Shown here: one piece after another, positions 1 to 64,000 of the stretch | Numbering within the stretch: position 1 is the stretch's first letter | Layout: the number at the start of each line of letters is the position of its first letter | Source: Devosia sp. YR412 | Lineage (GTDB): Bacteria; Pseudomonadota; Alphaproteobacteria; Rhizobiales; Devosiaceae | Assembly (NCBI RefSeq): GCF_900110945.1 | Contig: NZ_FOFL01000001.1 | Location: 1,240,001 to 1,304,000, forward strand | DNA length: 64,000 bases | Reading direction: 5' to 3' | Translations under genes and position numbers: made by a program | Notes under the pieces: generated by a model | What the model saw: the letters and a program-made list of their open reading frames with translations, nothing else | Databases searched by the model: none | What the model was told of the DNA's origin: nothing

Positions 1-145
1 CCGGATCGATATAGTCGGGGCCGGTCTTGGCGGGGGCGACCACCGTGCCGCGACGACGCAATGCCGCGAGCAGGCCCAAAGTGATGACCGTCTTGCCCGA
101 GCCGGAGCGCGGTGCGCCGATGACCAGGCCCTTAGCCAAACACAT
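1..145 (-). CDS. cobB: Cobyrinate a,c-diamide synthase, N-terminal fragment (CobB)
   Basis: The gene runs off the left edge; only about 48 N-terminal residues are present. They read [20 protein letters not shown] and then continue to GPDYIDP, the P-loop ([10 protein letters not shown]) and following conserved segment of the CobB/CbiA glutamine amidotransferase family. These enzymes amidate the a and c side chains of the corrin ring with ATP and glutamine in the cytoplasm. The start overlaps the end of cobA by 14 bp on the same strand, so cobA and cobB look translationally coupled. Assignment as CobB rather than CobQ or BioD rests on the motif and on the cob neighbours. Confidence 0.85.
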
Positions 146-968
146 GCCTCCGGGCTTCATCGACATACCAGTCGAGAGTCTGACGATAGGCGTTGACCGG
201 GCCGAGCACGACAACGGCCGGCGTCGGCACGTCAACCAGCGTATGGGCCTCGGCCAGCGTCGTCTCGATCACCGACTGCTGCGGCGTCGCGGCATGCGAG
301 ACCAGCGCGAGGCGATCATTACCATCGCGCCCCGCCGCCAGCAGCTTTTCAGAAATCGTGCCGAGATGCTTGACCGCCATGAACATGACCACCACCGGCG
401 CCGCCCTGGCCACTGCAGGCCAGTCGACCCCACCGGGCACAGCGCCATTTTCGTCGTGACCTGTCAGAAAGATAACCGCCTGGTTGGTCTCGCGATGGGT
501 GATCGGAATGCCGGCATAGGCCAGCCCGCCCAGCCCCGAAGAAATCCCCGGCACGATACGGAACGGCACGCCAGCCTGCGCCAAAGCTCCCGCCTCTTCG
601 CCGCCCCTGCCGAACATGAAGGGGTCACCGCCCTTGAGCCGAAGCACCTTCTTGCCGGCCTTGGCCAGTTCGATCAGCTGCAGCGAAATATCAGCCTGCT
701 TCGGCGACGGCTTGCCTCCCCGCTTGCCCGCAAAGACCCGAAGGGTCCTGGTTGGTGCCATGGCTAGCAGGTCGGGCGAAACCAGCGCGTCATGCACGAT
801 GACGTCGGCCTGTCCTAAACCATGATAGGCCAAGAGCGACACCAGCCCCGGCCCGCCCGGCCCGGCGCCGACCAGCCAGACCGTGCCCGGCTGCATAGCC
901 GGAAAGTCCGCGCTGTCGAGCGCCGCAAAATGGCCCGATGGTCGCGATTTTCTGAACCAGCGAAACAT
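132..968 (-). CDS. cobA: Uroporphyrinogen-III C-methyltransferase (SUMT)
   Basis: The 278-aa protein carries the SAM-binding [10 protein letters not shown] motif near residue 30 and the downstream [18 protein letters not shown] segment typical of CobA/CysG methyltransferases. It methylates uroporphyrinogen III at C2 and C7 to give precorrin-2, the branch point to cobalamin and siroheme. I chose the ATG at 968 ([10 protein letters not shown]) over an upstream frame extension because it leaves a normal promoter space to the divergent cobK. The first roughly 25 residues precede the catalytic domain and are a short basic extension. Its end overlaps the cobB start. Confidence 0.93.
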
Positions 969-1036
969 CAGAGCGACCGCCCTTGAGACGGCGCAACGGA
1001 ATGGGCAGAGTGGGCCCGAGGAGATTTGCTGCAGCA

Positions 1037-1765
1037 ATGAAGATACTGATCCTGGGCGGAACGGCCGAAGCGCGCGAACTGGCCAATCGGCTGGTGGCGC
1101 AAGGCCATGACGTGACCACCTCGCTGGCCGGCCGCACGCAGGACCCGATCCTGCCCAAGGGCGGCTTGCGCATGGGCAAGTTTGGCGGCATTCCGGGGCT
1201 GGCGGCCTATCTGCGCGCTGCCAGTGTGGACCATCTGGTCGACGCGACCCATCCCTATGCCGGGCAGATTTCGGTCAATGCGGTCGCCGCCGCGCAGGCG
1301 GTCAATGTGCCGCTGCTGCGCTTCATGCGGCCGGCCTGGGAGCAGCAATTGGGCGATGACTGGCTGACGGTCGAGACCGCGGCGGAAGCGGCGGCCGCCC
1401 TGCCCTGCAATGCCGACGTGCTGCTCACCACCGGCCATACCGGGCTCGAGCATTTCCTCCAGCGCGACGATTGCCAGTTCGTGGTGCGCACCATCGAGGC
1501 GCCGGCACAGGAGCTGCCGCATCATGCCAGCCTGTTGCAGACCCGCCCGCCCTATGGGCTGATCGACGAAATGGCGCTGATGGAGCGCGAGGGCGTCACT
1601 CATCTGGTCACCAAGAATTCGGGCGGCAAGCAGACGGCGTCAAAGCTCGAGGCGGCGCGGCGGCTGGGCGTGAAAGTCATCATGATCGCGCGGCCGGTCT
1701 ATGGCCCGGCCAATGAGGTGGCCAGCGTCGATGAAGCCATCGCAGCGCTCGGACTGGCGGGCTGA
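1037..1765 (+). CDS. cobK: Precorrin-6A reductase
   Basis: The 242-aa protein starts MKILILGGTAEARELANRL, the nucleotide-binding opening of the CobK/CbiJ family, and has the conserved VDATHPYAGQIS and VTKNSGG segments. It reduces precorrin-6A to dihydro-precorrin-6A with NADPH in aerobic cobalamin synthesis. The start ATG lies 68 bp from the divergent cobA start, too close for a riboswitch between them. GAGGAG at 1018-1023 is rather far upstream for a ribosome binding site. The 3' end overlaps cobE, which lies on the opposite strand, by 67 bp. Confidence 0.95.
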   Translation: MKILILGGTAEARELANRLVAQGHDVTTSLAGRTQDPILPKGGLRMGKFGGIPGLAAYLRAASVDHLVDATHPYAGQISVNAVAAAQAVNVPLLRFMRPAWEQQLGDDWLTVETAAEAAAALPCNADVLLTTGHTGLEHFLQRDDCQFVVRTIEAPAQELPHHASLLQTRPPYGLIDEMALMEREGVTHLVTKNSGGKQTASKLEAARRLGVKVIMIARPVYGPANEVASVDEAIAALGLAG

Positions 1766-2130
1766 CCAAAACCTGAGAGATCAAAACCGGGCGCGGCCAA
1801 AGCGATAGCGCAGGTGGCATAGCGCGACTTGCGCTTGCCCAGCAGCAGCGGACCGGCCGCAGCGGCTACCGCCTCGCAGGTGCCCGGAACGCCCGGGGCA
1901 AGATCGTCGTCATCGAGGAATCGGAGTTCCAGATCGAAATGCGCCGCCGCCTGCATCAGGGCAAGGCTGTCGCGCTTGCGGACATGGGTGCCCATAGCGG
2001 CGATCTGGCTTGCATGAAGATTGGCTTCCGAAAGACACATTTCGATCAGGCCGATGATCTCGCGCGGCTCGGCTGCAGTGGCGCAGCCAAGGCCGATCAC
2101 GATCGGAACATCATCGGGAATCGTCGTCAT
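1699..2130 (-). CDS. cobE: Cobalamin biosynthesis protein CobE (CbiG C-terminal domain)
   Basis: The 143-aa protein (MTTIPDDVPIVIGLGCATA...) matches the CobE/CbiG_C family: an N-terminal GLGCATAAEPREI strand-loop, a central GTHVRKRDSLALMQAA segment and a C-terminal GKRKSRYATCAIA. In aerobic producers CobE is encoded with cob genes; its proposed role is binding of a late precorrin intermediate. I chose the ATG at 2130 because the longer frame has no family similarity before it and GAGAGG lies just upstream. It is convergent with cobK and overlaps its last 67 bp. No B12 riboswitch is visible upstream. Confidence 0.88.
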   Translation of the reverse strand: MTTIPDDVPIVIGLGCATAAEPREIIGLIEMCLSEANLHASQIAAMGTHVRKRDSLALMQAAAHFDLELRFLDDDDLAPGVPGTCEAVAAAAGPLLLGKRKSRYATCAIALAAPGFDLSGFGQPASPSAAMASSTLATSLAGP

Positions 2131-2369
2131 CAAACGCCTCTCAAAACCAAGAGGCAGGTTCAGCTCAAGACCGTTGCAGCTCCGGACTTGGTCCCCGATT
2201 TGGGTCGACCGCACCGAATTCTGTTTCAGTTCCGTCACGGGAACTCTGCGCCGTTCCGTTCTAGGCGGCCAGAAGCGCGTGGTCAATCAATGGCTTGCCC
2301 GCATTGCGTGACAGATCGGAATGCTTTTGAAAATGATTTGCAAATTCAACGACTTGCAGCCACCGCGCG

Positions 2370-3311
2370 ATGGGTCTATGGGCAGCGCTCCACGCATTTC
2401 GGGGCAAGACCTTGGCTATCACCGCAAACCGAACCCTGGCTATCGCCGCGGGGAGCCTCGTCGTCGGCCTTGTCGTGCTCGGCCTCAAATTCCTCGCCTG
2501 GTATGTCACCGGCTCGATCGCGCTTTATTCCGATGCGCTGGAATCCATCGTCAATGTGGTGACCGCCATTGTCGCGTTGATCGCCGTGCACCTGGCGCAG
2601 CGGCCGGCCGATGCGACGCTGCAATATGGCTATCACAAGGCCGAGTATTTCTCCGCTGTTATCGTCGGGGTGATGATCATCGTTGCGGCGATCCTGATCC
2701 TGCGCGAAGCCTATTTCGGTTTCCTGTCGCCGGAAATTCCGGAGTCGCCGATCCAGGGCCTGATCATCAGCGTCGGCGCGACTGTCATTAACGTGGTCTG
2801 GGCACAGATCCTGATCCGGCAGGGCCGCAAGGTGCGTTCGCCGGCACTGGAAGCCGATGGCAAGCATCTGATGACCGACGTGGTCTCGACCATTGGCGTG
2901 CTGATCGGTCTCGGCCTCGTCATCCTGACTGGCTGGGCGCCGCTCGATCCGATCCTCGCCGCGCTGGTCGCGGTCAATATCCTGTGGTCGGGTTGGGGCG
3001 TGATCCGCGAAAGCGTCGGCGGGTTGATGGATGTCGCGGTGCCGCCCGAGACCGGCAAGACTATCCGCGAAGTCATCGCCGCCAATGCCGATGGTGCCAT
3101 CGAGGCCCACGACATCCGCACGCGGCAGGCCGGCAAGATGACCTTCATCGACTTCCACCTGGTCGTGCCTGGCGCGATGACGGTGGAAGCCGCGCATGAA
3201 ATCTGCGACGGCATCGAAGCCAAGCTGCGCGAGGCCGTGGAAGATGTGCAGATCACCATCCATGTCGAGCCGGAGCAAAAGGCCAAGCATTCGGGGATCG
3301 TGGTGCTTTAA
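2370..3311 (+). CDS. Cation diffusion facilitator family transporter
   Basis: The 313-aa protein has about six membrane helices and the CDF signature: GSIALYSDALESIVNVV in TM2 (the Asp forms part of the metal site) and KHLMTDVVSTIG in TM5, followed by a cytoplasmic ferredoxin-like domain ending in HVEPEQK. CDF proteins export divalent cations such as Zn, Fe, Co or Mn by proton antiport across the inner membrane. The metal cannot be read from the sequence; cobalt and zinc systems nearby make either plausible. The ATG at 2370 lacks a good ribosome binding site, and a TTG some 42 nt downstream preceded by GGGGCAAG is an alternative. Confidence 0.9.
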   Translation: MGLWAALHAFRGKTLAITANRTLAIAAGSLVVGLVVLGLKFLAWYVTGSIALYSDALESIVNVVTAIVALIAVHLAQRPADATLQYGYHKAEYFSAVIVGVMIIVAAILILREAYFGFLSPEIPESPIQGLIISVGATVINVVWAQILIRQGRKVRSPALEADGKHLMTDVVSTIGVLIGLGLVILTGWAPLDPILAALVAVNILWSGWGVIRESVGGLMDVAVPPETGKTIREVIAANADGAIEAHDIRTRQAGKMTFIDFHLVVPGAMTVEAAHEICDGIEAKLREAVEDVQITIHVEPEQKAKHSGIVVL

Positions 3312-3326
3312 GAGAGTCCTTGTCGG

Positions 3327-3445
3327 ATACCCCCATCTAGCCTCCCCCTGAAAGGGGGGAGGAGCCGATCCAGTGTGGGACTCGATTTGTGACAACCACC
3401 GGCCAGATTCCTCCACCTTTTCAGGGGGAGGCTAGGTGGGGGTAT
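3327..3445. repeat. Intergenic palindromic element, family A copy 1
   Basis: Two arms of about 31 nt (3327-3357 and 3415-3445) are near-perfect inverted complements, reading ATACCCCCATCTAGCC and onward into CCTCCCC-AAGGGGGG. They enclose about 57 nt of spacer. The element lies between two plus-strand genes and could fold into a long hairpin in RNA. Related G/C-block elements occur at 42361, 50312, 54819 and 58384. Confidence 0.8.
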
Positions 3446-3482
3446 TCTTGCTTCTTGTAATCAACGCAGGCAGAATTTCGCC

Positions 3483-3953
3483 ATGCGTATCCTTGCTCTG
3501 CTGCTCTTCGCCCTCATCACCATCCCAGCCCTGGCGCAGGACTGGCGCGCCTACGACAATGCCCGCTTCGGCTACAGTGTCGAGATCCCGCCCGGCTTCC
3601 GCAGCCTGGGCGAGAGCGAGAGTGGCGACGGCCAAGGCTTTATCAATACCAGGACGCCAATCGAACTGCTGGTCTGGGGCGGCAACCTCGCCGGTGATTT
3701 CGAGACCGAAGTTGCCCAGCGCATGGCCTGGTCCGAGGCCGATGCGTGGAACATCACCTATCAGGCCGTGACGCCGCGCTGGGCAAGCTATTCGGCCGTC
3801 AAGGGCTCGCGCGTGCTCTACGAACGCCTGGTCTTGCTCTGCGACGACACCAGCTACGCCGCCTTCCGCGCCGAATATTCGGTCACAGAAACCGCCGACA
3901 TGAACCAACCGATCGAGCGGATGGTTCAGTCCTTGCGCGGCAACGGCTGCTAA
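3483..3953 (+). CDS. Secreted protein of unknown function
   Basis: The 156-aa protein has a clear signal peptide (MRILALLLFALITIPALAQ, cleavage after ALA), so it is probably periplasmic. The mature part begins DWRAYDNARFGYSVEIPPGF, a pattern seen in small alphaproteobacterial secreted proteins with a compact beta-rich fold, and holds two cysteines (LLCDD and the C-terminal NGC) that could form a disulfide. I do not recognise a named family. Its last 4 bp overlap the end of cobO on the opposite strand, so there is no room for a terminator between the two. Confidence 0.75.
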   Translation: MRILALLLFALITIPALAQDWRAYDNARFGYSVEIPPGFRSLGESESGDGQGFINTRTPIELLVWGGNLAGDFETEVAQRMAWSEADAWNITYQAVTPRWASYSAVKGSRVLYERLVLLCDDTSYAAFRAEYSVTETADMNQPIERMVQSLRGNGC

Positions 3954-4591
3954 AACTCGATGCCCTTTTGCGCCTTCACGCCAGCACGGAAGTGGTGCTT
4001 GATCTCGGTCATTTCGGTCACCAGATCGGCGATCTCGATCAGCTCGTCCTTGGCATTGCGGCCGGTGACGATGACATGGGTGTCCTGGGGCTTCTGCTTG
4101 AGGAATTCCACCACTTCCTCGATGGGCAGATAATCGTAGCGCAGCACGATGTTGAGCTCGTCGAGGAGCACCAGCTTGTAGCTGGGGTCCATGATCAGCG
4201 CCTTCGCCTGCTCCCAGGCTTTGCGCGCTGCGGCGAGGTCGCGCTGGCGGTCGGCGACGTCCCAGGTAAAGCCCTCGCCCATGGCATTGATGGTGACCAG
4301 CTCGGGGAATTTGTCGAGCACGTCGCGCTCACCGGTCTCCCAGACGCCCTTGACGAATTGCACCACGCCGACCCGGAAGCCGTGGCCAAGGGCACGGAAA
4401 ACCATGCCGAAGGCGGCCGTGGACTTGCCCTTGCCCTTGCCGGTGTGGACGATGAGCAGGCCCTTTTCCTGGGTCTTGGTGGCGAGGATCTTGTTCCGCG
4501 CTTCCTTCTTTTTCTTCATCTTTTCAGCGTGATAGGCATCGCGTTCGGCCTCGCTCATCAGGTCGGTCTTCTTGGCCGGTTTGTCACTCAT
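3950..4591 (-). CDS. cobO: Cob(I)yrinic acid a,c-diamide adenosyltransferase
   Basis: The 213-aa protein is a CobO/CobA-type (BtuR) corrinoid adenosyltransferase. It shows the unusual P-loop GKGKGKST at about residues 52-59, then AFGMVFRALGHG, the ADRQRDLAAARKAW helix, LVLLDELNIVLRYDYL and TGRNA. It transfers the adenosyl group of ATP to cob(I)yrinic acid a,c-diamide. The first 40 residues are lysine-rich and charged. Last gene of the riboswitch-led operon, overlapping cobN by 4 bp (ATGA), which suggests translational coupling. Confidence 0.96.
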   Translation of the reverse strand: MSDKPAKKTDLMSEAERDAYHAEKMKKKKEARNKILATKTQEKGLLIVHTGKGKGKSTAAFGMVFRALGHGFRVGVVQFVKGVWETGERDVLDKFPELVTINAMGEGFTWDVADRQRDLAAARKAWEQAKALIMDPSYKLVLLDELNIVLRYDYLPIEEVVEFLKQKPQDTHVIVTGRNAKDELIEIADLVTEMTEIKHHFRAGVKAQKGIEF

Positions 4592-7500
4592 GCGGATTTC
4601 TCCAGATAGGCGTAAGCGGAATTGGAGCGCGGCACCCAGAGGCCGCGCTGGCGGGCGTCGTTGAATTTGGCGATCAGCTCGTCATAGCCGTGGGCATTGG
4701 CGGCTTTGAGCCAGTCGCGGGTGGCGTCGTCTTCGACAAAGGCCTCGAAGGCGAGGTCGAAATGATGCGTCTTGACCGCGCCCGTGGTGGCGGCGAAGGC
4801 AAACATGAAATCCACCGTGGCGATGATCTCGAAGGCGCCGCGATAACCGTGGCGCTGCATGCCGACGAGCCATTTTGGATTGACCACGCGGCTGCGCATG
4901 ACATGGGAGATTTCTTCTTCCAGCGTCCTGATCAGCGGGCGCTCGGGGCGGGAATGGTCGTTGTGATAGGCGGCGGGCTGGCGACCGGTTAGCGTCTCGG
5001 CGGCAGCAGAAAGGCCGCCGGCGAATTGGTAGTAATTGTCGCTGTCGAGCAGGTCGTGTTCGCGGTTGTCCTGATTGTGGATCACCGCGTCGATATCGGA
5101 GAGGCGGGCGGCGAAGCGGTCGCGTTGCGGCGTACCGGCGGCCTTTGCGCCATAGGCATATTGGCCCCAGTCGAGCGCCTGCTGGCCGAGGTCGGCCTTG
5201 GACGTCCAGGCTCCGGAGTCGATCAGCGCATTCAGGCCGGTGCCGTAAGTGCCTGGCTTGGAGCCAAAAATCCGATGGCCCGCGGCGGCTTCGTCGCCGC
5301 CTTGAGCGATCAGGCCGAGGGCATCGGTCCGCATGGTGGCGGCGATGGGATTGTCGTCAGTGGGCTCGTCCAGGGCGCCGATAGCGCGGATGGCGCGGTC
5401 GAACAGGGCGATCTGGGCCGGGAAGGCGTCGCGGAAAAAGCCGGAGATGCGCAGGGTGACATCGACGCGTCGGCGGCCGAGTTTGGCCAGTGGAATGATC
5501 TCGTAGCCGGAGACGCGGAGCGAGCCCGGGTCCCAGACCGGCTTGGCACCGATCAGCGCCAGGGCCTGGGCAATGTCGTCGCCGCCGGTGCGCATATTGG
5601 CCGTGCCCCAGACCGACAGCGCGACCGAACGGAGGTGATGGCCGTGGTCCTGCAGATGGCGCAGCACCAGGCTTTCGGCGGATTTTTTGCCGAGCTCCCA
5701 GGCAGTTGGCGTGGGGACGGCGCGGCTATCCACCGAGTAGAAATTGCGACCTGTGGGCAGTACATCGAGCCGCCCGCGCGAAGGGGCGCCAGAGGGGCCG
5801 GGGCGGATGAATTTGCCGTCTAGGCCATCGAGCAGCGCCTGCATTTCGGCGGGGCCGGAGGCGGCGAGGCGGGGGCGTATCAGGGTTTCGACGGTATCGA
5901 GAACCGCAATGGTGCCGGTCCAGGATGGATCGGGCGGTGTGCCGGTGACCAGGTCGGAGGCGATGGATTCGAGATGCTCGACCACGTCGCCCATGGTCCG
6001 AATTGTCGCCAGATGAACGGATTCTGAACGCGCAATCGGGGGGCCGGACCAGGGCTCGCCGAGCTTGGCCGTCAGAGGGTCAAAACCGAGCTTGAGATCA
6101 TCGGCCAAAGCGCGGATCAGAGAACTATCCCCGCTTCCCTCGCCGCGCGGTACTCTGGCCAGAGCGACGATAAGATCGCGTTCGAGATCACCCTGCGGCG
6201 ACTGGCCGAAAATGTGCAGGCCGTCGCGGATCTGCGCCTCTTTCAGATCGCAGAGGAAATTGTCGATCTTGATCAGCGCCTCGGTCTCGTCCTCGGGCAG
6301 GCCGATATCGCGGTCGAGGCGTGAGTCCCGAGTGAAATCGAGGATGCGGCGCCTGAGATCGGCGAGGCGACGGCGGTCCATGCCGGAGGCGGCGTAATAT
6401 TCGTCGAGCAAGGCCTCGAGGTCTTTCAGCGGCCCATAGGTTTCGGCGCGGGTCAGCGGCGGCACCAGGTGATCGATGATGACGGCGCCGGTGCGCCGCT
6501 TGGCCTGGGTGCCTTCGCCGGGGTCGTTGACGATGAAGGGGTAGAGATGCGGCAGTTGCCCCCAGAGGGCGTCGGAATAGGAGGCGCCGTCGAGGGCAGT
6601 GGCCTTGCCGGGCAGCCACTCCAGCGTGCCATGCTTGCCATTGTGGATCAGCGCATGGGCGGAAAACTCATGGCGCAGCCAGAGGTAGGCGGCGAGATAG
6701 GCATGCGGCGGGACGAGCGCCGGATCGTGATAGCTCAGGGTTTCGTCGAGCTGATAGCCGCGGGCGGCCTGGAGCAGGACGGCGATATTGCCGAAGATGA
6801 GCGCGGGGAGATGGAAGGTCGTGTCGCGGACAAAGGGATCCTCGGCCGGGTCGCCCCAGCGTGTGATGACGTCGTGCTGGATTTTGGCCGGGAGCTTGGC
6901 GAAGAGGGCGCGATAGCGGGCGAGGGTTAGCTGGGCAGGGGATGAGCCACGCGAGGGGTTGGCATTGGTGGGGCCGGACTGGAGCAGGGCAATGAGAGCC
7001 TCGCCATCAGCAGGCACAGCCGAGGCGCCATAACCTGCCGCTTCCAGCGCCTGCAGCATGCGCACCGTGGATTCCGGCGCGTCATAGCCGACTCCATTGG
7101 CGAGGCGGCCGTCGCGGATCGGGTAGTTGGCGAGCACGAGGGCGATCTTGCGGTCTGCCCGCGATGTGGCGCGGAGGGTGGCGTAGTTCTTGGCCAGAGT
7201 CACCGCGCGGGCAATGCCCGAGGCGTCGGGGGTGTAGCTGGTGAGCGGCACCTGGCAGCGCTCGTGCCAGATGGCGTCCGCCTTGTGGCCGACGATGAGG
7301 CCGCCGAGACGGCCATCGACTTCGGGCATGACGAGGAACATCGCCATGTCTTTGGAGCTGAGACCCTGGCTATCGGCGGCCCATTGCGCTTCGGAACGGC
7401 CGGACTGGATCAGCTGGATGACAGGGGCGTCGCAGGTTGCGAAGGGGTTGGACTTGTCGTCGAGGCCGTCGATGCCGAGGGAGAAGCCGGTGAGGTTGAA

Positions 7501-8298
7501 GATGGCGGCAGGTGGGAAGGCGGCCAGCGCGTTCTGAACGAAGCGGATGCAGGCGGCTTCCTTGAGGGAGGAGACCAGCAGCGGGACCGGGTTCAGGCCC
7601 CGGGCTTCGAGTTCGGCGATGAGGGCGGCGATGGTATCGGTGCCGGCGCCTTCGAGGGCGGCGCGATAGAAGAGGATGGGGATGTGGGCAGCGCCGGGCT
7701 GGTGCAGCGCGCGCAGGCCGGCTTCGTCACTCATGCCGGCGGTCGGGTGCCAGAGGCCGAAGCGGGCGAAGGGTTTGGGCTCAAGATTGGCCAAGGCCCC
7801 CTCACCCGGAGGGAGAGGGGCAGACAGAAGATTGAACGCCGCGAGGATCGTGTCGGCATTGTCCGGGCCGCCGGCGATGAAGAGGCTGTGCAGCCTTGTC
7901 CAGTCGCCAGGATGCACGCTCGAGCGCGACTGCAGGATCGGGTCGGGATTGGCGTCGCCGGGCAGCAAGGCCAAGGGTATCTTGCGGTTGGCGCAGAGCG
8001 CCGTCAGCTCATCGACGCCATACTGGAAATAGGCGGCGCCGCCGATCAGGCGGAGCACCACCAGCCGCGCTTGCGCCACCGTCTGTTCCAGCCACAGATC
8101 GACCGAAAGATTGTTGGAGAGCCGCAGCGTATTGGCGAGGCGGAGTTCTCCCTCCCCTGCCCGGTCGGCGGCGCCGGCCAGCATGGCGAGTTCGCTATCG
8201 GCCGAGCTGGCGAAAACCAGCGCCCCGGGGCGCTGGTTGAGGTCGATGGCCTCGCCCTCCTGCTGGATGGCGCCGGCCTGGGCGGAGAGGAGATGCAT
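4588..8298 (-). CDS. cobN: Cobaltochelatase subunit CobN
   Basis: The 1236-aa protein is the large subunit of the aerobic ATP-dependent cobaltochelatase, which with CobS and CobT inserts cobalt into hydrogenobyrinic acid a,c-diamide. Family marks include HNGKHGTLEWLPGKA near residue 560, AYLWLRHEFSAHA just before it, and the C-terminal MRSRVVNPKWLVGMQRHGYRG segment. Length fits CobN (about 1250-1280 aa), slightly on the short side. cobST are not in this window. Its start lies 3 bp after cobW and its end overlaps cobO by 4 bp. Confidence 0.96.
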   Translation of the reverse strand: MHLLSAQAGAIQQEGEAIDLNQRPGALVFASSADSELAMLAGAADRAGEGELRLANTLRLSNNLSVDLWLEQTVAQARLVVLRLIGGAAYFQYGVDELTALCANRKIPLALLPGDANPDPILQSRSSVHPGDWTRLHSLFIAGGPDNADTILAAFNLLSAPLPPGEGALANLEPKPFARFGLWHPTAGMSDEAGLRALHQPGAAHIPILFYRAALEGAGTDTIAALIAELEARGLNPVPLLVSSLKEAACIRFVQNALAAFPPAAIFNLTGFSLGIDGLDDKSNPFATCDAPVIQLIQSGRSEAQWAADSQGLSSKDMAMFLVMPEVDGRLGGLIVGHKADAIWHERCQVPLTSYTPDASGIARAVTLAKNYATLRATSRADRKIALVLANYPIRDGRLANGVGYDAPESTVRMLQALEAAGYGASAVPADGEALIALLQSGPTNANPSRGSSPAQLTLARYRALFAKLPAKIQHDVITRWGDPAEDPFVRDTTFHLPALIFGNIAVLLQAARGYQLDETLSYHDPALVPPHAYLAAYLWLRHEFSAHALIHNGKHGTLEWLPGKATALDGASYSDALWGQLPHLYPFIVNDPGEGTQAKRRTGAVIIDHLVPPLTRAETYGPLKDLEALLDEYYAASGMDRRRLADLRRRILDFTRDSRLDRDIGLPEDETEALIKIDNFLCDLKEAQIRDGLHIFGQSPQGDLERDLIVALARVPRGEGSGDSSLIRALADDLKLGFDPLTAKLGEPWSGPPIARSESVHLATIRTMGDVVEHLESIASDLVTGTPPDPSWTGTIAVLDTVETLIRPRLAASGPAEMQALLDGLDGKFIRPGPSGAPSRGRLDVLPTGRNFYSVDSRAVPTPTAWELGKKSAESLVLRHLQDHGHHLRSVALSVWGTANMRTGGDDIAQALALIGAKPVWDPGSLRVSGYEIIPLAKLGRRRVDVTLRISGFFRDAFPAQIALFDRAIRAIGALDEPTDDNPIAATMRTDALGLIAQGGDEAAAGHRIFGSKPGTYGTGLNALIDSGAWTSKADLGQQALDWGQYAYGAKAAGTPQRDRFAARLSDIDAVIHNQDNREHDLLDSDNYYQFAGGLSAAAETLTGRQPAAYHNDHSRPERPLIRTLEEEISHVMRSRVVNPKWLVGMQRHGYRGAFEIIATVDFMFAFAATTGAVKTHHFDLAFEAFVEDDATRDWLKAANAHGYDELIAKFNDARQRGLWVPRSNSAYAYLEKSA

Positions 8299-8301
8299 GC
8301 G

Positions 8302-9360
8302 TTACGCGGCGACCTTGGTCGCGCGCTGCAGGCTGGCCTTGATGGCTGCGTGGTCGAGCGGGCTTTCGCCGATCACGACCAAAGCGGTTTCGCGGAGTTC
8401 GCCGTCTTTCCACGGACGGTCGAAATAGGCGGTGACGCGGGGGCCGACGGCCTGGATGGCGAGGCGGGCAGCAGCGCCGGGAATGGCGGCAAAGCCTTTG
8501 AGACGCAGCACGTCATGGTCGCGGATGGTCTGCTCGATGATGGCGAGAAGGTCGTCCTTGCTCTCAACGCCGGGGATTTTCAGCGAAAAGCTGTCGAAAT
8601 CGTCGTGCTCGTGGGTCTCGCCGCCATGTTCCAGCTCGTGATGGCTGGGGCGGTTGGCGATGTCGTCCTCGCTGCCCATGCCCATGCCGAGCAGTGCGGC
8701 GATATCGACATGGCCATTGCGGGCATGGATGACGCCGACGCCGGGGCGCAGTTCGGCGCGGATATTGGCCTCGACCTTTTCCAACATGGCGGCATCGACC
8801 AGGTCAGCCTTGTTGATGATGACCAGGTCGGCCACCGAGAGCTGGTCCTCGAACAGTTCGCCCAACGGGGTTTCGTGATCGAGCATTTCGTCTTGGCGGC
8901 GCTGCGCGTCGACGGCGGCTTCGTCCGAGGCAAAGCGGCCTTCGGCCAAAGCCGAGGCGTCGGCCACAGTGACGATGCCGTCGATGGTCACCTGCGCCTT
9001 GATCTCGGGCCAGTTGAAGGCGCGGATCAGCGGCTGCGGCAGGGCGAGGCCGGAGGTTTCGATGACGATGTGATCGAACTTTTCCGGGCGGGCCAGCAAA
9101 GCCTGCATGGTGGGGATGAATTCATCGGCCACTGTGCAGCAGATGCAGCCATTGGAGAGCTCGACCATATCCTCTTCGCGGCAGGTCTCGTCGCCGCAAC
9201 CGGCGAGGATATCCTTGTCGACGCCGAGATCACCAAATTCGTTGATGATCAGCGCGATGCGCTTGCCCTTGGGGGCATGGGCCAGCAGGTGACGGACCAG
9301 CGTGGTCTTGCCGGCGCCGAGGAAGCCGGTGATGACGGTGGTGGGGATTTTGGTGGTCAT
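8302..9360 (-). CDS. cobW: CobW-type GTPase metallochaperone
   Basis: The 352-aa protein is a COG0523 G3E GTPase. It has Walker A GFLGAGKTTL at residues 12-21, the metal-binding GCICC motif near residue 72, the G3E signature in VIETSGLALP, and NKAD at about residue 185. A His/Glu-rich stretch (HHELEHGGETHEHDDFD) before the C-terminal CobW_C domain could hold metal ions. CobW proteins deliver Co2+ to the cobalamin pathway. Position between the cobalt transporter and cobN supports that role rather than zinc. It overlaps cbtA by 4 bp. Confidence 0.95.
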   Translation of the reverse strand: MTTKIPTTVITGFLGAGKTTLVRHLLAHAPKGKRIALIINEFGDLGVDKDILAGCGDETCREEDMVELSNGCICCTVADEFIPTMQALLARPEKFDHIVIETSGLALPQPLIRAFNWPEIKAQVTIDGIVTVADASALAEGRFASDEAAVDAQRRQDEMLDHETPLGELFEDQLSVADLVIINKADLVDAAMLEKVEANIRAELRPGVGVIHARNGHVDIAALLGMGMGSEDDIANRPSHHELEHGGETHEHDDFDSFSLKIPGVESKDDLLAIIEQTIRDHDVLRLKGFAAIPGAAARLAIQAVGPRVTAYFDRPWKDGELRETALVVIGESPLDHAAIKASLQRATKVAA

Positions 9361-10118
9361 GCATGGGCTCCATTGGGGATGGCGGCGCTGCGGGTGGCGA
9401 AGACATCGCTGAACTTACCGAACAGCGAGCCGAGCAGCAGCCAGAAGACGAAAGACGTGCCCAGAGTAATGGCGGCAAATTCTGTCGCCAGATGGGCAGG
9501 CACGCCGCTCGGCTCATCGGGCGCGACCGGCGCGCCGATAATATGGGGCGCAATCACCAGCAGGGCGGCGACGGCAAAGGCCCAGCTGGCGCGGGTCTTG
9601 GCAAGGAGGAGAATGGCGCAGCCGGTGGCCAGCGCCGTGCCAACCCACCAGATCTGCCGGGCGACGAGATCGGCGGCCGGCATGCCGGGCAGTTCGGGGG
9701 CGAGGCCATAGGCCGGGGCCAGCGAGAAGGTCAGGAATCCTGCAAGGCCCCAGAGGAAGCCATTGGCGAAGGTGACCGGGATGTTGGCGAACATCGACAC
9801 GGCGCCGATGACCAGCGCAAAGCCGGCGGCGGCCAGCACGGTGGCCAGCGTCGTATAGGCGGTGCGCTCGAAGCCGTCCTGCGGCGCCCATTCTTCGGCT
9901 TCGACGGCAGCAACCACATCGTGGCTATGCGCCGGGGTGCCGGGGGCATCGACATGGTCGGCGACAGCGGCTGCTTCGCCATGGCTATGACCGCCTTCGC
10001 CCTCGAAGGTTTCGGCGTGCAGGATAATCGGGGTGACGCGGAAATGCTGGATCGCGGCTGTGACCAGGCCAGCACAAATGGCTGCGAGAAGCGCAGCGGC
10101 AAACAGATTGCGGATCAT
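9357..10118 (-). CDS. cbtA: CbtA cobalt transporter subunit
   Basis: The 253-aa integral membrane protein has about six helices, with an N-terminal helix (MIRNLFAAALLAAICAGLVTA) followed by a His-rich loop holding GGHSHGEAAAVADHVD and HSHD. That layout matches CbtA, a predicted B12-regulated cobalt transporter found with CbtB. The PAYGLAPELPGMPAADL segment in the third helix region is typical. The gene lies 24 bp after cbtB and overlaps cobW by 4 bp. Cobalt uptake is predicted from genomic context in the family literature and not shown here. Confidence 0.92.
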   Translation of the reverse strand: MIRNLFAAALLAAICAGLVTAAIQHFRVTPIILHAETFEGEGGHSHGEAAAVADHVDAPGTPAHSHDVVAAVEAEEWAPQDGFERTAYTTLATVLAAAGFALVIGAVSMFANIPVTFANGFLWGLAGFLTFSLAPAYGLAPELPGMPAADLVARQIWWVGTALATGCAILLLAKTRASWAFAVAALLVIAPHIIGAPVAPDEPSGVPAHLATEFAAITLGTSFVFWLLLGSLFGKFSDVFATRSAAIPNGAHA

Positions 10119-10142
10119 TTCTATACTCTCTGATCGCCTGCC

Positions 10143-10328
10143 TTAGTGGCAGGGGAAGCCCATGGCGTGGCGGGTATCGTGGGCGCCGTTATGCAGGCGG
10201 AAATCGCCGGCAAAGCCTGTGCCGACCAAGAGGGTCAGCCCAAGCAAAAGCGCCAGCGAACCGGCAATGAGACGCTGGGAAATCGAGAGCGACTGCAGGC
10301 CAGTCGAGGTAGTGGTCGTAGTATTCAT
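10143..10328 (-). CDS. cbtB: CbtB cobalt transporter subunit
   Basis: The 61-aa protein has one membrane helix (LIAGSLALLLGLTLLVGTGF) and a C-terminal metal-binding tail ending LHNGAHDTRHAMGFPCH, the hallmark of CbtB. The start at 10328 (MNTTTTTSTGLQ) is chosen because GGAGGG lies 7 nt upstream; the longer frame runs back into the riboswitch. First gene of the operon, about 55 nt downstream of the B12 box, so it receives the riboswitch signal directly. Confidence 0.93.
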   Translation of the reverse strand: MNTTTTTSTGLQSLSISQRLIAGSLALLLGLTLLVGTGFAGDFRLHNGAHDTRHAMGFPCH

Positions 10329-10375
10329 GGCAGCACCCTCCGTGCGCGGAATAGTCTTGGGCTTTTCGCCCGGTT

Positions 10376-10560
10376 CGTGTGCTGGCAGGTCTCCTGGCTC
10401 GCGGTGGATATAGGGTCCTCGCCTTCCCGGCATGCGCCAGTGGCAGTTGAGAACCCGCACCGCTTACAGTTGCGGGGGCAGCCACGGTTTTGCGCCCTGA
10501 TGGGTACGTCGCACCGTGTTCCCTTTTGATCCCTCGGGCACAACGGCCGTCGGAAACCAA
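10376..10560 (-). promoter_or_regulatory. Cobalamin riboswitch
   Basis: Read on the minus strand this stretch has the ordered conserved blocks of an AdoCbl riboswitch: GGGAACACGGTGC (10511-10523), CTGCCCCCGCAACTGTAAGC (about 10460-10481), CCACTGGCGCATGCCGGGAA (about 10423-10442) and the B12 box AGCCAGGAGACCTGCC (10384-10399). A short GGGC/GCCC hairpin and the GGAGGG ribosome binding site of cbtB follow. B12 binding should repress cbtB-cbtA-cobW-cobN-cobO. Whether control is at translation or transcription cannot be decided, but no strong T-tract terminator is seen before cbtB. Confidence 0.96.
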
Positions 10561-10601
10561 CACGAGAGCAGCGTTACGCTCTCGTGGCGGCATGGTCAAT
10601 T

Positions 10602-11234
10602 CTAATAGGCATAGTCTTCGCTGGCATAGCCGAGGCTGACCTGTTCGACGCGGACGTCGAGCACTTCCAACAGGCCTTCGCTGGAGGGGACTTCCACGTC
10701 GCCAGAGATCGGCGTGACGTCGATGGCACCCGAGACTTCATCGGGCGGGGTGAAGCGGAGATTGACGTAGCAATCGCCCTCGACGCCACTCAGATTGCCG
10801 CTGTCGAAACCGGCTGAACCGCCATAATCCCACCAGAAGCCGCTGAGCGTGAAGGGTTCGCCATTGATGGCTTCGACTTCCGCCACTGTAATGCCGATGC
10901 GGATGCCGAAGGGTCCGGTCTGCGAGGGCGAGAGGCGGATGCTGCTGGCATCCTTTTTCGCATCCTCGTCGAACCACGAGAACACCATCGTGCGCTCGGG
11001 ATCGTCCGGGAAGACGGTGGTGGCGAGATAAGTGCTGCCCTCGGGGCCATCGACCGGGCCGGTGACGACATTCTCGGCGCCAAAGGTCTCGATGACCCGC
11101 GCCTCGGAACTGTCGGCGCCATAGACGCCGGCGCAGGCGACCTGTTCGGGCTTGGCGCCGGATTTATCCTTGGCCATGGTGGGCGTCGCGACCAGCGCGA
11201 CGCAAATCGTGCACAGAAAAACGCGGGCGAGCAT
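10602..11234 (-). CDS. Secreted protein of unknown function
   Basis: The 210-aa protein starts MLARVFLCTICVALVATPTMA, a signal peptide, with GAGGAG about 9 nt upstream of the ATG at 11234; a longer frame exists but lacks such a site. The mature protein is acidic and begins KDKSGAKPEQVACAGVYGAD, with a second cysteine in EGDCYVNLRF that may pair with the first. I recognise no family. It ends about 40 bp upstream of the cobalamin riboswitch on the same strand, but the riboswitch marks a separate transcript. Confidence 0.75.
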   Translation of the reverse strand: MLARVFLCTICVALVATPTMAKDKSGAKPEQVACAGVYGADSSEARVIETFGAENVVTGPVDGPEGSTYLATTVFPDDPERTMVFSWFDEDAKKDASSIRLSPSQTGPFGIRIGITVAEVEAINGEPFTLSGFWWDYGGSAGFDSGNLSGVEGDCYVNLRFTPPDEVSGAIDVTPISGDVEVPSSEGLLEVLDVRVEQVSLGYASEDYAY

Positions 11235-11331
11235 AGGTGTGTTTCTCCTCAAGGCGCTGATTTTGACGCAAATCGCGACGCCCGACAATCAACGACTCGC
11301 CGTATGAACCGGCGATGAAGGAGATTTTCAG

Positions 11332-11586
11332 ATGAAGCCGATCAAGTTCAGCAAGGAAGAGAGCAAGGCCATCGTCGGCGAGATCCAGGACTATTTCCGC
11401 CAGGAGCTGGACAGCGATATCGGTGCCATTCCGGCCGAAATGCTGATGCAGTTCTTTGCCGACAAGATGGGCGCCTATTACTACAATCGCGGCGTCTATG
11501 ACGCGCAGGCGGCGCTCAAATCGCGCATGGATAGCCTGCATGACGATCTGTATGCGCTGGAGCAGCGGACGAACCACCTTAGATAA
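11332..11586 (+). CDS. DUF2164 domain-containing protein
   Basis: The 84-aa protein matches DUF2164 over its full length: an N-terminal IKFSKEESKAIVGEIQDYF helix, the QELDSDIGAIPAEMLMQFF segment and the conserved IGxYYYN-type motif, here MGAYYYNRGVYDAQ. No biochemical role is known for the family. GAAGGAG 8 nt upstream supports the ATG. It is followed after about 70 bp by a DUF486 membrane protein and may be co-transcribed with it. Confidence 0.88.
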   Translation: MKPIKFSKEESKAIVGEIQDYFRQELDSDIGAIPAEMLMQFFADKMGAYYYNRGVYDAQAALKSRMDSLHDDLYALEQRTNHLR

Positions 11587-11658
11587 ATCGGGCTTTCCCG
11601 GCGCGGGCCTTATGGCTAAATGGCGCGCCGGATTGACCGGTTCGTTCAGGAGGAAGCC

Positions 11659-12015
11659 TTGGGCTTCAACTTCGCCACACTGGCACCCATCGGGCTGCTG
11701 CTTGCATCCAATATCTTCATGACCTTTGCCTGGTATGGGCACCTGAAGTGGCCCAGCTCGGCGCTTTGGGCGGCAGTGATGATCAGCTGGGGCATCGCCT
11801 TCTTCGAATATTGGCTGGCCGTGCCGGCCAACAGGATCGGCGAGGCTGTCTATTCGCCGTCTGAGCTCAAGACCATCCAGGAGGTGATCTCGCTGTCGGT
11901 GTTTGCCGTATTTACGGTGTTCTACTTTGGCGAGAAGCTGACGCTCAACCACGGGGTAGGCTTCGCCCTGATCGGGCTGGGCGCGTTTTTCATCTTCAAG
12001 GGGCCGTTGAAGTAG
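11659..12015 (+). CDS. DMT family protein (DUF486), small multi-helix membrane protein
   Basis: The protein (118 aa from the TTG at 11659) has four membrane helices. It carries DUF486 marks: FMTFAWYGHLK, the ISWGIAFFEYWLAVPANRIG block, and LKTIQEVISLSVFAVFTVFYF. This family belongs to the drug/metabolite transporter group but its substrate is unknown. I prefer the TTG because AGGAGG sits 5 nt upstream and the product then begins like other family members; an in-frame ATG at 11620 would add 13 residues. Confidence 0.85.
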   Translation: MGFNFATLAPIGLLLASNIFMTFAWYGHLKWPSSALWAAVMISWGIAFFEYWLAVPANRIGEAVYSPSELKTIQEVISLSVFAVFTVFYFGEKLTLNHGVGFALIGLGAFFIFKGPLK

Positions 12016-12040
12016 CCAGCCCGGCAAACCGGGCTGGCTT
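12015..12040. terminator. Hairpin terminator between convergent genes
   Basis: A perfect 10-bp stem (GCCAGCCCGG / CCGGGCTGGC) with a CAAA loop begins at the stop codon of the DUF486 gene and ends a few bases before the end of convergent aztD. The T-run is weak, so it may serve either direction or act as an mRNA 3' stabiliser. Confidence 0.65.
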
Positions 12041-12045
12041 GGGCG

Positions 12046-13230
12046 TTAGTGCACGGTCCCTGCGCCACCGACGGCCACGATATTGTACGGCGCGCCTTCT
12101 ATCGGGAGCGTCCGCGTCTCGGTGAAGCTGGCGATGTCGATCAGGTGGACTTCGCTCTCATTCGGGTCGGTGACCGCAACCACATCACCGGCCACGGCGA
12201 TACGGGGGCGTGGTAGGGCCCAGTCGCCGTCCATGGAATAGGGTTCGGTGACCGCAAGGGACTGCACGATCGCGCCGGAGACCACGTCGAGCTGGTTGAG
12301 CTTGCCGTCCTCAGTGAAGATATAGGCGAACTTCGGCCGGATCGGATCAACCGCGAAATGCACGCGGCGGGTCGGCAGGTCGACGAGGCGAAAAGGCTCA
12401 GCCTCGGCCGGGTCGATGATGGCGACGCGGTCGGCGCCGTAATTGCCGAGGAAATACTGCATGCCCACGCCGCCGAGGAAGGTGGTGGACTTACCTTCGG
12501 GCAGACCGGTGTAGGCCAGCTTTTCGATCTGCGGTTCGCCGGAGCCGGAGACGATCAGCACGCCGTCGCCGCAGCCGACGATCACCAGATTGCCCGAGGT
12601 GGCCTCGCCATGCAGGTCCGGGCAGGCATGGGTTTCGCCGACCTGGTTGCCGTCTTTGTCGAGGACGTTAAGGCCGATGCGGGGCTTCTTTTCGTCATCG
12701 GCATTGGCGAAGGAGGTCAGCGTGTAGTCGCCCCAGGGGACGGCGACGCCGTGGTGGGCCGTGCCGCTGTTGCGCTCTTCGGTGACGAGGGTGCCGTCAT
12801 GGGCCCAGGCGTGGGCGTCGAACAGGCTGATCAGGCCAGAGCCGTCGAAGAACAGGGCCGACTTGCCGCCGTGCTCGACGAAATGGGCGGGCTTTTCACC
12901 GGTCAGGGTCGCTTCGATCAGTTTGGGATCGGTGATGGTGATGTCGCCATGATCGCCGTGGTCTTCCAGCGCAATGCCGCTGTCGATGACCGAGACCTGG
13001 TTGCCGGCGCCCTGCACGGCAAAGACTGCGCCGTCGGTGGTGTAGAGGGTGGCCGGGCTGGCCAGGGGGAAGCTGGCGAGTGTGTCGCCGGTCGCAAGGT
13101 CGAGGGCGGTGACTTGTGGCTTGGCGTGATCGGCGATGAACAGGCGCCAGGCGGCGGCGTGGTCATCGGCGAAAGCAGGGGCGGTGATGGCGGTGGCGGC
13201 GAGGAGGGGCAGGAGGAAGCGAGCGTGCAT
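12046..13230 (-). CDS. aztD: Periplasmic zinc metallochaperone AztD
   Basis: The 394-aa protein has a signal peptide (MHARFLLPLLAATAITAPAFA) and a beta-propeller-like body with repeated blade motifs. His-rich segments (IALEDHGDHGD, KPAHFVEHGG, SGTAHHGVAVP) fit the zinc sites of AztD, the periplasmic chaperone that hands zinc to the ABC transporter binding protein in Paracoccus. Two cysteines (THACPDLHG and IVGCGDGV) could form a disulfide. It sits next to znuA on the same strand, separated by a Zur-like dyad and a repeat element, so it probably has its own zinc-regulated promoter. Family membership is recognised by motifs, not by search. Confidence 0.87.
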   Translation of the reverse strand: MHARFLLPLLAATAITAPAFADDHAAAWRLFIADHAKPQVTALDLATGDTLASFPLASPATLYTTDGAVFAVQGAGNQVSVIDSGIALEDHGDHGDITITDPKLIEATLTGEKPAHFVEHGGKSALFFDGSGLISLFDAHAWAHDGTLVTEERNSGTAHHGVAVPWGDYTLTSFANADDEKKPRIGLNVLDKDGNQVGETHACPDLHGEATSGNLVIVGCGDGVLIVSGSGEPQIEKLAYTGLPEGKSTTFLGGVGMQYFLGNYGADRVAIIDPAEAEPFRLVDLPTRRVHFAVDPIRPKFAYIFTEDGKLNQLDVVSGAIVQSLAVTEPYSMDGDWALPRPRIAVAGDVVAVTDPNESEVHLIDIASFTETRTLPIEGAPYNIVAVGGAGTVH

Positions 13231-13243
13231 GGTGGCTCCGATA

Positions 13244-13258
13244 TGTTAGCACGTTACA
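13244..13258. promoter_or_regulatory. Candidate Zur box upstream of aztD
   Basis: TGTTAGCACGTTACA is an imperfect dyad with the same TGTTA...TAACA-type half-sites as the two dyads in the znuA/znuC spacer, and lies 14 bp upstream of the aztD ATG. Repression of aztD by Zur under zinc excess is inferred from this and from the gene order. Confidence 0.5.
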
Positions 13259-13317
13259 GATGGGGGCGAGGTTTTGGGCATGGGTGGGCGTTGGTTTAGC
13301 GCAAATGATACCCACCC

Positions 13318-13458
13318 ACGGTGTCACCCCGGCCTTGAGCCGGGGCCCATCTCGAGATGCTACCGTCGCCGCAAGGTCGTTGTGATAGCCACTGCTACCT
13401 TGCGGCCGTGACCCGATCTCGTGATGGGTCCCGGCTCAAGGCCGGGATGACATCGCGT
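13318..13458. repeat. Intergenic palindromic element, family B copy 1
   Basis: The left arm (GGTGTCACCCCGGCCTTGAG...) and the right arm (...CTCAAGGCCGGGATGACA) are inverted complements of about 40 nt. Between them an inner inverted pair CCGCAAGGT / ACCTTGCGG is nested. It fills most of the gap between aztD and znuA. The same architecture recurs at 16632, 25097, 39346 and 41208. Confidence 0.85.
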
Positions 13459-13517
13459 GTTTGGATTCGCTTTGTGTGAACAGCTCTCTCAGCCGCACTT
13501 GAGCGAAAAACCGAGAA

Positions 13518-14462
13518 CTAGCTCAAGCACTCCACGAGGCTGGTGGCGAGGCCGCGGAGGAGGTTGGGGTAAAGATCCACACCCTCGTCCAGCGCGCCAC
13601 CTTCCGGATCCAGCACGCCTGACTTGGCCTCCGTCCCTTCGGTGATCGCCTTGATGATCGTTGGTTCGAAGTTCGGTTCGGCGAAGACGCAGGTGGCGCC
13701 CAGGGTGGCGACCTTTGCCTTGAGTTCGTCGATGCGGGCGGCGCCGGGGGTTACGTCGGGGGTGACGGTGACCGAGCCGGCGACGTCGAGGCCGAAGCGG
13801 GATTCGAAATACTGGTAGGCGTCGTGGAAGACGACAAAAGGCTTGTCGGCGACCGGAGCCAGGGTGGCGGTGATCTCGGCTTCGAGCGCGTCGAGCTTGG
13901 CGTTTTCGGCCTCGGCATTGGCCTGATAGGCGCTGGCGTTTTCGGGATCGGCTTCGGAGAGCGTGGTGGCGATCTGGGTGACCATCAGCTTGGCATTTTC
14001 CGGATCGAGCCAGAAATGCATGTCGCCTTCGCCGTGTTCGTCATGGGCGTGGTCATGGCCTTCATGGTCGTGATCGTGATCCTCCCCCCCATGCGAATGC
14101 GCTTCGAAGGCGCCGCCTTCGCGGACGGGGAGAAGCGCGATGCCGGGGGCGTCGGCGAGTTCGACCACCGTGGCTTTGCCGGCGAGGGTTCCGAGCGCCT
14201 CGCCGAGGAACAACTCCATGCCATGACCAGTCCAGAACACCACGTCGGCCGTTTCCAGCGCGCCGGCATCGGAGGGGCGCAGGGCATAGGTGTGGGGCGA
14301 AGCCGAGCCCTTGACGATCAGCGTCGGTTCGCCGACGCCCGCCATGACGGCGGCGACGAGGGAATGCACCGGCTTGATCGAGGCCACGACGTTGGGCGCC
14401 GCGAAGGCGGTGGAGGTGAGCAGGGTCGCGGCCAGAAGGATTGTGGGGGCGAGCAATTTCAT
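13518..14462 (-). CDS. znuA: Zinc ABC transporter substrate-binding protein ZnuA
   Basis: The 314-aa protein has a signal peptide (...STAFAAPNVVASIKPVHSLVAAVM) and the cluster A-I metal-binding fold. Likely Zn ligands are the His in PVHSLV, the His in DMHFWLDPENA and the His in VVFHDAYQYF, plus an acidic residue near the C-terminus. A His/Asp-rich loop (HSHGGEDHDHDHEGHDHAHDE) lies at about residues 122-142, as in ZnuA. It is divergent from znuC across a 105-bp spacer carrying two Zur-like dyads. The neighbouring aztD leaves open that this protein works as an AztC-type partner. Confidence 0.95.
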   Translation of the reverse strand: MKLLAPTILLAATLLTSTAFAAPNVVASIKPVHSLVAAVMAGVGEPTLIVKGSASPHTYALRPSDAGALETADVVFWTGHGMELFLGEALGTLAGKATVVELADAPGIALLPVREGGAFEAHSHGGEDHDHDHEGHDHAHDEHGEGDMHFWLDPENAKLMVTQIATTLSEADPENASAYQANAEAENAKLDALEAEITATLAPVADKPFVVFHDAYQYFESRFGLDVAGSVTVTPDVTPGAARIDELKAKVATLGATCVFAEPNFEPTIIKAITEGTEAKSGVLDPEGGALDEGVDLYPNLLRGLATSLVECLS

Positions 14463-14503
14463 CGGCAGAGACCTCTTGAAGACGTGAAGCTATAGCGTGA
14501 TAT

Positions 14504-14516
14504 GTTATGTTATTAC
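14504..14516. promoter_or_regulatory. Candidate Zur box (znuA side)
   Basis: GTTATGTTATTAC is a near-dyad (GTTAT-N3-ATTAC) closest to znuA in the divergent znuA/znuC spacer. It differs by one transposed pair from the perfect dyad 12 bp further on. The form matches alphaproteobacterial Zur sites (GTTATA-type half-sites). Confidence 0.65.
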
Positions 14517-14527
14517 GCTTGAGTGGT

Positions 14528-14540
14528 GTTATGCTATAAC
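14528..14540. promoter_or_regulatory. Candidate Zur box (znuC side)
   Basis: GTTATGCTATAAC is a perfect 5-bp dyad with a 3-nt centre (GTTAT-N3-ATAAC), 28 bp upstream of the znuC ATG. With zur as the last gene of the znuCB-zur operon, Zur would repress both its own operon and znuA when zinc is plentiful. Confidence 0.75.
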
Positions 14541-14567
14541 GTATTGAAGGGCGTCAAGGGGTTTTAG

Positions 14568-15401
14568 ATGGACGCAAGGGCACAAAGAGAAACGCTGATC
14601 ACGCTCAGCAATGCGGGCGTGTCGCGCGGCGGTCGCACGCTGGTGAGCGGGGTCGACCTGACCATTGCGCGCGGTGAGATCGTGACGCTGATCGGGCCGA
14701 ATGGCTCGGGCAAGTCGACCACGGCCAAGCTGGCAACGGGCGTACTGAAGCCCTCCACCGGCACGGTGGTGCGCAAGCCAGGCCTGCGCATCGGCTATGT
14801 GCCGCAGAAGCTGACGATCGACTGGACGCTGCCGCTGACCGTCGATCGGCTAATGACGCTGACCGGGCGGTTTTCGGCTGCCGAAATCGATGCGGCACTA
14901 GAAGCCGTTGGGGCGCGGCGGCTGCTCAAGGCGGCGGTGCAGGAACTGTCGGGCGGGGAATTCCAGCGCGTGCTGTTTGCCCGGGCGATGATCCGCAAGC
15001 CCGACCTCCTGGTGCTGGACGAGCCGGTGCAGGGCGTCGATTTCTCAGGCGAAGTGGCGCTTTACGAATTGGTGCGACAGATCCGCGACACGACGCAGAG
15101 CGGGATCCTGATGATTAGCCATGACCTGCATGTGGTGATGGCCGAAACCGATACGGTGATCTGCCTCAATGGCCATGTCTGCTGCCGCGGCACGCCGTCG
15201 ATGGTCAAGCGCAGTCCGGAATATCTCAAACTGTTCGGCGAGCGGGCGGCGGGATCGCTGGCCATCTATCAGCATCACCACGACCATGAACATCACGACG
15301 ATGGCTGCGTCACGCCCCAGGGGCATGCCCACGAGCATCATCACGATCACACAGGTGATCATGGACATCACGACCATGCGGGGCATGACCATGTTCGGTG
15401 A
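14568..15401 (+). CDS. znuC: Zinc ABC transporter ATP-binding protein ZnuC
   Basis: The 277-aa protein is a complete ABC ATPase: Walker A GPNGSGKST near residue 44, signature LSGGEFQRV, Walker B LLVLDEP and switch His in ISHDLHVV. After the ATPase core a C-terminal tail from about residue 232 is extremely His-rich (QHHHDHEHHDDG, HAHEHHHDHTGDHGHHDH), so the cytoplasmic ATPase itself may bind zinc, as storage or as feedback. It overlaps znuB by 11 bp. AAGGGG about 5 nt upstream supports the start. Confidence 0.95.
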   Translation: MDARAQRETLITLSNAGVSRGGRTLVSGVDLTIARGEIVTLIGPNGSGKSTTAKLATGVLKPSTGTVVRKPGLRIGYVPQKLTIDWTLPLTVDRLMTLTGRFSAAEIDAALEAVGARRLLKAAVQELSGGEFQRVLFARAMIRKPDLLVLDEPVQGVDFSGEVALYELVRQIRDTTQSGILMISHDLHVVMAETDTVICLNGHVCCRGTPSMVKRSPEYLKLFGERAAGSLAIYQHHHDHEHHDDGCVTPQGHAHEHHHDHTGDHGHHDHAGHDHVR

Positions 15402-16209
15402 CTATTTCTCCCGCGCGCTGATTGCCGGCATGGGGCTGGCGCTGGTGGCGGGGCCGCTGGGCTGTTTCGTCGTCTGGCGGCGCATGGCCTATTTCGGCGA
15501 CACCATGGCCCATTCGGCGCTGCTGGGCGTGGCGCTGTCGATCCTGCTGTCGGTCAATATGACGCTGGGCGTGTTCGCCGTGGCAGCTTTGGTAGCGGGG
15601 GCGCTGATCGTGCTGCAGCGGCAGGCGACGCTGTCGACCGACGCGCTGCTGGGCATTTTGAGCCATTCGACGCTGGCCGTGGGGCTGGTGCTGGTGGGCT
15701 TTCTGACCACGGTGCGCATCGACCTGATGGGCTTCCTGTTCGGCGATATTCTCGCCGTGTCGGTGGAAGACATTGCCATCATCTATGGCGGCGGGCTGGC
15801 CATCCTGCTGATCCTGATCCTCGCCTGGCGGCCGCTGCTGGCCTCCACCGTCAGTCCGGAATTGGCAGAGGCGGAAGGCCTGCGGCCCGAGGCTAGCCGG
15901 CTGGTGCTGATGATCCTGATGGCGTCGGTCATTGCCATTGCCATGAAGCTGGTCGGCGTGCTGCTGATCACCTCGCTGCTGATCATTCCGGCGGCGACGG
16001 CACGGCGGCTGAGCGCGACGCCGGAAATGATGGCCGTGGTGGCGGCCGTGCTCGGCGCCATTGCGGTGGTCGGCGGGCTGTTTGGATCAAGAACGTGGGA
16101 TACCGCGTCGGGGCCATCGATTGTGGTGATGGCTCTGCTTATATTCCTGGTGTCGCTGGCGGTTCCCGTCACGCGACTGTTCGGCAGAGGTGAGACCCAT
16201 GGCGCATAG
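15391..16209 (+). CDS. znuB: Zinc ABC transporter permease ZnuB
   Basis: The 272-aa protein has about eight membrane helices and ABC-3 family marks, for example RRMAYFGDTMAHSALLGVAL and VKLVGVLLITSLLIIPAATA-like text in the C-terminal half (MKLVGVLLITSLLIIPAA). It forms the channel for zinc import with ZnuA and ZnuC. The start MFGDYFSRALIAGMG is chosen because the upstream frame only encodes the shadow of the znuC His tail; an ATG two codons earlier (15385) is equally possible. It overlaps znuC by 11 bp and zur by 11 bp. Confidence 0.94.
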   Translation: MFGDYFSRALIAGMGLALVAGPLGCFVVWRRMAYFGDTMAHSALLGVALSILLSVNMTLGVFAVAALVAGALIVLQRQATLSTDALLGILSHSTLAVGLVLVGFLTTVRIDLMGFLFGDILAVSVEDIAIIYGGGLAILLILILAWRPLLASTVSPELAEAEGLRPEASRLVLMILMASVIAIAMKLVGVLLITSLLIIPAATARRLSATPEMMAVVAAVLGAIAVVGGLFGSRTWDTASGPSIVVMALLIFLVSLAVPVTRLFGRGETHGA

Positions 16210-16615
16210 TCACGACGTTCCGAGCGATTTGACGCGCAACCAGGGCCTGGTGCTGGGGGCGCTCAACCATTCCGAGGGGCCGCTCAGCGCCTATGACATT
16301 CTCGACAAGCTGCGGGCCGATGGCCTGCGGGCGCCGCTACAGGTCTATCGCGCGCTCGACAAGCTGGTGGAGCGCGGGCTGGCGCATCGGCTGGAGTCGC
16401 TCAATGCCTTTGTCGCCTGTGCGGATGAGCATTGCCACCGCAAGGGGCTGATTGCCTTTGCCATCTGCGAAGGCTGCGGCAAGGTGGATGAATTTGCCGA
16501 TGCGGTGATCGAGGAACGCCTGGGCGAATGGGCCGGGGCCAAGGGCTTCAAGGTCGAGCGGACGACGATGGAGATTCGGGGGAAGTGTGGGGTTTGTCTA
16601 GCGGCTGCGGCTTAG
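16199..16615 (+). CDS. zur: Zinc uptake regulator Zur (Fur family)
   Basis: The 138-aa Fur-family repressor has an N-terminal winged helix (NQGLVLGALNHSEGPLSAYDILDKL...QVYRALDKLVERGLAHR) and a metal-binding C-terminal half with CADEHCHRK, the CEGCGK pair and the CGVC pair that holds the structural zinc. Position at the end of znuCB supports zinc over iron. AGAGGTG upstream fits the ATG at 16199; a GTG at 16190 is an alternative. Targets are probably the dyads at 14504, 14528 and 13244. Confidence 0.93.
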   Translation: MAHSHDVPSDLTRNQGLVLGALNHSEGPLSAYDILDKLRADGLRAPLQVYRALDKLVERGLAHRLESLNAFVACADEHCHRKGLIAFAICEGCGKVDEFADAVIEERLGEWAGAKGFKVERTTMEIRGKCGVCLAAAA

Positions 16616-16631
16616 GCTGAGGGCCATCCAG

Positions 16632-16793
16632 ACCCACGGTGTCATCCCGGACCCACGGTGTCATCCCGGCCTTGAGCCGGGATCCATCTTGAGACCGCTC
16701 CACAGCCGCAAGGTGGCGGTGATCAGCAATACGACCTTGCGGCTAGACCGACATCTCAGGATGGGCCCCGGCTCAAGGCCGGGGTGACACCGC
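16632..16793. repeat. Intergenic palindromic element, family B copy 2, with a duplicated end
   Basis: This copy has the family B arms (GTCATCCCGGCCTTGAGCCG ... GGCTCAAGGCCGGGGTGACA) and the inner CCGCAAGGT / ACCTTGCGG pair. Its left end carries an exact 19-nt direct duplication (16632-16650 and 16651-16669), which points to slippage or a nested insertion. It lies between the convergent zur and rsmD genes. Confidence 0.85.
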
Positions 16794-16806
16794 GTTTGTG
16801 GAGCGT

Positions 16807-17370
16807 CTAGGCGGTCTCACCAAACGTCAGGAAATGTACCGCCGCTGCGCCATACTCCCGGCGATCATCCAGCATGAATCCCTCCGGGATCACCACCTCA
16901 GCCTCGACACTTTCCTCAAACACCAGCGTCGCCCCAGGCTTCAGCCAGCCGCCTTTCGCCAGCCCCGCTAGCGCCAGTTCCCCCAGACCCTTGCCATAGG
17001 GCGGATCGAGAAACACCAAGTCGAACTGCCCAAACGTGCCGGGGGTGCCGAGGTCCGTCGCATCGCGGCGCAGCAGCTTGGTGATGCCCCCTGCCCCGAA
17101 GGCTTCGATGTGGTCGCGGATCAGGCCGCGCGATTCGGCGCCCATGTCCACGAAGGTGACATGGCTGGCGCCGCGCGACAGGGCCTCCAACCCCAGCGCG
17201 CCGGTGCCGGCGAAGAGGTCGAGCACGCGCACCCCATCGAACACCGGGCCGAGGCGGCTGGCGAGGATGTTGAACATGCTCTCGCGCACCCGGTCCGCCG
17301 TCGGGCGAATGCTATCGTCCGACGGAGAATTGAGCTGCTTGCCGCGGAATTTACCGGCAACGATACGCAT
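16807..17370 (-). CDS. rsmD: 16S rRNA (guanine(966)-N2)-methyltransferase RsmD
   Basis: The 187-aa protein begins MRIVAGKFRGKQL and has the SAM-binding VLDLFAGTGALGLEALSRGA motif at about residues 48-67 and the catalytic DPPYGKG motif, diagnostic of RsmD. It methylates N2 of G966 in 16S rRNA. It starts 3 bp after the pseudouridine synthase gene, so the two rRNA modification genes are one transcript. Confidence 0.95.
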   Translation of the reverse strand: MRIVAGKFRGKQLNSPSDDSIRPTADRVRESMFNILASRLGPVFDGVRVLDLFAGTGALGLEALSRGASHVTFVDMGAESRGLIRDHIEAFGAGGITKLLRRDATDLGTPGTFGQFDLVFLDPPYGKGLGELALAGLAKGGWLKPGATLVFEESVEAEVVIPEGFMLDDRREYGAAAVHFLTFGETA

Positions 17371-17373
17371 GGC

Positions 17374-19335
17374 TTAGCCGCGCGGCTTGCGCGGACCACC
17401 GGTCGGGCGGCCGGCACCACCGGACGGACGGCCACCGCCACCCGAGGGGCGACCGGCGCCGCCGGACGGACGACCGCCAGCCGAGGGACGGCCACCAGCG
17501 CCGCCAGCGGGACGAGTGCCGGGCTTGCCACCGAAACCACCCGGCTTGCCGAAGCCGCCGGGCTTGCCAGCACCACCGGGGCGCGGGCCACGGGCGGGGG
17601 CAGCGCCGTCGCGCTTGGGCATGGGCTTGCCATCGGCGCGCATGCGCGGCTTGCCATAGGTCTTGGCCTCGGAGCCGAATTCGTCACGACCCGGACGGGC
17701 CGGACGATCACCGCGCGGCGGACGATCGCCAAAGCTCGGGCGGTCGCCACGCGGCGGACGGTCGCCGAAGCTCGGACGTTCGCCACCCTCGGGACGGAAA
17801 CGCTGCGGCTTGTCGGAGAAGTTGCGGCCGGGCCGCTTGGCCTCGCCCTTGAAGGCGGCGCCTTCACCGCGTTCGCTATCGGGCCGCACGCGTGGCGTGA
17901 AGGCCGGGCGCTCGCCGGCACCGGCGTCTTCGCGACGCGGACCGCGCGGCGTGCCGACAAATTCACGGCCCTGCGGCGGACGCGAACCGCCTTCGGGACG
18001 CGGACCGCGCGGGCGATCACCGAATTCGGGACGCGGGCCGCGTGGCTTGTCGCCAAAAGCCTTCTTGTCGCCATAGGGCTTCTTGTCGCCATATGGCTTT
18101 TTATCGCCAAAGCTCTTCTTGTCGCCAAACGGCTTCTTGTCACCGAAGGACTTCTTGTCACCAAAGCTCTTGCCGGCCGGCTTGGGCGCGGCCTTGCCGA
18201 AAGTCTTGGCGGACTGGTCGTCGCGGTCTGGACGCGTCACGATACGGGTATTGCGTTTGGCCACGAATTCCTCCGGCGCACGGCCGTCTTCGTCAAAATG
18301 GATATGCCGCGGCGGCGGCGCATATTCGTCGTCCTGGCGCTCGTCGCGCTTGGCCATCGGCTTGCGGCTGTCGAAACGGCCGGGGCGATCCTGGCGCGGA
18401 CGGTCGGCGCGCAATTCTTCCTCTGTCTTTTCCGCACCATCGGTGAAGCGGAAGCGCTGGCGGGCAATTTCGACCGTATTGGTGCCGCGGCCGGTCAGGC
18501 GATCGCGGGTCGGCTTGCCGACCAGGGCATTGGCCTCGGCGGGCATTTCGCTGTCGAAATCGACATCGGCCGCATCGGCAAGCTTCTTGCCGAGCTGGTC
18601 GCGAAGCATTTTCGCCTTGATGGTCTCGATACCGCCGACAGGAATGTCGCCGAGCTGGAACGGGCCATAGGAGACGCGGATCAGGCGATTGACCTCGAGG
18701 CCGAGCGCGCCGAGGACATTCTTGACCTCGCGGTTCTTGCCTTCGCGCAGAGCTATGACCAGCCAGACATTGGCGCCCTGCTCGCGCTCGAGCGTGGCTT
18801 CGATGGCGCCATATTTGATGCCGTCGATCTCGATGCCGTCCTTGAGCTTGTCGAGGGCCTGCTGGGTCACCGAGCCATGGGCGCGCACGCGATAGCGGCG
18901 CAGCCAGCCGGTGGCGGGAAGTTCAAGCACGCGCTTGAGGCCGCCGTCATTGGTCAGCAGCAGCAGGCCTTCGGTATTGATATCGAGGCGGCCGACGGTG
19001 ACGACGCGCGGCAGGCCGTGGGTTTCCAGATGTTCGAAAATCGTCTCGCGACCTTCGGGGTCCTTCTCGGTGACCACCAGGCCGGCCGGCTTGTGGTAGA
19101 GCCAGACGCGGGTGCCCTGGCGAGCGGCGAGCGGCGCGCCATCGACCAGGATCTTGTCGCGATCGGTCACGTTGAAGGCGGGGGTGAGCACCTTCTTACC
19201 GTTGACCACGACGCGGCCTTCGGTGATCCACACCTCGGCATCGCGGCGGGAGCAAAGCCCGGAGCGGGCAATCACCTTGGCGAGGCGATCGCCGGTATCG
19301 GGCTGGGTGGGTTTGTCGGTCGTCTTGTCGCTCAT
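17374..19335 (-). CDS. rRNA pseudouridine synthase (RluB/RsuA family) with long disordered tail
   Basis: The first about 250 residues are an ordinary RsuA/RluB enzyme: an S4 RNA-binding domain (RLAKVIARSGLCSRRDAEVWI) and a catalytic domain with the Asp-bearing VGRLDINTEGLLLLTNDG and the GKNREVKNV segment. The remaining about 400 of 653 residues are low-complexity, basic and Gly/Arg/Lys/Pro-rich, with tandem units such as KKSFGD, KKPYGD, RPRGPRPE, RGDRPSFGD and GGAGRPSGG. Such tails occur in Hyphomicrobiales homologues and probably bind RNA or ribosomes. The start MSDKTTDKPTQ is chosen at 19335; a longer frame upstream lacks similarity. Confidence 0.9.
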   Translation of the reverse strand: MSDKTTDKPTQPDTGDRLAKVIARSGLCSRRDAEVWITEGRVVVNGKKVLTPAFNVTDRDKILVDGAPLAARQGTRVWLYHKPAGLVVTEKDPEGRETIFEHLETHGLPRVVTVGRLDINTEGLLLLTNDGGLKRVLELPATGWLRRYRVRAHGSVTQQALDKLKDGIEIDGIKYGAIEATLEREQGANVWLVIALREGKNREVKNVLGALGLEVNRLIRVSYGPFQLGDIPVGGIETIKAKMLRDQLGKKLADAADVDFDSEMPAEANALVGKPTRDRLTGRGTNTVEIARQRFRFTDGAEKTEEELRADRPRQDRPGRFDSRKPMAKRDERQDDEYAPPPRHIHFDEDGRAPEEFVAKRNTRIVTRPDRDDQSAKTFGKAAPKPAGKSFGDKKSFGDKKPFGDKKSFGDKKPYGDKKPYGDKKAFGDKPRGPRPEFGDRPRGPRPEGGSRPPQGREFVGTPRGPRREDAGAGERPAFTPRVRPDSERGEGAAFKGEAKRPGRNFSDKPQRFRPEGGERPSFGDRPPRGDRPSFGDRPPRGDRPARPGRDEFGSEAKTYGKPRMRADGKPMPKRDGAAPARGPRPGGAGKPGGFGKPGGFGGKPGTRPAGGAGGRPSAGGRPSGGAGRPSGGGGRPSGGAGRPTGGPRKPRG

Positions 19336-19388
19336 GGCGGCATTCTTTCTATCATGCGGGACCCAAAATGGGCGGCGCGGAAAACGCG

Positions 19389-19413
19389 AAGCGGCCGGAT
19401 AATCCGGCCGCTT
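19389..19413. terminator. Hairpin terminator after the lipoprotein gene
   Basis: A perfect 11-bp stem (AAGCGGCCGGA / TCCGGCCGCTT) with a TAA loop lies 26 bp beyond the stop of the minus-strand lipoprotein gene and 54 bp before the pseudouridine synthase start. The following GCGTTTTCC gives only a short T-run on the minus strand. Confidence 0.7.
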
Positions 19414-19438
19414 GCAAAGGGTAGACCTGACGCTGGCG

Positions 19439-20158
19439 TCAGAGCTTGGTTTCGGAGTCGTTGAGCGAAACGCCCTGGCCGCCACCGGTACCGCCGGGGG
19501 TCAGATTTGGCGTGGCGCGAATACGGGCATCCTGGATGGCCTTGCGCACGGCCGGGGGGCAGCGCGCATCATTGAGGGCGACAACGTCGCCATTGCCCAC
19601 GGCGCAGACCAGGTCGGCATCGCCAACGCGGGTGAAATATTCATCCGGCGGCATGTAGAGCGCGCGATTGGAACTGTTGACGGCAACGTCGCGATTATTG
19701 GCCTGCATGCGGGCGGTCAGCGTGCGGGCTTCCTGCTCGGTCAGCGGACGGCCGGCGACATTGCGCAGGTCGACGACCTTGGCATTGCGCAGGCGCGTGA
19801 TGTCGGCTTCGCTGAGATTGGCGGTATCGATCTGGACGGTGTCGCTATTGGCCGGCAGCTGGGCCTTGGCGCTGGCGGTGCTCGGCGCCGGCAGGGCCTG
19901 ACCGGAAGCCGGCAGCGCAAGTGGCGCGCGAGCCGTGGTCATTTCTTCCTTGGCCTCTTCGCCGGGGATGAGGCCGACGCCACGAGCCGTGGAGGTCATG
20001 ACCTCGCGCTCGAAGGTGCGGAAGTCGCCCATGGCATTGGTGCCTTCGGCAGTCGTGCAGGCGGTGAGCGCCAGCGCGAGCACGATGGCCATGCCAGCCG
20101 AAGCGGCGCGGCCAAGGGCACGAAGAGCAGTGTGCTGCCCGGTCAATCCAATCTGCAT
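19439..20158 (-). CDS. Putative lipoprotein of unknown function
   Basis: The 239-aa protein has an N-terminal hydrophobic segment and lipobox (VLALALTACTTAEG, with Cys at about residue 34), so it is probably lipidated by the machinery whose peptidase, lspA, is encoded just upstream. The mature part is rich in Ala/Pro in a linker (about residues 75-105), then has a small conserved-looking domain (DTANLSEADITRLRNAKVVDLRNVAGRPLTEQEA) with two cysteines (LVCAVG, ARCPPAV), and ends in a Gly-rich tail. I do not recognise a named family. It lies 73 bp downstream of lspA on the same strand. Confidence 0.78.
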   Translation of the reverse strand: MQIGLTGQHTALRALGRAASAGMAIVLALALTACTTAEGTNAMGDFRTFEREVMTSTARGVGLIPGEEAKEEMTTARAPLALPASGQALPAPSTASAKAQLPANSDTVQIDTANLSEADITRLRNAKVVDLRNVAGRPLTEQEARTLTARMQANNRDVAVNSSNRALYMPPDEYFTRVGDADLVCAVGNGDVVALNDARCPPAVRKAIQDARIRATPNLTPGGTGGGQGVSLNDSETKL

Positions 20159-20231
20159 GAGACGTCCTTCACGATGTCGGCGGCTTATAACGCACTTTGC
20201 CGGTTAAAACCAGATTCAGGCAGGACGATGT

Positions 20232-20825
20232 TCACGCGGATGATTTGCTCGGCCGCAGCTTGGTGAGGCCCGACAGATCGAGGATCAAGAGGATCACGCC
20301 GACGGTGATGGCAACGTCGGCAATGTTGAAAATATAGAAGGACCAAGTGCCCCAGTGCAGGTGGAAAAAGTCCGCCACCGCTCCATAGATCAGCCGGTCA
20401 ATGGCATTGGACAGGGCACCACCGATGCAGAAGGCGAGACCGAGCCGCACCAGCGCTGAATCGGCGCGCACCCACCAGATCGACAGCGCGACGATGGCCA
20501 CCAGCATGACGACCCCCAGAACCCAGGCCGGCAGGTGGTCGAGCATGCCGTAGGAAATGCCGGTGTTCCACACCAGCACGTAGTCGAAGAAGTCGGTGAC
20601 TCGAACGATCTCTCCGCCGCGCCAACCGGTCATGGCGAAGGGCACATAACTGGTGAAGACCTCGACGCAATTGGAGGCGCCTATAGCGATGCAATCACCC
20701 GAAACCGCAAAGGCTTTGTGCGCGCGGTCGAGGCCGAAAGCGAGGATCGCCATGGTCAGGGATATGTAGACGGAGGGCTGCAGCCATCCGCGAACGGCGG
20801 CAGCCTTGTCGTTATTCGCCGCCAC
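20232..20825 (-). CDS. lspA: Lipoprotein signal peptidase II
   Basis: The 197-aa inner-membrane protein has four helices and the two catalytic-Asp blocks of LspA: GGALSNAIDRLIYG and FNIADVAITVG. It cleaves the signal peptide of diacylated prolipoproteins. The loop between the first two helices (SGDCIAIGASNCVEVFTSY) is longer than in E. coli and carries two cysteines. The gene follows ileS by 2 bp, the common ileS-lspA pairing. Confidence 0.95.
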   Translation of the reverse strand: MAANNDKAAAVRGWLQPSVYISLTMAILAFGLDRAHKAFAVSGDCIAIGASNCVEVFTSYVPFAMTGWRGGEIVRVTDFFDYVLVWNTGISYGMLDHLPAWVLGVVMLVAIVALSIWWVRADSALVRLGLAFCIGGALSNAIDRLIYGAVADFFHLHWGTWSFYIFNIADVAITVGVILLILDLSGLTKLRPSKSSA

Positions 20826-20827
20826 GG

Positions 20828-23782
20828 CTAGAGACCCGCCGCGGCGCGTTCGCGCAGCGCCTGGGCGTCGCGCGGTGAGACGTCGGGATATTCCGGGTCG
20901 GAACCAACTTCAGGAAGCACTTTCCACGAGCGGGCGCAGCGCTGGCCCTCGGCCTTGGCAAACACCACCGTAACGCCGGGGACTTCGGCCAGGGTGAAGC
21001 CGCCGACCGGTGCCGCATGGCCATTGCCCAGCGTCAAAGCTGAGGTGATGGCGATTTCGGCGAGATCCAGATCAGCCACCGCCGCGGCCAGGGCCGGATC
21101 GGTGATGAACACGGTCGGGGCGGCCTCGAGCGAGGAACCGATGACCTTTTCCTTGCGCTGCAGTTCCAGCTCGCCAGTGATGACACGACGCACCGACTTG
21201 ACCTGCTCCCACTTGGCAGCCAGCGCGTCGTTCTTCCACTCGGTTGGAACCTCGGGGAAGAGACGCAGATGGACGGAGGATTCGGCGCCGGGGAAGCGTT
21301 CGAGCCAGACCTCTTCCATGGTGAAGACCAGGATGGGGGCGAGCCAGGCGGTCAGGCACATATAGAGGTGGTTGAGCACGGTCAGCGATGCACGGCGCTT
21401 CACGCTCGAGATCGGGTCGCAGTAGAGAGCGTCCTTGCGGATATCGAAGTAGAAGGCGCTCAGCTCGATATTCATGAAGTTGGTGAGCAAGGTCACGACG
21501 CGGCGATAGTCATAGGACTTGTAGGCGTCGCGCACCTGGGCATCGAGCTGGGCCAGGCGATGCAGCATCAGCTGTTCGAGCTCGGGCATCTCGCCGAAAG
21601 CCACTTCGTCCTTGGCTTCGTAGTGAGCGAGATTGCCGAGCAGCCAGCGCAGCGTGTTCCTGAGCTTGCGATAGGCATCCACGGTGGTCTGGATGATTTC
21701 CTTGCCCAGCCGCAGGTCTTCCGAATAGTCGGACGAGGCCACCCAGAGGCGCAGGATATCGGCGCCGTATTGCTTGATGATGTCCTGCGGAGCAACGGTA
21801 TTGCCCAGCGACTTGCTCATCTTCTTGCCTTCGCCATCCATGGTGAAGCCATGGGTCAGCACGCTGTCATAGGGCGCGTGGCCATTGGTGGCGCAGCTTT
21901 CCAGCAGCGACGAGTGGAACCAGCCGCGGTGCTGGTCCGAGCCTTCGAGATACATCGATGCCGGGAATTTCAGATGCGGCCACTTCTGCTTGTTGCGCAG
22001 CACGAACGAGTGGGTCGAGCCCGAGTCGAACCACACGTCGAGCACGTCGGTGACCATTTCATAGTCTGCCACCGCATAGGCTTCGCCAAGGTAACGCGCG
22101 GCAGCGCCGGGCTTGTACCAGGCGTCGGCACCCTCTTCCTCAAAGCTCTGGGCAATGCGGTGATTGACCGCGTCGTCCTTGAGGATGTCCTGCGTCTCCT
22201 TGTGCACGAACACCGTGATCGGCACGCCCCAGGCGCGCTGCCGCGACAGCACCCAGTCGGGGCGATCGGCGATCATGGCGCGCAGGCGGTTCTGTCCGGC
22301 GGCGGGATAGAACTTGGTTGCATCGATGGCATTGAGCGCGCGGTGGCGCAGGGTGTCGCCCGAGGCGCCTTCAATGTCGCGGTCCATATAGACGAACCAC
22401 TGTGGCGTATTGCGGAAGATCACCGGCTTCTTGGAGCGCCAGGAATGCGGATAGGAGTGTTTGACGCGGCCGCGGGCAACCATGGCATGGCGTTCGGCCA
22501 GCGCGGCGATGACGCGGTTGTTGGCGTCGCCCTTCTTGCCGTTGTCGTCGATGACGCGAGCGCCTTCGAGACCGGGGGCTTCATTGGTGTAAAAGCCGTC
22601 GTCGCCGACGACATAGGGGATGGCAGAGTCCACGCCCTTTTCGCCCAGCAGGCGCGACGAGTTCATCCAGATTTCAAAGTCATCGAGGCCATGGCCCGGC
22701 GCCGTATGGACAAAGCCGGTGCCGGCATCATCGGTGACGTGATCGCCATCGAGCAGCGGGACCGTAAACGTATAGCCATCGCCGAGACCGCGAAGCGGAT
22801 GCTCGGCCAGTGTCTTGGCCAGCATCTCGCTGGTGACGGCAAAGACGCGCTCATAGGCCTCGACCTTGGCCTTCTGCATCACTTCGGCAGCCAGCTTGTC
22901 GGCCAGGATATACTGGTCGCCGACCGCGGCCCAATTGCCTTCGGCAGCTGCGGTGACGCGATAAAGGCTATAGGCGATCTTGCCGGAGAACGAGATGGCG
23001 CGGTTGGCGGGGATGGTCCAGGGCGTCGTCGTCCAGATCACGACATAGGGGCGAACGGCGGCGCTGCCGGGTGCCGGCTCGGCACCGCCCAGCTGGCTGA
23101 CCGGGAACTTCACCCAGATGGTGTCGCTCTCATAATCCGCATATTCGATCTCGGCCTCGGCCAGCGCGGTGCGTTCCACAACCGACCACATGACCGGCTT
23201 ACTGCCGCGATAGAGCTGGCCGGAGGTGGCCACCTTCATCAGTTCGCGGGCGATCTGGGCTTCGGCGTCGAAGCTCATGGTGAGATAGGGGTTGTCCCAC
23301 TCGCCGAGCACGCCGAGGCGCTTGAATTCCTCGCGCTGGATATCGACCCAGCTTTCGGCAAAGCTGCGGCATTCCTGGCGGAATTCGACGACCGGAACCT
23401 CGTTCTTGTCCTTGCCTTTGGCGCGATACTGTTCCTCGATCTTCCACTCGATCGGCAGGCCGTGACAGTCCCAGCCCGGCACATAAGCCGAGTTGTGGCC
23501 CAGCATCTGCATCGAGCGGGAGACAAGGTCCTTCAGCGTCTTGTTGAGCGCGTGACCGATATGGATATTGCCATTGGCATAGGGAGGGCCATCATGGATG
23601 GTGAACAGCGGCCGATCCTTGGCCTGCTCACGCTGCATGGCGTAAATGTCCATGTCTTCCCAGCGCTTAAGCCAACCTGGCTCGCGATCCGGCAGGCCAG
23701 CGCGCATGGGAAATTCGGTTTCCGGCAGAAACAGCGTCGACGAATAATCGGTTTCGGCGGCGCCTGTAGCGGTATCGGTCAT
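20828..23782 (-). CDS. ileS: Isoleucyl-tRNA synthetase
   Basis: The 984-aa class I synthetase has the HIGH motif in [12 protein letters not shown] near residue 70, an editing domain, and KMSKSLGNT before the anticodon-binding domain. The C-terminus lacks the Cys4 zinc finger of E. coli IleRS, as is usual in this class. The start at 23782 ([20 protein letters not shown]) is chosen; a 41-residue upstream extension is not typical of the family. lspA follows after 2 bp. Confidence 0.96.
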
Positions 23783-23981
23783 GGAAAACGGCAATCGGAA
23801 AGGGAGAGTTGGGGCGCCTTTTAGCAAGGGGCGGCCATCGGGGCAAAGTGTTTTAGCCCATGGCGGTTTGCAGCGATGCCGCTGCAAGACTTCGGGGCAG
23901 GGCAACTATTTGTGATGGCTCAGCTTGAATTGGCGGCCAATTCGGTGTGCAGTCGAAAAATCCAGCGCCAGTGAGGACTTC

Positions 23982-25064
23982 GTGGACACGATCCTTGGTT
24001 TGATCGACGACATCTACGAGGCCGCCGCCCATCCCGAGCATTGGCCCGCCGCCCTCAAGAACCTCGCCGACAGCACCGGCAGTATCGACGCCACCATGGG
24101 CGGGCAGACCGCCGCGCAGGTACCGCTGCTGGTCACCGTGCGCACCGATCCGGTGATGGTGCGCAGCTATGCCGAGCATTACCACCGCCGCAATGCCATG
24201 CAGTTGGCGTTGCACACCACGCCGGTCGGGCGTCCGGTGGTCGATGCCATGGTAGTGGATGCCGAGAGTTTTCGGGCCAGCGAATTCTACAACGAATGGT
24301 GCGTGCCGCAGAACTATCTCCACGGCGCGGCGCTGAACCTCGCCACCTCGCAGGGCTGGCGCGCCACGCTGATGGTGTCAGGCCGCAATGAATATGACCA
24401 GGATGCGCTGAAACTGTTCGGCGCGGTGACGCCGCATCTGATCCGCGCCTTCCAGCTCAACCAGGTGTTGCACGAGACCCGCTCGCTCGGCATGGGCGCC
24501 TTTGCGGCGCTGGAATATCTCGATCGCGGCGCGCTGCTGGTCGGCGCCAATGGCATAATCCGCACCGCCAATGGAATGGCCGACCTCATCATGGCCGCCG
24601 GCGACGGGCTGACGCTCAAGGATGGCCGGTTGAGCTGCGCCGATCCACGCGAAACGGCCCAGCTGAGCCGGCTGATCGCCCAGACGGTGCGCGGCATGGT
24701 TTCGCGCGACGAGGGCATCCTGCAGATCAGCCGCAGCGAGGGCCGCAGCCCGCTCAGCGTGCAATGCCTGCCCTTCCCCACCAGCAATTGGTGGCCCGGC
24801 TTCACCCAGCAATTGGCAATGATCTTCGTCACCGACCCAGACGCCAGGATGGAACAGACTGTCGAACGCATGCGCCAGCGCTATGGGCTGACACCTGCGG
24901 AGGCGCGGCTGGCCTGGGAAATCGTACGCGGCGGCGGGCGGAAATCGGCGGCAGACAAGCGCGGGATTTCGGTGGCGACGGCGCGGAGCCAGCTGACGAG
25001 CATTTTTGACAAGACCGGGGTGCGGCGGCAGTCGGAATTGGTGCGGTTGTTGCTGGATGATTGA
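23982..25064 (+). CDS. LuxR-type helix-turn-helix regulator
   Basis: The protein (360 aa from the GTG at 23982) has a long N-terminal sensory region of about 290 residues with no motif I can name, and a C-terminal LuxR-like HTH: RYGLTPAEARLAWEIVRGGG...SVATARSQLTSIFDKTGVRRQ. The architecture matches a widespread alphaproteobacterial group with a PAS-like middle (GALLVGANGIIRTANGMADLI). The GTG is preceded by GTGAGGA; the TTG at 23925 would add 19 residues. It lies on the plus strand inside an otherwise minus-strand housekeeping block, flanked by a repeat, which suggests insertion. Ligand and targets are unknown. Confidence 0.85.
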   Translation: MDTILGLIDDIYEAAAHPEHWPAALKNLADSTGSIDATMGGQTAAQVPLLVTVRTDPVMVRSYAEHYHRRNAMQLALHTTPVGRPVVDAMVVDAESFRASEFYNEWCVPQNYLHGAALNLATSQGWRATLMVSGRNEYDQDALKLFGAVTPHLIRAFQLNQVLHETRSLGMGAFAALEYLDRGALLVGANGIIRTANGMADLIMAAGDGLTLKDGRLSCADPRETAQLSRLIAQTVRGMVSRDEGILQISRSEGRSPLSVQCLPFPTSNWWPGFTQQLAMIFVTDPDARMEQTVERMRQRYGLTPAEARLAWEIVRGGGRKSAADKRGISVATARSQLTSIFDKTGVRRQSELVRLLLDD

Positions 25065-25096
25065 GGGGACCGAAGGCACCTACAACGCCACAACTA

Positions 25097-25231
25097 CGGT
25101 GTCATCCCGGCCTTGAGCCGGGATCCATCCTGAGATGTTTGTCTTGCCGCAAGGTGTTTCGTCCGATCGACCTTGCGGCCGTGGTACCATCTCGAGATGG
25201 TACCACGGCCGCAAGGCCGGGGTGACATCGA
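25097..25231. repeat. Intergenic palindromic element, family B copy 3, containing a perfect 46-nt palindrome
   Basis: The left arm is standard (GTGTCATCCCGGCCTTGAGC) with the inner CCGCAAGGT. The right part is rearranged: 25171-25216 is a perfect 46-nt palindrome with no spacer, centred on CTCGAG, whose halves run from CCTTGCGGCC to GGCCGCAAGG. The usual GGCTCAAGGCC core of the right arm is replaced by the mirror image of the inner arm. It sits between the convergent LuxR-type gene and ribF. Confidence 0.88.
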
Positions 25232-25255
25232 GTGTGTGGGAAGACCAGGCTTGCC

Positions 25256-26227
25256 CTACCCCACAAACCCCAGCTTCGCATCCAGCTCACTAATCGGCTT
25301 GGCCGCGGCCAGCGCTTCCCGCGCTTTCCGGCTATCGCGATCCATCGCCGTGATCAGCTCGTCCAGTCCAGAAAACACTTCCTGCCCGCGGATATGGGCG
25401 ATCAGCGCCACGGTGATGGTCTGGCCGTAGATGTCCTCGTCGAAATCGAACAGATGCGTTTCGAACGGCGGGCGCTGGTTGTTGAACATCGGCTTACCGA
25501 AGGCGGCGACGCCGTCGAGCAGGCGATCACCCAGCCGGGCGCGCACGGCATAGACACCTTGGGCCAGCTGGAAATTGGCATGGGTCATGGTGTTGGCCGT
25601 GGGGTAGCCAAGCTCGCGGCCGCGCTGGTCGCCCTTGACGACGCAGCCGTCGAAAAACCAGTGATAGCCGAGCAGGCGATTGGCGGCGGTGACGGCGCCT
25701 TCGGAGAGGGCCGCGCGGATGCGCGAGGAGGAGATAACCTCGTCGCCCTCGTCCATCAGGCCGAGCGTTTCGACGGCAAAGCCATGCGCCTCGCCCGAGG
25801 CCTTGAGGAAATTCGGGGTACCGCGACGCTGGCGGCCGAAGTGGAAGTCCGAACCGACGATGACGCCGGTGACACCCAGGGCCTCGACCAGAAAGCGCGA
25901 AACGAAATCCTCGGCTTCGATCTGGGAGAAGTCGCGGTCGAAATGCAGCACGGTGATGGCGTCAATGCCGAAGGCCTCGGCCAGCCGCGCCTTGGCGTCA
26001 CCATCGGTGAGGCGAAACATGAAGGGCGCGGGGGCGAAGACGTCGCGCGGATGCGGCTCGAAGGTCAGCACCATGGCCGGCACGCCAGCCTCGGCGGCGC
26101 GGGCCTTGAGCGTCGTCAGCACGCTTTGGTGGCCACGGTGAAAGCCGTCGAAATTGCCAATGGCAACATAGGCGCCACGCAGGTTTGCCGGCACGGCATC
26201 CAGTGAATTCAGGCGGACGAAGCTCAT
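25256..26227 (-). CDS. ribF: Bifunctional riboflavin kinase / FAD synthetase
   Basis: The 323-aa protein has an N-terminal FMN adenylyltransferase domain (AIGNFDGFHRGHQ with the HxGH-type motif, TFEPHPRDVF, EVISSSRIRAAL) and a C-terminal riboflavin kinase domain (GDQRGRELGYPTANT, with the PTAN motif, then QGVYAVRA and ETHLFDFDEDIYG). It makes FMN and FAD from riboflavin. The ATG at 26227 lies 5 bp after the HAD hydrolase stop. The longer frame upstream is a shadow of that gene. Confidence 0.96.
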   Translation of the reverse strand: MSFVRLNSLDAVPANLRGAYVAIGNFDGFHRGHQSVLTTLKARAAEAGVPAMVLTFEPHPRDVFAPAPFMFRLTDGDAKARLAEAFGIDAITVLHFDRDFSQIEAEDFVSRFLVEALGVTGVIVGSDFHFGRQRRGTPNFLKASGEAHGFAVETLGLMDEGDEVISSSRIRAALSEGAVTAANRLLGYHWFFDGCVVKGDQRGRELGYPTANTMTHANFQLAQGVYAVRARLGDRLLDGVAAFGKPMFNNQRPPFETHLFDFDEDIYGQTITVALIAHIRGQEVFSGLDELITAMDRDSRKAREALAAAKPISELDAKLGFVG

Positions 26228-26231
26228 CGTA

Positions 26232-27098
26232 TCACCAGCTGAGCCGCGGCAGGAAACCGGCCATATGGGCGCGGCTGGGCGAAACCAGATCGGCAATGGC
26301 CTGCGGATCGGGCTTGCCGAAAGCATCGAGTTCGGCGGCGTGGATCGAGCCGGTGACGAAGAGCAGATCGATGCCGAATTGCGCTGCGCCCGTCGCATCG
26401 GTGCGCACCGAGTCGCCAATGGCCAGCACGCGCGACTTGTCGAGCGGACCGCCATGCGCCACTTCGGCGAGGCGGAAGGCCTCTTCATAGATTGGCTGAT
26501 AGGGCTTGCCCGCCATCAGCACCATGCCGCCCATGGCGGCATAGAGATCGCCCAAAGCGCCGCCGCAATAGATGATCTTGTCGCCATGCTCGACCACGCG
26601 GTCGGGATTGGCGCAGATCATCGGCAGCTTGCGGGCCAGCCAGGTCTTGGCGCGTTCGCGGTACATTTCCGGTGTGTCTTCATCGGTATCGAGATCGGTC
26701 ACCACGACAACCTCGGCCTCGTCGGCGCCGGTGCGGCGCACATCGAGACCCTCGTAAAGTGCATCGTCTTCGGTCGGCGGGCCGACATGGTGGATCGCCT
26801 TGCCGGAATATTTGGCGATCATCACGCGGGTCGCATCGCCCGAGGAGACGATGGCATCATAGGCCGGGCGGTGCACGCCGAGCCGGTCGAGCATGTCGAC
26901 GATCGGGCTGGAGGGGCGCGGCGCATTGGTGATGAACACCACCTTGCCGCCGGCCTCGCGGAACCTGGTCAGTGCATCGACGGCGGTGGGAAAAGCTTCC
27001 ACCCCGTTGTGGACGACGCCCCAGACGTCGCTCAGCACCGCGTCGTAACGGTCAGCGAGATCGGCAAGGCCGGAGATGGAAGGCAGGGGGCTGGTCAT
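26232..27098 (-). CDS. HAD-superfamily hydrolase, TIGR01459 type
   Basis: The 288-aa protein has HAD motif I in DAVLSDVWGVVHNGVEAF, motif II in VVFITNAPRPS, and motif IV in RVLAIGDSVRTDATGAAQFG, with a class IIA cap between (NagD-like). Members of this group are typically encoded next to ribF in alphaproteobacteria; the substrate is unknown, and a flavin-nucleotide phosphatase would be a guess from position only. I chose MTSPLPSISGL at 27098; an ATG at 27116 is possible. Confidence 0.9.
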   Translation of the reverse strand: MTSPLPSISGLADLADRYDAVLSDVWGVVHNGVEAFPTAVDALTRFREAGGKVVFITNAPRPSSPIVDMLDRLGVHRPAYDAIVSSGDATRVMIAKYSGKAIHHVGPPTEDDALYEGLDVRRTGADEAEVVVVTDLDTDEDTPEMYRERAKTWLARKLPMICANPDRVVEHGDKIIYCGGALGDLYAAMGGMVLMAGKPYQPIYEEAFRLAEVAHGGPLDKSRVLAIGDSVRTDATGAAQFGIDLLFVTGSIHAAELDAFGKPDPQAIADLVSPSRAHMAGFLPRLSW

Positions 27099-27178
27099 CG
27101 CGCTATTCCGATGCAAACAGGATGCGCCGTTCTATGTGGCAGTCTGCCCCTCGGGATCAAGGGGAAACCGCCGCAGCC

Positions 27179-28408
27179 CTAGTATTCCGCCCGGCGCAAT
27201 TGCGGTGCGGCGCGGCCACTTTCGACCACGAGATCGGCACGAACCGGGCCCGGCGCGGCGATATGGGGGCCCTGCACCAGCACGATGCCGTCTTCGAGCA
27301 ATTCGACGATCTGGCGCTCATTGGTGATGTTGGTGGCCAAAAGCTTGATGTCGAAGCGGGCGATGTAATTGGCGATATCGGAAGCGTGGAAATCGGTGAA
27401 GGCCTGCGGTTCGGCGATGAAATGGCTGGCATCGATGCGCAGCGAGCGCACGCCCTGCGCCGCCATTTCGGCGACATCGACGCGCAGCGAGCGCACATTG
27501 GTCACCGAGAAGCCGGCGCCCTTCTTGACCATGGCATCGGCAATGGCCCGCTCCCCGGTGGTCAGCCCCTGCCAGTCATGTTCGGAAATGGCAAAGATCA
27601 GGCCCGGCGCGATGGCGCGATTGGCTTCGAGCGAGACGATCAGCTGTTCGGAGGCCGAGGAATCGCCCAGCGTGGCGCGCGACAGCGGCACATAGAGGGT
27701 GATCGGCTGGCCAGAGGTGCGGGCGCGGCGCGAAATGGTGATTGCCTCGACCATGCCGACGCCTTCGATCTGGCGCAGCAGGTCCTCGCCGCCGCGACGC
27801 GGCATGAAATCGCCGCGATCGGCCAGGTCGCCGTCTTCCATGCGCAGGCGCGGCACCAGGTCATAGCCCTGCGGCCGGCGCTGCGGCAGGGTCACGACCG
27901 GCTGGATGTGATAGATCAGCCGGCCATCGTCGATGCCCTGGCGCAGCAGCTCCAGCGGAATGCTGGGTTCGGGCTCGCGCATCATTGGCGGCGGTGCGGC
28001 GGCGATCATGCGGTCGCGGCCGGTAGACTGGCTGGCCTTGGCACGATCCTCGATATCGGCGACGGCCTCGGCGACCTGGCGGATCACCGTGCCGAGCACG
28101 GAAATATCGGCCTCGACGCCTTCGAGGCGCTGGTCGGCATTGATATCGGCCATGGCATTGATGCGCTGGCCCAATACAGCACCCGCCTGGGCATCGGTGG
28201 CGAGCAGGCGCGACAGATCTTCGATGGCCTTTTCCAGGCGATTCTCGGCGCGCTGGCGCAGGGTGCGCTCCATCAGCACGACGCAGACGCAGCCGAAGAC
28301 CACGGCGGCGAGGATCGCCTCGGCCGGGGTGAAGGTCAGCCCGAAATAGGCGACGGCGCCAATGGCGGTCGCTGCAAGGGCAATGAACGTGTAGACCAAT
28401 GCCTGCAC
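27179..28408 (-). CDS. Degenerate EAL-domain membrane protein
   Basis: The protein (409 aa from the GTG at 28408) has two N-terminal membrane helices, a coiled-coil stretch (about residues 48-125) and an EAL-like domain from about 150. The EAL motif is replaced by DLV (GYDLVPRLR, residues about 183-185), the DDFGTG loop is replaced by KKGAGF, and KIDxSFI is RIDASHFI. Metal-binding acidic residues are therefore missing, so c-di-GMP hydrolysis is unlikely; a binding or scaffold role is inferred. Start: GAGGT 9 nt before the GTG; a TTG at 28525 is less convincing. It is divergent from the sigma-54 regulator. Confidence 0.82.
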   Translation of the reverse strand: MQALVYTFIALAATAIGAVAYFGLTFTPAEAILAAVVFGCVCVVLMERTLRQRAENRLEKAIEDLSRLLATDAQAGAVLGQRINAMADINADQRLEGVEADISVLGTVIRQVAEAVADIEDRAKASQSTGRDRMIAAAPPPMMREPEPSIPLELLRQGIDDGRLIYHIQPVVTLPQRRPQGYDLVPRLRMEDGDLADRGDFMPRRGGEDLLRQIEGVGMVEAITISRRARTSGQPITLYVPLSRATLGDSSASEQLIVSLEANRAIAPGLIFAISEHDWQGLTTGERAIADAMVKKGAGFSVTNVRSLRVDVAEMAAQGVRSLRIDASHFIAEPQAFTDFHASDIANYIARFDIKLLATNITNERQIVELLEDGIVLVQGPHIAAPGPVRADLVVESGRAAPQLRRAEY

Positions 28409-28657
28409 GGGGCGGACCTCAAACCCATCTCTGGTGCCGGGATTCGGCCCAATCCTCTTAGCATTGCGCAAGGGCACACAAAAGCGCGCAAGCCGCGCTG
28501 TCCCATGGCTAATTGCACCAGCCAAACAGGCGTTCGATGCAGAATGCGACGGTTTGGAACGGATTGTTTACCCTGTTGGTGACCTAATGGGCGGACGGGA
28601 CAGCAGCGGGAGCGGCTGTGGACCGGTTATATGACTTGAAGACGAGGACGCGGCTGC

Positions 28658-30081
<1,424 letters not shown>

Positions 30082-30085
<4 letters not shown>

Positions 30086-31071
30086 GGCGTGTTCGCCTCG
30101 CGGGCCTTGACGCGGTCCAGCCCGAGATAGTGCTCGCGCAGGATCACTACGATGCCGGAGCCGACGATGATCAACGCGCCAAACACCATGGTCAGCGTCG
30201 GGATATCGCCGAAGACGGCAAAGCCGATGATCAGCGTCAGCAGCAGCGAGACATATTCGAAGGGCGCTATGACCGACATGTCGGCATAGCGATAGGACGA
30301 GGTCATCATCAGCTGGCCGACGCCGCCGGCAAAGCCCGCTCCGACCATCAGCATGGCCTGCTGGGGCGTCGGCAATATCCAGCCAAAGGGAATGGTCAGC
30401 AGCGACAGCAGGCTGGCGATGATGAAGAAATAGACGACAATGGCCTCGGTGCGCTCGGTGCGGGTGAGGTTATGCACCTGCATCAGCGCAAAGGCGGTGA
30501 CCACAGCGCCACCAAAGGCGGCAATGGCGCCGATCGCCTCGCGATCGCCCAGCGGCTGGCCGCTGGTAAAGAGCGTGAGGCGCGGCCAGAGGATGATCAC
30601 CACGCCGACAAGGCCAATCAGCACCGCCGTCCAGCGAAACACATGCACCCGCTCCTTGAGCAGGATCGTACTGAAAATGACGATGAGCAAAGGCGCGGCA
30701 TAGCCAATGGCGGTGGCTTCGGGCAGCGGCAGGCGCGTCAGGGCGAAAAAGCCCAAGCCCATGGAGGTGGCACCGACCATGGCGCGGATGACGTGGCCGA
30801 GCGGCCGCTTGGTGTGCAGCGCCGAGCGTAATTGCCCGCGCCACAGCAGCCAGATGGCCACGGGCAACAAAGCGAAAAAGCAGCGGAAGAAGACGAGCTG
30901 CCCGGCCGGCACCGTGTCGGTGGCCTTGAGCAGGCTGGCCATGATCACGAAGGAAATGACCGACACCACCTTGAGCGTGATCCCGTAGAGCGGCCCGCCC
31001 CGGAACGGTGTGGGGCTGGTCTGGGCGGCTGGTGCGGGAGTGGTCAAGGCAGTCTCGTCGGTCGCCGGCAA
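30082..31071 (-). CDS. DMT-superfamily transporter (EamA family)
   Basis: The 329-aa protein has ten predicted helices arranged as two EamA repeats (first ending near ILLKERVHVFRWTAVLIGLVG, second near AVFGDIPTLTMVFGALIIVG). EamA proteins export amino acids or metabolites; the substrate cannot be read here. The N-terminal 25 residues are Thr/Pro/Ala-rich and cytoplasmic. It starts directly after the small 31072-31266 gene, so the two form an operon. Confidence 0.92.
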
Positions 31072-31266
31072 TTACTTGCCGGGGGATTGCTCCAGCTTTT
31101 CCTTGGCGATACGTGCCGTGGCAAAGGCCTTGTGCTCGGGGCCGACGGCCGAACCGGTCTTGACGACCTTGCCGCTGGCGTCATGGATTTCCCAATGCCA
31201 GTTGGCATTCGGGCCACTGCCGCCTTTGAGGCGCAGCTTGATCTGAAGAGTGTTGTCCTGGGTCAT
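31072..31266 (-). CDS. Small protein of unknown function
   Basis: The 64-aa protein (MTQDNTLQIKLRLKG...) has the core NANWHWEIHDASGKVVKTGSA, which faintly resembles DUF1508/YegP-type strands (aromatic-aromatic then NG/SG-V), followed by a basic helix (FATARIAKEKLEQ). The resemblance is weak and I assign no function. The ATG at 31266 is chosen over a longer frame that begins in the promoter region. Its stop abuts the start of the EamA gene with no spacer. Confidence 0.7.
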   Translation of the reverse strand: MTQDNTLQIKLRLKGGSGPNANWHWEIHDASGKVVKTGSAVGPEHKAFATARIAKEKLEQSPGK

Positions 31267-31423
31267 AGGTGCCTTATGGCGCAGCTTGGCGCCCGGTGGA
31301 AGGGGGAAGTTTCCACAAAACGCCTCGCCGCCCGCAAGTTCACAATCCCGCAATTGATCAGACCAGCCGGAACAGATGTCAGACCACGTCGTTGGCCCTG
31401 CATCAAGAACAAGGAGAATTGTC

Positions 31424-32233
31424 GTGGCTCAATCAATAGCCCTGCATGTCGAAGACACCGGCGGCACCGGTCGTCCGGTCATCCTGATCCACGGCTGGCC
31501 GCTGTCCGGCAAGGCCTGGGAAAAGCAGGTGCCGGCTCTGTCGCAAGCCGGCTATCGCGTCATCACCTATGACCGCCGCGGCTTTGGCCAGTCGGAAAAA
31601 CCGCAAGATGGCTTCGACTACAAGACGCTGGCCAATGACCTCTCCGACATCATCAAGGACCTCGACCTGAAGGATGTCACCCTGGTCGGCTTTTCGATGG
31701 GCGGCGGCGAAGTCGCCCGCTATATCGCCGATCACGGCGAAGACCGGCTGCATTCGGTGGTGTTTGCCGGCGCCGTGCCGCCCTATCTGATGCAGGGGCC
31801 GGACAATCCAGAGGGGCCGTTGACGAAGGAAAAGGCAGGCGAGATGGAAGCGGGTCTCAAGGCTGATCGCGCGGCTTTCTTCGATCAGTTCACCAAGGAC
31901 TTTTTCTCGGCCAAGGGCGTGTTGAAAGTCTCCGAGGCGGACCGGCAAAAGGCCATCGCGCTGTGCCAGCAGTCCGACCAGACCGCGGCGCTGGGCTGCA
32001 TGAAGGCCTTCGGCACCACTGATTTCCGCGATGACCTCAAGAAGGTCACGGTGCCAACCCTGGTCATTCACGGCGATTCCGACGGCATCGTGCCGCTCGA
32101 AGGATCGGGCCAGCGGACGCATCAGGCGATCGCGAGCAGCAAGCTGGTAGTGGTCAAGGACGCGCCGCACGGCTTCAATGCCAGCCATGCCGAAGAATTC
32201 AACGCCGAGTTGATCGACTTCCTCAGGAACTGA
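31424..32233 (+). CDS. Alpha/beta hydrolase, non-haem chloroperoxidase / arylesterase type
   Basis: The 269-aa protein has the oxyanion segment ILIHGWPLSGKAW, the nucleophile elbow GFSMGGGE, acid residue in VIHGDSDGIVP and catalytic His in KDAPHGFNASH, the pattern of the haloperoxidase-like esterase group. In vivo substrate unknown; such enzymes hydrolyse aryl esters and show perhydrolase activity. The GTG at 31424 with AAGGAG 7 nt upstream is the best start; the earlier ATG at 31376 has no such site. A strong terminator follows. Confidence 0.92.
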   Translation: MAQSIALHVEDTGGTGRPVILIHGWPLSGKAWEKQVPALSQAGYRVITYDRRGFGQSEKPQDGFDYKTLANDLSDIIKDLDLKDVTLVGFSMGGGEVARYIADHGEDRLHSVVFAGAVPPYLMQGPDNPEGPLTKEKAGEMEAGLKADRAAFFDQFTKDFFSAKGVLKVSEADRQKAIALCQQSDQTAALGCMKAFGTTDFRDDLKKVTVPTLVIHGDSDGIVPLEGSGQRTHQAIASSKLVVVKDAPHGFNASHAEEFNAELIDFLRN

Positions 32234-32256
32234 TCGCTCCGACGTCCCGAAATGGC

Positions 32257-32283
32257 AGAGCCCGCATGATGCGGGCTCTTTTC
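32257..32283. terminator. Rho-independent terminator
   Basis: A perfect 10-bp stem (AGAGCCCGCA / TGCGGGCTCT) with a TGA loop is followed by TTTTC on the plus strand. It lies between the convergent hydrolase and DUF427 genes. On the minus strand the stem is preceded by AAAA, so reading from the DUF427 gene gives a weaker signal. Confidence 0.88.
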
Positions 32284-32287
32284 GTTG

Positions 32288-32650
32288 CTAGACTTCCGAC
32301 GTCTTGTACTCGATCCGGTCACCCCAGAAGGCCAGGTGATCGCGGATAGGCTCCACCAGCGGGCATGGGTCGGGATAATACCAGACTTGGTCAGGACCAT
32401 CTGCCGTCAGCGTCTTAAGATTGTAGTAATGGGCCTCGCCCTTATAGGGGCAGGTGGTGCGGGTTTCGGAAAGTTCGAGCACATCCTCGCGGATATCGGC
32501 GCGCGGAATATAGATGCGCAGCGGCGCGCCCGGCTCATCCAGTTCAAGCGCATTCAACGACGAGCCTATTTCGGCATCGTCGAACAGCACATGCACCCGG
32601 CCCTTGGCCGGGGTGATCTTGATATCCTTGTCCAGACATTGACGCGTCAT
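32288..32650 (-). CDS. DUF427 domain-containing protein
   Basis: The 120-aa protein matches DUF427: an N-terminal VHVLFDDAEIGSS strand pair, LRIYIPRADI, the signature TTCPYKGEAHYYNL, and a C-terminal WYYPDPCPLVEPIRDHLAFW. The family folds as a small beta-tent barrel; no enzymatic role is established. The ATG at 32650 (MTRQCLDKDIKITPA) is preferred over a longer frame. It is divergent from groES; the 183-bp spacer carries the groES promoter and CIRCE. Confidence 0.88.
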   Translation of the reverse strand: MTRQCLDKDIKITPAKGRVHVLFDDAEIGSSLNALELDEPGAPLRIYIPRADIREDVLELSETRTTCPYKGEAHYYNLKTLTADGPDQVWYYPDPCPLVEPIRDHLAFWGDRIEYKTSEV

Positions 32651-32722
32651 GTTGGCCTGCCATTCTCGTGATTTGTCGGTGTGGGAACACAACGCGCGAG
32701 AAGAAAGCGGGTTCACCGAACC

Positions 32723-32751
32723 TTGACTCCGCACGGCCCCAGCCATATATC
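32723..32751 (+). promoter_or_regulatory. Sigma-70-type promoter of groESL
   Basis: TTGACT (32723-32728) and TATATC (32746-32751) are separated by 17 nt, a good housekeeping promoter. The expected start site falls about 7 bp further, immediately before the CIRCE element, so HrcA bound at CIRCE would block initiation. Confidence 0.7.
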
Positions 32752-32763
32752 CCCGTCACCCTG

Positions 32764-32790
32764 TTAGCACTCTACAATGGCGAGTGCTAA
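32764..32790 (+). promoter_or_regulatory. CIRCE operator for HrcA
   Basis: TTAGCACTC-N9-GAGTGCTAA is the exact 9-bp inverted repeat with 9-nt spacer of the CIRCE consensus. It lies 44 bp upstream of the groES ATG. HrcA is not encoded in this window. Confidence 0.97.
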
Positions 32791-32833
32791 TAGTGCCAAA
32801 ATTGCATTTGATATGCTGCCATAGGAGCTAAAC

Positions 32834-33124
32834 ATGGGCTTTCGTCCTCTGCACGACCGCGTGGTCGTCCGTCGCCTCGACAGCGAAGAAAAGACCAAGG
32901 GCGGGATCATCATCCCAGACACCGCCAAGGAAAAGCCCTCCGAGGGCGTGATCGTTTCGGTTGGCCCCGGCGCCCGTGACGACGCTGGCAAGATCAACGC
33001 ACTCGACGTCAAGGCCGGCGATCGCGTGCTGTTCGGCAAGTGGAGCGGCACGGAAGTGAAGCTCGACGGCGAAGATCTGCTGATCATGAAGGAATCCGAC
33101 ATCATGGGCATCGTCGAAGTCTAA
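32834..33124 (+). CDS. groES: Co-chaperonin GroES
   Basis: The 96-aa protein has the Cpn10 signature ([20 protein letters not shown]) and the mobile loop [16 protein letters not shown] that contacts GroEL. It caps the GroEL chamber during folding. AGGAG lies 7 nt upstream. Transcription starts at a promoter overlapped by CIRCE, so the operon should be HrcA-repressed and heat-induced. groEL follows after an unusually structured 195-bp spacer. Confidence 0.98.
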
Positions 33125-33137
33125 GGGCCGGAAGAGA

Positions 33138-33252
33138 TTCAGCTCAGGCTGAGTCGAAAATGTCGATTTCGAGAACCGGAGCGCAGCGTACGTTTGAGTA
33201 CGTGAGCACCGGAAGCGCAGAAAGCGGCATTTGCAGACCAGCATCAGCTGAA
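33138..33252 (+). other. Structured groES-groEL spacer (candidate RNA element)
   Basis: The 195-bp spacer holds a nested set of inverted repeats: outer TTCAGCT (33138-33144) / AGCTGAA (33246-33252), inner TCGAAA / TTTCGA (33154-33172) and CCGG (33176-33179) / CCGG (33209-33212) enclosing CGTAC / GTACG (33187-33202). GCGCAG occurs twice (33181 and 33215). The layout is that of a multi-branched RNA, possibly governing GroEL:GroES ratio or mRNA processing. I recall similar text in other alphaproteobacterial intergenic regions but cannot verify it here. Confidence 0.5.
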
Positions 33253-33307
33253 GATCGATCGGACCGTGGCTTCTGCCCTTTGTCTTTCTCCCATTCACTC
33301 TCTTTAA

Positions 33308-34963
<1,656 letters not shown>

Positions 34964-35020
34964 GAAGTCCGACCCAAAGCTTCGAAGTTCGTTTCTTCCC
35001 AGTCACGAACTTTGCAGAAA

Positions 35021-35050
35021 GGCGCAGTGGCAACACTGCGCCTTTTTCTT
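35021..35050 (+). terminator. Rho-independent terminator of groESL
   Basis: A perfect 9-bp stem (GGCGCAGTG / CACTGCGCC) with a GCAA tetraloop is followed by TTTTTCTT, a textbook intrinsic terminator for the plus strand. Confidence 0.95.
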
Positions 35051-35096
35051 ATCCCGGTTGCGGATTAGGCTGGCCGGAAAATACCTCGAGGATTCG

Positions 35097-35330
35097 ATGA
35101 GACCACCCAGACGCGGCGGCAGTGCCTATGATCAGGCCGAGGCTGCCTTCAAGAGTGCGACGAGCAAGCCGGCAGCCCCTGCACCGGCCAAGCCGGTGAC
35201 GCCGCCCGAGGGCAAGGAAATGGTGACGCTACGGCTCGACCGCGCCGTGCTGGAGCATTTCCAGGACGAGGGTCCGGGCTGGCAGGACCGTATCAATGCC
35301 GCGCTGCGCGAGGTTGCCGGGCTTACTTGA
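35097..35330 (+). CDS. BrnA-like antitoxin-family protein without a BrnT partner
   Basis: The 77-aa protein has a disordered, Ala/Pro-rich N-terminus (about 40 residues) and a C-terminal ribbon-helix-helix-like segment: EMVTLRLDRAVLEHFQDEGPGWQDRINAALREV. This fits the BrnA antitoxin domain (VTLRLD...GPGyQxRINxxL). No BrnT-type toxin ORF is found upstream or downstream, so it may be an orphan regulator. GAGG precedes the ATG. Its last 8 bp overlap the convergent TSUP permease gene. Confidence 0.78.
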   Translation: MRPPRRGGSAYDQAEAAFKSATSKPAAPAPAKPVTPPEGKEMVTLRLDRAVLEHFQDEGPGWQDRINAALREVAGLT

Positions 35331-36072
35331 AGAACAAAAGCTTCAGCGCCAAGGCGATGGAGATGACCACCACAAGCGGGCGGATGATGCGGGCGCCGAA
35401 GCGGATGCCGGCGCGGGCGCCGATATAGCCACCCATGATCTGGCCGATCGCCATGGCGATCGCCGCCGGCCAGACCACATCGCCGGCCGGAATGAAGATG
35501 ACCAAAGCCGCCAGGTTCGAGGTGAGGTTGAGGACCTTGGTGTGGCCCGTCGCCCGCGTCAGGCCGAGACCGAATAGCGTGACAAAGGCGATGGTCATGA
35601 AAGAGCCGGTGCCCGGCCCGAAAATGCCGTCGTAAAAGCCGATCAGCATGCCCATCAGCGGTACGAAACGCGCAAAGCCGAGGCGCGGGTGACGATCTTT
35701 GTCGTTGAGATTGGGCGCGAAGAGAAAGTAGAGCGCGATGGCGATCAGCGCCACGGGCACGGCAGCGCTCAGCAGCGTCGTATCGATCTTGCGCACGATC
35801 ATTGCACCACAGAGGCTGCCGGCGAAGGTCAGCAGGATGGCTGGTAGCAGCGAGCGCACATCGACATAGCCGCGGCGCCAATAGGTGACGGCGGCCATGG
35901 TTGTTCCCACCACGCCCTGCAGCTTGTTGGTGGCCAGGGCCGCGACGGGCGGCAGGCCGGCAAACAGCAGCGCCGGAATGCCGATCAGCCCGCCACCGCC
36001 GGCCACGGCATCGACGAAACCAGCCAGCATGCCGACGGCGGCAAGCGCGAGAAGAATGAGCGGATCAAGCAT
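35323..36072 (-). CDS. TSUP-family permease (sulfite exporter TauE/SafE-like)
   Basis: The 249-aa protein has about eight helices and the TSUP marks: GFVDAVAGGGGLIGIPALL in the first half and GFYDGIFGPGTGSF in the second. The family moves sulfur-containing anions or small organic acids, so a specific substrate cannot be given. The ATG at 36072 overlaps the stop of the glycosyltransferase gene (TGATG), which implies coupling. The longer frame is a shadow of that gene. Confidence 0.92.
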   Translation of the reverse strand: MLDPLILLALAAVGMLAGFVDAVAGGGGLIGIPALLFAGLPPVAALATNKLQGVVGTTMAAVTYWRRGYVDVRSLLPAILLTFAGSLCGAMIVRKIDTTLLSAAVPVALIAIALYFLFAPNLNDKDRHPRLGFARFVPLMGMLIGFYDGIFGPGTGSFMTIAFVTLFGLGLTRATGHTKVLNLTSNLAALVIFIPAGDVVWPAAIAMAIGQIMGGYIGARAGIRFGARIIRPLVVVISIALALKLLFFK

Positions 36073-37259
36073 CAGTCGGCTTTCGGCGTCTCGGCAATGC
36101 GCCGTTCGTAGATGGGGATGTTGATCATGGAGGACATGAAGCCGCTCATCATCAGCTGGAAGCCCGAGACCAGCGCCGTCAGGGCGAGGATGACGGGGCG
36201 CATGGTGGTGCTGGGATTGAGGTTGCCGAAATCGCGCGACGCCCATTCGCCGAGGCCCCAGACCAGCGCGCCCGCGCCGACCAGCATTAGCGTGACGGCG
36301 ATGAGCAGGATGCGTTCGAGGGTCAGCGCTTCGAGCAGTTTGTCATAATGGCCGGAGCGCGGGATGAAGCCATAGCGCGAGGCAAAGCGCCGGCCGATGA
36401 TGGCAAAGGAAATCGACTGCAGGCCGACGATGATGCAGAGCGCCGCGACGAGGAAAGTGTGCACGTCGAAGGAGACGTCGCCAATGGTGAAGGGGCCGGG
36501 CAGCAGCACCGCGCCAACCACCAGCCCCACCGCCAGCAGCGCAATGCCGGGATAAAGGAACAGCCAGCGCGGCGAGAACAGCAAGAGAAACCGCAGGTGG
36601 CGCCAGCCGTCGCGGAACGAGCGCAGATGCGGCGGGCGCGAGCGGCCATCCTTGGCCAGCGTGGTGGGCACTTCGCGCAGGTCGAGCTGGGCCAGGGTCG
36701 CCTTGACCACCATTTCGGAGGCGAATTCCATGCCGGTGGTGCGCAGGTTCAACCCGAGGAATGCGGCGCGGGAGAAGCCACGCAACCCGCAGTGAAAATC
36801 GCCGATCGGGGTGTGGAAGAAGCGGCGACCGACGGCGCTGAGGATGGGGTTGCCGATATAGCGGTGATGCCAGGGCATGGCACCGGGGGCGATGCCGCCG
36901 AGGAAGCGGTTGCCCATGACGAGATCGGCACCAGCCCGCAAGGCGGCGACGAAGGCGTCGAGATCGGCAAAATCATAGCTGTCGTCGGCGTCGCCCATGA
37001 TCACATAGCGGCCGCGTGCCGCCTCGACGCCACCGGCAATCGCCGCGCCATAGCCGCGCTGGGCAACCGGCACGACGCGGGCGCCGAGCTCCTGGGCGAT
37101 CTGCTGCGAGCCGTCAGTGGAACCGTTGTCAGCAATCACCACTTCGCCCGAGACGCCGCTACGGACGAGAAAACCCTGCGCCTTGGCGATACAGGTTGCC
37201 AGGGTTTCGGCCTCGTTGAGGCAGGGCATCAGAATGGTCAGTTCAATCGCGTCGGCCAC
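36072..37259 (-). CDS. Family 2 glycosyltransferase, membrane-anchored (dolichol-P-mannose synthase-like)
   Basis: The 395-aa protein has a GT2 catalytic domain (LTILMPCLNEAETLATCI, then VVIADNGSTDGS with the nucleotide-binding Asp, and the DXD-like MGDADDSYDF), an acceptor region with GFSRAAFLGLNL, and four C-terminal membrane helices from about residue 215 on. It probably transfers a sugar from a nucleotide donor to a polyprenyl phosphate or other lipid. The GTG start at 37259 has GAGGGGA upstream. It is the second gene after hisG on this strand and overlaps the TSUP gene by 1 bp. Confidence 0.92.
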   Translation of the reverse strand: MADAIELTILMPCLNEAETLATCIAKAQGFLVRSGVSGEVVIADNGSTDGSQQIAQELGARVVPVAQRGYGAAIAGGVEAARGRYVIMGDADDSYDFADLDAFVAALRAGADLVMGNRFLGGIAPGAMPWHHRYIGNPILSAVGRRFFHTPIGDFHCGLRGFSRAAFLGLNLRTTGMEFASEMVVKATLAQLDLREVPTTLAKDGRSRPPHLRSFRDGWRHLRFLLLFSPRWLFLYPGIALLAVGLVVGAVLLPGPFTIGDVSFDVHTFLVAALCIIVGLQSISFAIIGRRFASRYGFIPRSGHYDKLLEALTLERILLIAVTLMLVGAGALVWGLGEWASRDFGNLNPSTTMRPVILALTALVSGFQLMMSGFMSSMINIPIYERRIAETPKAD

Positions 37260-37316
37260 AAAATCCCCTCGGCCCAATGGCTTGCTTGTGCCGTGAATCG
37301 GGCGCGCTGGCAATTC

Positions 37317-37547
37317 TCAGTCGCCGCCACCACCGCCGCCGTCGCCCCCACCACTGTCAGCGCTGTCCGTGCTGCCATCACCGTCGCGATGGCCGTGATG
37401 GTGCGAGGACGTGGAACCGCTGTCGCCGGAGGCGTGGTCACCGCTGTCATTGCGGCGGCGATTGATCCGCCCCTGGGGCGTGCGGCTGATCAACAGGGCC
37501 AGGCTGCCGACCATAAGCACCGGGATCGCGAACAGCCACCATTCCAT
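37317..37547 (-). CDS. Small membrane-anchored protein with Gly/Asp/His-rich tail
   Basis: The 76-aa protein has one N-terminal helix (WWLFAIPVLMVGSLALLIS), a basic RINRRRND stretch, then a low-complexity tail with SSHHHGHRDGDG and a terminal GGGDGGGGGGD run. This is a recurring type of small protein of unknown function; the tail could bind metal. It starts 2 bp after the hisG stop and so is likely translated from the hisG transcript, but the codon pattern of the tail could be slippage-prone. Confidence 0.7.
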   Translation of the reverse strand: MEWWLFAIPVLMVGSLALLISRTPQGRINRRRNDSGDHASGDSGSTSSHHHGHRDGDGSTDSADSGGGDGGGGGGD

Positions 37548-37549
37548 AT

Positions 37550-38257
37550 TTAGAAACCCGCAACCGTCCCCAGCCGCGCCAGCACGGCATCGAGCTGCGC
37601 CTTACGCTCGGGCGCAAAACTCGCCATGCGCGAGACGATCAAGCAGGCCTCGCTGCGCAGCATCACGCCATCCTCCAGCACGCGCAGCCCGTTGGCGGCG
37701 AGGGTCGAGCCGGTGGTGGTGATATCGACGACGATATCGGCGACGCCCGAGGCTGGCGCCGCCTCGGTGGCGCCGAGGCTTTCCACCGTCCGATATTCGG
37801 CAATGCCCGCCTTGGCGAAATGCTGGCGGGTGACGGTGATGTATTTGGTGGCAATGCGCATCCAGCGGCCGTGGCGGCTGCGGAAGTCGGAGGCGACATC
37901 GGCCAGGTCGTGCATATGGGTGACGTCGATCCAGGCCTCGGGCACGGCGACGACGCAATCGGCCTTGCCGAAGCCGAGCTTGCTGGCGATGGACACCGAA
38001 GCCGGGCCACTTTCGCTGGTCTCGTGGATCAGGTCGAGCCCGGTGACCCCGATATCGATGCTGCCGCGGATCAGCTCGCGGGCGATTTCGGAGGCTGGAT
38101 AGAAGCGCACGGTGACTTCCGGCATGCCTTCCACCGCGCCGAGATAGGAGCGCGCGCCGCCCGGCCTGGTGATCGTCAGGCCCTTGGAGGCAAACCATTC
38201 GCGGGTCAGTTCTTCGAGGCGCCCCTTGGAGGGGACGGCGAGCGTAATGCCATTCAT
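37550..38257 (-). CDS. hisG: ATP phosphoribosyltransferase, short form
   Basis: The 235-aa protein is the short HisG that lacks the C-terminal regulatory domain, with VPSKGRLEE near the N-terminus, the GVTGLDLIHE segment and DIVVDITTTGSTLAANGL, the PRPP-binding loop. It catalyses the first committed step of histidine synthesis. Short HisG needs HisZ, encoded 4 bp overlapping upstream. Feedback control probably acts on the HisG-HisZ complex. Confidence 0.95.
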   Translation of the reverse strand: MNGITLAVPSKGRLEELTREWFASKGLTITRPGGARSYLGAVEGMPEVTVRFYPASEIARELIRGSIDIGVTGLDLIHETSESGPASVSIASKLGFGKADCVVAVPEAWIDVTHMHDLADVASDFRSRHGRWMRIATKYITVTRQHFAKAGIAEYRTVESLGATEAAPASGVADIVVDITTTGSTLAANGLRVLEDGVMLRSEACLIVSRMASFAPERKAQLDAVLARLGTVAGF

Positions 38258-39318
38258 GGGGCGACCTCCGCTTCCAGGCGATCAACCCAGACCGAACAGC
38301 CGGAGGCGGCGATCGGGGCCTTGGCGCCGAGGCGTTCGAGCAGGCGGTCATATTGCCCGCCGGAGGCCAGAACATCGCCATTGGGGCCGGTCATTTCGAA
38401 GACGATGCCGGTGTAATAGTCGAGCCGCGGCGAGAAGCTGGCGTCAAAGCTGACGCGCGTTTCGCCCAGGCCATTGAGATGGCGGCGGATGGCGCGGATC
38501 GGGGCGCCCAGCATCAGCCGGTGCCGGCTGGCCAGCGCCTCGACCTGGGTCAGCGCCTGCAGCACCGGGCCGGAAATGGCCAGATAGTCGCGCAGCAGTT
38601 TCAGTGTCGCGGCCGGGACATGCGCGGCATCGAGCGCCTGCTGTTCGAGATAGCGGTCGGCGATCTCGTCGGGGGTACGGCCCTCGGAGAGGCTGAGGCC
38701 GGACGCGACCATCTGCTCGGTGACGCTCTCGACCAGCGTGTCGCGGCCGGGCTGCTGTTCGCGGATCACGTCGGGCGCGGCTTCGAGGCGCGTCAGCAGG
38801 CGATCGAGCGCCTCGGTATGGCCGAAACGGTTGCGGATGCGCGGGCGCCAGGCGTCAGGCATATCGGCCTGCACCAGCAGCGCTTCGAACAGGCCGACGC
38901 CGCCAAGGCGGATGTCCGGCGCCACGCCGAAGATCGACAGCGCCGCGCGGGCAAAGGTGAGAACCTGGTCGAGCGCCACATCCCCATCGGGCTGCGCCAG
39001 AAGTTCCACGCCGGCCTGGTCGAATTCGGCCGGGCCGGTGTCGCGCTGGCGGAAGATCGGGCCCATGTAGGAAAAGGCCGCCGGTTCGCCGACGCCATCG
39101 GCGATATAGGCGGTGACGATGGGCAGGGTGAAATCCGGCCGCAGGCAATATTCGGCACCGGTGACGTCCGTGGTCAGCAACAGACGACGGCCGAATTCCT
39201 CGCCGGCGAGGTCGAAATAGGGATCGGCGGACAGCAGCAAAGGCGGCGTGGCGCGGGTGGCGCCCTGCGCTTCGACAAGGGCATCCAGCTGCGTGCGGCG
39301 GAAGGCGGCATTGGTCAT
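38254..39318 (-). CDS. hisZ: ATP phosphoribosyltransferase regulatory subunit HisZ
   Basis: The 354-aa protein resembles the catalytic core of histidyl-tRNA synthetase (CLRPDFTLPIVTAYI, SYMGPIFRQRDTGPAEFDQAG, SPRLDYYTGIVFEM, GGQYDRLLERLG) but lacks the anticodon-binding domain, as HisZ does. It activates short HisG and mediates histidine feedback. The start MTNAAFRRTQLDAL at 39318 is chosen; a longer frame runs into a repeat element. hisS lies upstream, separated by that repeat. Confidence 0.94.
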   Translation of the reverse strand: MTNAAFRRTQLDALVEAQGATRATPPLLLSADPYFDLAGEEFGRRLLLTTDVTGAEYCLRPDFTLPIVTAYIADGVGEPAAFSYMGPIFRQRDTGPAEFDQAGVELLAQPDGDVALDQVLTFARAALSIFGVAPDIRLGGVGLFEALLVQADMPDAWRPRIRNRFGHTEALDRLLTRLEAAPDVIREQQPGRDTLVESVTEQMVASGLSLSEGRTPDEIADRYLEQQALDAAHVPAATLKLLRDYLAISGPVLQALTQVEALASRHRLMLGAPIRAIRRHLNGLGETRVSFDASFSPRLDYYTGIVFEMTGPNGDVLASGGQYDRLLERLGAKAPIAASGCSVWVDRLEAEVAP

Positions 39319-39345
39319 GATGCCCACTCCATCGCAAACCCAAGG

Positions 39346-39481
39346 GTTGTCATCCCGGCGCAGGCCGGGATCCATCCTGAGATGCCCCCCCATGCCGCCA
39401 GATCGCAAGACGTGACTGCACTACCTTGCGGCCGATCAGAGATCTCGAGATGGATCCCGGCCTGCGCCGGGATGACATCGC
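39346..39481. repeat. Intergenic palindromic element, family B copy 4
   Basis: Arms GTCATCCCGGCGCAGGCCGG and CCGGCCTGCGCCGGGATGAC enclose the variable centre. The core reads GCGCAGGC instead of CTTGAGCC, changed in both arms so pairing is kept, which is a compensatory change. Between hisS and hisZ. Confidence 0.85.
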
Positions 39482-39502
39482 GGATGGGGAGACGACAGAC
39501 GC

Positions 39503-41113
39503 TCATTGCTCGCTCAGCAGTTTCTGGACGGCAGCAACGAGCTCGTCGCGCTTGATCTCGAACTGGCCGGGGCGGGCGGCCTTCCATTCGGCATTGTCGG
39601 TGATGGCGGCGGCGGCCTGCTTGCCGGCGATCAGGTCCTTGATCTGCAGGATCCCCTGCTCGCGTTCCTGGCTGCCTTCGATGATGACGATGGGCGAATT
39701 GCGCTTGTCGGCATAGGCGACCTGCTTGCCGAAATTCTTGGTATTGCCCAGGAACATTTCGGCACGAATGCCGGCTTGGCGCAGCTCGGCGACCATGGCC
39801 TGGTAGCCGGCCATCTGTTCCTTATCCATCACTAGCACAACGACCGGGCCGGCCGGTTCGGACGCATTCAGCTTGCCGGTCAGCTTGAGCGCATTGGCAA
39901 GGCGCGAGACGCCGATGGAAAAGCCGGTGGCGGGCACCGGCTCGCGACGGAAGCGGGAAACGAGGCCATCATAACGGCCACCGCCGCCGACGGAGCCAAA
40001 CACCACGTCCTGGCCCTTCTCGTTCTGCACCTTAAAGGTCAGTTCGATTTCGAAGACGGGGCCGGTGTAATATTCGAGGCCACGGACGACGGATGGGTCG
40101 ATCTTGATGCGGTCGGCGTTGTAGCCAGCAGCCTGAAAAAGACGCCCCATTTCGTAAAGTTCTTTATAGCCGTAGTACGCACTCGTATTCGAGTCCACTT
40201 GAGACCCGATGCTACGAAACACCATCGCAATGTAGCCAAGCGTGGCCGCGGAAGCCTGAGCAACTTCATCGACCCGGGTGACCCCGGCGGGAGCCGCATT
40301 GACCTTATCCAATGACCAAAGCTCAAAACGCGGTTTGTTGGTGTCTTCGGTAGCAATAGCGACCGGAACTTCTTGCATAGTGATGGGTGCGAAAAGCAAC
40401 AGCAGCGCCTTTGCCTGCACCTCGGACAGTCCGGCCCCTTTGGTAAAGTCGCCGCTTTCGTCCAATCGACCCTTCTGAAGCAGCTGCTCGACCCCTGTCG
40501 CGCCAATTTTGTCAAACTTATCAATCGACCTCATGACGACAAGCCATTGATCATCGTCGCTGATGCCCATCGCCTGCCTCAGACCATCCAGCACCTTGCG
40601 GTTGTTGACCCGGACGACATATTGCCCCTGCAGCCCCAGTGCATCCATGACATCAGCCATCATCATGCACATTTCGGCATCGGCCTCGGGGCCGCCGGCG
40701 CCGACGGTGTCGGCATCGAACTGCATGAACTGGCGGAAACGGCCCGGGCCGGGCTTTTCGTTGCGGAAGACATAGCCCTGGCGATAGGAGCGATAGGGCT
40801 TGGGCAGGGTCTCGAAATTTTCGGCGAAATAGCGAGCAAGCGGCGCGGTGAGATCGTAGCGCAGGCTCATCCACTGCTCGTCGTCGTCCTGCAGCGAAAA
40901 CACGCCGGCATTGGGCCGGTCGGTATCGGGCAGGAATTTGCCGAGGGTCTCGGTGAACTCGAACAGCGGCGTTTCAACCGGATCGAAGCCATAGCGTTCG
41001 TAGACCGCCTTGATCTTGTCGATCATCTGGCCGACAGCGGCGATCTCGCCCGGCGTGCGGTCCTCGAAGCCGCGCGGCAGGCGCGGGGCGATCAGCTTGG
41101 TCTTTTCGGTCAT
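39503..41113 (-). CDS. hisS: Histidyl-tRNA synthetase
   Basis: The 536-aa class II synthetase has [13 protein letters not shown] at the start, motif 2 in [20 protein letters not shown], and [14 protein letters not shown] plus GGGGRYDGL for the HisA/HisB boxes, with a C-terminal anticodon-binding domain. It is of the longer alphaproteobacterial type with a large insertion. DNA between about 40120 and 40620 has clearly lower GC (about 55% versus more than 62% on both sides) and different third-codon choices, which suggests a recombined segment. The start at 41113 ([11 protein letters not shown]) is chosen over a longer frame. A tRNA-His lies about 5 kb away. Confidence 0.95.
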
Positions 41114-41207
41114 CTGGCAGTCCTTGGAAGTCGCGGTGTTGTTACCGGATCGGGGTGATGGAGACAACAGGCGGCGGGCGAGTGTTTGGTGCAATGGCAG
41201 CCCCATC

Positions 41208-41335
41208 CACGGTGTCACCCCGGCGAAGGCCGGGGCCCATCTCGAGATCAGGCCGCAGCCGCAAGGTGGTTCCGACGACCATCCTGCGCACCTTGCATCT
41301 CAGGATGGATCCCGGCCTTCGCCGGGATGACACCG
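41208..41335. repeat. Intergenic palindromic element, family B copy 5
   Basis: Arms GGTGTCACCCCGGCGAAGGC and GCCTTCGCCGGGATGACACC are inverted complements; the core is GCGAAGGC in place of CTTGAGCC. Inner GCCGCAAGGTGG is present, but its partner is only partly kept (GCGCACCTTGC). It lies upstream of hisS and between it and the DUF1127-like pair. Confidence 0.85.
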
Positions 41336-41384
41336 AGGGGGTGGCAATGAAGGGGCCGATCCTGAGATCAGCCCCTCCCAGCCG

Positions 41385-41645
41385 CTACATCGCATGCCAC
41401 CCCAAGGGCAGTGACAGATGCGGACTATCCGACGCCTCCGGCCAGAACAGGCTTGGCTTGGCCGGCGGCAGGCCCATGTCGGCGCGCAGGCGCGGCGAAA
41501 GGTCTTGTGGCAGGCGGGGACGGTCCCACCATGCCGCCACGGCGACGCGCAGAACCGGGACCAGGCCGCGCAAATGGACGGCACGTATGATGTGAAAATC
41601 GGGGCGCAGCATAGCGCTGCCCTCGTCGAGTGCATTGAACGTCAT
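41385..41645 (-). CDS. DUF1127-like small protein (tandem copy 2)
   Basis: The 86-aa protein (MTFNALDEGSAMLRPDFHII...) has the DUF1127-like helix AWWDRPRLPQDLSPRLRADMGLPP in the middle; the RLRADMGL part matches the RxLxDIGL signature. DUF1127 proteins are small basic proteins tied to RNA turnover and to phosphate and C1 metabolism. It has the same length as, and clear similarity to, the protein at 41732. I chose the ATG at 41645 because the upstream frame is only a shadow of the neighbour. A GC-rich hairpin separates the two genes. Confidence 0.8.
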   Translation of the reverse strand: MTFNALDEGSAMLRPDFHIIRAVHLRGLVPVLRVAVAAWWDRPRLPQDLSPRLRADMGLPPAKPSLFWPEASDSPHLSLPLGWHAM

Positions 41646-41700
41646 GATGGGACCCAGCGGCGTTCGGCGCGCCGGACTTCTGAGGTTACGGAGCAATGGC

Positions 41701-41726
41701 GGGGAGACCGGAAAACCGGCCTCCCC
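41701..41726 (-). terminator. Hairpin between the two DUF1127-like genes
   Basis: On the minus strand GGGGAGGCCGG-TTTT-CCGGTCTCCCC forms an 11-bp stem (one G-U pair) with a TTTT loop, starting 5 bp after the stop of the upstream copy. There is no downstream T-run, so it may be an mRNA processing or stability signal instead of a terminator. Confidence 0.55.
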
Positions 41727-41731
41727 GATCC

Positions 41732-41992
41732 TTACATTCCAGGCCTTCGCAGCGGATCTGGAATGCCGGAACGGCTTGGGATGTCGAGCCAGTGGGCAGC
41801 GTCTGCGACCGGCGACAGGCCGATATCGGCCCGCAGGCGGGCGGGTATGTTGGCGGGCAGCCGCGGACGGTTCCACCAAGCGCTGATCGCGGCCCCCAGA
41901 ACAGACAGCAGACCGCGCTGGTGCACGGCATCGGCGATGGAGAATTCAAGGCGCAGCACGACGCTGCCCTCACGAGGGATATCGTAAGACAT
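41732..41992 (-). CDS. DUF1127-like small protein (tandem copy 1)
   Basis: The 86-aa protein (MSYDIPREGSVVLRLEFSI...) aligns along its whole length with the protein at 41385: EGSxxLRxxF at about residues 8-17, V-H-RGL, AAWW/SAWW-RPRLP, PARLRADIGLSP. About 40% of residues are identical by eye. The helix matches DUF1127. The tandem layout with equal length shows a local gene duplication. GGAAA about 8 nt upstream fits the ATG at 41992. Confidence 0.8.
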   Translation of the reverse strand: MSYDIPREGSVVLRLEFSIADAVHQRGLLSVLGAAISAWWNRPRLPANIPARLRADIGLSPVADAAHWLDIPSRSGIPDPLRRPGM

Positions 41993-42146
41993 GACGGTTT
42001 CCGGGCGCGCGCAAACGCGGACCGGCCTCTGTTGGGTTCAGGTGATGATGAGCACAATCAGGACGCAGAGCGACCCGGTTTCAGCACATCACGGTTGGGA
42101 GAGTGTCCAAGGCACCGAAGTGCCGGGGGCGACGAACGGGCGAGGC

Positions 42147-42206
42147 TCAGGCCTGGCGGGTATGTCGCATTTTGGGACCCTGGTGGCGTACGAACATGAC
42201 TGTCAT
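42147..42206 (-). CDS. Possible small ORF of 19 codons upstream of the DUF1127-like pair
   Basis: A 19-residue frame (MTVMFVRHQGPKMRHTRQA) starts at 42206 with GGGAGG placed about 7 nt upstream, the best ribosome binding site in this 530-bp gap. The peptide is basic (5 Arg/Lys of 19 plus two His). It could be a leader peptide, a small regulatory protein, or the relic of a longer gene. No similar protein is known to me. The rest of the gap 42207-42522 holds a repeat (42361-42503) and nothing else I can support. Confidence 0.35.
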   Translation of the reverse strand: MTVMFVRHQGPKMRHTRQA

Positions 42207-42360
42207 GGATGTGCCTCCCTCGGGTTGGCGTTTTTGGACACCTAATTCCTAGCTCGCGATTCCGTGATCCGCAAGCGCAGATGTGGCGGGTTGACGCAGG
42301 GAGGGGATGGGTGTGGCCGGGAAGCCACAGATGCATTGGGCCGAGATATTTCAGTCGACA

Positions 42361-42503
42361 CCCTCCCCCCCTGTGGGGGAGGGATCAAGGGAGGGGGTGA
42401 GCCACAGGCGCTGTGCCTGCGGAAGGGTACCCCCTTCCTGCTCGATGACGGACTTAGCGAAGGGCTAAGTCCTATCTCGCTTCCCTCCCCTCAAGGGGGA
42501 GGG
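42361..42503. repeat. Intergenic palindromic element, family A copy 2
   Basis: CCCTCCCCCCCTGTGGGGGA at the left and CCCTCCCCTCAAGGGGGAGG at the right are each self-complementary blocks separated by about 100 nt. In the middle GGGTACCCCC and GACTTAGCGAAGGGCTAAGTC are further dyads. It lies between the small ORF and tag. Confidence 0.7.
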
Positions 42504-42522
42504 TAGTCGACTGAGAGATCAG

Positions 42523-43146
42523 CTACTTCGGCCGCACCAGTGCCGCCCGTTCCGCTTCCACCTCATCACGACAGAAGCACCCATCCATATGGTCATTGAC
42601 CAGCCCCATGGCCTGCATGAAGGCATAACACGTCGTCGGGCCGACGAATTTGAAGCCACGCTTGCGCAGGTCCTTGCTGAGCCGCACCGAAGCCTCGGTC
42701 TGCGCCAGCTGGCGCAGACTGGCCCAGCTCAGATCATTCGGGCGATGTTCGGGCCTGGTCTCGAACGACCAGAAATAGGCGGCGAGCGAGCCGAATTCGG
42801 CCTGCAGTTCGAGAGCGCGCGCCGCGTTGTTGATGGTGGCGAGGATCTTGCCGCGATGGCGGATGATTCCGGCATCCTGCAGCAGGACTTCGACGTCCGC
42901 GTCCGTCATCGCAGCGACCTTGGCAATATCGAAGCCATGAAACACGGTACGAAACCGTTCGCGCTTGCGCAGAATGGTGATCCAGCTCAGCCCGGACTGG
43001 AAGCCTTCGAGGCAGATCTTTTCGAACAGCCGCGTATCGGAAGTGACCGGACGGCCCCATTCGCGATCGTGGTAGTGGCGATAGAGCGGATCATCGCCCG
43101 GCCAAGGGCAGCGCGGCAGACCGTCGGGGGGCGACTCAATGGACAT
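42523..43146 (-). CDS. tag: DNA-3-methyladenine glycosylase I
   Basis: The 207-aa protein has the Tag zinc-binding set: RCPWPGDDPLYRHYHDREWG (Cys and His at the N-terminus) and NDHMDGCFC (His and Cys near the C-terminus), with the conserved FQSGLSWITILRKRE between. It excises 3-methyladenine from alkylated DNA. Length is slightly above the E. coli enzyme (187 aa). It is divergent from the L,D-transpeptidase gene across about 140 bp. Confidence 0.95.
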   Translation of the reverse strand: MSIESPPDGLPRCPWPGDDPLYRHYHDREWGRPVTSDTRLFEKICLEGFQSGLSWITILRKRERFRTVFHGFDIAKVAAMTDADVEVLLQDAGIIRHRGKILATINNAARALELQAEFGSLAAYFWSFETRPEHRPNDLSWASLRQLAQTEASVRLSKDLRKRGFKFVGPTTCYAFMQAMGLVNDHMDGCFCRDEVEAERAALVRPK

Positions 43147-43287
43147 AGTGCGAGCTTAGCGCAGGCTTTATCGCGGCGCTAACCAACAGACTTATCAATG
43201 GTTTCACCATGTGGATTCACGGCGTGTTGGCCCTTGGCTGGCACTATCCGCGCAAGCCGGAAATCCGGCAAACACAGGTGGATGAGC

Positions 43288-43914
43288 ATGGTCGGGATCA
43301 AAACGGGTGGTGCAAGCCTTCTGGCATTGCTGATGGCGCTGTCGAGCGTCTTGCCGGCGACGGCGCAGGGTCTGCAGCAGGGCTGGCGCTTTGCGCCCCC
43401 GCCGGGCATCACCGTGGTCAATCATCCGCCGCGCCATGCGCTGCAATTGCAGGCCAATACCCAGGTCAATCCGGTGTTCCTGCGACAGGTGGTGCAATAT
43501 CCGACCAGCGAACGCAGCGGCACGCTGGTGGTCGATACGCGGGCGCATTTTCTATATTTCGTGCTGGGTGACGGCCGCGCCCTGCGCTACGGCATCGGCG
43601 TCGCCAAATCCGGCTTTGAGTGGAGCGGCACGCATCAGGTGACGCGCAAGGCCGAATGGCCGAGCTGGACGCCGCCGGCCGAAATGCTGCAGCGCCGGCC
43701 AGAGCTGCCGCGGCATATGGAAGGCGGACCGAACAATCCGCTCGGCGCGCGGGCGCTTTATCTCGGATCGACGCTCTATCGCATCCACGGCACCACCGAG
43801 CCGTGGAGCATCGGGCAGAATGTTTCGTCAGGCTGCATCCGCATGACCAACGCAGACGTGATCGATTTGTACGAACGCGTAAAACTTCACAGCAAGGTGG
43901 TTGTCCTTTCCTAA
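43288..43914 (+). CDS. L,D-transpeptidase (YkuD family)
   Basis: The 208-aa protein has an N-terminal signal sequence (MVGIKTGGASLLALLMALSSVLPATAQ) and a YkuD catalytic domain with RIHGTTEPWSIGQNVSSGCI, where HGT and the S-x-GC Cys are the catalytic residues. It forms 3-3 cross-links or attaches proteins to peptidoglycan in the periplasm. I chose the ATG at 43288 because AGGTGG sits 6 nt upstream; 43282 and a longer frame at 43198 are alternatives. Confidence 0.93.
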   Translation: MVGIKTGGASLLALLMALSSVLPATAQGLQQGWRFAPPPGITVVNHPPRHALQLQANTQVNPVFLRQVVQYPTSERSGTLVVDTRAHFLYFVLGDGRALRYGIGVAKSGFEWSGTHQVTRKAEWPSWTPPAEMLQRRPELPRHMEGGPNNPLGARALYLGSTLYRIHGTTEPWSIGQNVSSGCIRMTNADVIDLYERVKLHSKVVVLS

Positions 43915-43962
43915 GGATTTTCCAGCAGTTTAGGCTTGGCTCCAGCGCGGGGCGCGTGAGCT

Positions 43963-46005
43963 ATGGGTGCCTGTTCGATGCATGGTCTGTCTTCCCTGAT
44001 CCGCCGTTTCGGTCGTGACGAAAGCGGCGTCTTCGCCGTGATTTTCGGGCTGATGGCCATCGTGCTGGTCGCGCTCGGCGGCGCCGTGGTCGACTATGTG
44101 TCACTGGAGCAGACCCGCAGCCGCAGCCAGGTGGCGCTCGACGCCGCAGCGCTGGCGCTGCATTCGCGTATCCTGGTGACCACGCCGGACAAGGCCAAGA
44201 TCCAGAGCGATGCGCAGGCCCTGGTCAATGACCGCGTCGGCCAGTCCGGCATTGTGGTAATCAACAATACGGTGATCGATAAGACGCAGGGCTCGCTGTA
44301 TTTCACCGCCAACATGACGGTGAATACCTTCTTCGTGAACCTTGTCGGCGTGAAGACGCTTAGCGCCAATATCCAGTCCGAGGTCAAGCGCGGCTCGATG
44401 GATGTCGAAGTGTCGGTTGCCGTCGATATCACCGGCTCGATGAATGACACTGTGCCCAAAGCCGGCAGTGGCTGGCAGACCGAAACCAAGATTGATGCGC
44501 TGGAGCGCGCCCTCGGGCAGCTGATCGACCTCGTGGTCAAGGATTCCCAGACGCCAAGCTATTCCAAGATGGCCATCGTGCCCTATTCGATGGGCGTCAA
44601 TGTCGGCAGCACCTGGGCCCCGACCATACGCGGTGCGGTGAAGGCCCCAACTGCGATTACCGCGATCACCTGGTCAACCGGTGGAGACAAGACGGCCACC
44701 GATGCCGTGGTGCAGAACTCCAGCAACGGCTACGCCGTGGAAGTGACCTCAAACAACCACGGCTTCGTCAACAACGACTATATCTATGTTTCGCCCACCC
44801 CCCTGTTTCAAGGCATGAGCCAGATCGGCAACACCATTTTTCAGGTGGCCTATGTCGATGCCAACAAGTTCCGGCTTAAGGACCTCAGTGGCAATGTCGT
44901 CAATGGCCGCTATTACGGCTCCTACAACAAGCTGACGCCCTACACCGTCACCAAATGCCTGGTCTCGACCTGCGAGCTCGTGGTGCAGTCGGCCAACCAT
45001 GGCCTGGCTGCTGGTGCCAATGTTTATATTTCGGGCGTCAGGGGCATGAACAGCTATTCTGCCATCAATGCCTACAACCGCTACAACCAGTATCCGACCA
45101 GCGACAGCACGGCCTATAATTGGATCAACAACCAGTCGGTCGACAATAACGACTACCGCTTCCTTGTCTGGCAGATCGGCGCGGTGGCGACCAATACCTT
45201 TGTGCTCAGCGGCACCGCCAGGACCAATGGCAAGAATTACGGCACCTATACCAGCGGCGGCACTGCCGCTTGCGTCACTGCCGGCTGTCAGTACTACCTT
45301 TACCAAAACCGCTACAGCTCAACCAATACCAACACCAGCTGGCGCCTGCAGCAGATCAGCACCTGCGCGACGGAGCGCACCACCAATGGCCTCAGTGACG
45401 CCTCTCCAGCCACGACGCTGATCGGCCGCAACTATCCGACCGCCGCAAATGCCTGCCCGGATGTGGTGATCCAGCCGTTGACCTCCAACAAGACCGTGCT
45501 GCATGCGCTGGCGGATGACCTGCCCGCCGTCGGCTCGACCGCCGGTCACCTCGGCATTGCCTGGGGCTGGTATATGGTATCGCCCAATTTTTCCGGTCCG
45601 TGGCCGGCAGCCAGCCAGCCCGCGCCCAAGACCGAAAAAAACGTGATCCGCGCCGTGGTGCTGATGACGGACGGCGCCTTCAACACCTCCTATTGCAACG
45701 GCGTGATCAGCCAGATTTCCGGCACCGGCAGCGGTGACGAAAACACCAAGATCAACTGTGATCCCGCCAATGGCGATTCCTTCACCCAGGCGCAGAAGCT
45801 GTGCGATGCGATGAAGGCCGCCGATCCGCCGGTGCGCATCTATACCGTGGCTTTTGACGTCGGCGACATCCAGGCCGCCAAGGACATCATGGCCAATTGC
45901 GCCACCGACTCGTCCTACGCCTTCGAAGCCACCACCGGCGCAGACCTCGCCTCCGCCTTTTCCAAGATCGGCGAAAACCTGTCCTACCTGCGCGTAACGC
46001 GGTGA
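43963..46005 (+). CDS. TadG-like VWA-domain protein with inserted beta-modules
   Basis: The 680-aa protein starts with a TadE/F/G-type segment (RRFGRDESGVFAVIFGLMAIVLVALGGAVVDY), then a VWA domain with MIDAS DITGSM at residues 155-160 and later AVVLMTDGAFN. Between these lie two modules (about 252-322 and 328-434) with the pattern NHGF/NHGL - VYISG/YIYVS - NxFxL - YYGSY/YGTYTSGG, which resembles the E1 FCCH-type repeats found in phage tail proteins. Cysteines occur in pairs (KCLVSTC, ACVTAGC). It is probably exported and cell-surface or pilus-related. No tad operon is adjacent. Gly/Asn/Ser/Thr-rich codon choice in the insert differs from flanks. Confidence 0.82.
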   Translation: MGACSMHGLSSLIRRFGRDESGVFAVIFGLMAIVLVALGGAVVDYVSLEQTRSRSQVALDAAALALHSRILVTTPDKAKIQSDAQALVNDRVGQSGIVVINNTVIDKTQGSLYFTANMTVNTFFVNLVGVKTLSANIQSEVKRGSMDVEVSVAVDITGSMNDTVPKAGSGWQTETKIDALERALGQLIDLVVKDSQTPSYSKMAIVPYSMGVNVGSTWAPTIRGAVKAPTAITAITWSTGGDKTATDAVVQNSSNGYAVEVTSNNHGFVNNDYIYVSPTPLFQGMSQIGNTIFQVAYVDANKFRLKDLSGNVVNGRYYGSYNKLTPYTVTKCLVSTCELVVQSANHGLAAGANVYISGVRGMNSYSAINAYNRYNQYPTSDSTAYNWINNQSVDNNDYRFLVWQIGAVATNTFVLSGTARTNGKNYGTYTSGGTAACVTAGCQYYLYQNRYSSTNTNTSWRLQQISTCATERTTNGLSDASPATTLIGRNYPTAANACPDVVIQPLTSNKTVLHALADDLPAVGSTAGHLGIAWGWYMVSPNFSGPWPAASQPAPKTEKNVIRAVVLMTDGAFNTSYCNGVISQISGTGSGDENTKINCDPANGDSFTQAQKLCDAMKAADPPVRIYTVAFDVGDIQAAKDIMANCATDSSYAFEATTGADLASAFSKIGENLSYLRVTR

Positions 46006-46027
46006 CGGTTGCTGCTGTGGGAAGGAA

Positions 46028-46104
46028 TGGTACCACCTCTCGGGATCGAACCGAGGACCTCTAGATCCACAATCTAGCGCTCTAACCAACTGAGCTAAGG
46101 CGGC
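46028..46104 (-). tRNA. tRNA-His (GTG)
   Basis: The 77-nt gene folds as a cloverleaf on the minus strand: acceptor GCCGCCT / AGGTGGT, D arm with AGCTCAGTTGGTTAGAGC, anticodon arm CTAGA-TTGTGGA-TCTAG with anticodon GTG, TpsiC arm CTCGG-TTCGATC-CCGAG, discriminator A73 and encoded CCA. The base before position 1 is T, so no G-1 is encoded, and 1-72 is a G-U pair. This matches the known alphaproteobacterial tRNA-His that lacks G-1 and C73. Confidence 0.97.
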
Positions 46105-46372
46105 AAATGCTCTGCAAGGGATGGCCGAATGCTCGTCCCGAAAGCGGGCGGAACATAGGTCGAGAATTTCGAGATGACAAGCGGTGATTTCGCCTGTGGA
46201 TGACGGATTTGTCATCGCAGCCGGCTTAACCATCCTTGAGGAAGCCTGGGGCTAGGCTGAGGGCTGCACTGGACCGGTTCCGGCGCAGTCTATATTGAAC
46301 AAAGCTTAAGATTGCCGCAAAAATTGTGCCGTATTGGTACGCTTTGCCCGCATCCGGAGAGTTCTAGCCTAG

Positions 46373-49030
46373 ATGGATGCCGACTGGACCACATCGCCAA
46401 GCGCCCGCCGCGTGCTTCAGCATGCCGCGGATTCGCGCCCGGCCTGGCTGTGGTCGCAGGATGGCCAGCAGTTGCTGTGGGAAAACGCCGCTGCACCGCT
46501 GTTCCTGGCCAAGCTCAAGAAGCACGGGCTGAAGCTGGCGCCGCCGGCCGTGCCGATCAAGGGCCAGATTGCCCGCAATATCCGCCTTGGCTCGCCCGGC
46601 CGCACCAGCCTGGCCCGCATCCAGTTTCTGGCCGGCGACAAGCCGACCTCAAGCACCTGCGCCACGACGCCGCTCGTCTGGCAGGACGGCCAGACCGTGC
46701 TGCTGGTGGTCGGTGTCGATCCGATTGCCGACGAAGTGCTGGCGGCGGCGGGCGACGATTCGGATGTGATAGAGGACGCCGCCGCCGTCACCGTCGAAGA
46801 GACAGTCGAACATACCGAACTCCCTCCTGTGGTGGAGGCCGAGCAGACTATCCCGGCTGAGGTGGACGCTGCTCACGCTTCATCCGATGAACAGGCGACA
46901 GAGACACAGATCGAGTCGGAGACCACCGAACCCTTCATGCCGCAGGTCGATGATATCGCCGCCGCGCAGGATGCGCTGGACGAGCCCGAACATATCGACA
47001 CGCAAGACACGCCTCGCCCCGAGGTCGCCGAAGAGGTGACCTATGCGCAGGAGCTGGAAAACTGGCGCGAAGCCGAGCCGGACGGCGTTGCGACGCTGGA
47101 GCTGGTGACCGAGCCGGAACACCCTGCCCAGGATCCAGAGCCGGAAGACGCCCCCGCAGCCAGCCGCCTGAGCCTTTTGGTCGATCGCCTGGCAGCCGAC
47201 GAGGCGCTGTTCACGCCGCTGACCGAGGCCGATGACGCGCCGCTTAATCTGGTCACCGAGCCGGAGCCCCCTGCCCTGGCCGAGAGCGCTGACGATCGTC
47301 CCGCGCCCGAAGAGGCCGAACCGCCGCTTGAGCTGAGCGATGCCGAGGCGGATCAGGACGATCTGGTGGCGCTCGACGGCGTGACCGATCCCGTGGAATC
47401 TTCGGCCGACGAGCCGGAAGTTGCCGACAGCAACAATGAACGCATGGCCAAGGCCTTTGCTGATCTGCCACCGGCCGATCCCGAGGCCGTCGAGCGCGTG
47501 TCGCGCTATAATTTCGACGAGCTGGCCCGCATCCTGACCGACCGGGTCGGCGATCCGGCGCCGGCTGCCCCGGCAGTGCCCGCCCCTATTGATCCACAGC
47601 GCACCGGCGCCCTGATCAACCTCGGTGGCGAAACGCTGGTGCTCAATCGCCTGCCGCTGGGCATCTTGGTGTTCCGCGACCAGCAGGTGCTGTTTGCCAA
47701 TCGCGCCATTACCGAAATGGTTGGTTATGGTTCGGTGGAAAGCCTGCGCGCTGCCGGTTTGGCCGCAGTCTTTCCGGCCGCCGGACCCGATGGCGAGGGT
47801 GCCGGCCCGGTCAATCACCTGGTGCAGCGCGACGGCACTTTGGTGCCGGTCACCGCGCGACTGCAGTCGATTTCCTGGCAGGGCAAGCCGGCGCTGATGC
47901 TATCGGCCAGCACCACCGAGGTGCGCACCGGCCACGAAGCGGCCGTGGCCGCCTTTGCTCGCAACTTTGCCGATCTGCGTGGCGATGGCTTTTTCGAAAC
48001 CACTCGCGCCGGCGTGATCAGCAGCATCACGCCCAATAGCGCCAGCCTGCTCAATGACCAGGGCATGCTCGAAGGCAAGGCATTGTCGGCGCTGATTGCC
48101 CCCATCGATGGCCCCGAACTGCGCGCCTTCCTTGAGCGTCCGGCCCGCTTTGCCGAGACGGAACGTCCCGTGCTGACCCTGCGTGCCGCATCGGGCATCG
48201 CCGACATCATGCTGTTTGCTCAGGGCCAGGCCGGGGTCATTACCGGCTATTTCGGCTTCGTGCGGGCCCGCGAGGCGACACCCGTCCGCCTGCCGGCCAG
48301 CAGTGGCGATGCCGATCCGGCGCTGCTGGCGCGGATCAGTCGCGGCGTGCGGCGGCCGCTCAATACCATCATCGGCTTTGCCGACATGCTGCGCTCGCAG
48401 GCGGGTCTGGTGCAGGATGAGCGTTACGAGAGCTATGCGCAGGATATCAGCACGGCCGGCCAGGAAATCGCCGCGCTGGTCGATGAGCTGGACGACTATG
48501 CCCGCCTGCGCGATGGCCGTTACCTGCCGCAGCGCGCCAGTATCGAGCTGACCGGCCTGCTCGAAAGCTGCGTGTTGCGCATTCGCCAGCAGGCCAGCGG
48601 CGCCCGCGTCATCGTGCGCAATGCGATCTCCGAAACCCTGCCGCGGGTCACCGCCGATCGCGCCTCGCTGGCCCAGGCCGTGCTCAACCTTCTGGCCAGC
48701 GCCATCGACCAGACGCCGACCGGCGGCGGCGTGGTGATTTCGGCGCAGCGTGGCGACGATGGCAGCATTGCCGTGCATGTGCGCGACAGCTCCAACAATG
48801 CCGTCGACATGGCCGAGCGCTTCGTGGTGTTCCGCGATGGCGTCAGCCGCAGCGGCCAGGCCATGGTGCCGGTGCGCTCGAGCATCGGCCTTGCCCTGAC
48901 GCGGTCGCTGTTGGCGGTGAATGCCTTCTCTCTCTCGGTCGATCCGGCCGGCGAACAGGGCATGCTGTTCACCATGATTATCCCGGCCGATCTGGTGGAA
49001 AAGACTGCAACACCGCAAGTCGAAGAATAA
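46373..49030 (+). CDS. Large PAS-domain pseudo-histidine kinase
   Basis: The 885-aa protein has an N-terminal PAS-like domain (residues 10-115, SRPAWLWSQDGQQLLWENAA), a long acidic disordered linker (about 125-385, rich in Glu/Asp/Pro/Ala), two further PAS-like segments (about 420-640) and a kinase-like C-terminal half. The H-box reads RISRGVRRPLNTIIGFADML: the phospho-acceptor His of SHEIRTPLN is Arg (residue 657). N box (NLLASAID) and G box (VRDSSNN for the usual VRDTGIG) are also degraded. PdhS/PleC-like family is plausible by N-terminal layout. A scaffold or receptor role, like DivL (Tyr in place of His), is inferred. Confidence 0.82.
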   Translation: MDADWTTSPSARRVLQHAADSRPAWLWSQDGQQLLWENAAAPLFLAKLKKHGLKLAPPAVPIKGQIARNIRLGSPGRTSLARIQFLAGDKPTSSTCATTPLVWQDGQTVLLVVGVDPIADEVLAAAGDDSDVIEDAAAVTVEETVEHTELPPVVEAEQTIPAEVDAAHASSDEQATETQIESETTEPFMPQVDDIAAAQDALDEPEHIDTQDTPRPEVAEEVTYAQELENWREAEPDGVATLELVTEPEHPAQDPEPEDAPAASRLSLLVDRLAADEALFTPLTEADDAPLNLVTEPEPPALAESADDRPAPEEAEPPLELSDAEADQDDLVALDGVTDPVESSADEPEVADSNNERMAKAFADLPPADPEAVERVSRYNFDELARILTDRVGDPAPAAPAVPAPIDPQRTGALINLGGETLVLNRLPLGILVFRDQQVLFANRAITEMVGYGSVESLRAAGLAAVFPAAGPDGEGAGPVNHLVQRDGTLVPVTARLQSISWQGKPALMLSASTTEVRTGHEAAVAAFARNFADLRGDGFFETTRAGVISSITPNSASLLNDQGMLEGKALSALIAPIDGPELRAFLERPARFAETERPVLTLRAASGIADIMLFAQGQAGVITGYFGFVRAREATPVRLPASSGDADPALLARISRGVRRPLNTIIGFADMLRSQAGLVQDERYESYAQDISTAGQEIAALVDELDDYARLRDGRYLPQRASIELTGLLESCVLRIRQQASGARVIVRNAISETLPRVTADRASLAQAVLNLLASAIDQTPTGGGVVISAQRGDDGSIAVHVRDSSNNAVDMAERFVVFRDGVSRSGQAMVPVRSSIGLALTRSLLAVNAFSLSVDPAGEQGMLFTMIIPADLVEKTATPQVEE

Positions 49031-49245
49031 TCCCGACAATATGCGCTTCTATATGTCGCATGCGCATAAGTGGATCGCGGCGGTCAGCTAATCGACTGTT
49101 TTTGCTTCATTTCGCCAGCGGTTCTTTGAACCGTTCCAGACTGCAAGATATTGATAGACCTCGCGATTATTGACGCGAGGAAATCTTCTGCGACACATCT
49201 CCACTGCGGCGGGACCTTGAACCCCGCTCAATAGGGAGATCTGAC

Positions 49246-50289
49246 ATGACGACCAAGCGCCTTGCCCTGACCCTTCTCGGTTCGGTGGCCCTCTGCGGCC
49301 TAGCCATGCCCGCCTTTGCCCAGAGCGGCGAAGTCAATATTTACAGCTATCGCGAGCAGAGCCTGTTGCAGCCGCTGCTCGACAGCTTCAGCGCCGAAAC
49401 CGGCATCAAGGCCAATGTGCTTTATGCCGGCGACGGCCTGCTCGAACGCGTTGCCGCCGAGGGCGAGCTATCGCCCGTCGATGTCGTGCTCACCGTGGAT
49501 ATCGGCAATCTGGTCGGTGCCGAAGAGCAGGGCCTGACCCAGCCGATCACCACCGCGGCGCTGGCCGAACGTGTGCCCCCCGCATTCCGCGACGAAGACG
49601 CCAACTGGACCGCGCTGTCGCTGCGCAGCCGCGTGTTCTATGTCTCGAAGGATCGCGTCGACGCCACCGCGCTAACCTATGAAGACCTCGCCAGCGAGGA
49701 ATGGGCCGGACGCGTCTGCACCCGTCCAGGCGACCACGCCTATAATATTGGCCTCATTGCCCACTATATCGCCGTCAATGGCGAAGAGGCCGGCCGCGAA
49801 TGGCTGACCAATGTGCGCGACAACCTGGCTTTTGCCCCCAATGGCAATGACCGTGCGCAGGTCAAGAATATCCTGGATGGCACCTGCGATCTGGCGGTGG
49901 TCAATACCTATTACATGGGTGCGATGCTCAACAACGACGCCGAGCCGGAGCAGAAGGATTGGGCCGCTTCCGCCCGCATCATCTATCCGAATGCCGAGGC
50001 CGACGGCACCCAGGTCAACGTCGCCGGCGGCTTCATCGCCAAGCATGCGCCGAATGCCGAGAACGCCAATGCGCTGATCGAATTCCTGCTGTCGGACGAA
50101 GCCCAGGCCATCTATGCCGATACCAATTACGAATTCCCGGTGGTGGCATCGGCGCCGATCAACGAACTGGTCGCCAGCTGGGGCACGCTCAAGGCTTCTC
50201 CGGTGGCGCTGACCGAAGTGGCGGCGCATCGCGCTACGGCAGCGGCACTGGTCGATGAGCTGAAGTTCAACGAAGGCCCGCAAAAGTAA
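49246..50289 (+). CDS. Ferric iron ABC transporter substrate-binding protein (FutA/FbpA type), copy 1
   Basis: The 347-aa protein has a signal peptide (...GLAMPAFAQSGEVNIYSYRE) and the Fbp/Fut fold: SFSAETGIKANVLYAGDG, SPVDVVLTVDIGNL, and the ferric-iron tyrosines in VVNTYYMGAML. It binds Fe3+ in the periplasm. A paralogue lies 260 bp downstream with the same length. The 215-bp upstream region has two dyads: CGGTTC-TTT-GAACCG at 49119-49133 and CCTCGCG/CGCGAGG at 49159-49180. GGGAGA lies 7 nt before the ATG. Confidence 0.92.
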   Translation: MTTKRLALTLLGSVALCGLAMPAFAQSGEVNIYSYREQSLLQPLLDSFSAETGIKANVLYAGDGLLERVAAEGELSPVDVVLTVDIGNLVGAEEQGLTQPITTAALAERVPPAFRDEDANWTALSLRSRVFYVSKDRVDATALTYEDLASEEWAGRVCTRPGDHAYNIGLIAHYIAVNGEEAGREWLTNVRDNLAFAPNGNDRAQVKNILDGTCDLAVVNTYYMGAMLNNDAEPEQKDWAASARIIYPNAEADGTQVNVAGGFIAKHAPNAENANALIEFLLSDEAQAIYADTNYEFPVVASAPINELVASWGTLKASPVALTEVAAHRATAAALVDELKFNEGPQK

Positions 50290-50311
50290 GGCTTATGACG
50301 TAAGCGAAGAG

Positions 50312-50438
50312 TACCACCACCCAACCCCTTCGGGGCCACCCTCCCCACAAGGGGGAGGGATAAGAGGCATCGAGTTCGCTGAGCGGGCAATTCCCTCCCC
50401 TGAATGGGGAGGGTGGCCCCGGAGGGGTCGGGTGGGGT
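50312..50438. repeat. Intergenic palindromic element, family A copy 3
   Basis: Arms ACCCCTTCGGGGCCACCCTC and GAGGGTGGCCCCGGAGGGGT are inverted complements of about 35 nt. The centre includes GATAAGAGGCATCGAGTTCG. Copy 5 at 58384 is an inverted version of the same element including this centre, so the two are related by more than their arms. It lies between the two iron-binding protein genes. Confidence 0.8.
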
Positions 50439-50551
50439 GATGACTGGCCGCTGGCCAAAGTGGTTTCCTCGATCCAAAGCTGATCCACCAACTCAGCTTG
50501 ACACCTCCCCCCGCCCAGTCGCACAACCCTTGGTCATAGATGGAGATTTCT

Positions 50552-51583
50552 ATGACGGGCTGGCGGAAAATTGGCTGTATCGCAGCGCTGCTGACGCTGG
50601 CGGGACCGGCCGTCGCCCAGAGTGGCGCCGTCAATGTCTATACCTATCGTGAGCCCGGCCTGATCCAGCCGCTGCTCGACGTCTTCACCGCCGAAACCGG
50701 CATCAAGACCAATGTGCTGTTTGCCGCGGACGGGTTGATCGAGCGCGTTGCCGCCGAGGGCGAGCTGTCGCCAGCTGACGTAATCATCACCGTCGATATC
50801 GGCAACCTGGCCAATGCCAAGGAGATTGGCATCACCCAGCTGATTTCCGCCGCAGCGCTGGCCCGCGCGCCGGACCAATATCACGACCCCGACGGGCAAT
50901 GGGTGGCGCTGTCGCTGCGCGCCCGGGTGTTTTATGCCTCGGTCGATCGGGTGACCGAAACCGCGCTGAGCTACGAAGATATCGCCGGGCCAGAATGGAA
51001 GGGTCGCCTCTGCACCCGTTCGGGGCTGCATGCCTATAATATCGGGCTGATCGCCACTCGCATCGCCCATTGGGGCGTCGACCGGACTCGCACCTGGCTG
51101 ACCGCCGTGCGCGACAATCTCAATCACGCCCCGACCGGCGCCGACCGCGATCAGGTCAAGCAGATCTTCGACGGCACCTGTGACCTGGCCATCGGCAATA
51201 CCTATTATATGGGCCTGATGCTGACCAACGCAGCCGAGCCTGAGCAAAAGCAATGGGCTGAGGCTGCGCGGATCATCTATCCCGACGCGACCGGCGATGG
51301 CACGCAGGTCAATCTCTCCGGTGCGGTTGTCGCCAAATATGCGCCCAACAAGGCCAATGCCGACCTGCTGGTGGAATTCCTGCTCTCCGACGAAGCCCAG
51401 CATCTCTATGCCAGCGGCAATTACGAGTTCCCGGTGGTCGATGGGGTCGAAGCCTCCGAACTAGTGGCCAGCTGGGGTGCGCTCAAGGCCGACACCACGC
51501 CCATGGTCGAAATCGCCGCCCATCGCAAGGAAGCGGCGGCGCTGGTGGATGAAGTCAAGTTCGACGAAGGCCCGCAGAACTGA
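50552..51583 (+). CDS. Ferric iron ABC transporter substrate-binding protein (FutA/FbpA type), copy 2
   Basis: The 343-aa protein is a close paralogue of the 49246 product (same motif order, IGNTYYMGLML tyrosines, SPADVIITVDIGNLAN, signal peptide ...LAGPAVAQSGAVNVYTY). The ATG at 50552 is chosen because TGGAGA lies 6 nt upstream; the ATG at 50540 overlaps that site. Divergence is moderate, so the duplication is not recent and the two may differ in ligand or affinity. It is joined to the permease gene by an end-to-start overlap (see there). Confidence 0.92.
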   Translation: MTGWRKIGCIAALLTLAGPAVAQSGAVNVYTYREPGLIQPLLDVFTAETGIKTNVLFAADGLIERVAAEGELSPADVIITVDIGNLANAKEIGITQLISAAALARAPDQYHDPDGQWVALSLRARVFYASVDRVTETALSYEDIAGPEWKGRLCTRSGLHAYNIGLIATRIAHWGVDRTRTWLTAVRDNLNHAPTGADRDQVKQIFDGTCDLAIGNTYYMGLMLTNAAEPEQKQWAEAARIIYPDATGDGTQVNLSGAVVAKYAPNKANADLLVEFLLSDEAQHLYASGNYEFPVVDGVEASELVASWGALKADTTPMVEIAAHRKEAAALVDEVKFDEGPQN

Positions 51584-51615
51584 GCCGGATTTTTCGCAGC
51601 TTCAGCCTGCCCGCA

Positions 51616-53214
51616 GTGCTGCTGCTGCTGCTGGTGGCCCTGGCGGGGCTGCCGATCCTCTGGCTGCTGTGGTCGGCGCTGGCGGCTCTCGGCAGCGGCA
51701 GCAATGGCCTCGCCGCCACCATGCTGCCCACCGCCTTGCGCGAGACCGGCACATTGATGGTCTGCGTCGGTGTGCTCACCGGCGCCGTCGGCCTCGTCGC
51801 CGCCTGGCTGGTGACGCATTACGACTTCCCGCTTCGAAAGCTGTTCGACTGGGCGCTGGTGGTGCCGCTGGCGGTACCGACCTATCTCGCCGCCTATTCC
51901 TACGTCGAATTCCTCGACTTCACCGGCCCGCTACAGACGGCGCTGCGCAGCGTCAACGGCGCCACCTCGCTGAAGGATTACTGGTTTCCCGACATCCGCA
52001 GCGACTGGGGCGCCGTCTTGGTGTTGTCCTCGGTGCTCTACCCCTATGTCTACGTCGCCTGCCGCGCCTTCTTCCTGATGCAGTCGGCCAGCCTCAATAT
52101 CGCTGCCCGCACCCTGGGCGCCGGTGGCATGCGAACCTTCTTCACCGTCACCCTGCCGCTGTCGCGACCAGCGCTGGTGGTGGGCATGACGCTGGCCATG
52201 ATGGAGGTCGTCAACGACCTCGGTGCCGTGCAGTATTTCGGCATCAATGCCATCACCGCCATCATCTATTCCACCTGGATCAACCGCTCCGACTTCGGCG
52301 GCGCGGCGCAACTGGCGGTGACGGTGGTCTTGGTAATTGGCCTGCTGATCATCGCCGAACAGCGCGCCCGACGCGACCGGGTCTATCTCGCCAGCCGCGA
52401 CAATCGCGTGCCGCCTGCCCGCGAAATCCTCCAGGGTCCCCGACGCTGGCTGGCCTTCACATTCTGCCTTACTCTCCTCGCCCTCGGCTTCGGCATTCCC
52501 GTCGGCCAGTTGACCTATTCGGCCTTCCGCCTTGTGCTGCCCGAAACCATCACCTTAACGCTCAATGCCTTTATCCCGACCGTGACCCTCGCCAGCCTCG
52601 GCGCCCTGATCACCGTCATCCTCGGCCTTGTCGCTGCCAAGCTGGCGCGACGTGGCCCGGTGAGCGGCGGCGCGATCCGGCTCGCCACGCTCGGCTATGC
52701 CATCCCTGGCACCGTTCTCGCGCTCGGCCTGTTGCAGCCGCTCGGCCAGGCCGACCTCTGGTTCAACCGTATGACCATGGCGCTGTGGGACTGGCGGCCC
52801 GGGCTGATCCTCTCCGGCTCGATGGCCGCCCTGCTCTATGTCTATGCCATCCGCTTCCTCGCGGTCAGCCATTCAACGCTCGACGCCGCGATGAAGAAGC
52901 GCGGCGATTCCATGCTGGCTGCTGGCCGCGTGCTGGGCGAAAGCGGGTTGGGCCTGCTGTTCAAGATCGACCTGCCCACCCTGATGCCCGCCATCCTCAG
53001 CGCTGCCACGCTGGTCTTCGTCGAAATCGTCAAGGAATTGCCGGCCACCCTGCTGCTGCGCCCGCTGGGAATCGAGACCTTGGCGACACTGGTCTATAGC
53101 CGCGCCAATGTCGGGCTCTTCGCCCAGGCGGCGCTGCCCGCACTCTGCATCGTGCTGGCGGGGCTAATTCCGGTCATTCTTGCTACGGTTCTTGGGGATC
53201 GTAGGAAAGTATAA
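51616..53214 (+). CDS. Ferric iron ABC transporter permease, two-domain (FbpB type)
   Basis: The 532-aa protein (from the GTG at 51616) contains two BPD_transp_1 permease halves, each with the EAA-type loop (AARTLGAGGMRTFFTVTLP and AGRVLGESGLGLLFKIDLP), about twelve helices in all. It is the channel for ferric iron import. The open frame continues in phase upstream as SRIFRSFSLPA back to a CTG at 51580 that overlaps the preceding TGA stop, where an ATGA-type junction would be expected; the GTG used here shortens the first helix. No ATPase gene is adjacent. Confidence 0.9.
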   Translation: MLLLLLVALAGLPILWLLWSALAALGSGSNGLAATMLPTALRETGTLMVCVGVLTGAVGLVAAWLVTHYDFPLRKLFDWALVVPLAVPTYLAAYSYVEFLDFTGPLQTALRSVNGATSLKDYWFPDIRSDWGAVLVLSSVLYPYVYVACRAFFLMQSASLNIAARTLGAGGMRTFFTVTLPLSRPALVVGMTLAMMEVVNDLGAVQYFGINAITAIIYSTWINRSDFGGAAQLAVTVVLVIGLLIIAEQRARRDRVYLASRDNRVPPAREILQGPRRWLAFTFCLTLLALGFGIPVGQLTYSAFRLVLPETITLTLNAFIPTVTLASLGALITVILGLVAAKLARRGPVSGGAIRLATLGYAIPGTVLALGLLQPLGQADLWFNRMTMALWDWRPGLILSGSMAALLYVYAIRFLAVSHSTLDAAMKKRGDSMLAAGRVLGESGLGLLFKIDLPTLMPAILSAATLVFVEIVKELPATLLLRPLGIETLATLVYSRANVGLFAQAALPALCIVLAGLIPVILATVLGDRRKV

Positions 53215-53297
53215 CCGGCCACCCTGCTGCCATGTTAGTCGCGCTGCCCTATATGATGCGGCCAAGGCGCGAATACGCGCAGCGTGGGGATAGATTG

Positions 53298-54779
53298 ATG
53301 AACAGGATCACCAAGGCAATCGGTTTGGCGCTGGCCTTCAGCACGGCAGTGGCCGGCATGGCCATGGCGCAATCGAGCGAAGTGCGGATCGGCGTGGCGC
53401 TTGAGCCACCGGCGCTGGACCCGACCGCCGGCGCGGCGGAAGCCATCGACATCGTCACCTATCAAAACATCTTCGAGGGCCTGACCCGCATCGACCAGAC
53501 CGGCGCCGTGCAGCCGGGCCTGGCCGAAAGCTGGACCATTTCCGACGATGGCCTGACCTACACCTTCAAGCTGCATGACGGCGTCACCTTCCATGACGGC
53601 ACCAGTTTTGATGCCGAAGACGTCAAGTTCACCTTCGAGCGCATCCTGGCCGAAGACAGCACCAACGCGCATCGCGAATTCTTCACCCCGATCACCAGCG
53701 TCACCGTAGTGGATCCGCTGACCGTCGAGCTCAAGCTCGAGCGTCCGATCGGCCGCTTCCTGTTTGATCTGGGCCGTGGCGATGCGGTGATCGTGGCGCC
53801 GGAAAGCGCCGACAACAATGCCAATGAGCCGATCGGCACCGGTCCTTTCGCTTTTGTGCAGTGGGACAAGGGCAGCCGGGTAATCCTTGAAGCCTACCAG
53901 CCCTATTGGGGCGAGCCGGTGCATCTGAGCAAGGCCACCTATGTCTTCATCGGCGATACTGCGACGCTGACCAATTCCCTGCTGGCCGGTGACATCGACG
54001 GCACCAACAACTTCGGCCAGGAAGCGCTTGGCGTTTTCGAGGGCAATCCGCAGTTCACCATTCTGGCCGGTTCGACCGAGGGCGAAACCATCCTCGGCAC
54101 CAATAACCGCAAGGCGCCCTTCGACAACCTCAAGGTCCGTCAGGCCATGGCCCATGCGCTGGATCGCCAGGCGATCATCGATGGCGCCACCTATGGCTAT
54201 GGCACGCCGATCGGCAGCGCCTTTGCCCCGCACAATCCCTATTATGTCGACCTGACCGGCACCTATCCGCATGACGTGGAAAAGGCCAAGGCGCTGCTCG
54301 CCGAAGCCGGCTATCCCGATGGCTTCAGCGCCACGCTGAAACTGCCGCCGCTGGCCTATGCCCGCCTCTCCGGCCAGATCATTGCCAGCCAGTTCGCCGA
54401 GGTCGGCATCAAGCTCGAACTGATCAATGTCGAATTCGCGCAGTGGCTGGAAGACGTCTATACCAACAAGGACTTCGACCTCACCATCATCAGCCATGTC
54501 GAACCCTTCGACATTGGCAATTACGCCAACCCCGACTACTACTTCGGCTATGACAACCCTGAGTTCCAAGCGCTGATCGAGACCCTCAATGGCACGACCG
54601 ACGAAGCCAAGCGCAAGGAACTGGCCGTGGAGGCGCAGACCATTCTCGCTGACGACGCGGTCAACGGCTACCTGTTCCAGCTGCCACAGACCGGCGTGTG
54701 GAATTCCAAGCTTACCGGCATGTGGAAAGATTCGCCCATCGAGGGGCTCGTGCTGCGGGATATTCGCTGGACGGAGTGA
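53298..54779 (+). CDS. Oligopeptide-type ABC transporter substrate-binding protein (family 5)
   Basis: The 493-aa protein has a signal peptide (MNRITKAIGLALAFSTAVAGMAMAQ) and the SBP_bac_5 fold: RIGVALEPPALDPT, GLAESWTISDDGLTYTFKL, GTGPFAFVQWDKGS, VRQAMAHALDRQ and the LxxAGYPDGF loop. It binds peptides or another small ligand in the periplasm. GGGGA precedes the ATG. The dppBC-like permeases and a fused ATPase follow after a family A repeat, so the set is a complete importer. The ligand is not clear from sequence. Confidence 0.93.
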   Translation: MNRITKAIGLALAFSTAVAGMAMAQSSEVRIGVALEPPALDPTAGAAEAIDIVTYQNIFEGLTRIDQTGAVQPGLAESWTISDDGLTYTFKLHDGVTFHDGTSFDAEDVKFTFERILAEDSTNAHREFFTPITSVTVVDPLTVELKLERPIGRFLFDLGRGDAVIVAPESADNNANEPIGTGPFAFVQWDKGSRVILEAYQPYWGEPVHLSKATYVFIGDTATLTNSLLAGDIDGTNNFGQEALGVFEGNPQFTILAGSTEGETILGTNNRKAPFDNLKVRQAMAHALDRQAIIDGATYGYGTPIGSAFAPHNPYYVDLTGTYPHDVEKAKALLAEAGYPDGFSATLKLPPLAYARLSGQIIASQFAEVGIKLELINVEFAQWLEDVYTNKDFDLTIISHVEPFDIGNYANPDYYFGYDNPEFQALIETLNGTTDEAKRKELAVEAQTILADDAVNGYLFQLPQTGVWNSKLTGMWKDSPIEGLVLRDIRWTE

Positions 54780-54818
54780 CACTTCCATACCGGAAATGAG
54801 CCTTTTCGGCCTTCTGCT

Positions 54819-54975
54819 CCCTCTCCCCTCAGGGGAGAGGGTAGCGACGCCAGGAGCGCACGCGACGTGGCAGAGCTGGGGTGAGGGGTGCGATGCTGAT
54901 CGATCATGCCCTGCCCCAACATCCCACCCCTCACCCGGCGCTAACGCGCCGACCTCTCCCCTGAGGGGCGAGGTG
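54819..54975. repeat. Intergenic palindromic element, family A copy 4
   Basis: CCCTCTCCCCTCAGGGGAGA at the left is self-complementary, and CGACCTCTCCCCTGAGGGGC at the right is its counterpart. Middle sections GGGGTGAGGGGTG and CCACCCCTCACCC pair with each other. It lies between the binding-protein gene and the first permease gene of the same transporter. Confidence 0.75.
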
Positions 54976-55006
54976 GTCCAGTGATCGCCGGTAATGTTTT
55001 GGCGGC

Positions 55007-55972
55007 ATGGACAGCACCATGATCCTCTTCGCCCTCCGCCGCTTCCTCGGCTTTGCCGTCACCCTGCTCGTCGCCGCGCTGGTGATCTTCTGGCTGCTCG
55101 ACCTGCTGCCGGGCGATCCGGCGCAGTTTATCCTCGGCATCAATGCCACCCCGGAATCCGTCGCCCGCCTGCGCCTGCAGATGGGCCTCGATACCCCCGC
55201 ACCAGAGCGTTTCATCGCCTGGATCTGGGGCATGCTGGGCGGCGATTTCGGCATGAGCTATACCCAGCGCGCGCCCGTCGGCGAGCTGATCTGGGGCCGC
55301 CTCGGTGTCACCCTGCCGCTCGCCATTTTTGCCATGGTGATTTCTGTTGCCGTCGGCCTGCCACTCGGCATTCTTGCCGCCCGGCGCCGCGGCAAGGCGC
55401 TGGATACGGCCGTCATGGTCGTCGCCCAGACCGGCATTGCCATTCCCAATTTCTGGTTCGGCATGCTGCTGACCCTGCTGTTTGCCGTCGTGCTGCGCTG
55501 GCTGCCGCCCGGCGGCTTCACGCCCTGGCATGAAAATCCGGGCCTGGCCTTTCGCGGCCTGATCCTGCCCAGCCTGGCGCTGGCCCTGCCGCAGGCCTCC
55601 ATCCTTGCCCGGGTGATGCGCACCGCCCTGGTCGATGTTACCAGCCAGGATTACATCCGCACCGCCCGCGCCAAGGGGCTGACTATGGGCGAGGCAGTCT
55701 GGCGGCATGGCGTGCGCAATGCGCTGCTGCCGGTGCTGACCATCCTCGGCCTGCAATTCGCCTATCTCGTCGCCGGCACGATCATCGTGGAAAACGTCTT
55801 CTACCTGCCCGGCCTCGGCAAGCTGATCTATACCGCCATCCTGGAGCGCGACCTGATCCTGGTGCGCGGCGCCACCATCATTCTCATCCTTGCCGTCACC
55901 GCCACCATGCTGGTCACCGACATTGCCTATGCGCTGGTCGATCCGCGCCTGCGCGAACGGAGCGCCTCATGA
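55007..55972 (+). CDS. Oligopeptide-type ABC transporter permease 1 (DppB-like)
   Basis: The 321-aa protein has six helices and the DppB/OppB pattern: N-terminal ALVIFWLLDLLPGDPAQFIL, long periplasmic region, ISVAVGLPLGILAARRR, and the EAA loop DYIRTARAKGLTMGEAVWRHGVRNAL. With the 55969 and 56795 products it forms the importer for the substrate-binding protein at 53298. Start at 55007 has a weak ribosome site; ATG at 55019 is an alternative. It overlaps the next gene by 4 bp. Confidence 0.93.
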   Translation: MDSTMILFALRRFLGFAVTLLVAALVIFWLLDLLPGDPAQFILGINATPESVARLRLQMGLDTPAPERFIAWIWGMLGGDFGMSYTQRAPVGELIWGRLGVTLPLAIFAMVISVAVGLPLGILAARRRGKALDTAVMVVAQTGIAIPNFWFGMLLTLLFAVVLRWLPPGGFTPWHENPGLAFRGLILPSLALALPQASILARVMRTALVDVTSQDYIRTARAKGLTMGEAVWRHGVRNALLPVLTILGLQFAYLVAGTIIVENVFYLPGLGKLIYTAILERDLILVRGATIILILAVTATMLVTDIAYALVDPRLRERSAS

Positions 55973-56808
55973 AGCGGCTGTTTGCCCATCCGAGCCTCGC
56001 CATCGGCCTGATCGCCACGCTGATCTTCCTCGCCATCGGCGTGGTCTCGCTGGTCTGGACGCCCTTCCCCATCGAGCAGATCGATATCCCTCGCCGCTTC
56101 CTGGGCCCGACGCCGGAACACTGGCTGGGCACCGATAATCTGGGCCGCGACATGCTCTCGCTCGTCATGGCCGGCACCTGGACCAGTTTCCTCGTCGCTG
56201 CCGTTGCCGTGGTGATTGGCATGGGCGTCGGCGTGCCGCTCGGCCTCGCCGCAGCCGCCTGGGGCGGACCGGTCGAATGGCTGGTGCTGCGGCTGTCCGA
56301 TTTCATCTTCGCCTTCCCGGCGGTGATCGTCGCCATCCTGGTCACCACGCTGATCGGCCCCGGCGCGCCAAATGCCATCCTCGCCATCGGCATTTTCAAC
56401 ATTCCGGTGTTTGCCCGCGTGGCGCGCGGCGGGGCGCTTAGCGTCGCAACGCTCGACTTCGTCGCGGCTGGTAGGCTGGCTGGCCTCAACAATGCGATGA
56501 TTGCCTGGCGGCACCTCTTGCCCAATATCATGAGCCTGCTGATCGTTCAGGGCACCATCCAGATGTCGCTTGGCATCCTGTCGGAGGCAGGGCTGAGCTA
56601 TATCGGATTGGGCACCCAGCCACCGGAAACCAGCCTCGGGCTGATGCTCAAGGACGCGCAGGGCCTGTTCCTGATCCATCCGCTGCTGACCATTATTCCG
56701 GGGCTGGCCATCGTGCTGATCGTCATCGCCCTCAACATTGCCGGCGACGGCCTGCGCGACGCCATCGATCCCCGCCTGCGGCAAGGAAACCCCAATGTCC
56801 TTGCTTGA
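55969..56808 (+). CDS. Oligopeptide-type ABC transporter permease 2 (DppC-like)
   Basis: The 279-aa protein has six helices and the DppC pattern: HWLGTDNLGRDMLSLVMAGTWTS and the EAA loop DFVAAGRLAGLNNAMIAWRHLLPN, then GLSYIGLGTQPPETSLGLML and a final DALNIAGDGLRDAIDPRLR-like end (ALNIAGDGLRDAIDPR). It pairs with the DppB-like permease. It overlaps dppB-like by 4 bp and the ATPase gene by 14 bp. Confidence 0.93.
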   Translation: MKRLFAHPSLAIGLIATLIFLAIGVVSLVWTPFPIEQIDIPRRFLGPTPEHWLGTDNLGRDMLSLVMAGTWTSFLVAAVAVVIGMGVGVPLGLAAAAWGGPVEWLVLRLSDFIFAFPAVIVAILVTTLIGPGAPNAILAIGIFNIPVFARVARGGALSVATLDFVAAGRLAGLNNAMIAWRHLLPNIMSLLIVQGTIQMSLGILSEAGLSYIGLGTQPPETSLGLMLKDAQGLFLIHPLLTIIPGLAIVLIVIALNIAGDGLRDAIDPRLRQGNPNVLA

Positions 56809-58363
56809 AGTCTCCGATCTCTCGATCCGCTTCGGCGCCACTGAAGTCGTCTCCGGCCTCAGCTTTGCTATCGCGCCCGGCGAGCGCTTCGGCATCATCG
56901 GCGAAAGCGGCTCGGGCAAGACGCTGACCTCCCTGGCCATCGCCGGTCTCCTGCCGGAAGGCGCCAGCCTGACCGGCCGCATTGCCCTCGATGGCGCGCC
57001 CATGCCTGCCTCCGAGCGCGACATGGCGCGCCTGCGCGGCCGTCGCATCGGCATGGTGTTCCAGGAGCCGATGACCGCGCTCAATCCCCTGATGCGGGTC
57101 AGCGAGCAGATCGCGGAATCCATCCGGCTCAACCGCGACAATGCCGCCGTGCAGCTCGAAGTGCCGGCCCTGCTCGGCGAAGTGGGTCTCGACCCCAGTC
57201 ACGGCAGCCGCTTTCCGCATCAGCTCTCCGGCGGCCAGCGCCAGCGCGTGATGATCGCCATGGCTTTGGCCAGCCAGCCGGACCTGCTGATCGCCGACGA
57301 GCCGACCTCGGCGCTCGATCTCATCACCCAGCGCAAGGTGCTCGACCTGATTGCCGAAATCTGCGCGCGCCGCCACATGGCCCTGCTGTTCATCAGCCAC
57401 GACCTCAAGGCCGTAGCTCGCCTCTGCACCCGCGTCGCGGTGATGCATCGCGGCCGGCTGGTCGAGCGTGGCGAGGCCGCGCAGGTGTTCGCCTCGCCGC
57501 AGCAGGACTATACGCAGAAGCTGGTCGCCGCCTCGCGCTTCGACCCTTTGCGCGCCGAACGCCCGCCGATCGGCGGCACATTGCTCGAAGTCGACGGCGT
57601 GACCCGCGACTATCGCCAGAACGGCTTTGTGTTCTGGGCCGAAAAGTCGCTGCGCGCCGTCAATGAGGTGCATTTTTCCGTCGCCCAAGGCGAATGCCTG
57701 GCGCTGGTCGGCCCCTCCGGTTGCGGCAAGACCACGCTGGCCAAGATCATCGTCGGCCTCGATCGCGCAACCAGTGGCGCGATCCGCCTCGACGGCACCA
57801 GCTACCACGGCTCCGACCTGCCTAAGCCCCTGCGCCGCGACATTTCCCTGGTGTTTCAGGACCCCTTCGGCAGCTTCAATCCGCGCCGCAGCATCGGCGA
57901 CTCGCTAAGCGAACCCTTGCGGCTCGAACCCGGTCTCGACCGGCCAGCCATTGACGCGCGCCTTGTGGAAGCCGTCACCGCCGTCGGCCTTCACGCCGAT
58001 ATGCTCGACCGCTATCCGCATGAATTCTCCGGCGGCCAGCGCCAGCGCCTCGCCATAGCCCGCGCGCTGGTGACAAGGCCAAAATTGCTGGTGCTGGACG
58101 AACCCGTCTCCGCCCTCGACGTCTCCGTCCGCGGCGAAGTGCTGGCACTTTTGGCGCGCCTGCAACTCGAATTCGGTCTCACCTACTTGATCATCAGCCA
58201 CGACCTCGACATGGTCGCGGCGATTGCCGACCGCGTGCTGGTGATGGAGGCGGGCAGGATCGTCGAGGAGGGGCGACCCGAACAGATCTTTTTCGCGCCG
58301 CAGCATAGGCTAACGCAGGAACTGGTCGGGGCGAGGCTGCCGGATATCGGGACGCCTGCGTAA
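56795..58363 (+). CDS. Oligopeptide-type ABC transporter ATPase, fused DppD-DppF
   Basis: The 522-aa protein carries two complete ABC domains. First: Walker A GESGSGKT, signature QLSGGQRQRV, Walker B LLIADEPTSALD. Second (from about residue 265): Walker A GPSGCGKTT, signature EFSGGQRQRL, Walker B LLVLDEPVSALD. Fusion gives a single chain for both ATPases. AAGGAA precedes the ATG at 56795. The oligopeptide-binding C-terminal zinc/Fe-S motif of some DppD proteins is not seen. Confidence 0.94.
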   Translation: MSLLEVSDLSIRFGATEVVSGLSFAIAPGERFGIIGESGSGKTLTSLAIAGLLPEGASLTGRIALDGAPMPASERDMARLRGRRIGMVFQEPMTALNPLMRVSEQIAESIRLNRDNAAVQLEVPALLGEVGLDPSHGSRFPHQLSGGQRQRVMIAMALASQPDLLIADEPTSALDLITQRKVLDLIAEICARRHMALLFISHDLKAVARLCTRVAVMHRGRLVERGEAAQVFASPQQDYTQKLVAASRFDPLRAERPPIGGTLLEVDGVTRDYRQNGFVFWAEKSLRAVNEVHFSVAQGECLALVGPSGCGKTTLAKIIVGLDRATSGAIRLDGTSYHGSDLPKPLRRDISLVFQDPFGSFNPRRSIGDSLSEPLRLEPGLDRPAIDARLVEAVTAVGLHADMLDRYPHEFSGGQRQRLAIARALVTRPKLLVLDEPVSALDVSVRGEVLALLARLQLEFGLTYLIISHDLDMVAAIADRVLVMEAGRIVEEGRPEQIFFAPQHRLTQELVGARLPDIGTPA

Positions 58364-58383
58364 CCACAGATCGTGGCTCCCAT

Positions 58384-58510
58384 CACCCTACCCGACCCGT
58401 CCGGGGCCACCCTCCCCATACAGGGGAGGGAGAGGAGAGTTCAGCAAACTCGATGCCGCTTATCCCTCGCCCTTGTGGGGAGGGTGGCCCCGGAGGCGTC
58501 GGGTGGGGGT
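58384..58510. repeat. Intergenic palindromic element, family A copy 5
   Basis: Arms CCTACCCGACCCGTCCGGGG and CCCCGGAGGCGTCGGGTGGG are inverted complements. The centre contains CTCGATGCCGCTTATCCCTC, the reverse complement of the centre of copy 3 with few changes, so copies 3 and 5 are inverted relatives. It starts 20 bp after the ATPase stop. Confidence 0.8.
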
Positions 58511-58764
58511 GCGATGTTTCGGCTCAAGCAGAGACGCTTAACAAACGCATCCCCCTGCCCCACCAGCAAAAACCCGAAATCTATCCACGCCCCATCCAAC
58601 CTGCCGCATACTCTCCCCATACCCGCCACACACGCGGCCCCGACGCAGGGCCGGGCGGGGCGACCGTGGGAGAGGGGCGCTTCTCCAGTGGGGTTGGAAA
58701 CTCGGCAGCCGGACCTGCAAGAATGGTACCGCCTGAACCGGACCCTGTGCAAAAGCGGATCGTG

Positions 58765-58861
58765 ACGGGCGGCCTTTGGGCCACTCTACTAAACTCTTGA
58801 GGTCCAATGGCCGCCCGTTACTCGTGTCTCCGTAAGCCGAAAGGCCGGGCGGCGCTTTCGG
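58765..58861. other. Two inverted repeats in the convergent gap before the alpha-glucosidase gene
   Basis: ACGGGCGGCCTTTGG (58765-58779) and CCAATGGCCGCCCGT (58804-58818) are inverted with one mismatch across a 24-nt spacer. CCGAAAG (58837-58843) and CTTTCGG (58855-58861) form a second hairpin just beyond the alpha-glucosidase stop. Neither has a T-run, so intrinsic termination is uncertain. The rest of 58511-58872 shows nothing I can support. Confidence 0.5.
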
Positions 58862-58872
58862 ACGTCTGATGC

Positions 58873-60543
58873 CTAGACCACCGCGATATAGGCCCCGAAC
58901 GGCTCCAGATCGATCTCGCCATCGATCACCGCCGCCGTAACGCCCGGGCAGCCGGCATCGCTCGGCGCCAGACCCGCCGGCACGACGAATTCGGCCGCCA
59001 CTTCGCCCATGTTGAAGACGCAGAGCAGGCGTTCGCCGTCATGCTCGCGGATGAAGGCCAGCACATTGCCACTCGCTTCGAGCAGGCTGATGTCGCCCTT
59101 GATCAGCGCCGGATGGGCGCGGCGGAAGGCTAGCAGGGCGCGATAGAATTCCAGCACCGAGCCGTCGACATTGTGCTGGGTGTCCACCGCATGCAGCAGG
59201 TGTTCGGCCGGCACTGGCAACCAGGTGCGGTTGGCGGTGGAGAAGGCGCCATTGGCGGAATGGGCCTGCCAGACCATGGGCGTACGGCAGCCGTCGCGGC
59301 CCTTGAACTGCGGCCAGAACTCGATGCCATAGGGGTCGACCAGATCCTCGAAAGCCAGCTCGGCCTCCTTGAGCCCCAGCTCCTCGCCCTGATAGAGGCA
59401 GACCGAGCCGCGCATGGCGAGGATCAGCGTCGCGGCGAGGCGGGTGAAGGCCGCCTCCTGCCCATGTACCGCCCAGCGGCTGACATGACGCACGACGTCG
59501 TGGTTGGAAAAGGCGAGGCAAATCCAGCCGTCCGGCGCGCCGGCTTCGGTGGCGCCGATCGACTTGCGGAAATGCTCGGCAGAGAATTCGCCGCCGAGAT
59601 AATCGAATGTATAGGCCATATGCAGTCGGTCGTCGCCCGAGGTGTATTGCGCCATGATTTCGAGCTGGTGCTGGCTGTCGCCGATCTCGCCCACCGTGGT
59701 GGTGCCGGGATATTCGTCCATCATGGCGCGCAGGCGCTTGAGGAAATCGAGGTTTTCCGGCCGCGACTTGTCGAACAAGTGTTCCTGGAAATTATAGGGA
59801 TTCACCGCGGGGGCAGTCGAGGCGTTGAAATCCTCGGGCTTGACCACGGGGTTGGATTCCAGGCCCGTCGAGTGGAAATAGAAGTTCACCGTATCGAGGC
59901 GGAAGCCATCGACGCCGCGCTCCAGCCAGAAGCGCATGTCGCCCAGCAGGGCATCCTGCACATCGGGATTGTGGAAGTTGAGGTCGGGCTGGGAGACCAG
60001 GAAATTGTGCATGTAATACTGCATGCGCCGGCTGTCCCACTGCCATGCCGAGCCACCGAAGATGGAGAGCCAGTTGTTCGGCGGGGTGCCATCCGGCTTC
60101 GGGTCGGCCCAGACATACCAGTCCGAGCGCGCATTGGTGCGGTTTTGCCGGCTTTCGGCGAACCAGGCGTGCTTGTCGGACGAATGGGAAATCACCTGGT
60201 CGATGATGACCTTCAGTCCCAAGGAATGGGCCTTCTGCACCAGCCGGTCGAAATCCTCCAGCGTGCCGAAGCTGGGGTCGATGCCGCGGTAATCGCTGAC
60301 GTCATAGCCGAAATCCTTCATCGGCGAGGTGAAGACCGGCGACAGCCAGATAGCGTCGACGCCGAGGTCGGCGACATAGTCGAGCCGGCTGGTGATGCCG
60401 ACCAGATCGCCGACACCGTCGCCATTCTGGTCCTGATAGGAGCGCGGATAGATCTGATAGATCACCGCGCCGCGCCACCAGTCGCGGTCCACCGTGGTTT
60501 CGTCAGCAGTCTTGGGCTCGGTCATCAGCGAGGTGGCAGTCAT
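58873..60543 (-). CDS. Alpha-glucosidase (GH13 family)
   Basis: The 556-aa protein begins WWRGAVIYQIYPRSYQDQNG after a short N-terminus and has the GH13 (alpha/beta)8 barrel with nucleophile Asp in DGFRLDTVNF, acid Glu in TTVGEIGDS and transition-state Asp in FSNHDVVRH, the AglA / oligo-1,6-glucosidase type common in Hyphomicrobiales. It likely cleaves terminal alpha-glucosides such as sucrose, trehalulose or maltose in the cytoplasm. No sugar ABC transporter or regulator is adjacent. GGAG 6 nt before the ATG at 60543 supports the start. Confidence 0.92.
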   Translation of the reverse strand: MTATSLMTEPKTADETTVDRDWWRGAVIYQIYPRSYQDQNGDGVGDLVGITSRLDYVADLGVDAIWLSPVFTSPMKDFGYDVSDYRGIDPSFGTLEDFDRLVQKAHSLGLKVIIDQVISHSSDKHAWFAESRQNRTNARSDWYVWADPKPDGTPPNNWLSIFGGSAWQWDSRRMQYYMHNFLVSQPDLNFHNPDVQDALLGDMRFWLERGVDGFRLDTVNFYFHSTGLESNPVVKPEDFNASTAPAVNPYNFQEHLFDKSRPENLDFLKRLRAMMDEYPGTTTVGEIGDSQHQLEIMAQYTSGDDRLHMAYTFDYLGGEFSAEHFRKSIGATEAGAPDGWICLAFSNHDVVRHVSRWAVHGQEAAFTRLAATLILAMRGSVCLYQGEELGLKEAELAFEDLVDPYGIEFWPQFKGRDGCRTPMVWQAHSANGAFSTANRTWLPVPAEHLLHAVDTQHNVDGSVLEFYRALLAFRRAHPALIKGDISLLEASGNVLAFIREHDGERLLCVFNMGEVAAEFVVPAGLAPSDAGCPGVTAAVIDGEIDLEPFGAYIAVV

Positions 60544-60610
60544 GGACGGCTCCGGCTATCGATGGAAGTGAATGCACGATCTGTCCCGCTGCGATGCGGC
60601 AGGACTAAGG

Positions 60611-61270
60611 TCAGCTGGCGCCGTGGCATTTCTTGTATTTGAGCCCCGAGCCGCACGGGCATGGATCATTGCGGCCGACGGCATCGCTCCTGATCGGGGT
60701 CTGCGGCGTGGCGAGGCGATGGGCGCGATAGAGCGTGCCGACGATTTCGGGAATGAGATGCGGCGCATCCTGCTGCAGCTTGATCATCTCCGGATCCTTG
60801 GCGTCTTCGTCGCTGATCGCGGGATCGCTAGCTGCCAGCAGCGACATGATGCCGAAAGCGGCCTCCTGCGCCTGGGATTCCTTGTGGCTCTGCAGCAGCT
60901 TTTCCCAGGCGTCAAAGCTCAACCCGATCGCCGCCTCGAAGCCGGCGATCCAGACTTCCCAGATCACACCGTCTTCCTCGTCGAGCTCATAGAGCGGCTC
61001 GTAGCGGGCTTCGGCCAGTTCGGTATTGATCTGCTCGTAACGCGCCATGACGGCTGAGGTCAGTTCGGCCTGATTGACAGCCGGCACGTCGAAGTCCTCA
61101 CCACCCCAAACCAATGGCAAAAACGTCTCGGGCGCGACCAACTCCGGGCCGGCGGCAATGCCGCAGAGATAGCCGTCGAGCTCGCTGAGCAGCATGCCGT
61201 CATCGCCCAGCTCGGTCAGCATGGCATCGAGGCGCTGCTGGCTCTCGGAGAGTTCTTCGAAGTCGTCCAT
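60611..61270 (-). CDS. YecA/UPF0149-family protein with SEC-C motif
   Basis: The 219-aa acidic protein has the UPF0149 helical domain ([19 protein letters not shown], then PLVWGGEDF) and ends in the SEC-C zinc-binding motif [18 protein letters not shown], found also at the C-terminus of SecA. The function of such proteins is not settled; interaction with the ribosome or SecA partners is proposed for some members. The ATG at 61270 is chosen over a frame that starts at 61303. Confidence 0.9.
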
Positions 61271-61335
61271 GCTCAATCCAATCCGCAGCGATCCATGCAA
61301 CAATGCCTGCCCGCAAGATGGATGAAAAGCAAGCC

Positions 61336-62418
61336 TCAGCGCTCTCGCAACGCCGGCGTATTGGTCAGGATGGTGCGCGCAATAGCCCGATAGGCCTCCG
61401 CTTCCGGACCATTCGGCGCAGACGCAACCGGCGGGTGCCCGGCGTCGGAGCCTTCCCGGATCGACATGACGAGAGGCACTGCGCCGAGGAAAGCCATGTT
61501 CATCTCGGCAGCGGCGCGTTCGGCGCCGCCGGAGCCGAAGATGTCGTAGCGGGTGCCGGTGTCAGGGGCGACGAAATAGCTCATATTTTCGACAAGGCCC
61601 AGGATCGGCACGCCGAAGCGGGGCAGCATGTCGATGGCCTTTTTGGCATCGATCAGCGCCAGGTCCTGCGGCGTCGACACGATGACCACGCCATCCACTT
61701 CGGCCTGCTGGAACAGCGAAATATGGATATCGCCAGTGCCGGGCGGCAGGTCGATGACGAGAATGTCGAGCGGACCCCAGTCGGTCTCGCGCAGCAATTG
61801 GCGCAGAGCGGAAGTGGCCATCGGACCGCGCCAGACCACCGCCTGATCCTTGACCAGCATGGAGCCGATAGACATGGCCTTGAGGCCGAACGCCTCGTGC
61901 GGCGAGAAAATGCCATCGTCGCGAATGGCGGGCTGGCCTTCGAGGCCGAGCAATTTGGGGATGGAGGGGCCGTAGAGATCAGCGTCGAGAATGCCGACCG
62001 TGAGACCCTCCGCCTGCAGCGCCAGAGCGATATTGACCGCCGTGGTGGACTTGCCGACGCCACCCTTGCCGGAGCCGACGGCGATGATGTGCTTGATCCC
62101 GGGCACGGGAGTCTTGCCGGCGGGGACCGGCTTGCCATGCGAGAAGGTCGGGCCGGATTTAGGAGGTGCCTTGCCGCCGGTCAGCGAGACCATGACCTTG
62201 CGGGTGCCGCCGAGCTTCTGCGCCACGGCGGCCGCCTGTTCGCGGGCCGGGCCGAAGGCGGCCTCCATGCCGGGCGCGACGGCAATGGCGAAGGCGACGG
62301 CGCCCGGGGTGACGATGATATCGGAGAGGCCGGCATAGCCGGACAGGTCACCGCCGCCGGGGATTTCCACGGCAGCGAGCGCAGCTTTGATGGCAGCGGC
62401 GAGTTCGGTATCGGCCAT
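61336..62418 (-). CDS. Mrp/NBP35-family iron-sulfur cluster carrier ATPase
   Basis: The 360-aa protein has an N-terminal MIP18-like domain (residues 1-80) and a deviant Walker A P-loop [11 protein letters not shown] at about 115-125, then [14 protein letters not shown] and [10 protein letters not shown], all typical of Mrp/ApbC. It delivers Fe-S clusters to apoproteins. The CxxC pair that holds the bridging cluster in ApbC (VENMSYFxCPHC) is replaced here: [13 protein letters not shown] has no Cys. The ATG at 62418 is chosen over 62430. Confidence 0.93.
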
Positions 62419-62436
62419 GCGAGCCCCCAAAATGCA

Positions 62437-62464
62437 GAAGACCTCACCCTAGGGAGAGGTCTTC
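62437..62464 (-). terminator. Hairpin terminator after the transaldolase gene
   Basis: A 9-bp perfect stem (GAAGACCTC / GAGGTCTTC) encloses a 10-nt loop that itself holds CCTAGG. It lies 26 bp beyond the transaldolase stop on the minus strand, and is followed there by TGCATTTTGG, a weak T-run. Confidence 0.65.
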
Positions 62465-62490
62465 CGGGTGATCGGCGTCGTCAGAACAGA

Positions 62491-63144
62491 CTAAAGGATC
62501 GACTGGCCAGTGGCCTTCCAGTCCTTGAGGAAGCCTTCGATGCCGGCATTGGTCAGCGGGTGGTTGGCCAGCTTGCGGATCACGTCGGGCGGAATGGTCG
62601 CGACGTCCGAACCGGCTAGCGCAACCTGGGTCACGTGGTTGGGCGAGCGGATCGAGGCCGACAGGATCTGGGTTTCGAAGCCATAGTTGTCATAGATCTG
62701 GCGGATGTTTTCGATCAGCTCGACGCCATCGAGATTGATGTCATCGAGGCGGCCGAGGAAGGGCGAGATATAGGTGGCGCCGACCTTGGCTGCCAGCAAA
62801 GCCTGGTTGGCCGAGAAGCAGAGCGTGACATTGGTCTTGATGCCCTTGTCGAAGAAATGCTTGGTGGCTTTGAGGCCATTGAGCGTCAGCGGCAGCTTGA
62901 TCACGACGTTGTCGGCAATCTTGGCGAGGTGCTCGCCCTCGGCGACCATGCCGTCATATTCAAGCGAAGCAACTTCGGCCGAAACCGGGCCGGGAACCAG
63001 CGCTGCGATCTCGGCGATGACTTCCTTGAAGTCGCGGCCCGACTTGGCGATCAACGACGGGTTGGTGGTGACGCCGTCGAGGAGACCGGTCTCATAGAGC
63101 TCCTTGATGTCCTTGATTTCCGCAGTGTCGACGAAGAACTTCAT
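62491..63144 (-). CDS. Transaldolase, short FSA/TalC-like type
   Basis: The 217-aa protein is a short transaldolase: [24 protein letters not shown], the Schiff-base Lys in NVVIKLPLT, and [28 protein letters not shown]. It interconverts sedoheptulose-7-P and glyceraldehyde-3-P with erythrose-4-P and fructose-6-P; some relatives are fructose-6-P aldolases. AGGAGG precedes the ATG at 63144 at ideal spacing. Neighbouring genes show no pathway link. Confidence 0.94.
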
Positions 63145-63217
63145 GGTATCCTCCTGAGGGCCCGTTAGGCAAAAGATGTAGCACGGCAAAGGCTTGCCGC
63201 AAGGTCAAACGACTGAA

Positions 63218-64000
63218 CTATTTGATCGCGGCGAGCAGGGCATCGGCCAGATCGCCAATGCGATCTTCCGGGATGCCCGCGACGTTGATGCGACTGTCAC
63301 CGATCATATAGACGCCGTTCTCGGCTTTTAGATGTTCAACGACGGAATTTTCCAGCCCGAGCAGCGAGAACATGCCGCGGTGGGCGGCGATAAAGTCGAA
63401 ATCCTTGGAATTGGATTTCTGGCGGATGGCTTCGCTCAGCTTTTCGCGCAGCGTGATCATGCGGCCGCGCATCTGGTTGAGCTCGGTCTCCCATTCCGCA
63501 CGCAACGTGGCGTCTTCGAGGATGGTGCGGATGATTTCCGCGCCATGATCGGGTGGCTGGCTATAGGCGCCACGGATGATGTTGAGCAGCTGCGACTGGG
63601 TCACATCGGCTTCAGCGGTATCTCGGGCCACGAGAATGGCCGCACCGACGCGCTCGCGGTAGAGGCCGAAATTTTTCGAGCCGGAGAAGGCGACCAGCGC
63701 TTCGGGAACCGCCGAGAGGATCTTGCGCGTGCCATAGGCGTCGGCTTCAATGCCATCGCCAAAGCCGAGATAGGCCAGGTCGATAAAGGGCAAGGCGCCG
63801 GTGCGCAGCAGGCTGGCGGTCACCTCATCCCATTGTTCTGGCGTCAGGTTTGCGCCGGTGGGGTTGTGGCAGCAGCCGTGCAGCAGCACGACGTCTTCCT
63901 TGCCCAGCTTGTCGAGTGTGGCCAGCATGGCCTCGAACTTCACGCCACGCGTTTCGGTGTCGAAATAGGGATACTTTTGGACCTTGAGGCCGGAATTTTC
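63218..64000 (-). CDS. Aromatic/aspartate aminotransferase, C-terminal fragment
   Basis: The gene is cut by the right edge; 260 C-terminal residues are present, and the frame stays open to base 64000 (ENSGLKVQKYPYFDTETRGV). Motifs of class I (AspC/TyrB) aminotransferases are clear: HGCCHNPTGANLTPEQW, PFIDLAYLGFGDGIE and the PLP-lysine motif SGSKNFGLYRERVG. It transfers amino groups between aromatic or acidic amino acids and 2-oxoglutarate. Specificity cannot be read from this fragment. Confidence 0.93.
   Translation of the reverse strand, partial: ENSGLKVQKYPYFDTETRGVKFEAMLATLDKLGKEDVVLLHGCCHNPTGANLTPEQWDEVTASLLRTGALPFIDLAYLGFGDGIEADAYGTRKILSAVPEALVAFSGSKNFGLYRERVGAAILVARDTAEADVTQSQLLNIIRGAYSQPPDHGAEIIRTILEDATLRAEWETELNQMRGRMITLREKLSEAIRQKSNSKDFDFIAAHRGMFSLLGLENSVVEHLKAENGVYMIGDSRINVAGIPEDRIGDLADALLAAIK

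Follow-up and report, generated by a model that had tools for sequence, protein, structure and literature searches.

The window analysed here, a stretch of 64,000 nucleotides from Devosia sp. YR412 (contig NZ_FOFL01000001.1, positions 1,240,001 to 1,304,000), holds a gene that we take, with a probability of roughly 0.8, to be the Devosia counterpart of CpaL, an orphan TadG-like minor pilin most likely capping the Tad pilus, with an ectodomain that is an exchangeable head on a conserved pilin socket and that has been replaced as a block several times in Devosia and also in Caulobacter. The architecture is already known as that of CpaL from Caulobacter crescentus (PMC12607857), where the accessible text presents it without the FCCH identity of two of its modules, and exchange of the ectodomain seems to be the new part. 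A literature search with most subscription papers and preprints outside its scope found no exchange of TadG or minor-pilin heads; within the same scope the points made here on FCCH domains in bacteria and phage tails, and on Devosia with Tad pili, were not found in print.

CpaL is a candidate mechanosensor and Tad pilus tip protein. The FCCH naming identifies barrels that its discoverers could not assign, and ties CpaL to phage tail proteins. If the head moves as a block on a constant pilin socket then the specificity of the tip is directly testable by head swaps, for which close relatives differing in head provide ready-made matched pairs. If true, head exchange would reprogramme the pilus tip much as tail-fibre exchange does phages.

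Gene and domain architecture

The open reading frame is intact and encodes 680 amino acids. The probable true start lies at 43978, preferred because the N-termini of relatives align there, and gives a product of 675 residues. Residue numbers are counted from this start and are five lower than those of an earlier note on this DNA. The protein comprises a pilin-like module, the first half of a von Willebrand factor type A (VWA) domain, two tandem beta modules and the second half of the VWA domain (Table 1). The pilin-like module scores 30.9 bits with PF13400 against a cut-off of 22.3. The MIDAS motif DITGSM, which the earlier note had located at residue 155, is confirmed at residues 150–155, and TDG occupies residues 564–566. 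All five MIDAS residues, D150, T152, S154, T521 and D565, are present, the last two being invariant in a 65-row alignment of the window protein and its relatives. Sixty-four of 80 loci entered that alignment; the other 16 were incomplete, unreadable, of doubtful start or near-duplicates.

Table 1. Features of the locus and of the encoded protein, in window positions
Feature	Position	Strand	Evidence and remarks
L,D-transpeptidase (YkuD) gene, immediately upstream	43198..43914	+	PF03734, E 4e-22; upstream in 28 of 30 Devosia loci (exceptions L004 and L014)
Whole gene, CpaL/TadG-type orphan minor pilin	43963..46005	+	Sole PF13400 match in the genome at E up to 0.001; 39.1% identity over 604 aligned positions to a Caulobacter 626-residue protein (L240) with the published CpaL numbering
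Pilin-like module, residues 1–137, Tad/TadG type: N-terminal hydrophobic helix and small beta-sheet	43978..44388	+	PF13400, E 3.5e-7; model helix 15–66, strands 93–137; L240 residue 147 aligns to residue 137
VWA first half, residues 138–227, MIDAS DITGSM at 44425–44442	44389..44658	+	VIA-align to the Mfa5 vWF domain, Z 21.9, rmsd 2.6, 210 residues, model range 138–675; D150/T152/S154 align to D160/T162/S164 of L240
E1_FCCH-type module 1, residues 237–318	44686..44931	+	Best PF16190 stretch; module profile 63.1 bits; E1 enzymes top in Foldseek
E1_FCCH-type module 2, residues 329–435, poorly predicted loop at about 361–380	44962..45282	+	Module profile 60.4 bits
VWA second half, residues 436–675, MIDAS T521 and D565	45283..46002	+	Model; VIA-align; T521/D565 align to T470/D515 of L240
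tRNA-His, 23 nt past the tadG stop, downstream of the exchanged segment	46028..46104	-	ARAGORN
Large histidine kinase gene, next downstream	46373–49030		HisKA over cut-off; HATPase_c and PAS weak

An AlphaFold2 model computed on the 65-row alignment has a mean pLDDT of 88.8 and a pTM of 0.77, and places all-beta segments where the modules lie. Means of pLDDT over 10 residues in module 1 range from 75 to 96 in the whole model and from 90 to 97 in a model of the modules only. A low-confidence loop, residues 364–373 of the whole model, recurs in the modules-only model at roughly that position.

The earlier note expected a Pfam scan to return PF16190, VWA and TadE/G domains. The pilin part of that expectation stands, PF13400 being over its cut-off; PF16190 falls below its own and the VWA profile has no match to the window protein even at E 10. 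The same VWA profile matches 56 of the 65 family members, and the predicted fold of the window protein is clearly that of a VWA domain. In VIA-align the first nine rows are pilus adhesins, led by Mfa5 (Z 21.9), PitA (19.4), SpaC (19.3), RrgA (19.3), GBS104 (18.9) and PilB (18.8). Integrin I-domains come next at Z 18.8, so the lower rows are tied, and their closeness to the adhesins means that the match indicates fold, not function. With phmmer against PDB sequences there is one weak match, again Mfa5 (E 0.0089), and the whole model compared with the PDB matches VWA pilus adhesins and E1 enzymes. The VWA pilus-tip adhesins Mfa5, SpaC, RrgA, PitA and PilB, which share the VWA fold with the window protein and are its best structural matches, come mostly from other pilus classes.

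Could the two segments be ordinary parts of a VWA fold? Module-free homologues belonging to other families within the order (L220 and a pair of L223 proteins) have a continuous VWA domain with a short loop at the module site, which lies between the end of the '..VRG' strand and the 'CV.ER' segment; in L221, a further relative truncated at its N-terminus, low-complexity sequence occupies this site. The two modules therefore appear to have been inserted into a complete VWA domain, and this comparison, together with the predicted all-beta modules, bears out the view that the segments are distinct from the VWA fold. The number of modules varies, as there are three in L083 (5001–7082) and one in L260–L262 of Caulobacter.

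Identity of the inserted modules

The earlier note put the modules at about 252–322 and 328–434 and read them as E1 FCCH-type domains of the sort common in phage tail proteins. A profile built from the modules of the family finds two domains in the window protein close to these limits (Table 1); the window protein is itself among the sequences used, so that positives from this profile are partly circular and its zeros are not. L083, with its three modules, was left out of alignment A4.

PF16190 gives the window protein alone 28.3 bits, under the cut-off of 29.5, and when the profile is run against the Devosia genome the gene comes second, at E 0.29, behind a stretch on another contig at E 0.10. 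Both values are insignificant, and at that laxity four of 14 control genomes also match. NCBIfam has no match for the window protein. The FCCH assignment therefore rests on the family and on the fold. Across the family, the window protein and 64 relatives, PF16190 matches 64 of 65 members at E up to 0.01 (best 1.5e-27), while it matches none of 16 TadG-VWA proteins with the other ectodomain type described below; judged on these sequences, chance is not a reasonable explanation for the match. Caulobacter L240 reaches 93.7 bits in two stretches (best 317–379), and L083 reaches 95.9 bits.

The modules-only model (pLDDT 86.7, pTM 0.83) leads to the same assignment. In a Foldseek search of the PDB, E1 enzyme entries occupy ranks 1–24, among them 2v31, an isolated FCCH half-domain, at rank 23; the best E value is 1.5e-3 and none reaches 0.001.

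Resemblance to phage tails is a family resemblance, more evident in the relatives than in the window copy. The PHROGs family phrog_584, a major tail protein family, matches 59 of the 65 family members (best E 5.7e-22), with its best stretch in the first module in nine relatives scanned singly, and PHROGs has no match for the window protein itself. When the modules of L084 were compared by tblastn with 50,697 phage records, 33 matches were obtained at E up to 0.01, the best (2e-14) being tail tubular protein B of a pelagiphage; EXVC032P shows 53.7% identity to the L084 modules over two pieces. With the modules of the window protein itself as query, four phage records come up at E up to 1 (best 0.04), and the phage link therefore rests on the relatives. 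In a library of predicted structures restricted to viral proteins, 14 matches reach E 0.001, including two named FCCH-domain proteins and one baseplate wedge. We regard the family relation between the modules and phage tail proteins as sound, with a divergent copy in the window. Related modules are common to both systems; the phage FCCH-type domains, in phrog_584 and the pelagiphage tail tubular protein B for example, are built into virion tail proteins, unlike those of the Devosia protein, which sit in a pilin-VWA protein.

The weak scores of the window copy, below the Pfam cut-off, at 0.04 against phages and short of 0.001 in the PDB, are what would be expected of convergent beta modules with a superficial likeness to FCCH. 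Such convergence is highly improbable in view of the near-complete PF16190 coverage of the family, the phrog_584 matches, the E value of 2e-14 for L084 against phages and the run of E1 entries at the head of the PDB list.

Relation to CpaL and the Tad pilus

The suggestion that this architecture was undescribed in Tad pili has to be withdrawn, since CpaL has the same design. As set out in the accessible text of the CpaL study (CCNA_0199 as printed; mBio 2025, PMC12607857), that protein of 626 residues combines a pilin-like module with a vWA domain split by two tandem beta modules, carries a five-residue MIDAS (D160, T162, S164, T470 and D515) and is encoded by an orphan gene outside the tad cluster. 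Its authors obtained no strong Dali match for the barrels, and the Dali list published for CpaL overlaps the list of pilus adhesins obtained here with VIA-align. Caulobacter L240 has the published length of CpaL and its five MIDAS positions, each aligning to the corresponding residue of the window protein (Table 1), and its best PF16190 stretch falls inside the published beta region of CpaL. Two further Caulobacter proteins of 625 residues, L232 and L239, share all five residues and their positions; the numbering therefore marks CpaL orthologues and not one protein, and L240 may be a near orthologue instead of CpaL itself.

The Devosia protein resembles CpaL in its pilin-like module, split vWA domain, two beta modules, five-residue MIDAS and orphan gene. 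It differs in sequence (about 39% identity, measured to L240), in coming from a different order of Alphaproteobacteria and in its longer second module. A second comparison is with the KilN/TadG tips of Tad pili (PMC12075869), which, in the accessible part of that paper, are likewise large TadG-like minor pilins with a variable C-terminal domain and a proposed role in customising the tip. In that case a single Myxococcus genome encodes four paralogous tips, which are used to kill prey, whereas Devosia has one locus with alternative heads in different species.

Does the genome encode a pilus for such a protein to cap? A Tad locus at about 527–537 kb of the same contig encodes Flp, a prepilin peptidase, CpaB, a secretin, the T2SSE ATPase CpaF, two T2SSF proteins and two TadE proteins. 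The window gene lies at 1284 kb, about 755 kb from the Flp gene, and no other protein of the genome matches PF13400 at E up to 0.001. CpaF is present in all 30 Devosia genomes searched, the copy in G026 having an internal stop, and some Devosia genomes have further TadG-like genes elsewhere.

Since the gene is that far from Flp and adjoins an L,D-transpeptidase gene, the protein might have a role unconnected with the pilus, acting with the transpeptidase in the periplasm or at the cell wall as a VWA protein and not as a pilus tip. The conservation of this neighbour in 28 of 30 loci and the orphan position are in keeping with such a role, as is an imperfect prepilin cleavage site: the published pattern is G/A-X4-F/E (accessible text of PMC12607857), and the window protein has V18, where L240 has A29, in place of G/A before F23, with G17 one residue too far. 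We nevertheless consider it distinctly improbable given the Tad pilin helix, the co-occurrence with a Tad machine and the pilus phenotypes reported for CpaL, a protein of the same architecture, in the accessible text of PMC12607857. There, deletion of cpaL lowers the proportion of piliated swarmers from about 53% to 6% and confers intermediate resistance to phage phiCbK.

As a CpaL-type minor pilin, the protein would have its N-terminal helix packed in the fibre alongside the pair of TadE-type minor pilins encoded at the Tad locus. The VWA domain and its MIDAS metal site would point away from the fibre, and the domain would bind a surface; the two FCCH modules in the VWA loop could project as a spacer or as a second contact surface. 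An adhesive role is plausible. The tip location is suggested by homology with CpaL, whose own placement is a prediction; the in situ map shows no density for the vWA domain (PMC12607857, accessible text).

Alternative heads at one locus

Of 37 genomes of the genus, 30 were typed at this syntenic locus, and there the ectodomain is of two types. The FCCH ectodomain, with a D-I/V/L-TGSM motif, is found in 11 genomes; the remaining 19 have a second type, marked by LDNSGSM and by an insert of another kind that contains cysteines. With the module profile, all 11 proteins bearing the FCCH head show two modules and the 19 others show none. One gene, L022 (genome G007, 1534–2601), stops at 356 residues, possibly a broken gene or a sequencing error, and its head type was counted by motif.

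On a tree of rpoB and cpaF DNA from 29 genomes head type needs seven changes, six of them forced by starred branches; shuffled labels need about nine on average, and 52 of 500 shuffles were as low as seven. G026 was omitted from this tree owing to a broken frame, G004, G017 and G035 are represented by cpaF only and G003 by a partial rpoB. On the hisS tree nine changes are needed, four forced, which is no fewer than with shuffled labels. From these comparisons head type appears to track species kinship little if at all. These trees and that of the heads are all 'quick' trees. The head tree, computed with the simpler LG+G4 model, omits 12 of 76 readable related proteins as duplicate or incomplete, and L047, L056 and L069 are labelled Devosia-like in it despite other or broader group names. 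In it the FCCH heads of Devosia cluster together, separate from their Caulobacterales counterparts (support 91, not starred), so exchange within the genus fits better than repeated import from Caulobacterales.

Pairs of close relatives with different heads define the borders of the replaced segment. Genomes G003 (FCCH head) and G018 (other head) group as sisters on both trees. They share 89.7% DNA identity across 4.9 kb, up to 53 nt before the MIDAS motif; there is no blastn match from that point to 57 nt past the G003 gene stop, and identity then resumes at 92% (318 columns) and 87% (4.7 kb). In the protein the pilin module is 85% identical and the ectodomain 27%. The second pair of sisters, G006 and G036, is 91% identical up to a point within the pilin module, at about residue 60, and 93% again from 13 nt past the stop, with no blastn match in between; here the tRNA-His gene starts 8 nt after identity resumes, and the proteins share 73% identity over the pilin module as against 27% over the ectodomain. 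In both pairs 120-column windows outside the block are 82–99% identical, except at the borders and in a single gap-rich window (73%), and those inside are mostly at 35–56%, with one at 65%.

Caulobacter provides a third case. L268 has an LDNTGSM head and no modules, L269 an FCCH head. Identity of the two is 89% over a 2.1-kb stretch that runs 17 nt into the MIDAS codons; blastn then finds no match until 82 nt beyond the stop, where identity resumes at 93.7%. Protein identity is 81% before the MIDAS and 33% after it. A non-FCCH head is present in five of the Caulobacter proteins read (L263–L267).

Chimeric assembly was considered as a cause. It is a concern for the first pair, as G003 corresponds to a metagenome bin and G018 consists of 100 contigs with an estimated contamination of 4. 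Replacement borders also occur on long contigs, of G006 (4.18 Mb), G107 (5.2 Mb) and G097 (0.8 Mb), and chimerism is therefore rejected as the general explanation.

These data are read most economically as a conserved socket, formed by the pilin module, and an exchangeable head, the ectodomain, whose replacement would proceed by homologous recombination anchored in the conserved DNA on both sides. The same distribution might arise if the two ectodomain types were ancient tandem paralogues, of which each species kept one by deletion without exchange between lineages. Deletion between tandem copies would leave a hybrid gene too; in six of 80 related loci (four from Caulobacter, one from Caulobacteraceae and one from Hyphomonas) a sequence matching the other type in whole or in part lies close to the FCCH gene, and in several genomes of the Caulobacter group a single contig contains several TadG-like genes. 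However, with six of the seven changes forced, both copies would have to be kept along the backbone of the 29-genome tree and lost again and again, and none of the 20 Devosia loci among the 80 has the other type beside an FCCH gene, the one direction in which this search was made. We consider such sorting of paralogues unlikely.

Recombination of the head suggests a broader proposition, to which we would give even odds: that Tad pili of Devosia and Caulobacter carry exchangeable VWA heads on a CpaL/TadG socket, swapped through homologous recombination in two conserved stretches of DNA, one within the gene at the MIDAS or ahead of it and one just past its stop. Exchange would reprogramme which surface or phage the tip meets, and the FCCH head would be reusing modules common to phage tails. 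Selection might come from surfaces or from phages that use the pilus. The latter are one possible force because loss of cpaL leads to intermediate phiCbK resistance and far fewer piliated cells, as given in the accessible text of PMC12607857.

In the Caulobacter-group set of 61 genomes, from which some of the proteins were read, G116, G102, G112, G083, G123, G104 and G078 have five to eight tip-protein matches each, several of them close together on one contig, which suggests arrays of alternative tips.

The chromosomal neighbours of the locus are constant across the Devosia genomes examined. A tRNA-His gene lies downstream in all 12 other Devosia-type loci scanned (two from one genome), at distances from 13 nt to about 1.3 kb, and hisS is on the same contig within about 1.5–3.5 kb of the gene in all 30 Devosia genomes. 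The histidine kinase gene, kept downstream in many Devosia loci, could be a sensor partner or a mere neighbour. Two features of the window were noted by eye. Short repeated stretches at 39300–41350, PACAGMT-like and DPGLRRDD-like in translation, are probably dispersed intergenic repeats around his genes, and at 49246–51583 two look-alike tandem reading frames resembling substrate-binding proteins are followed by a permease-like one.
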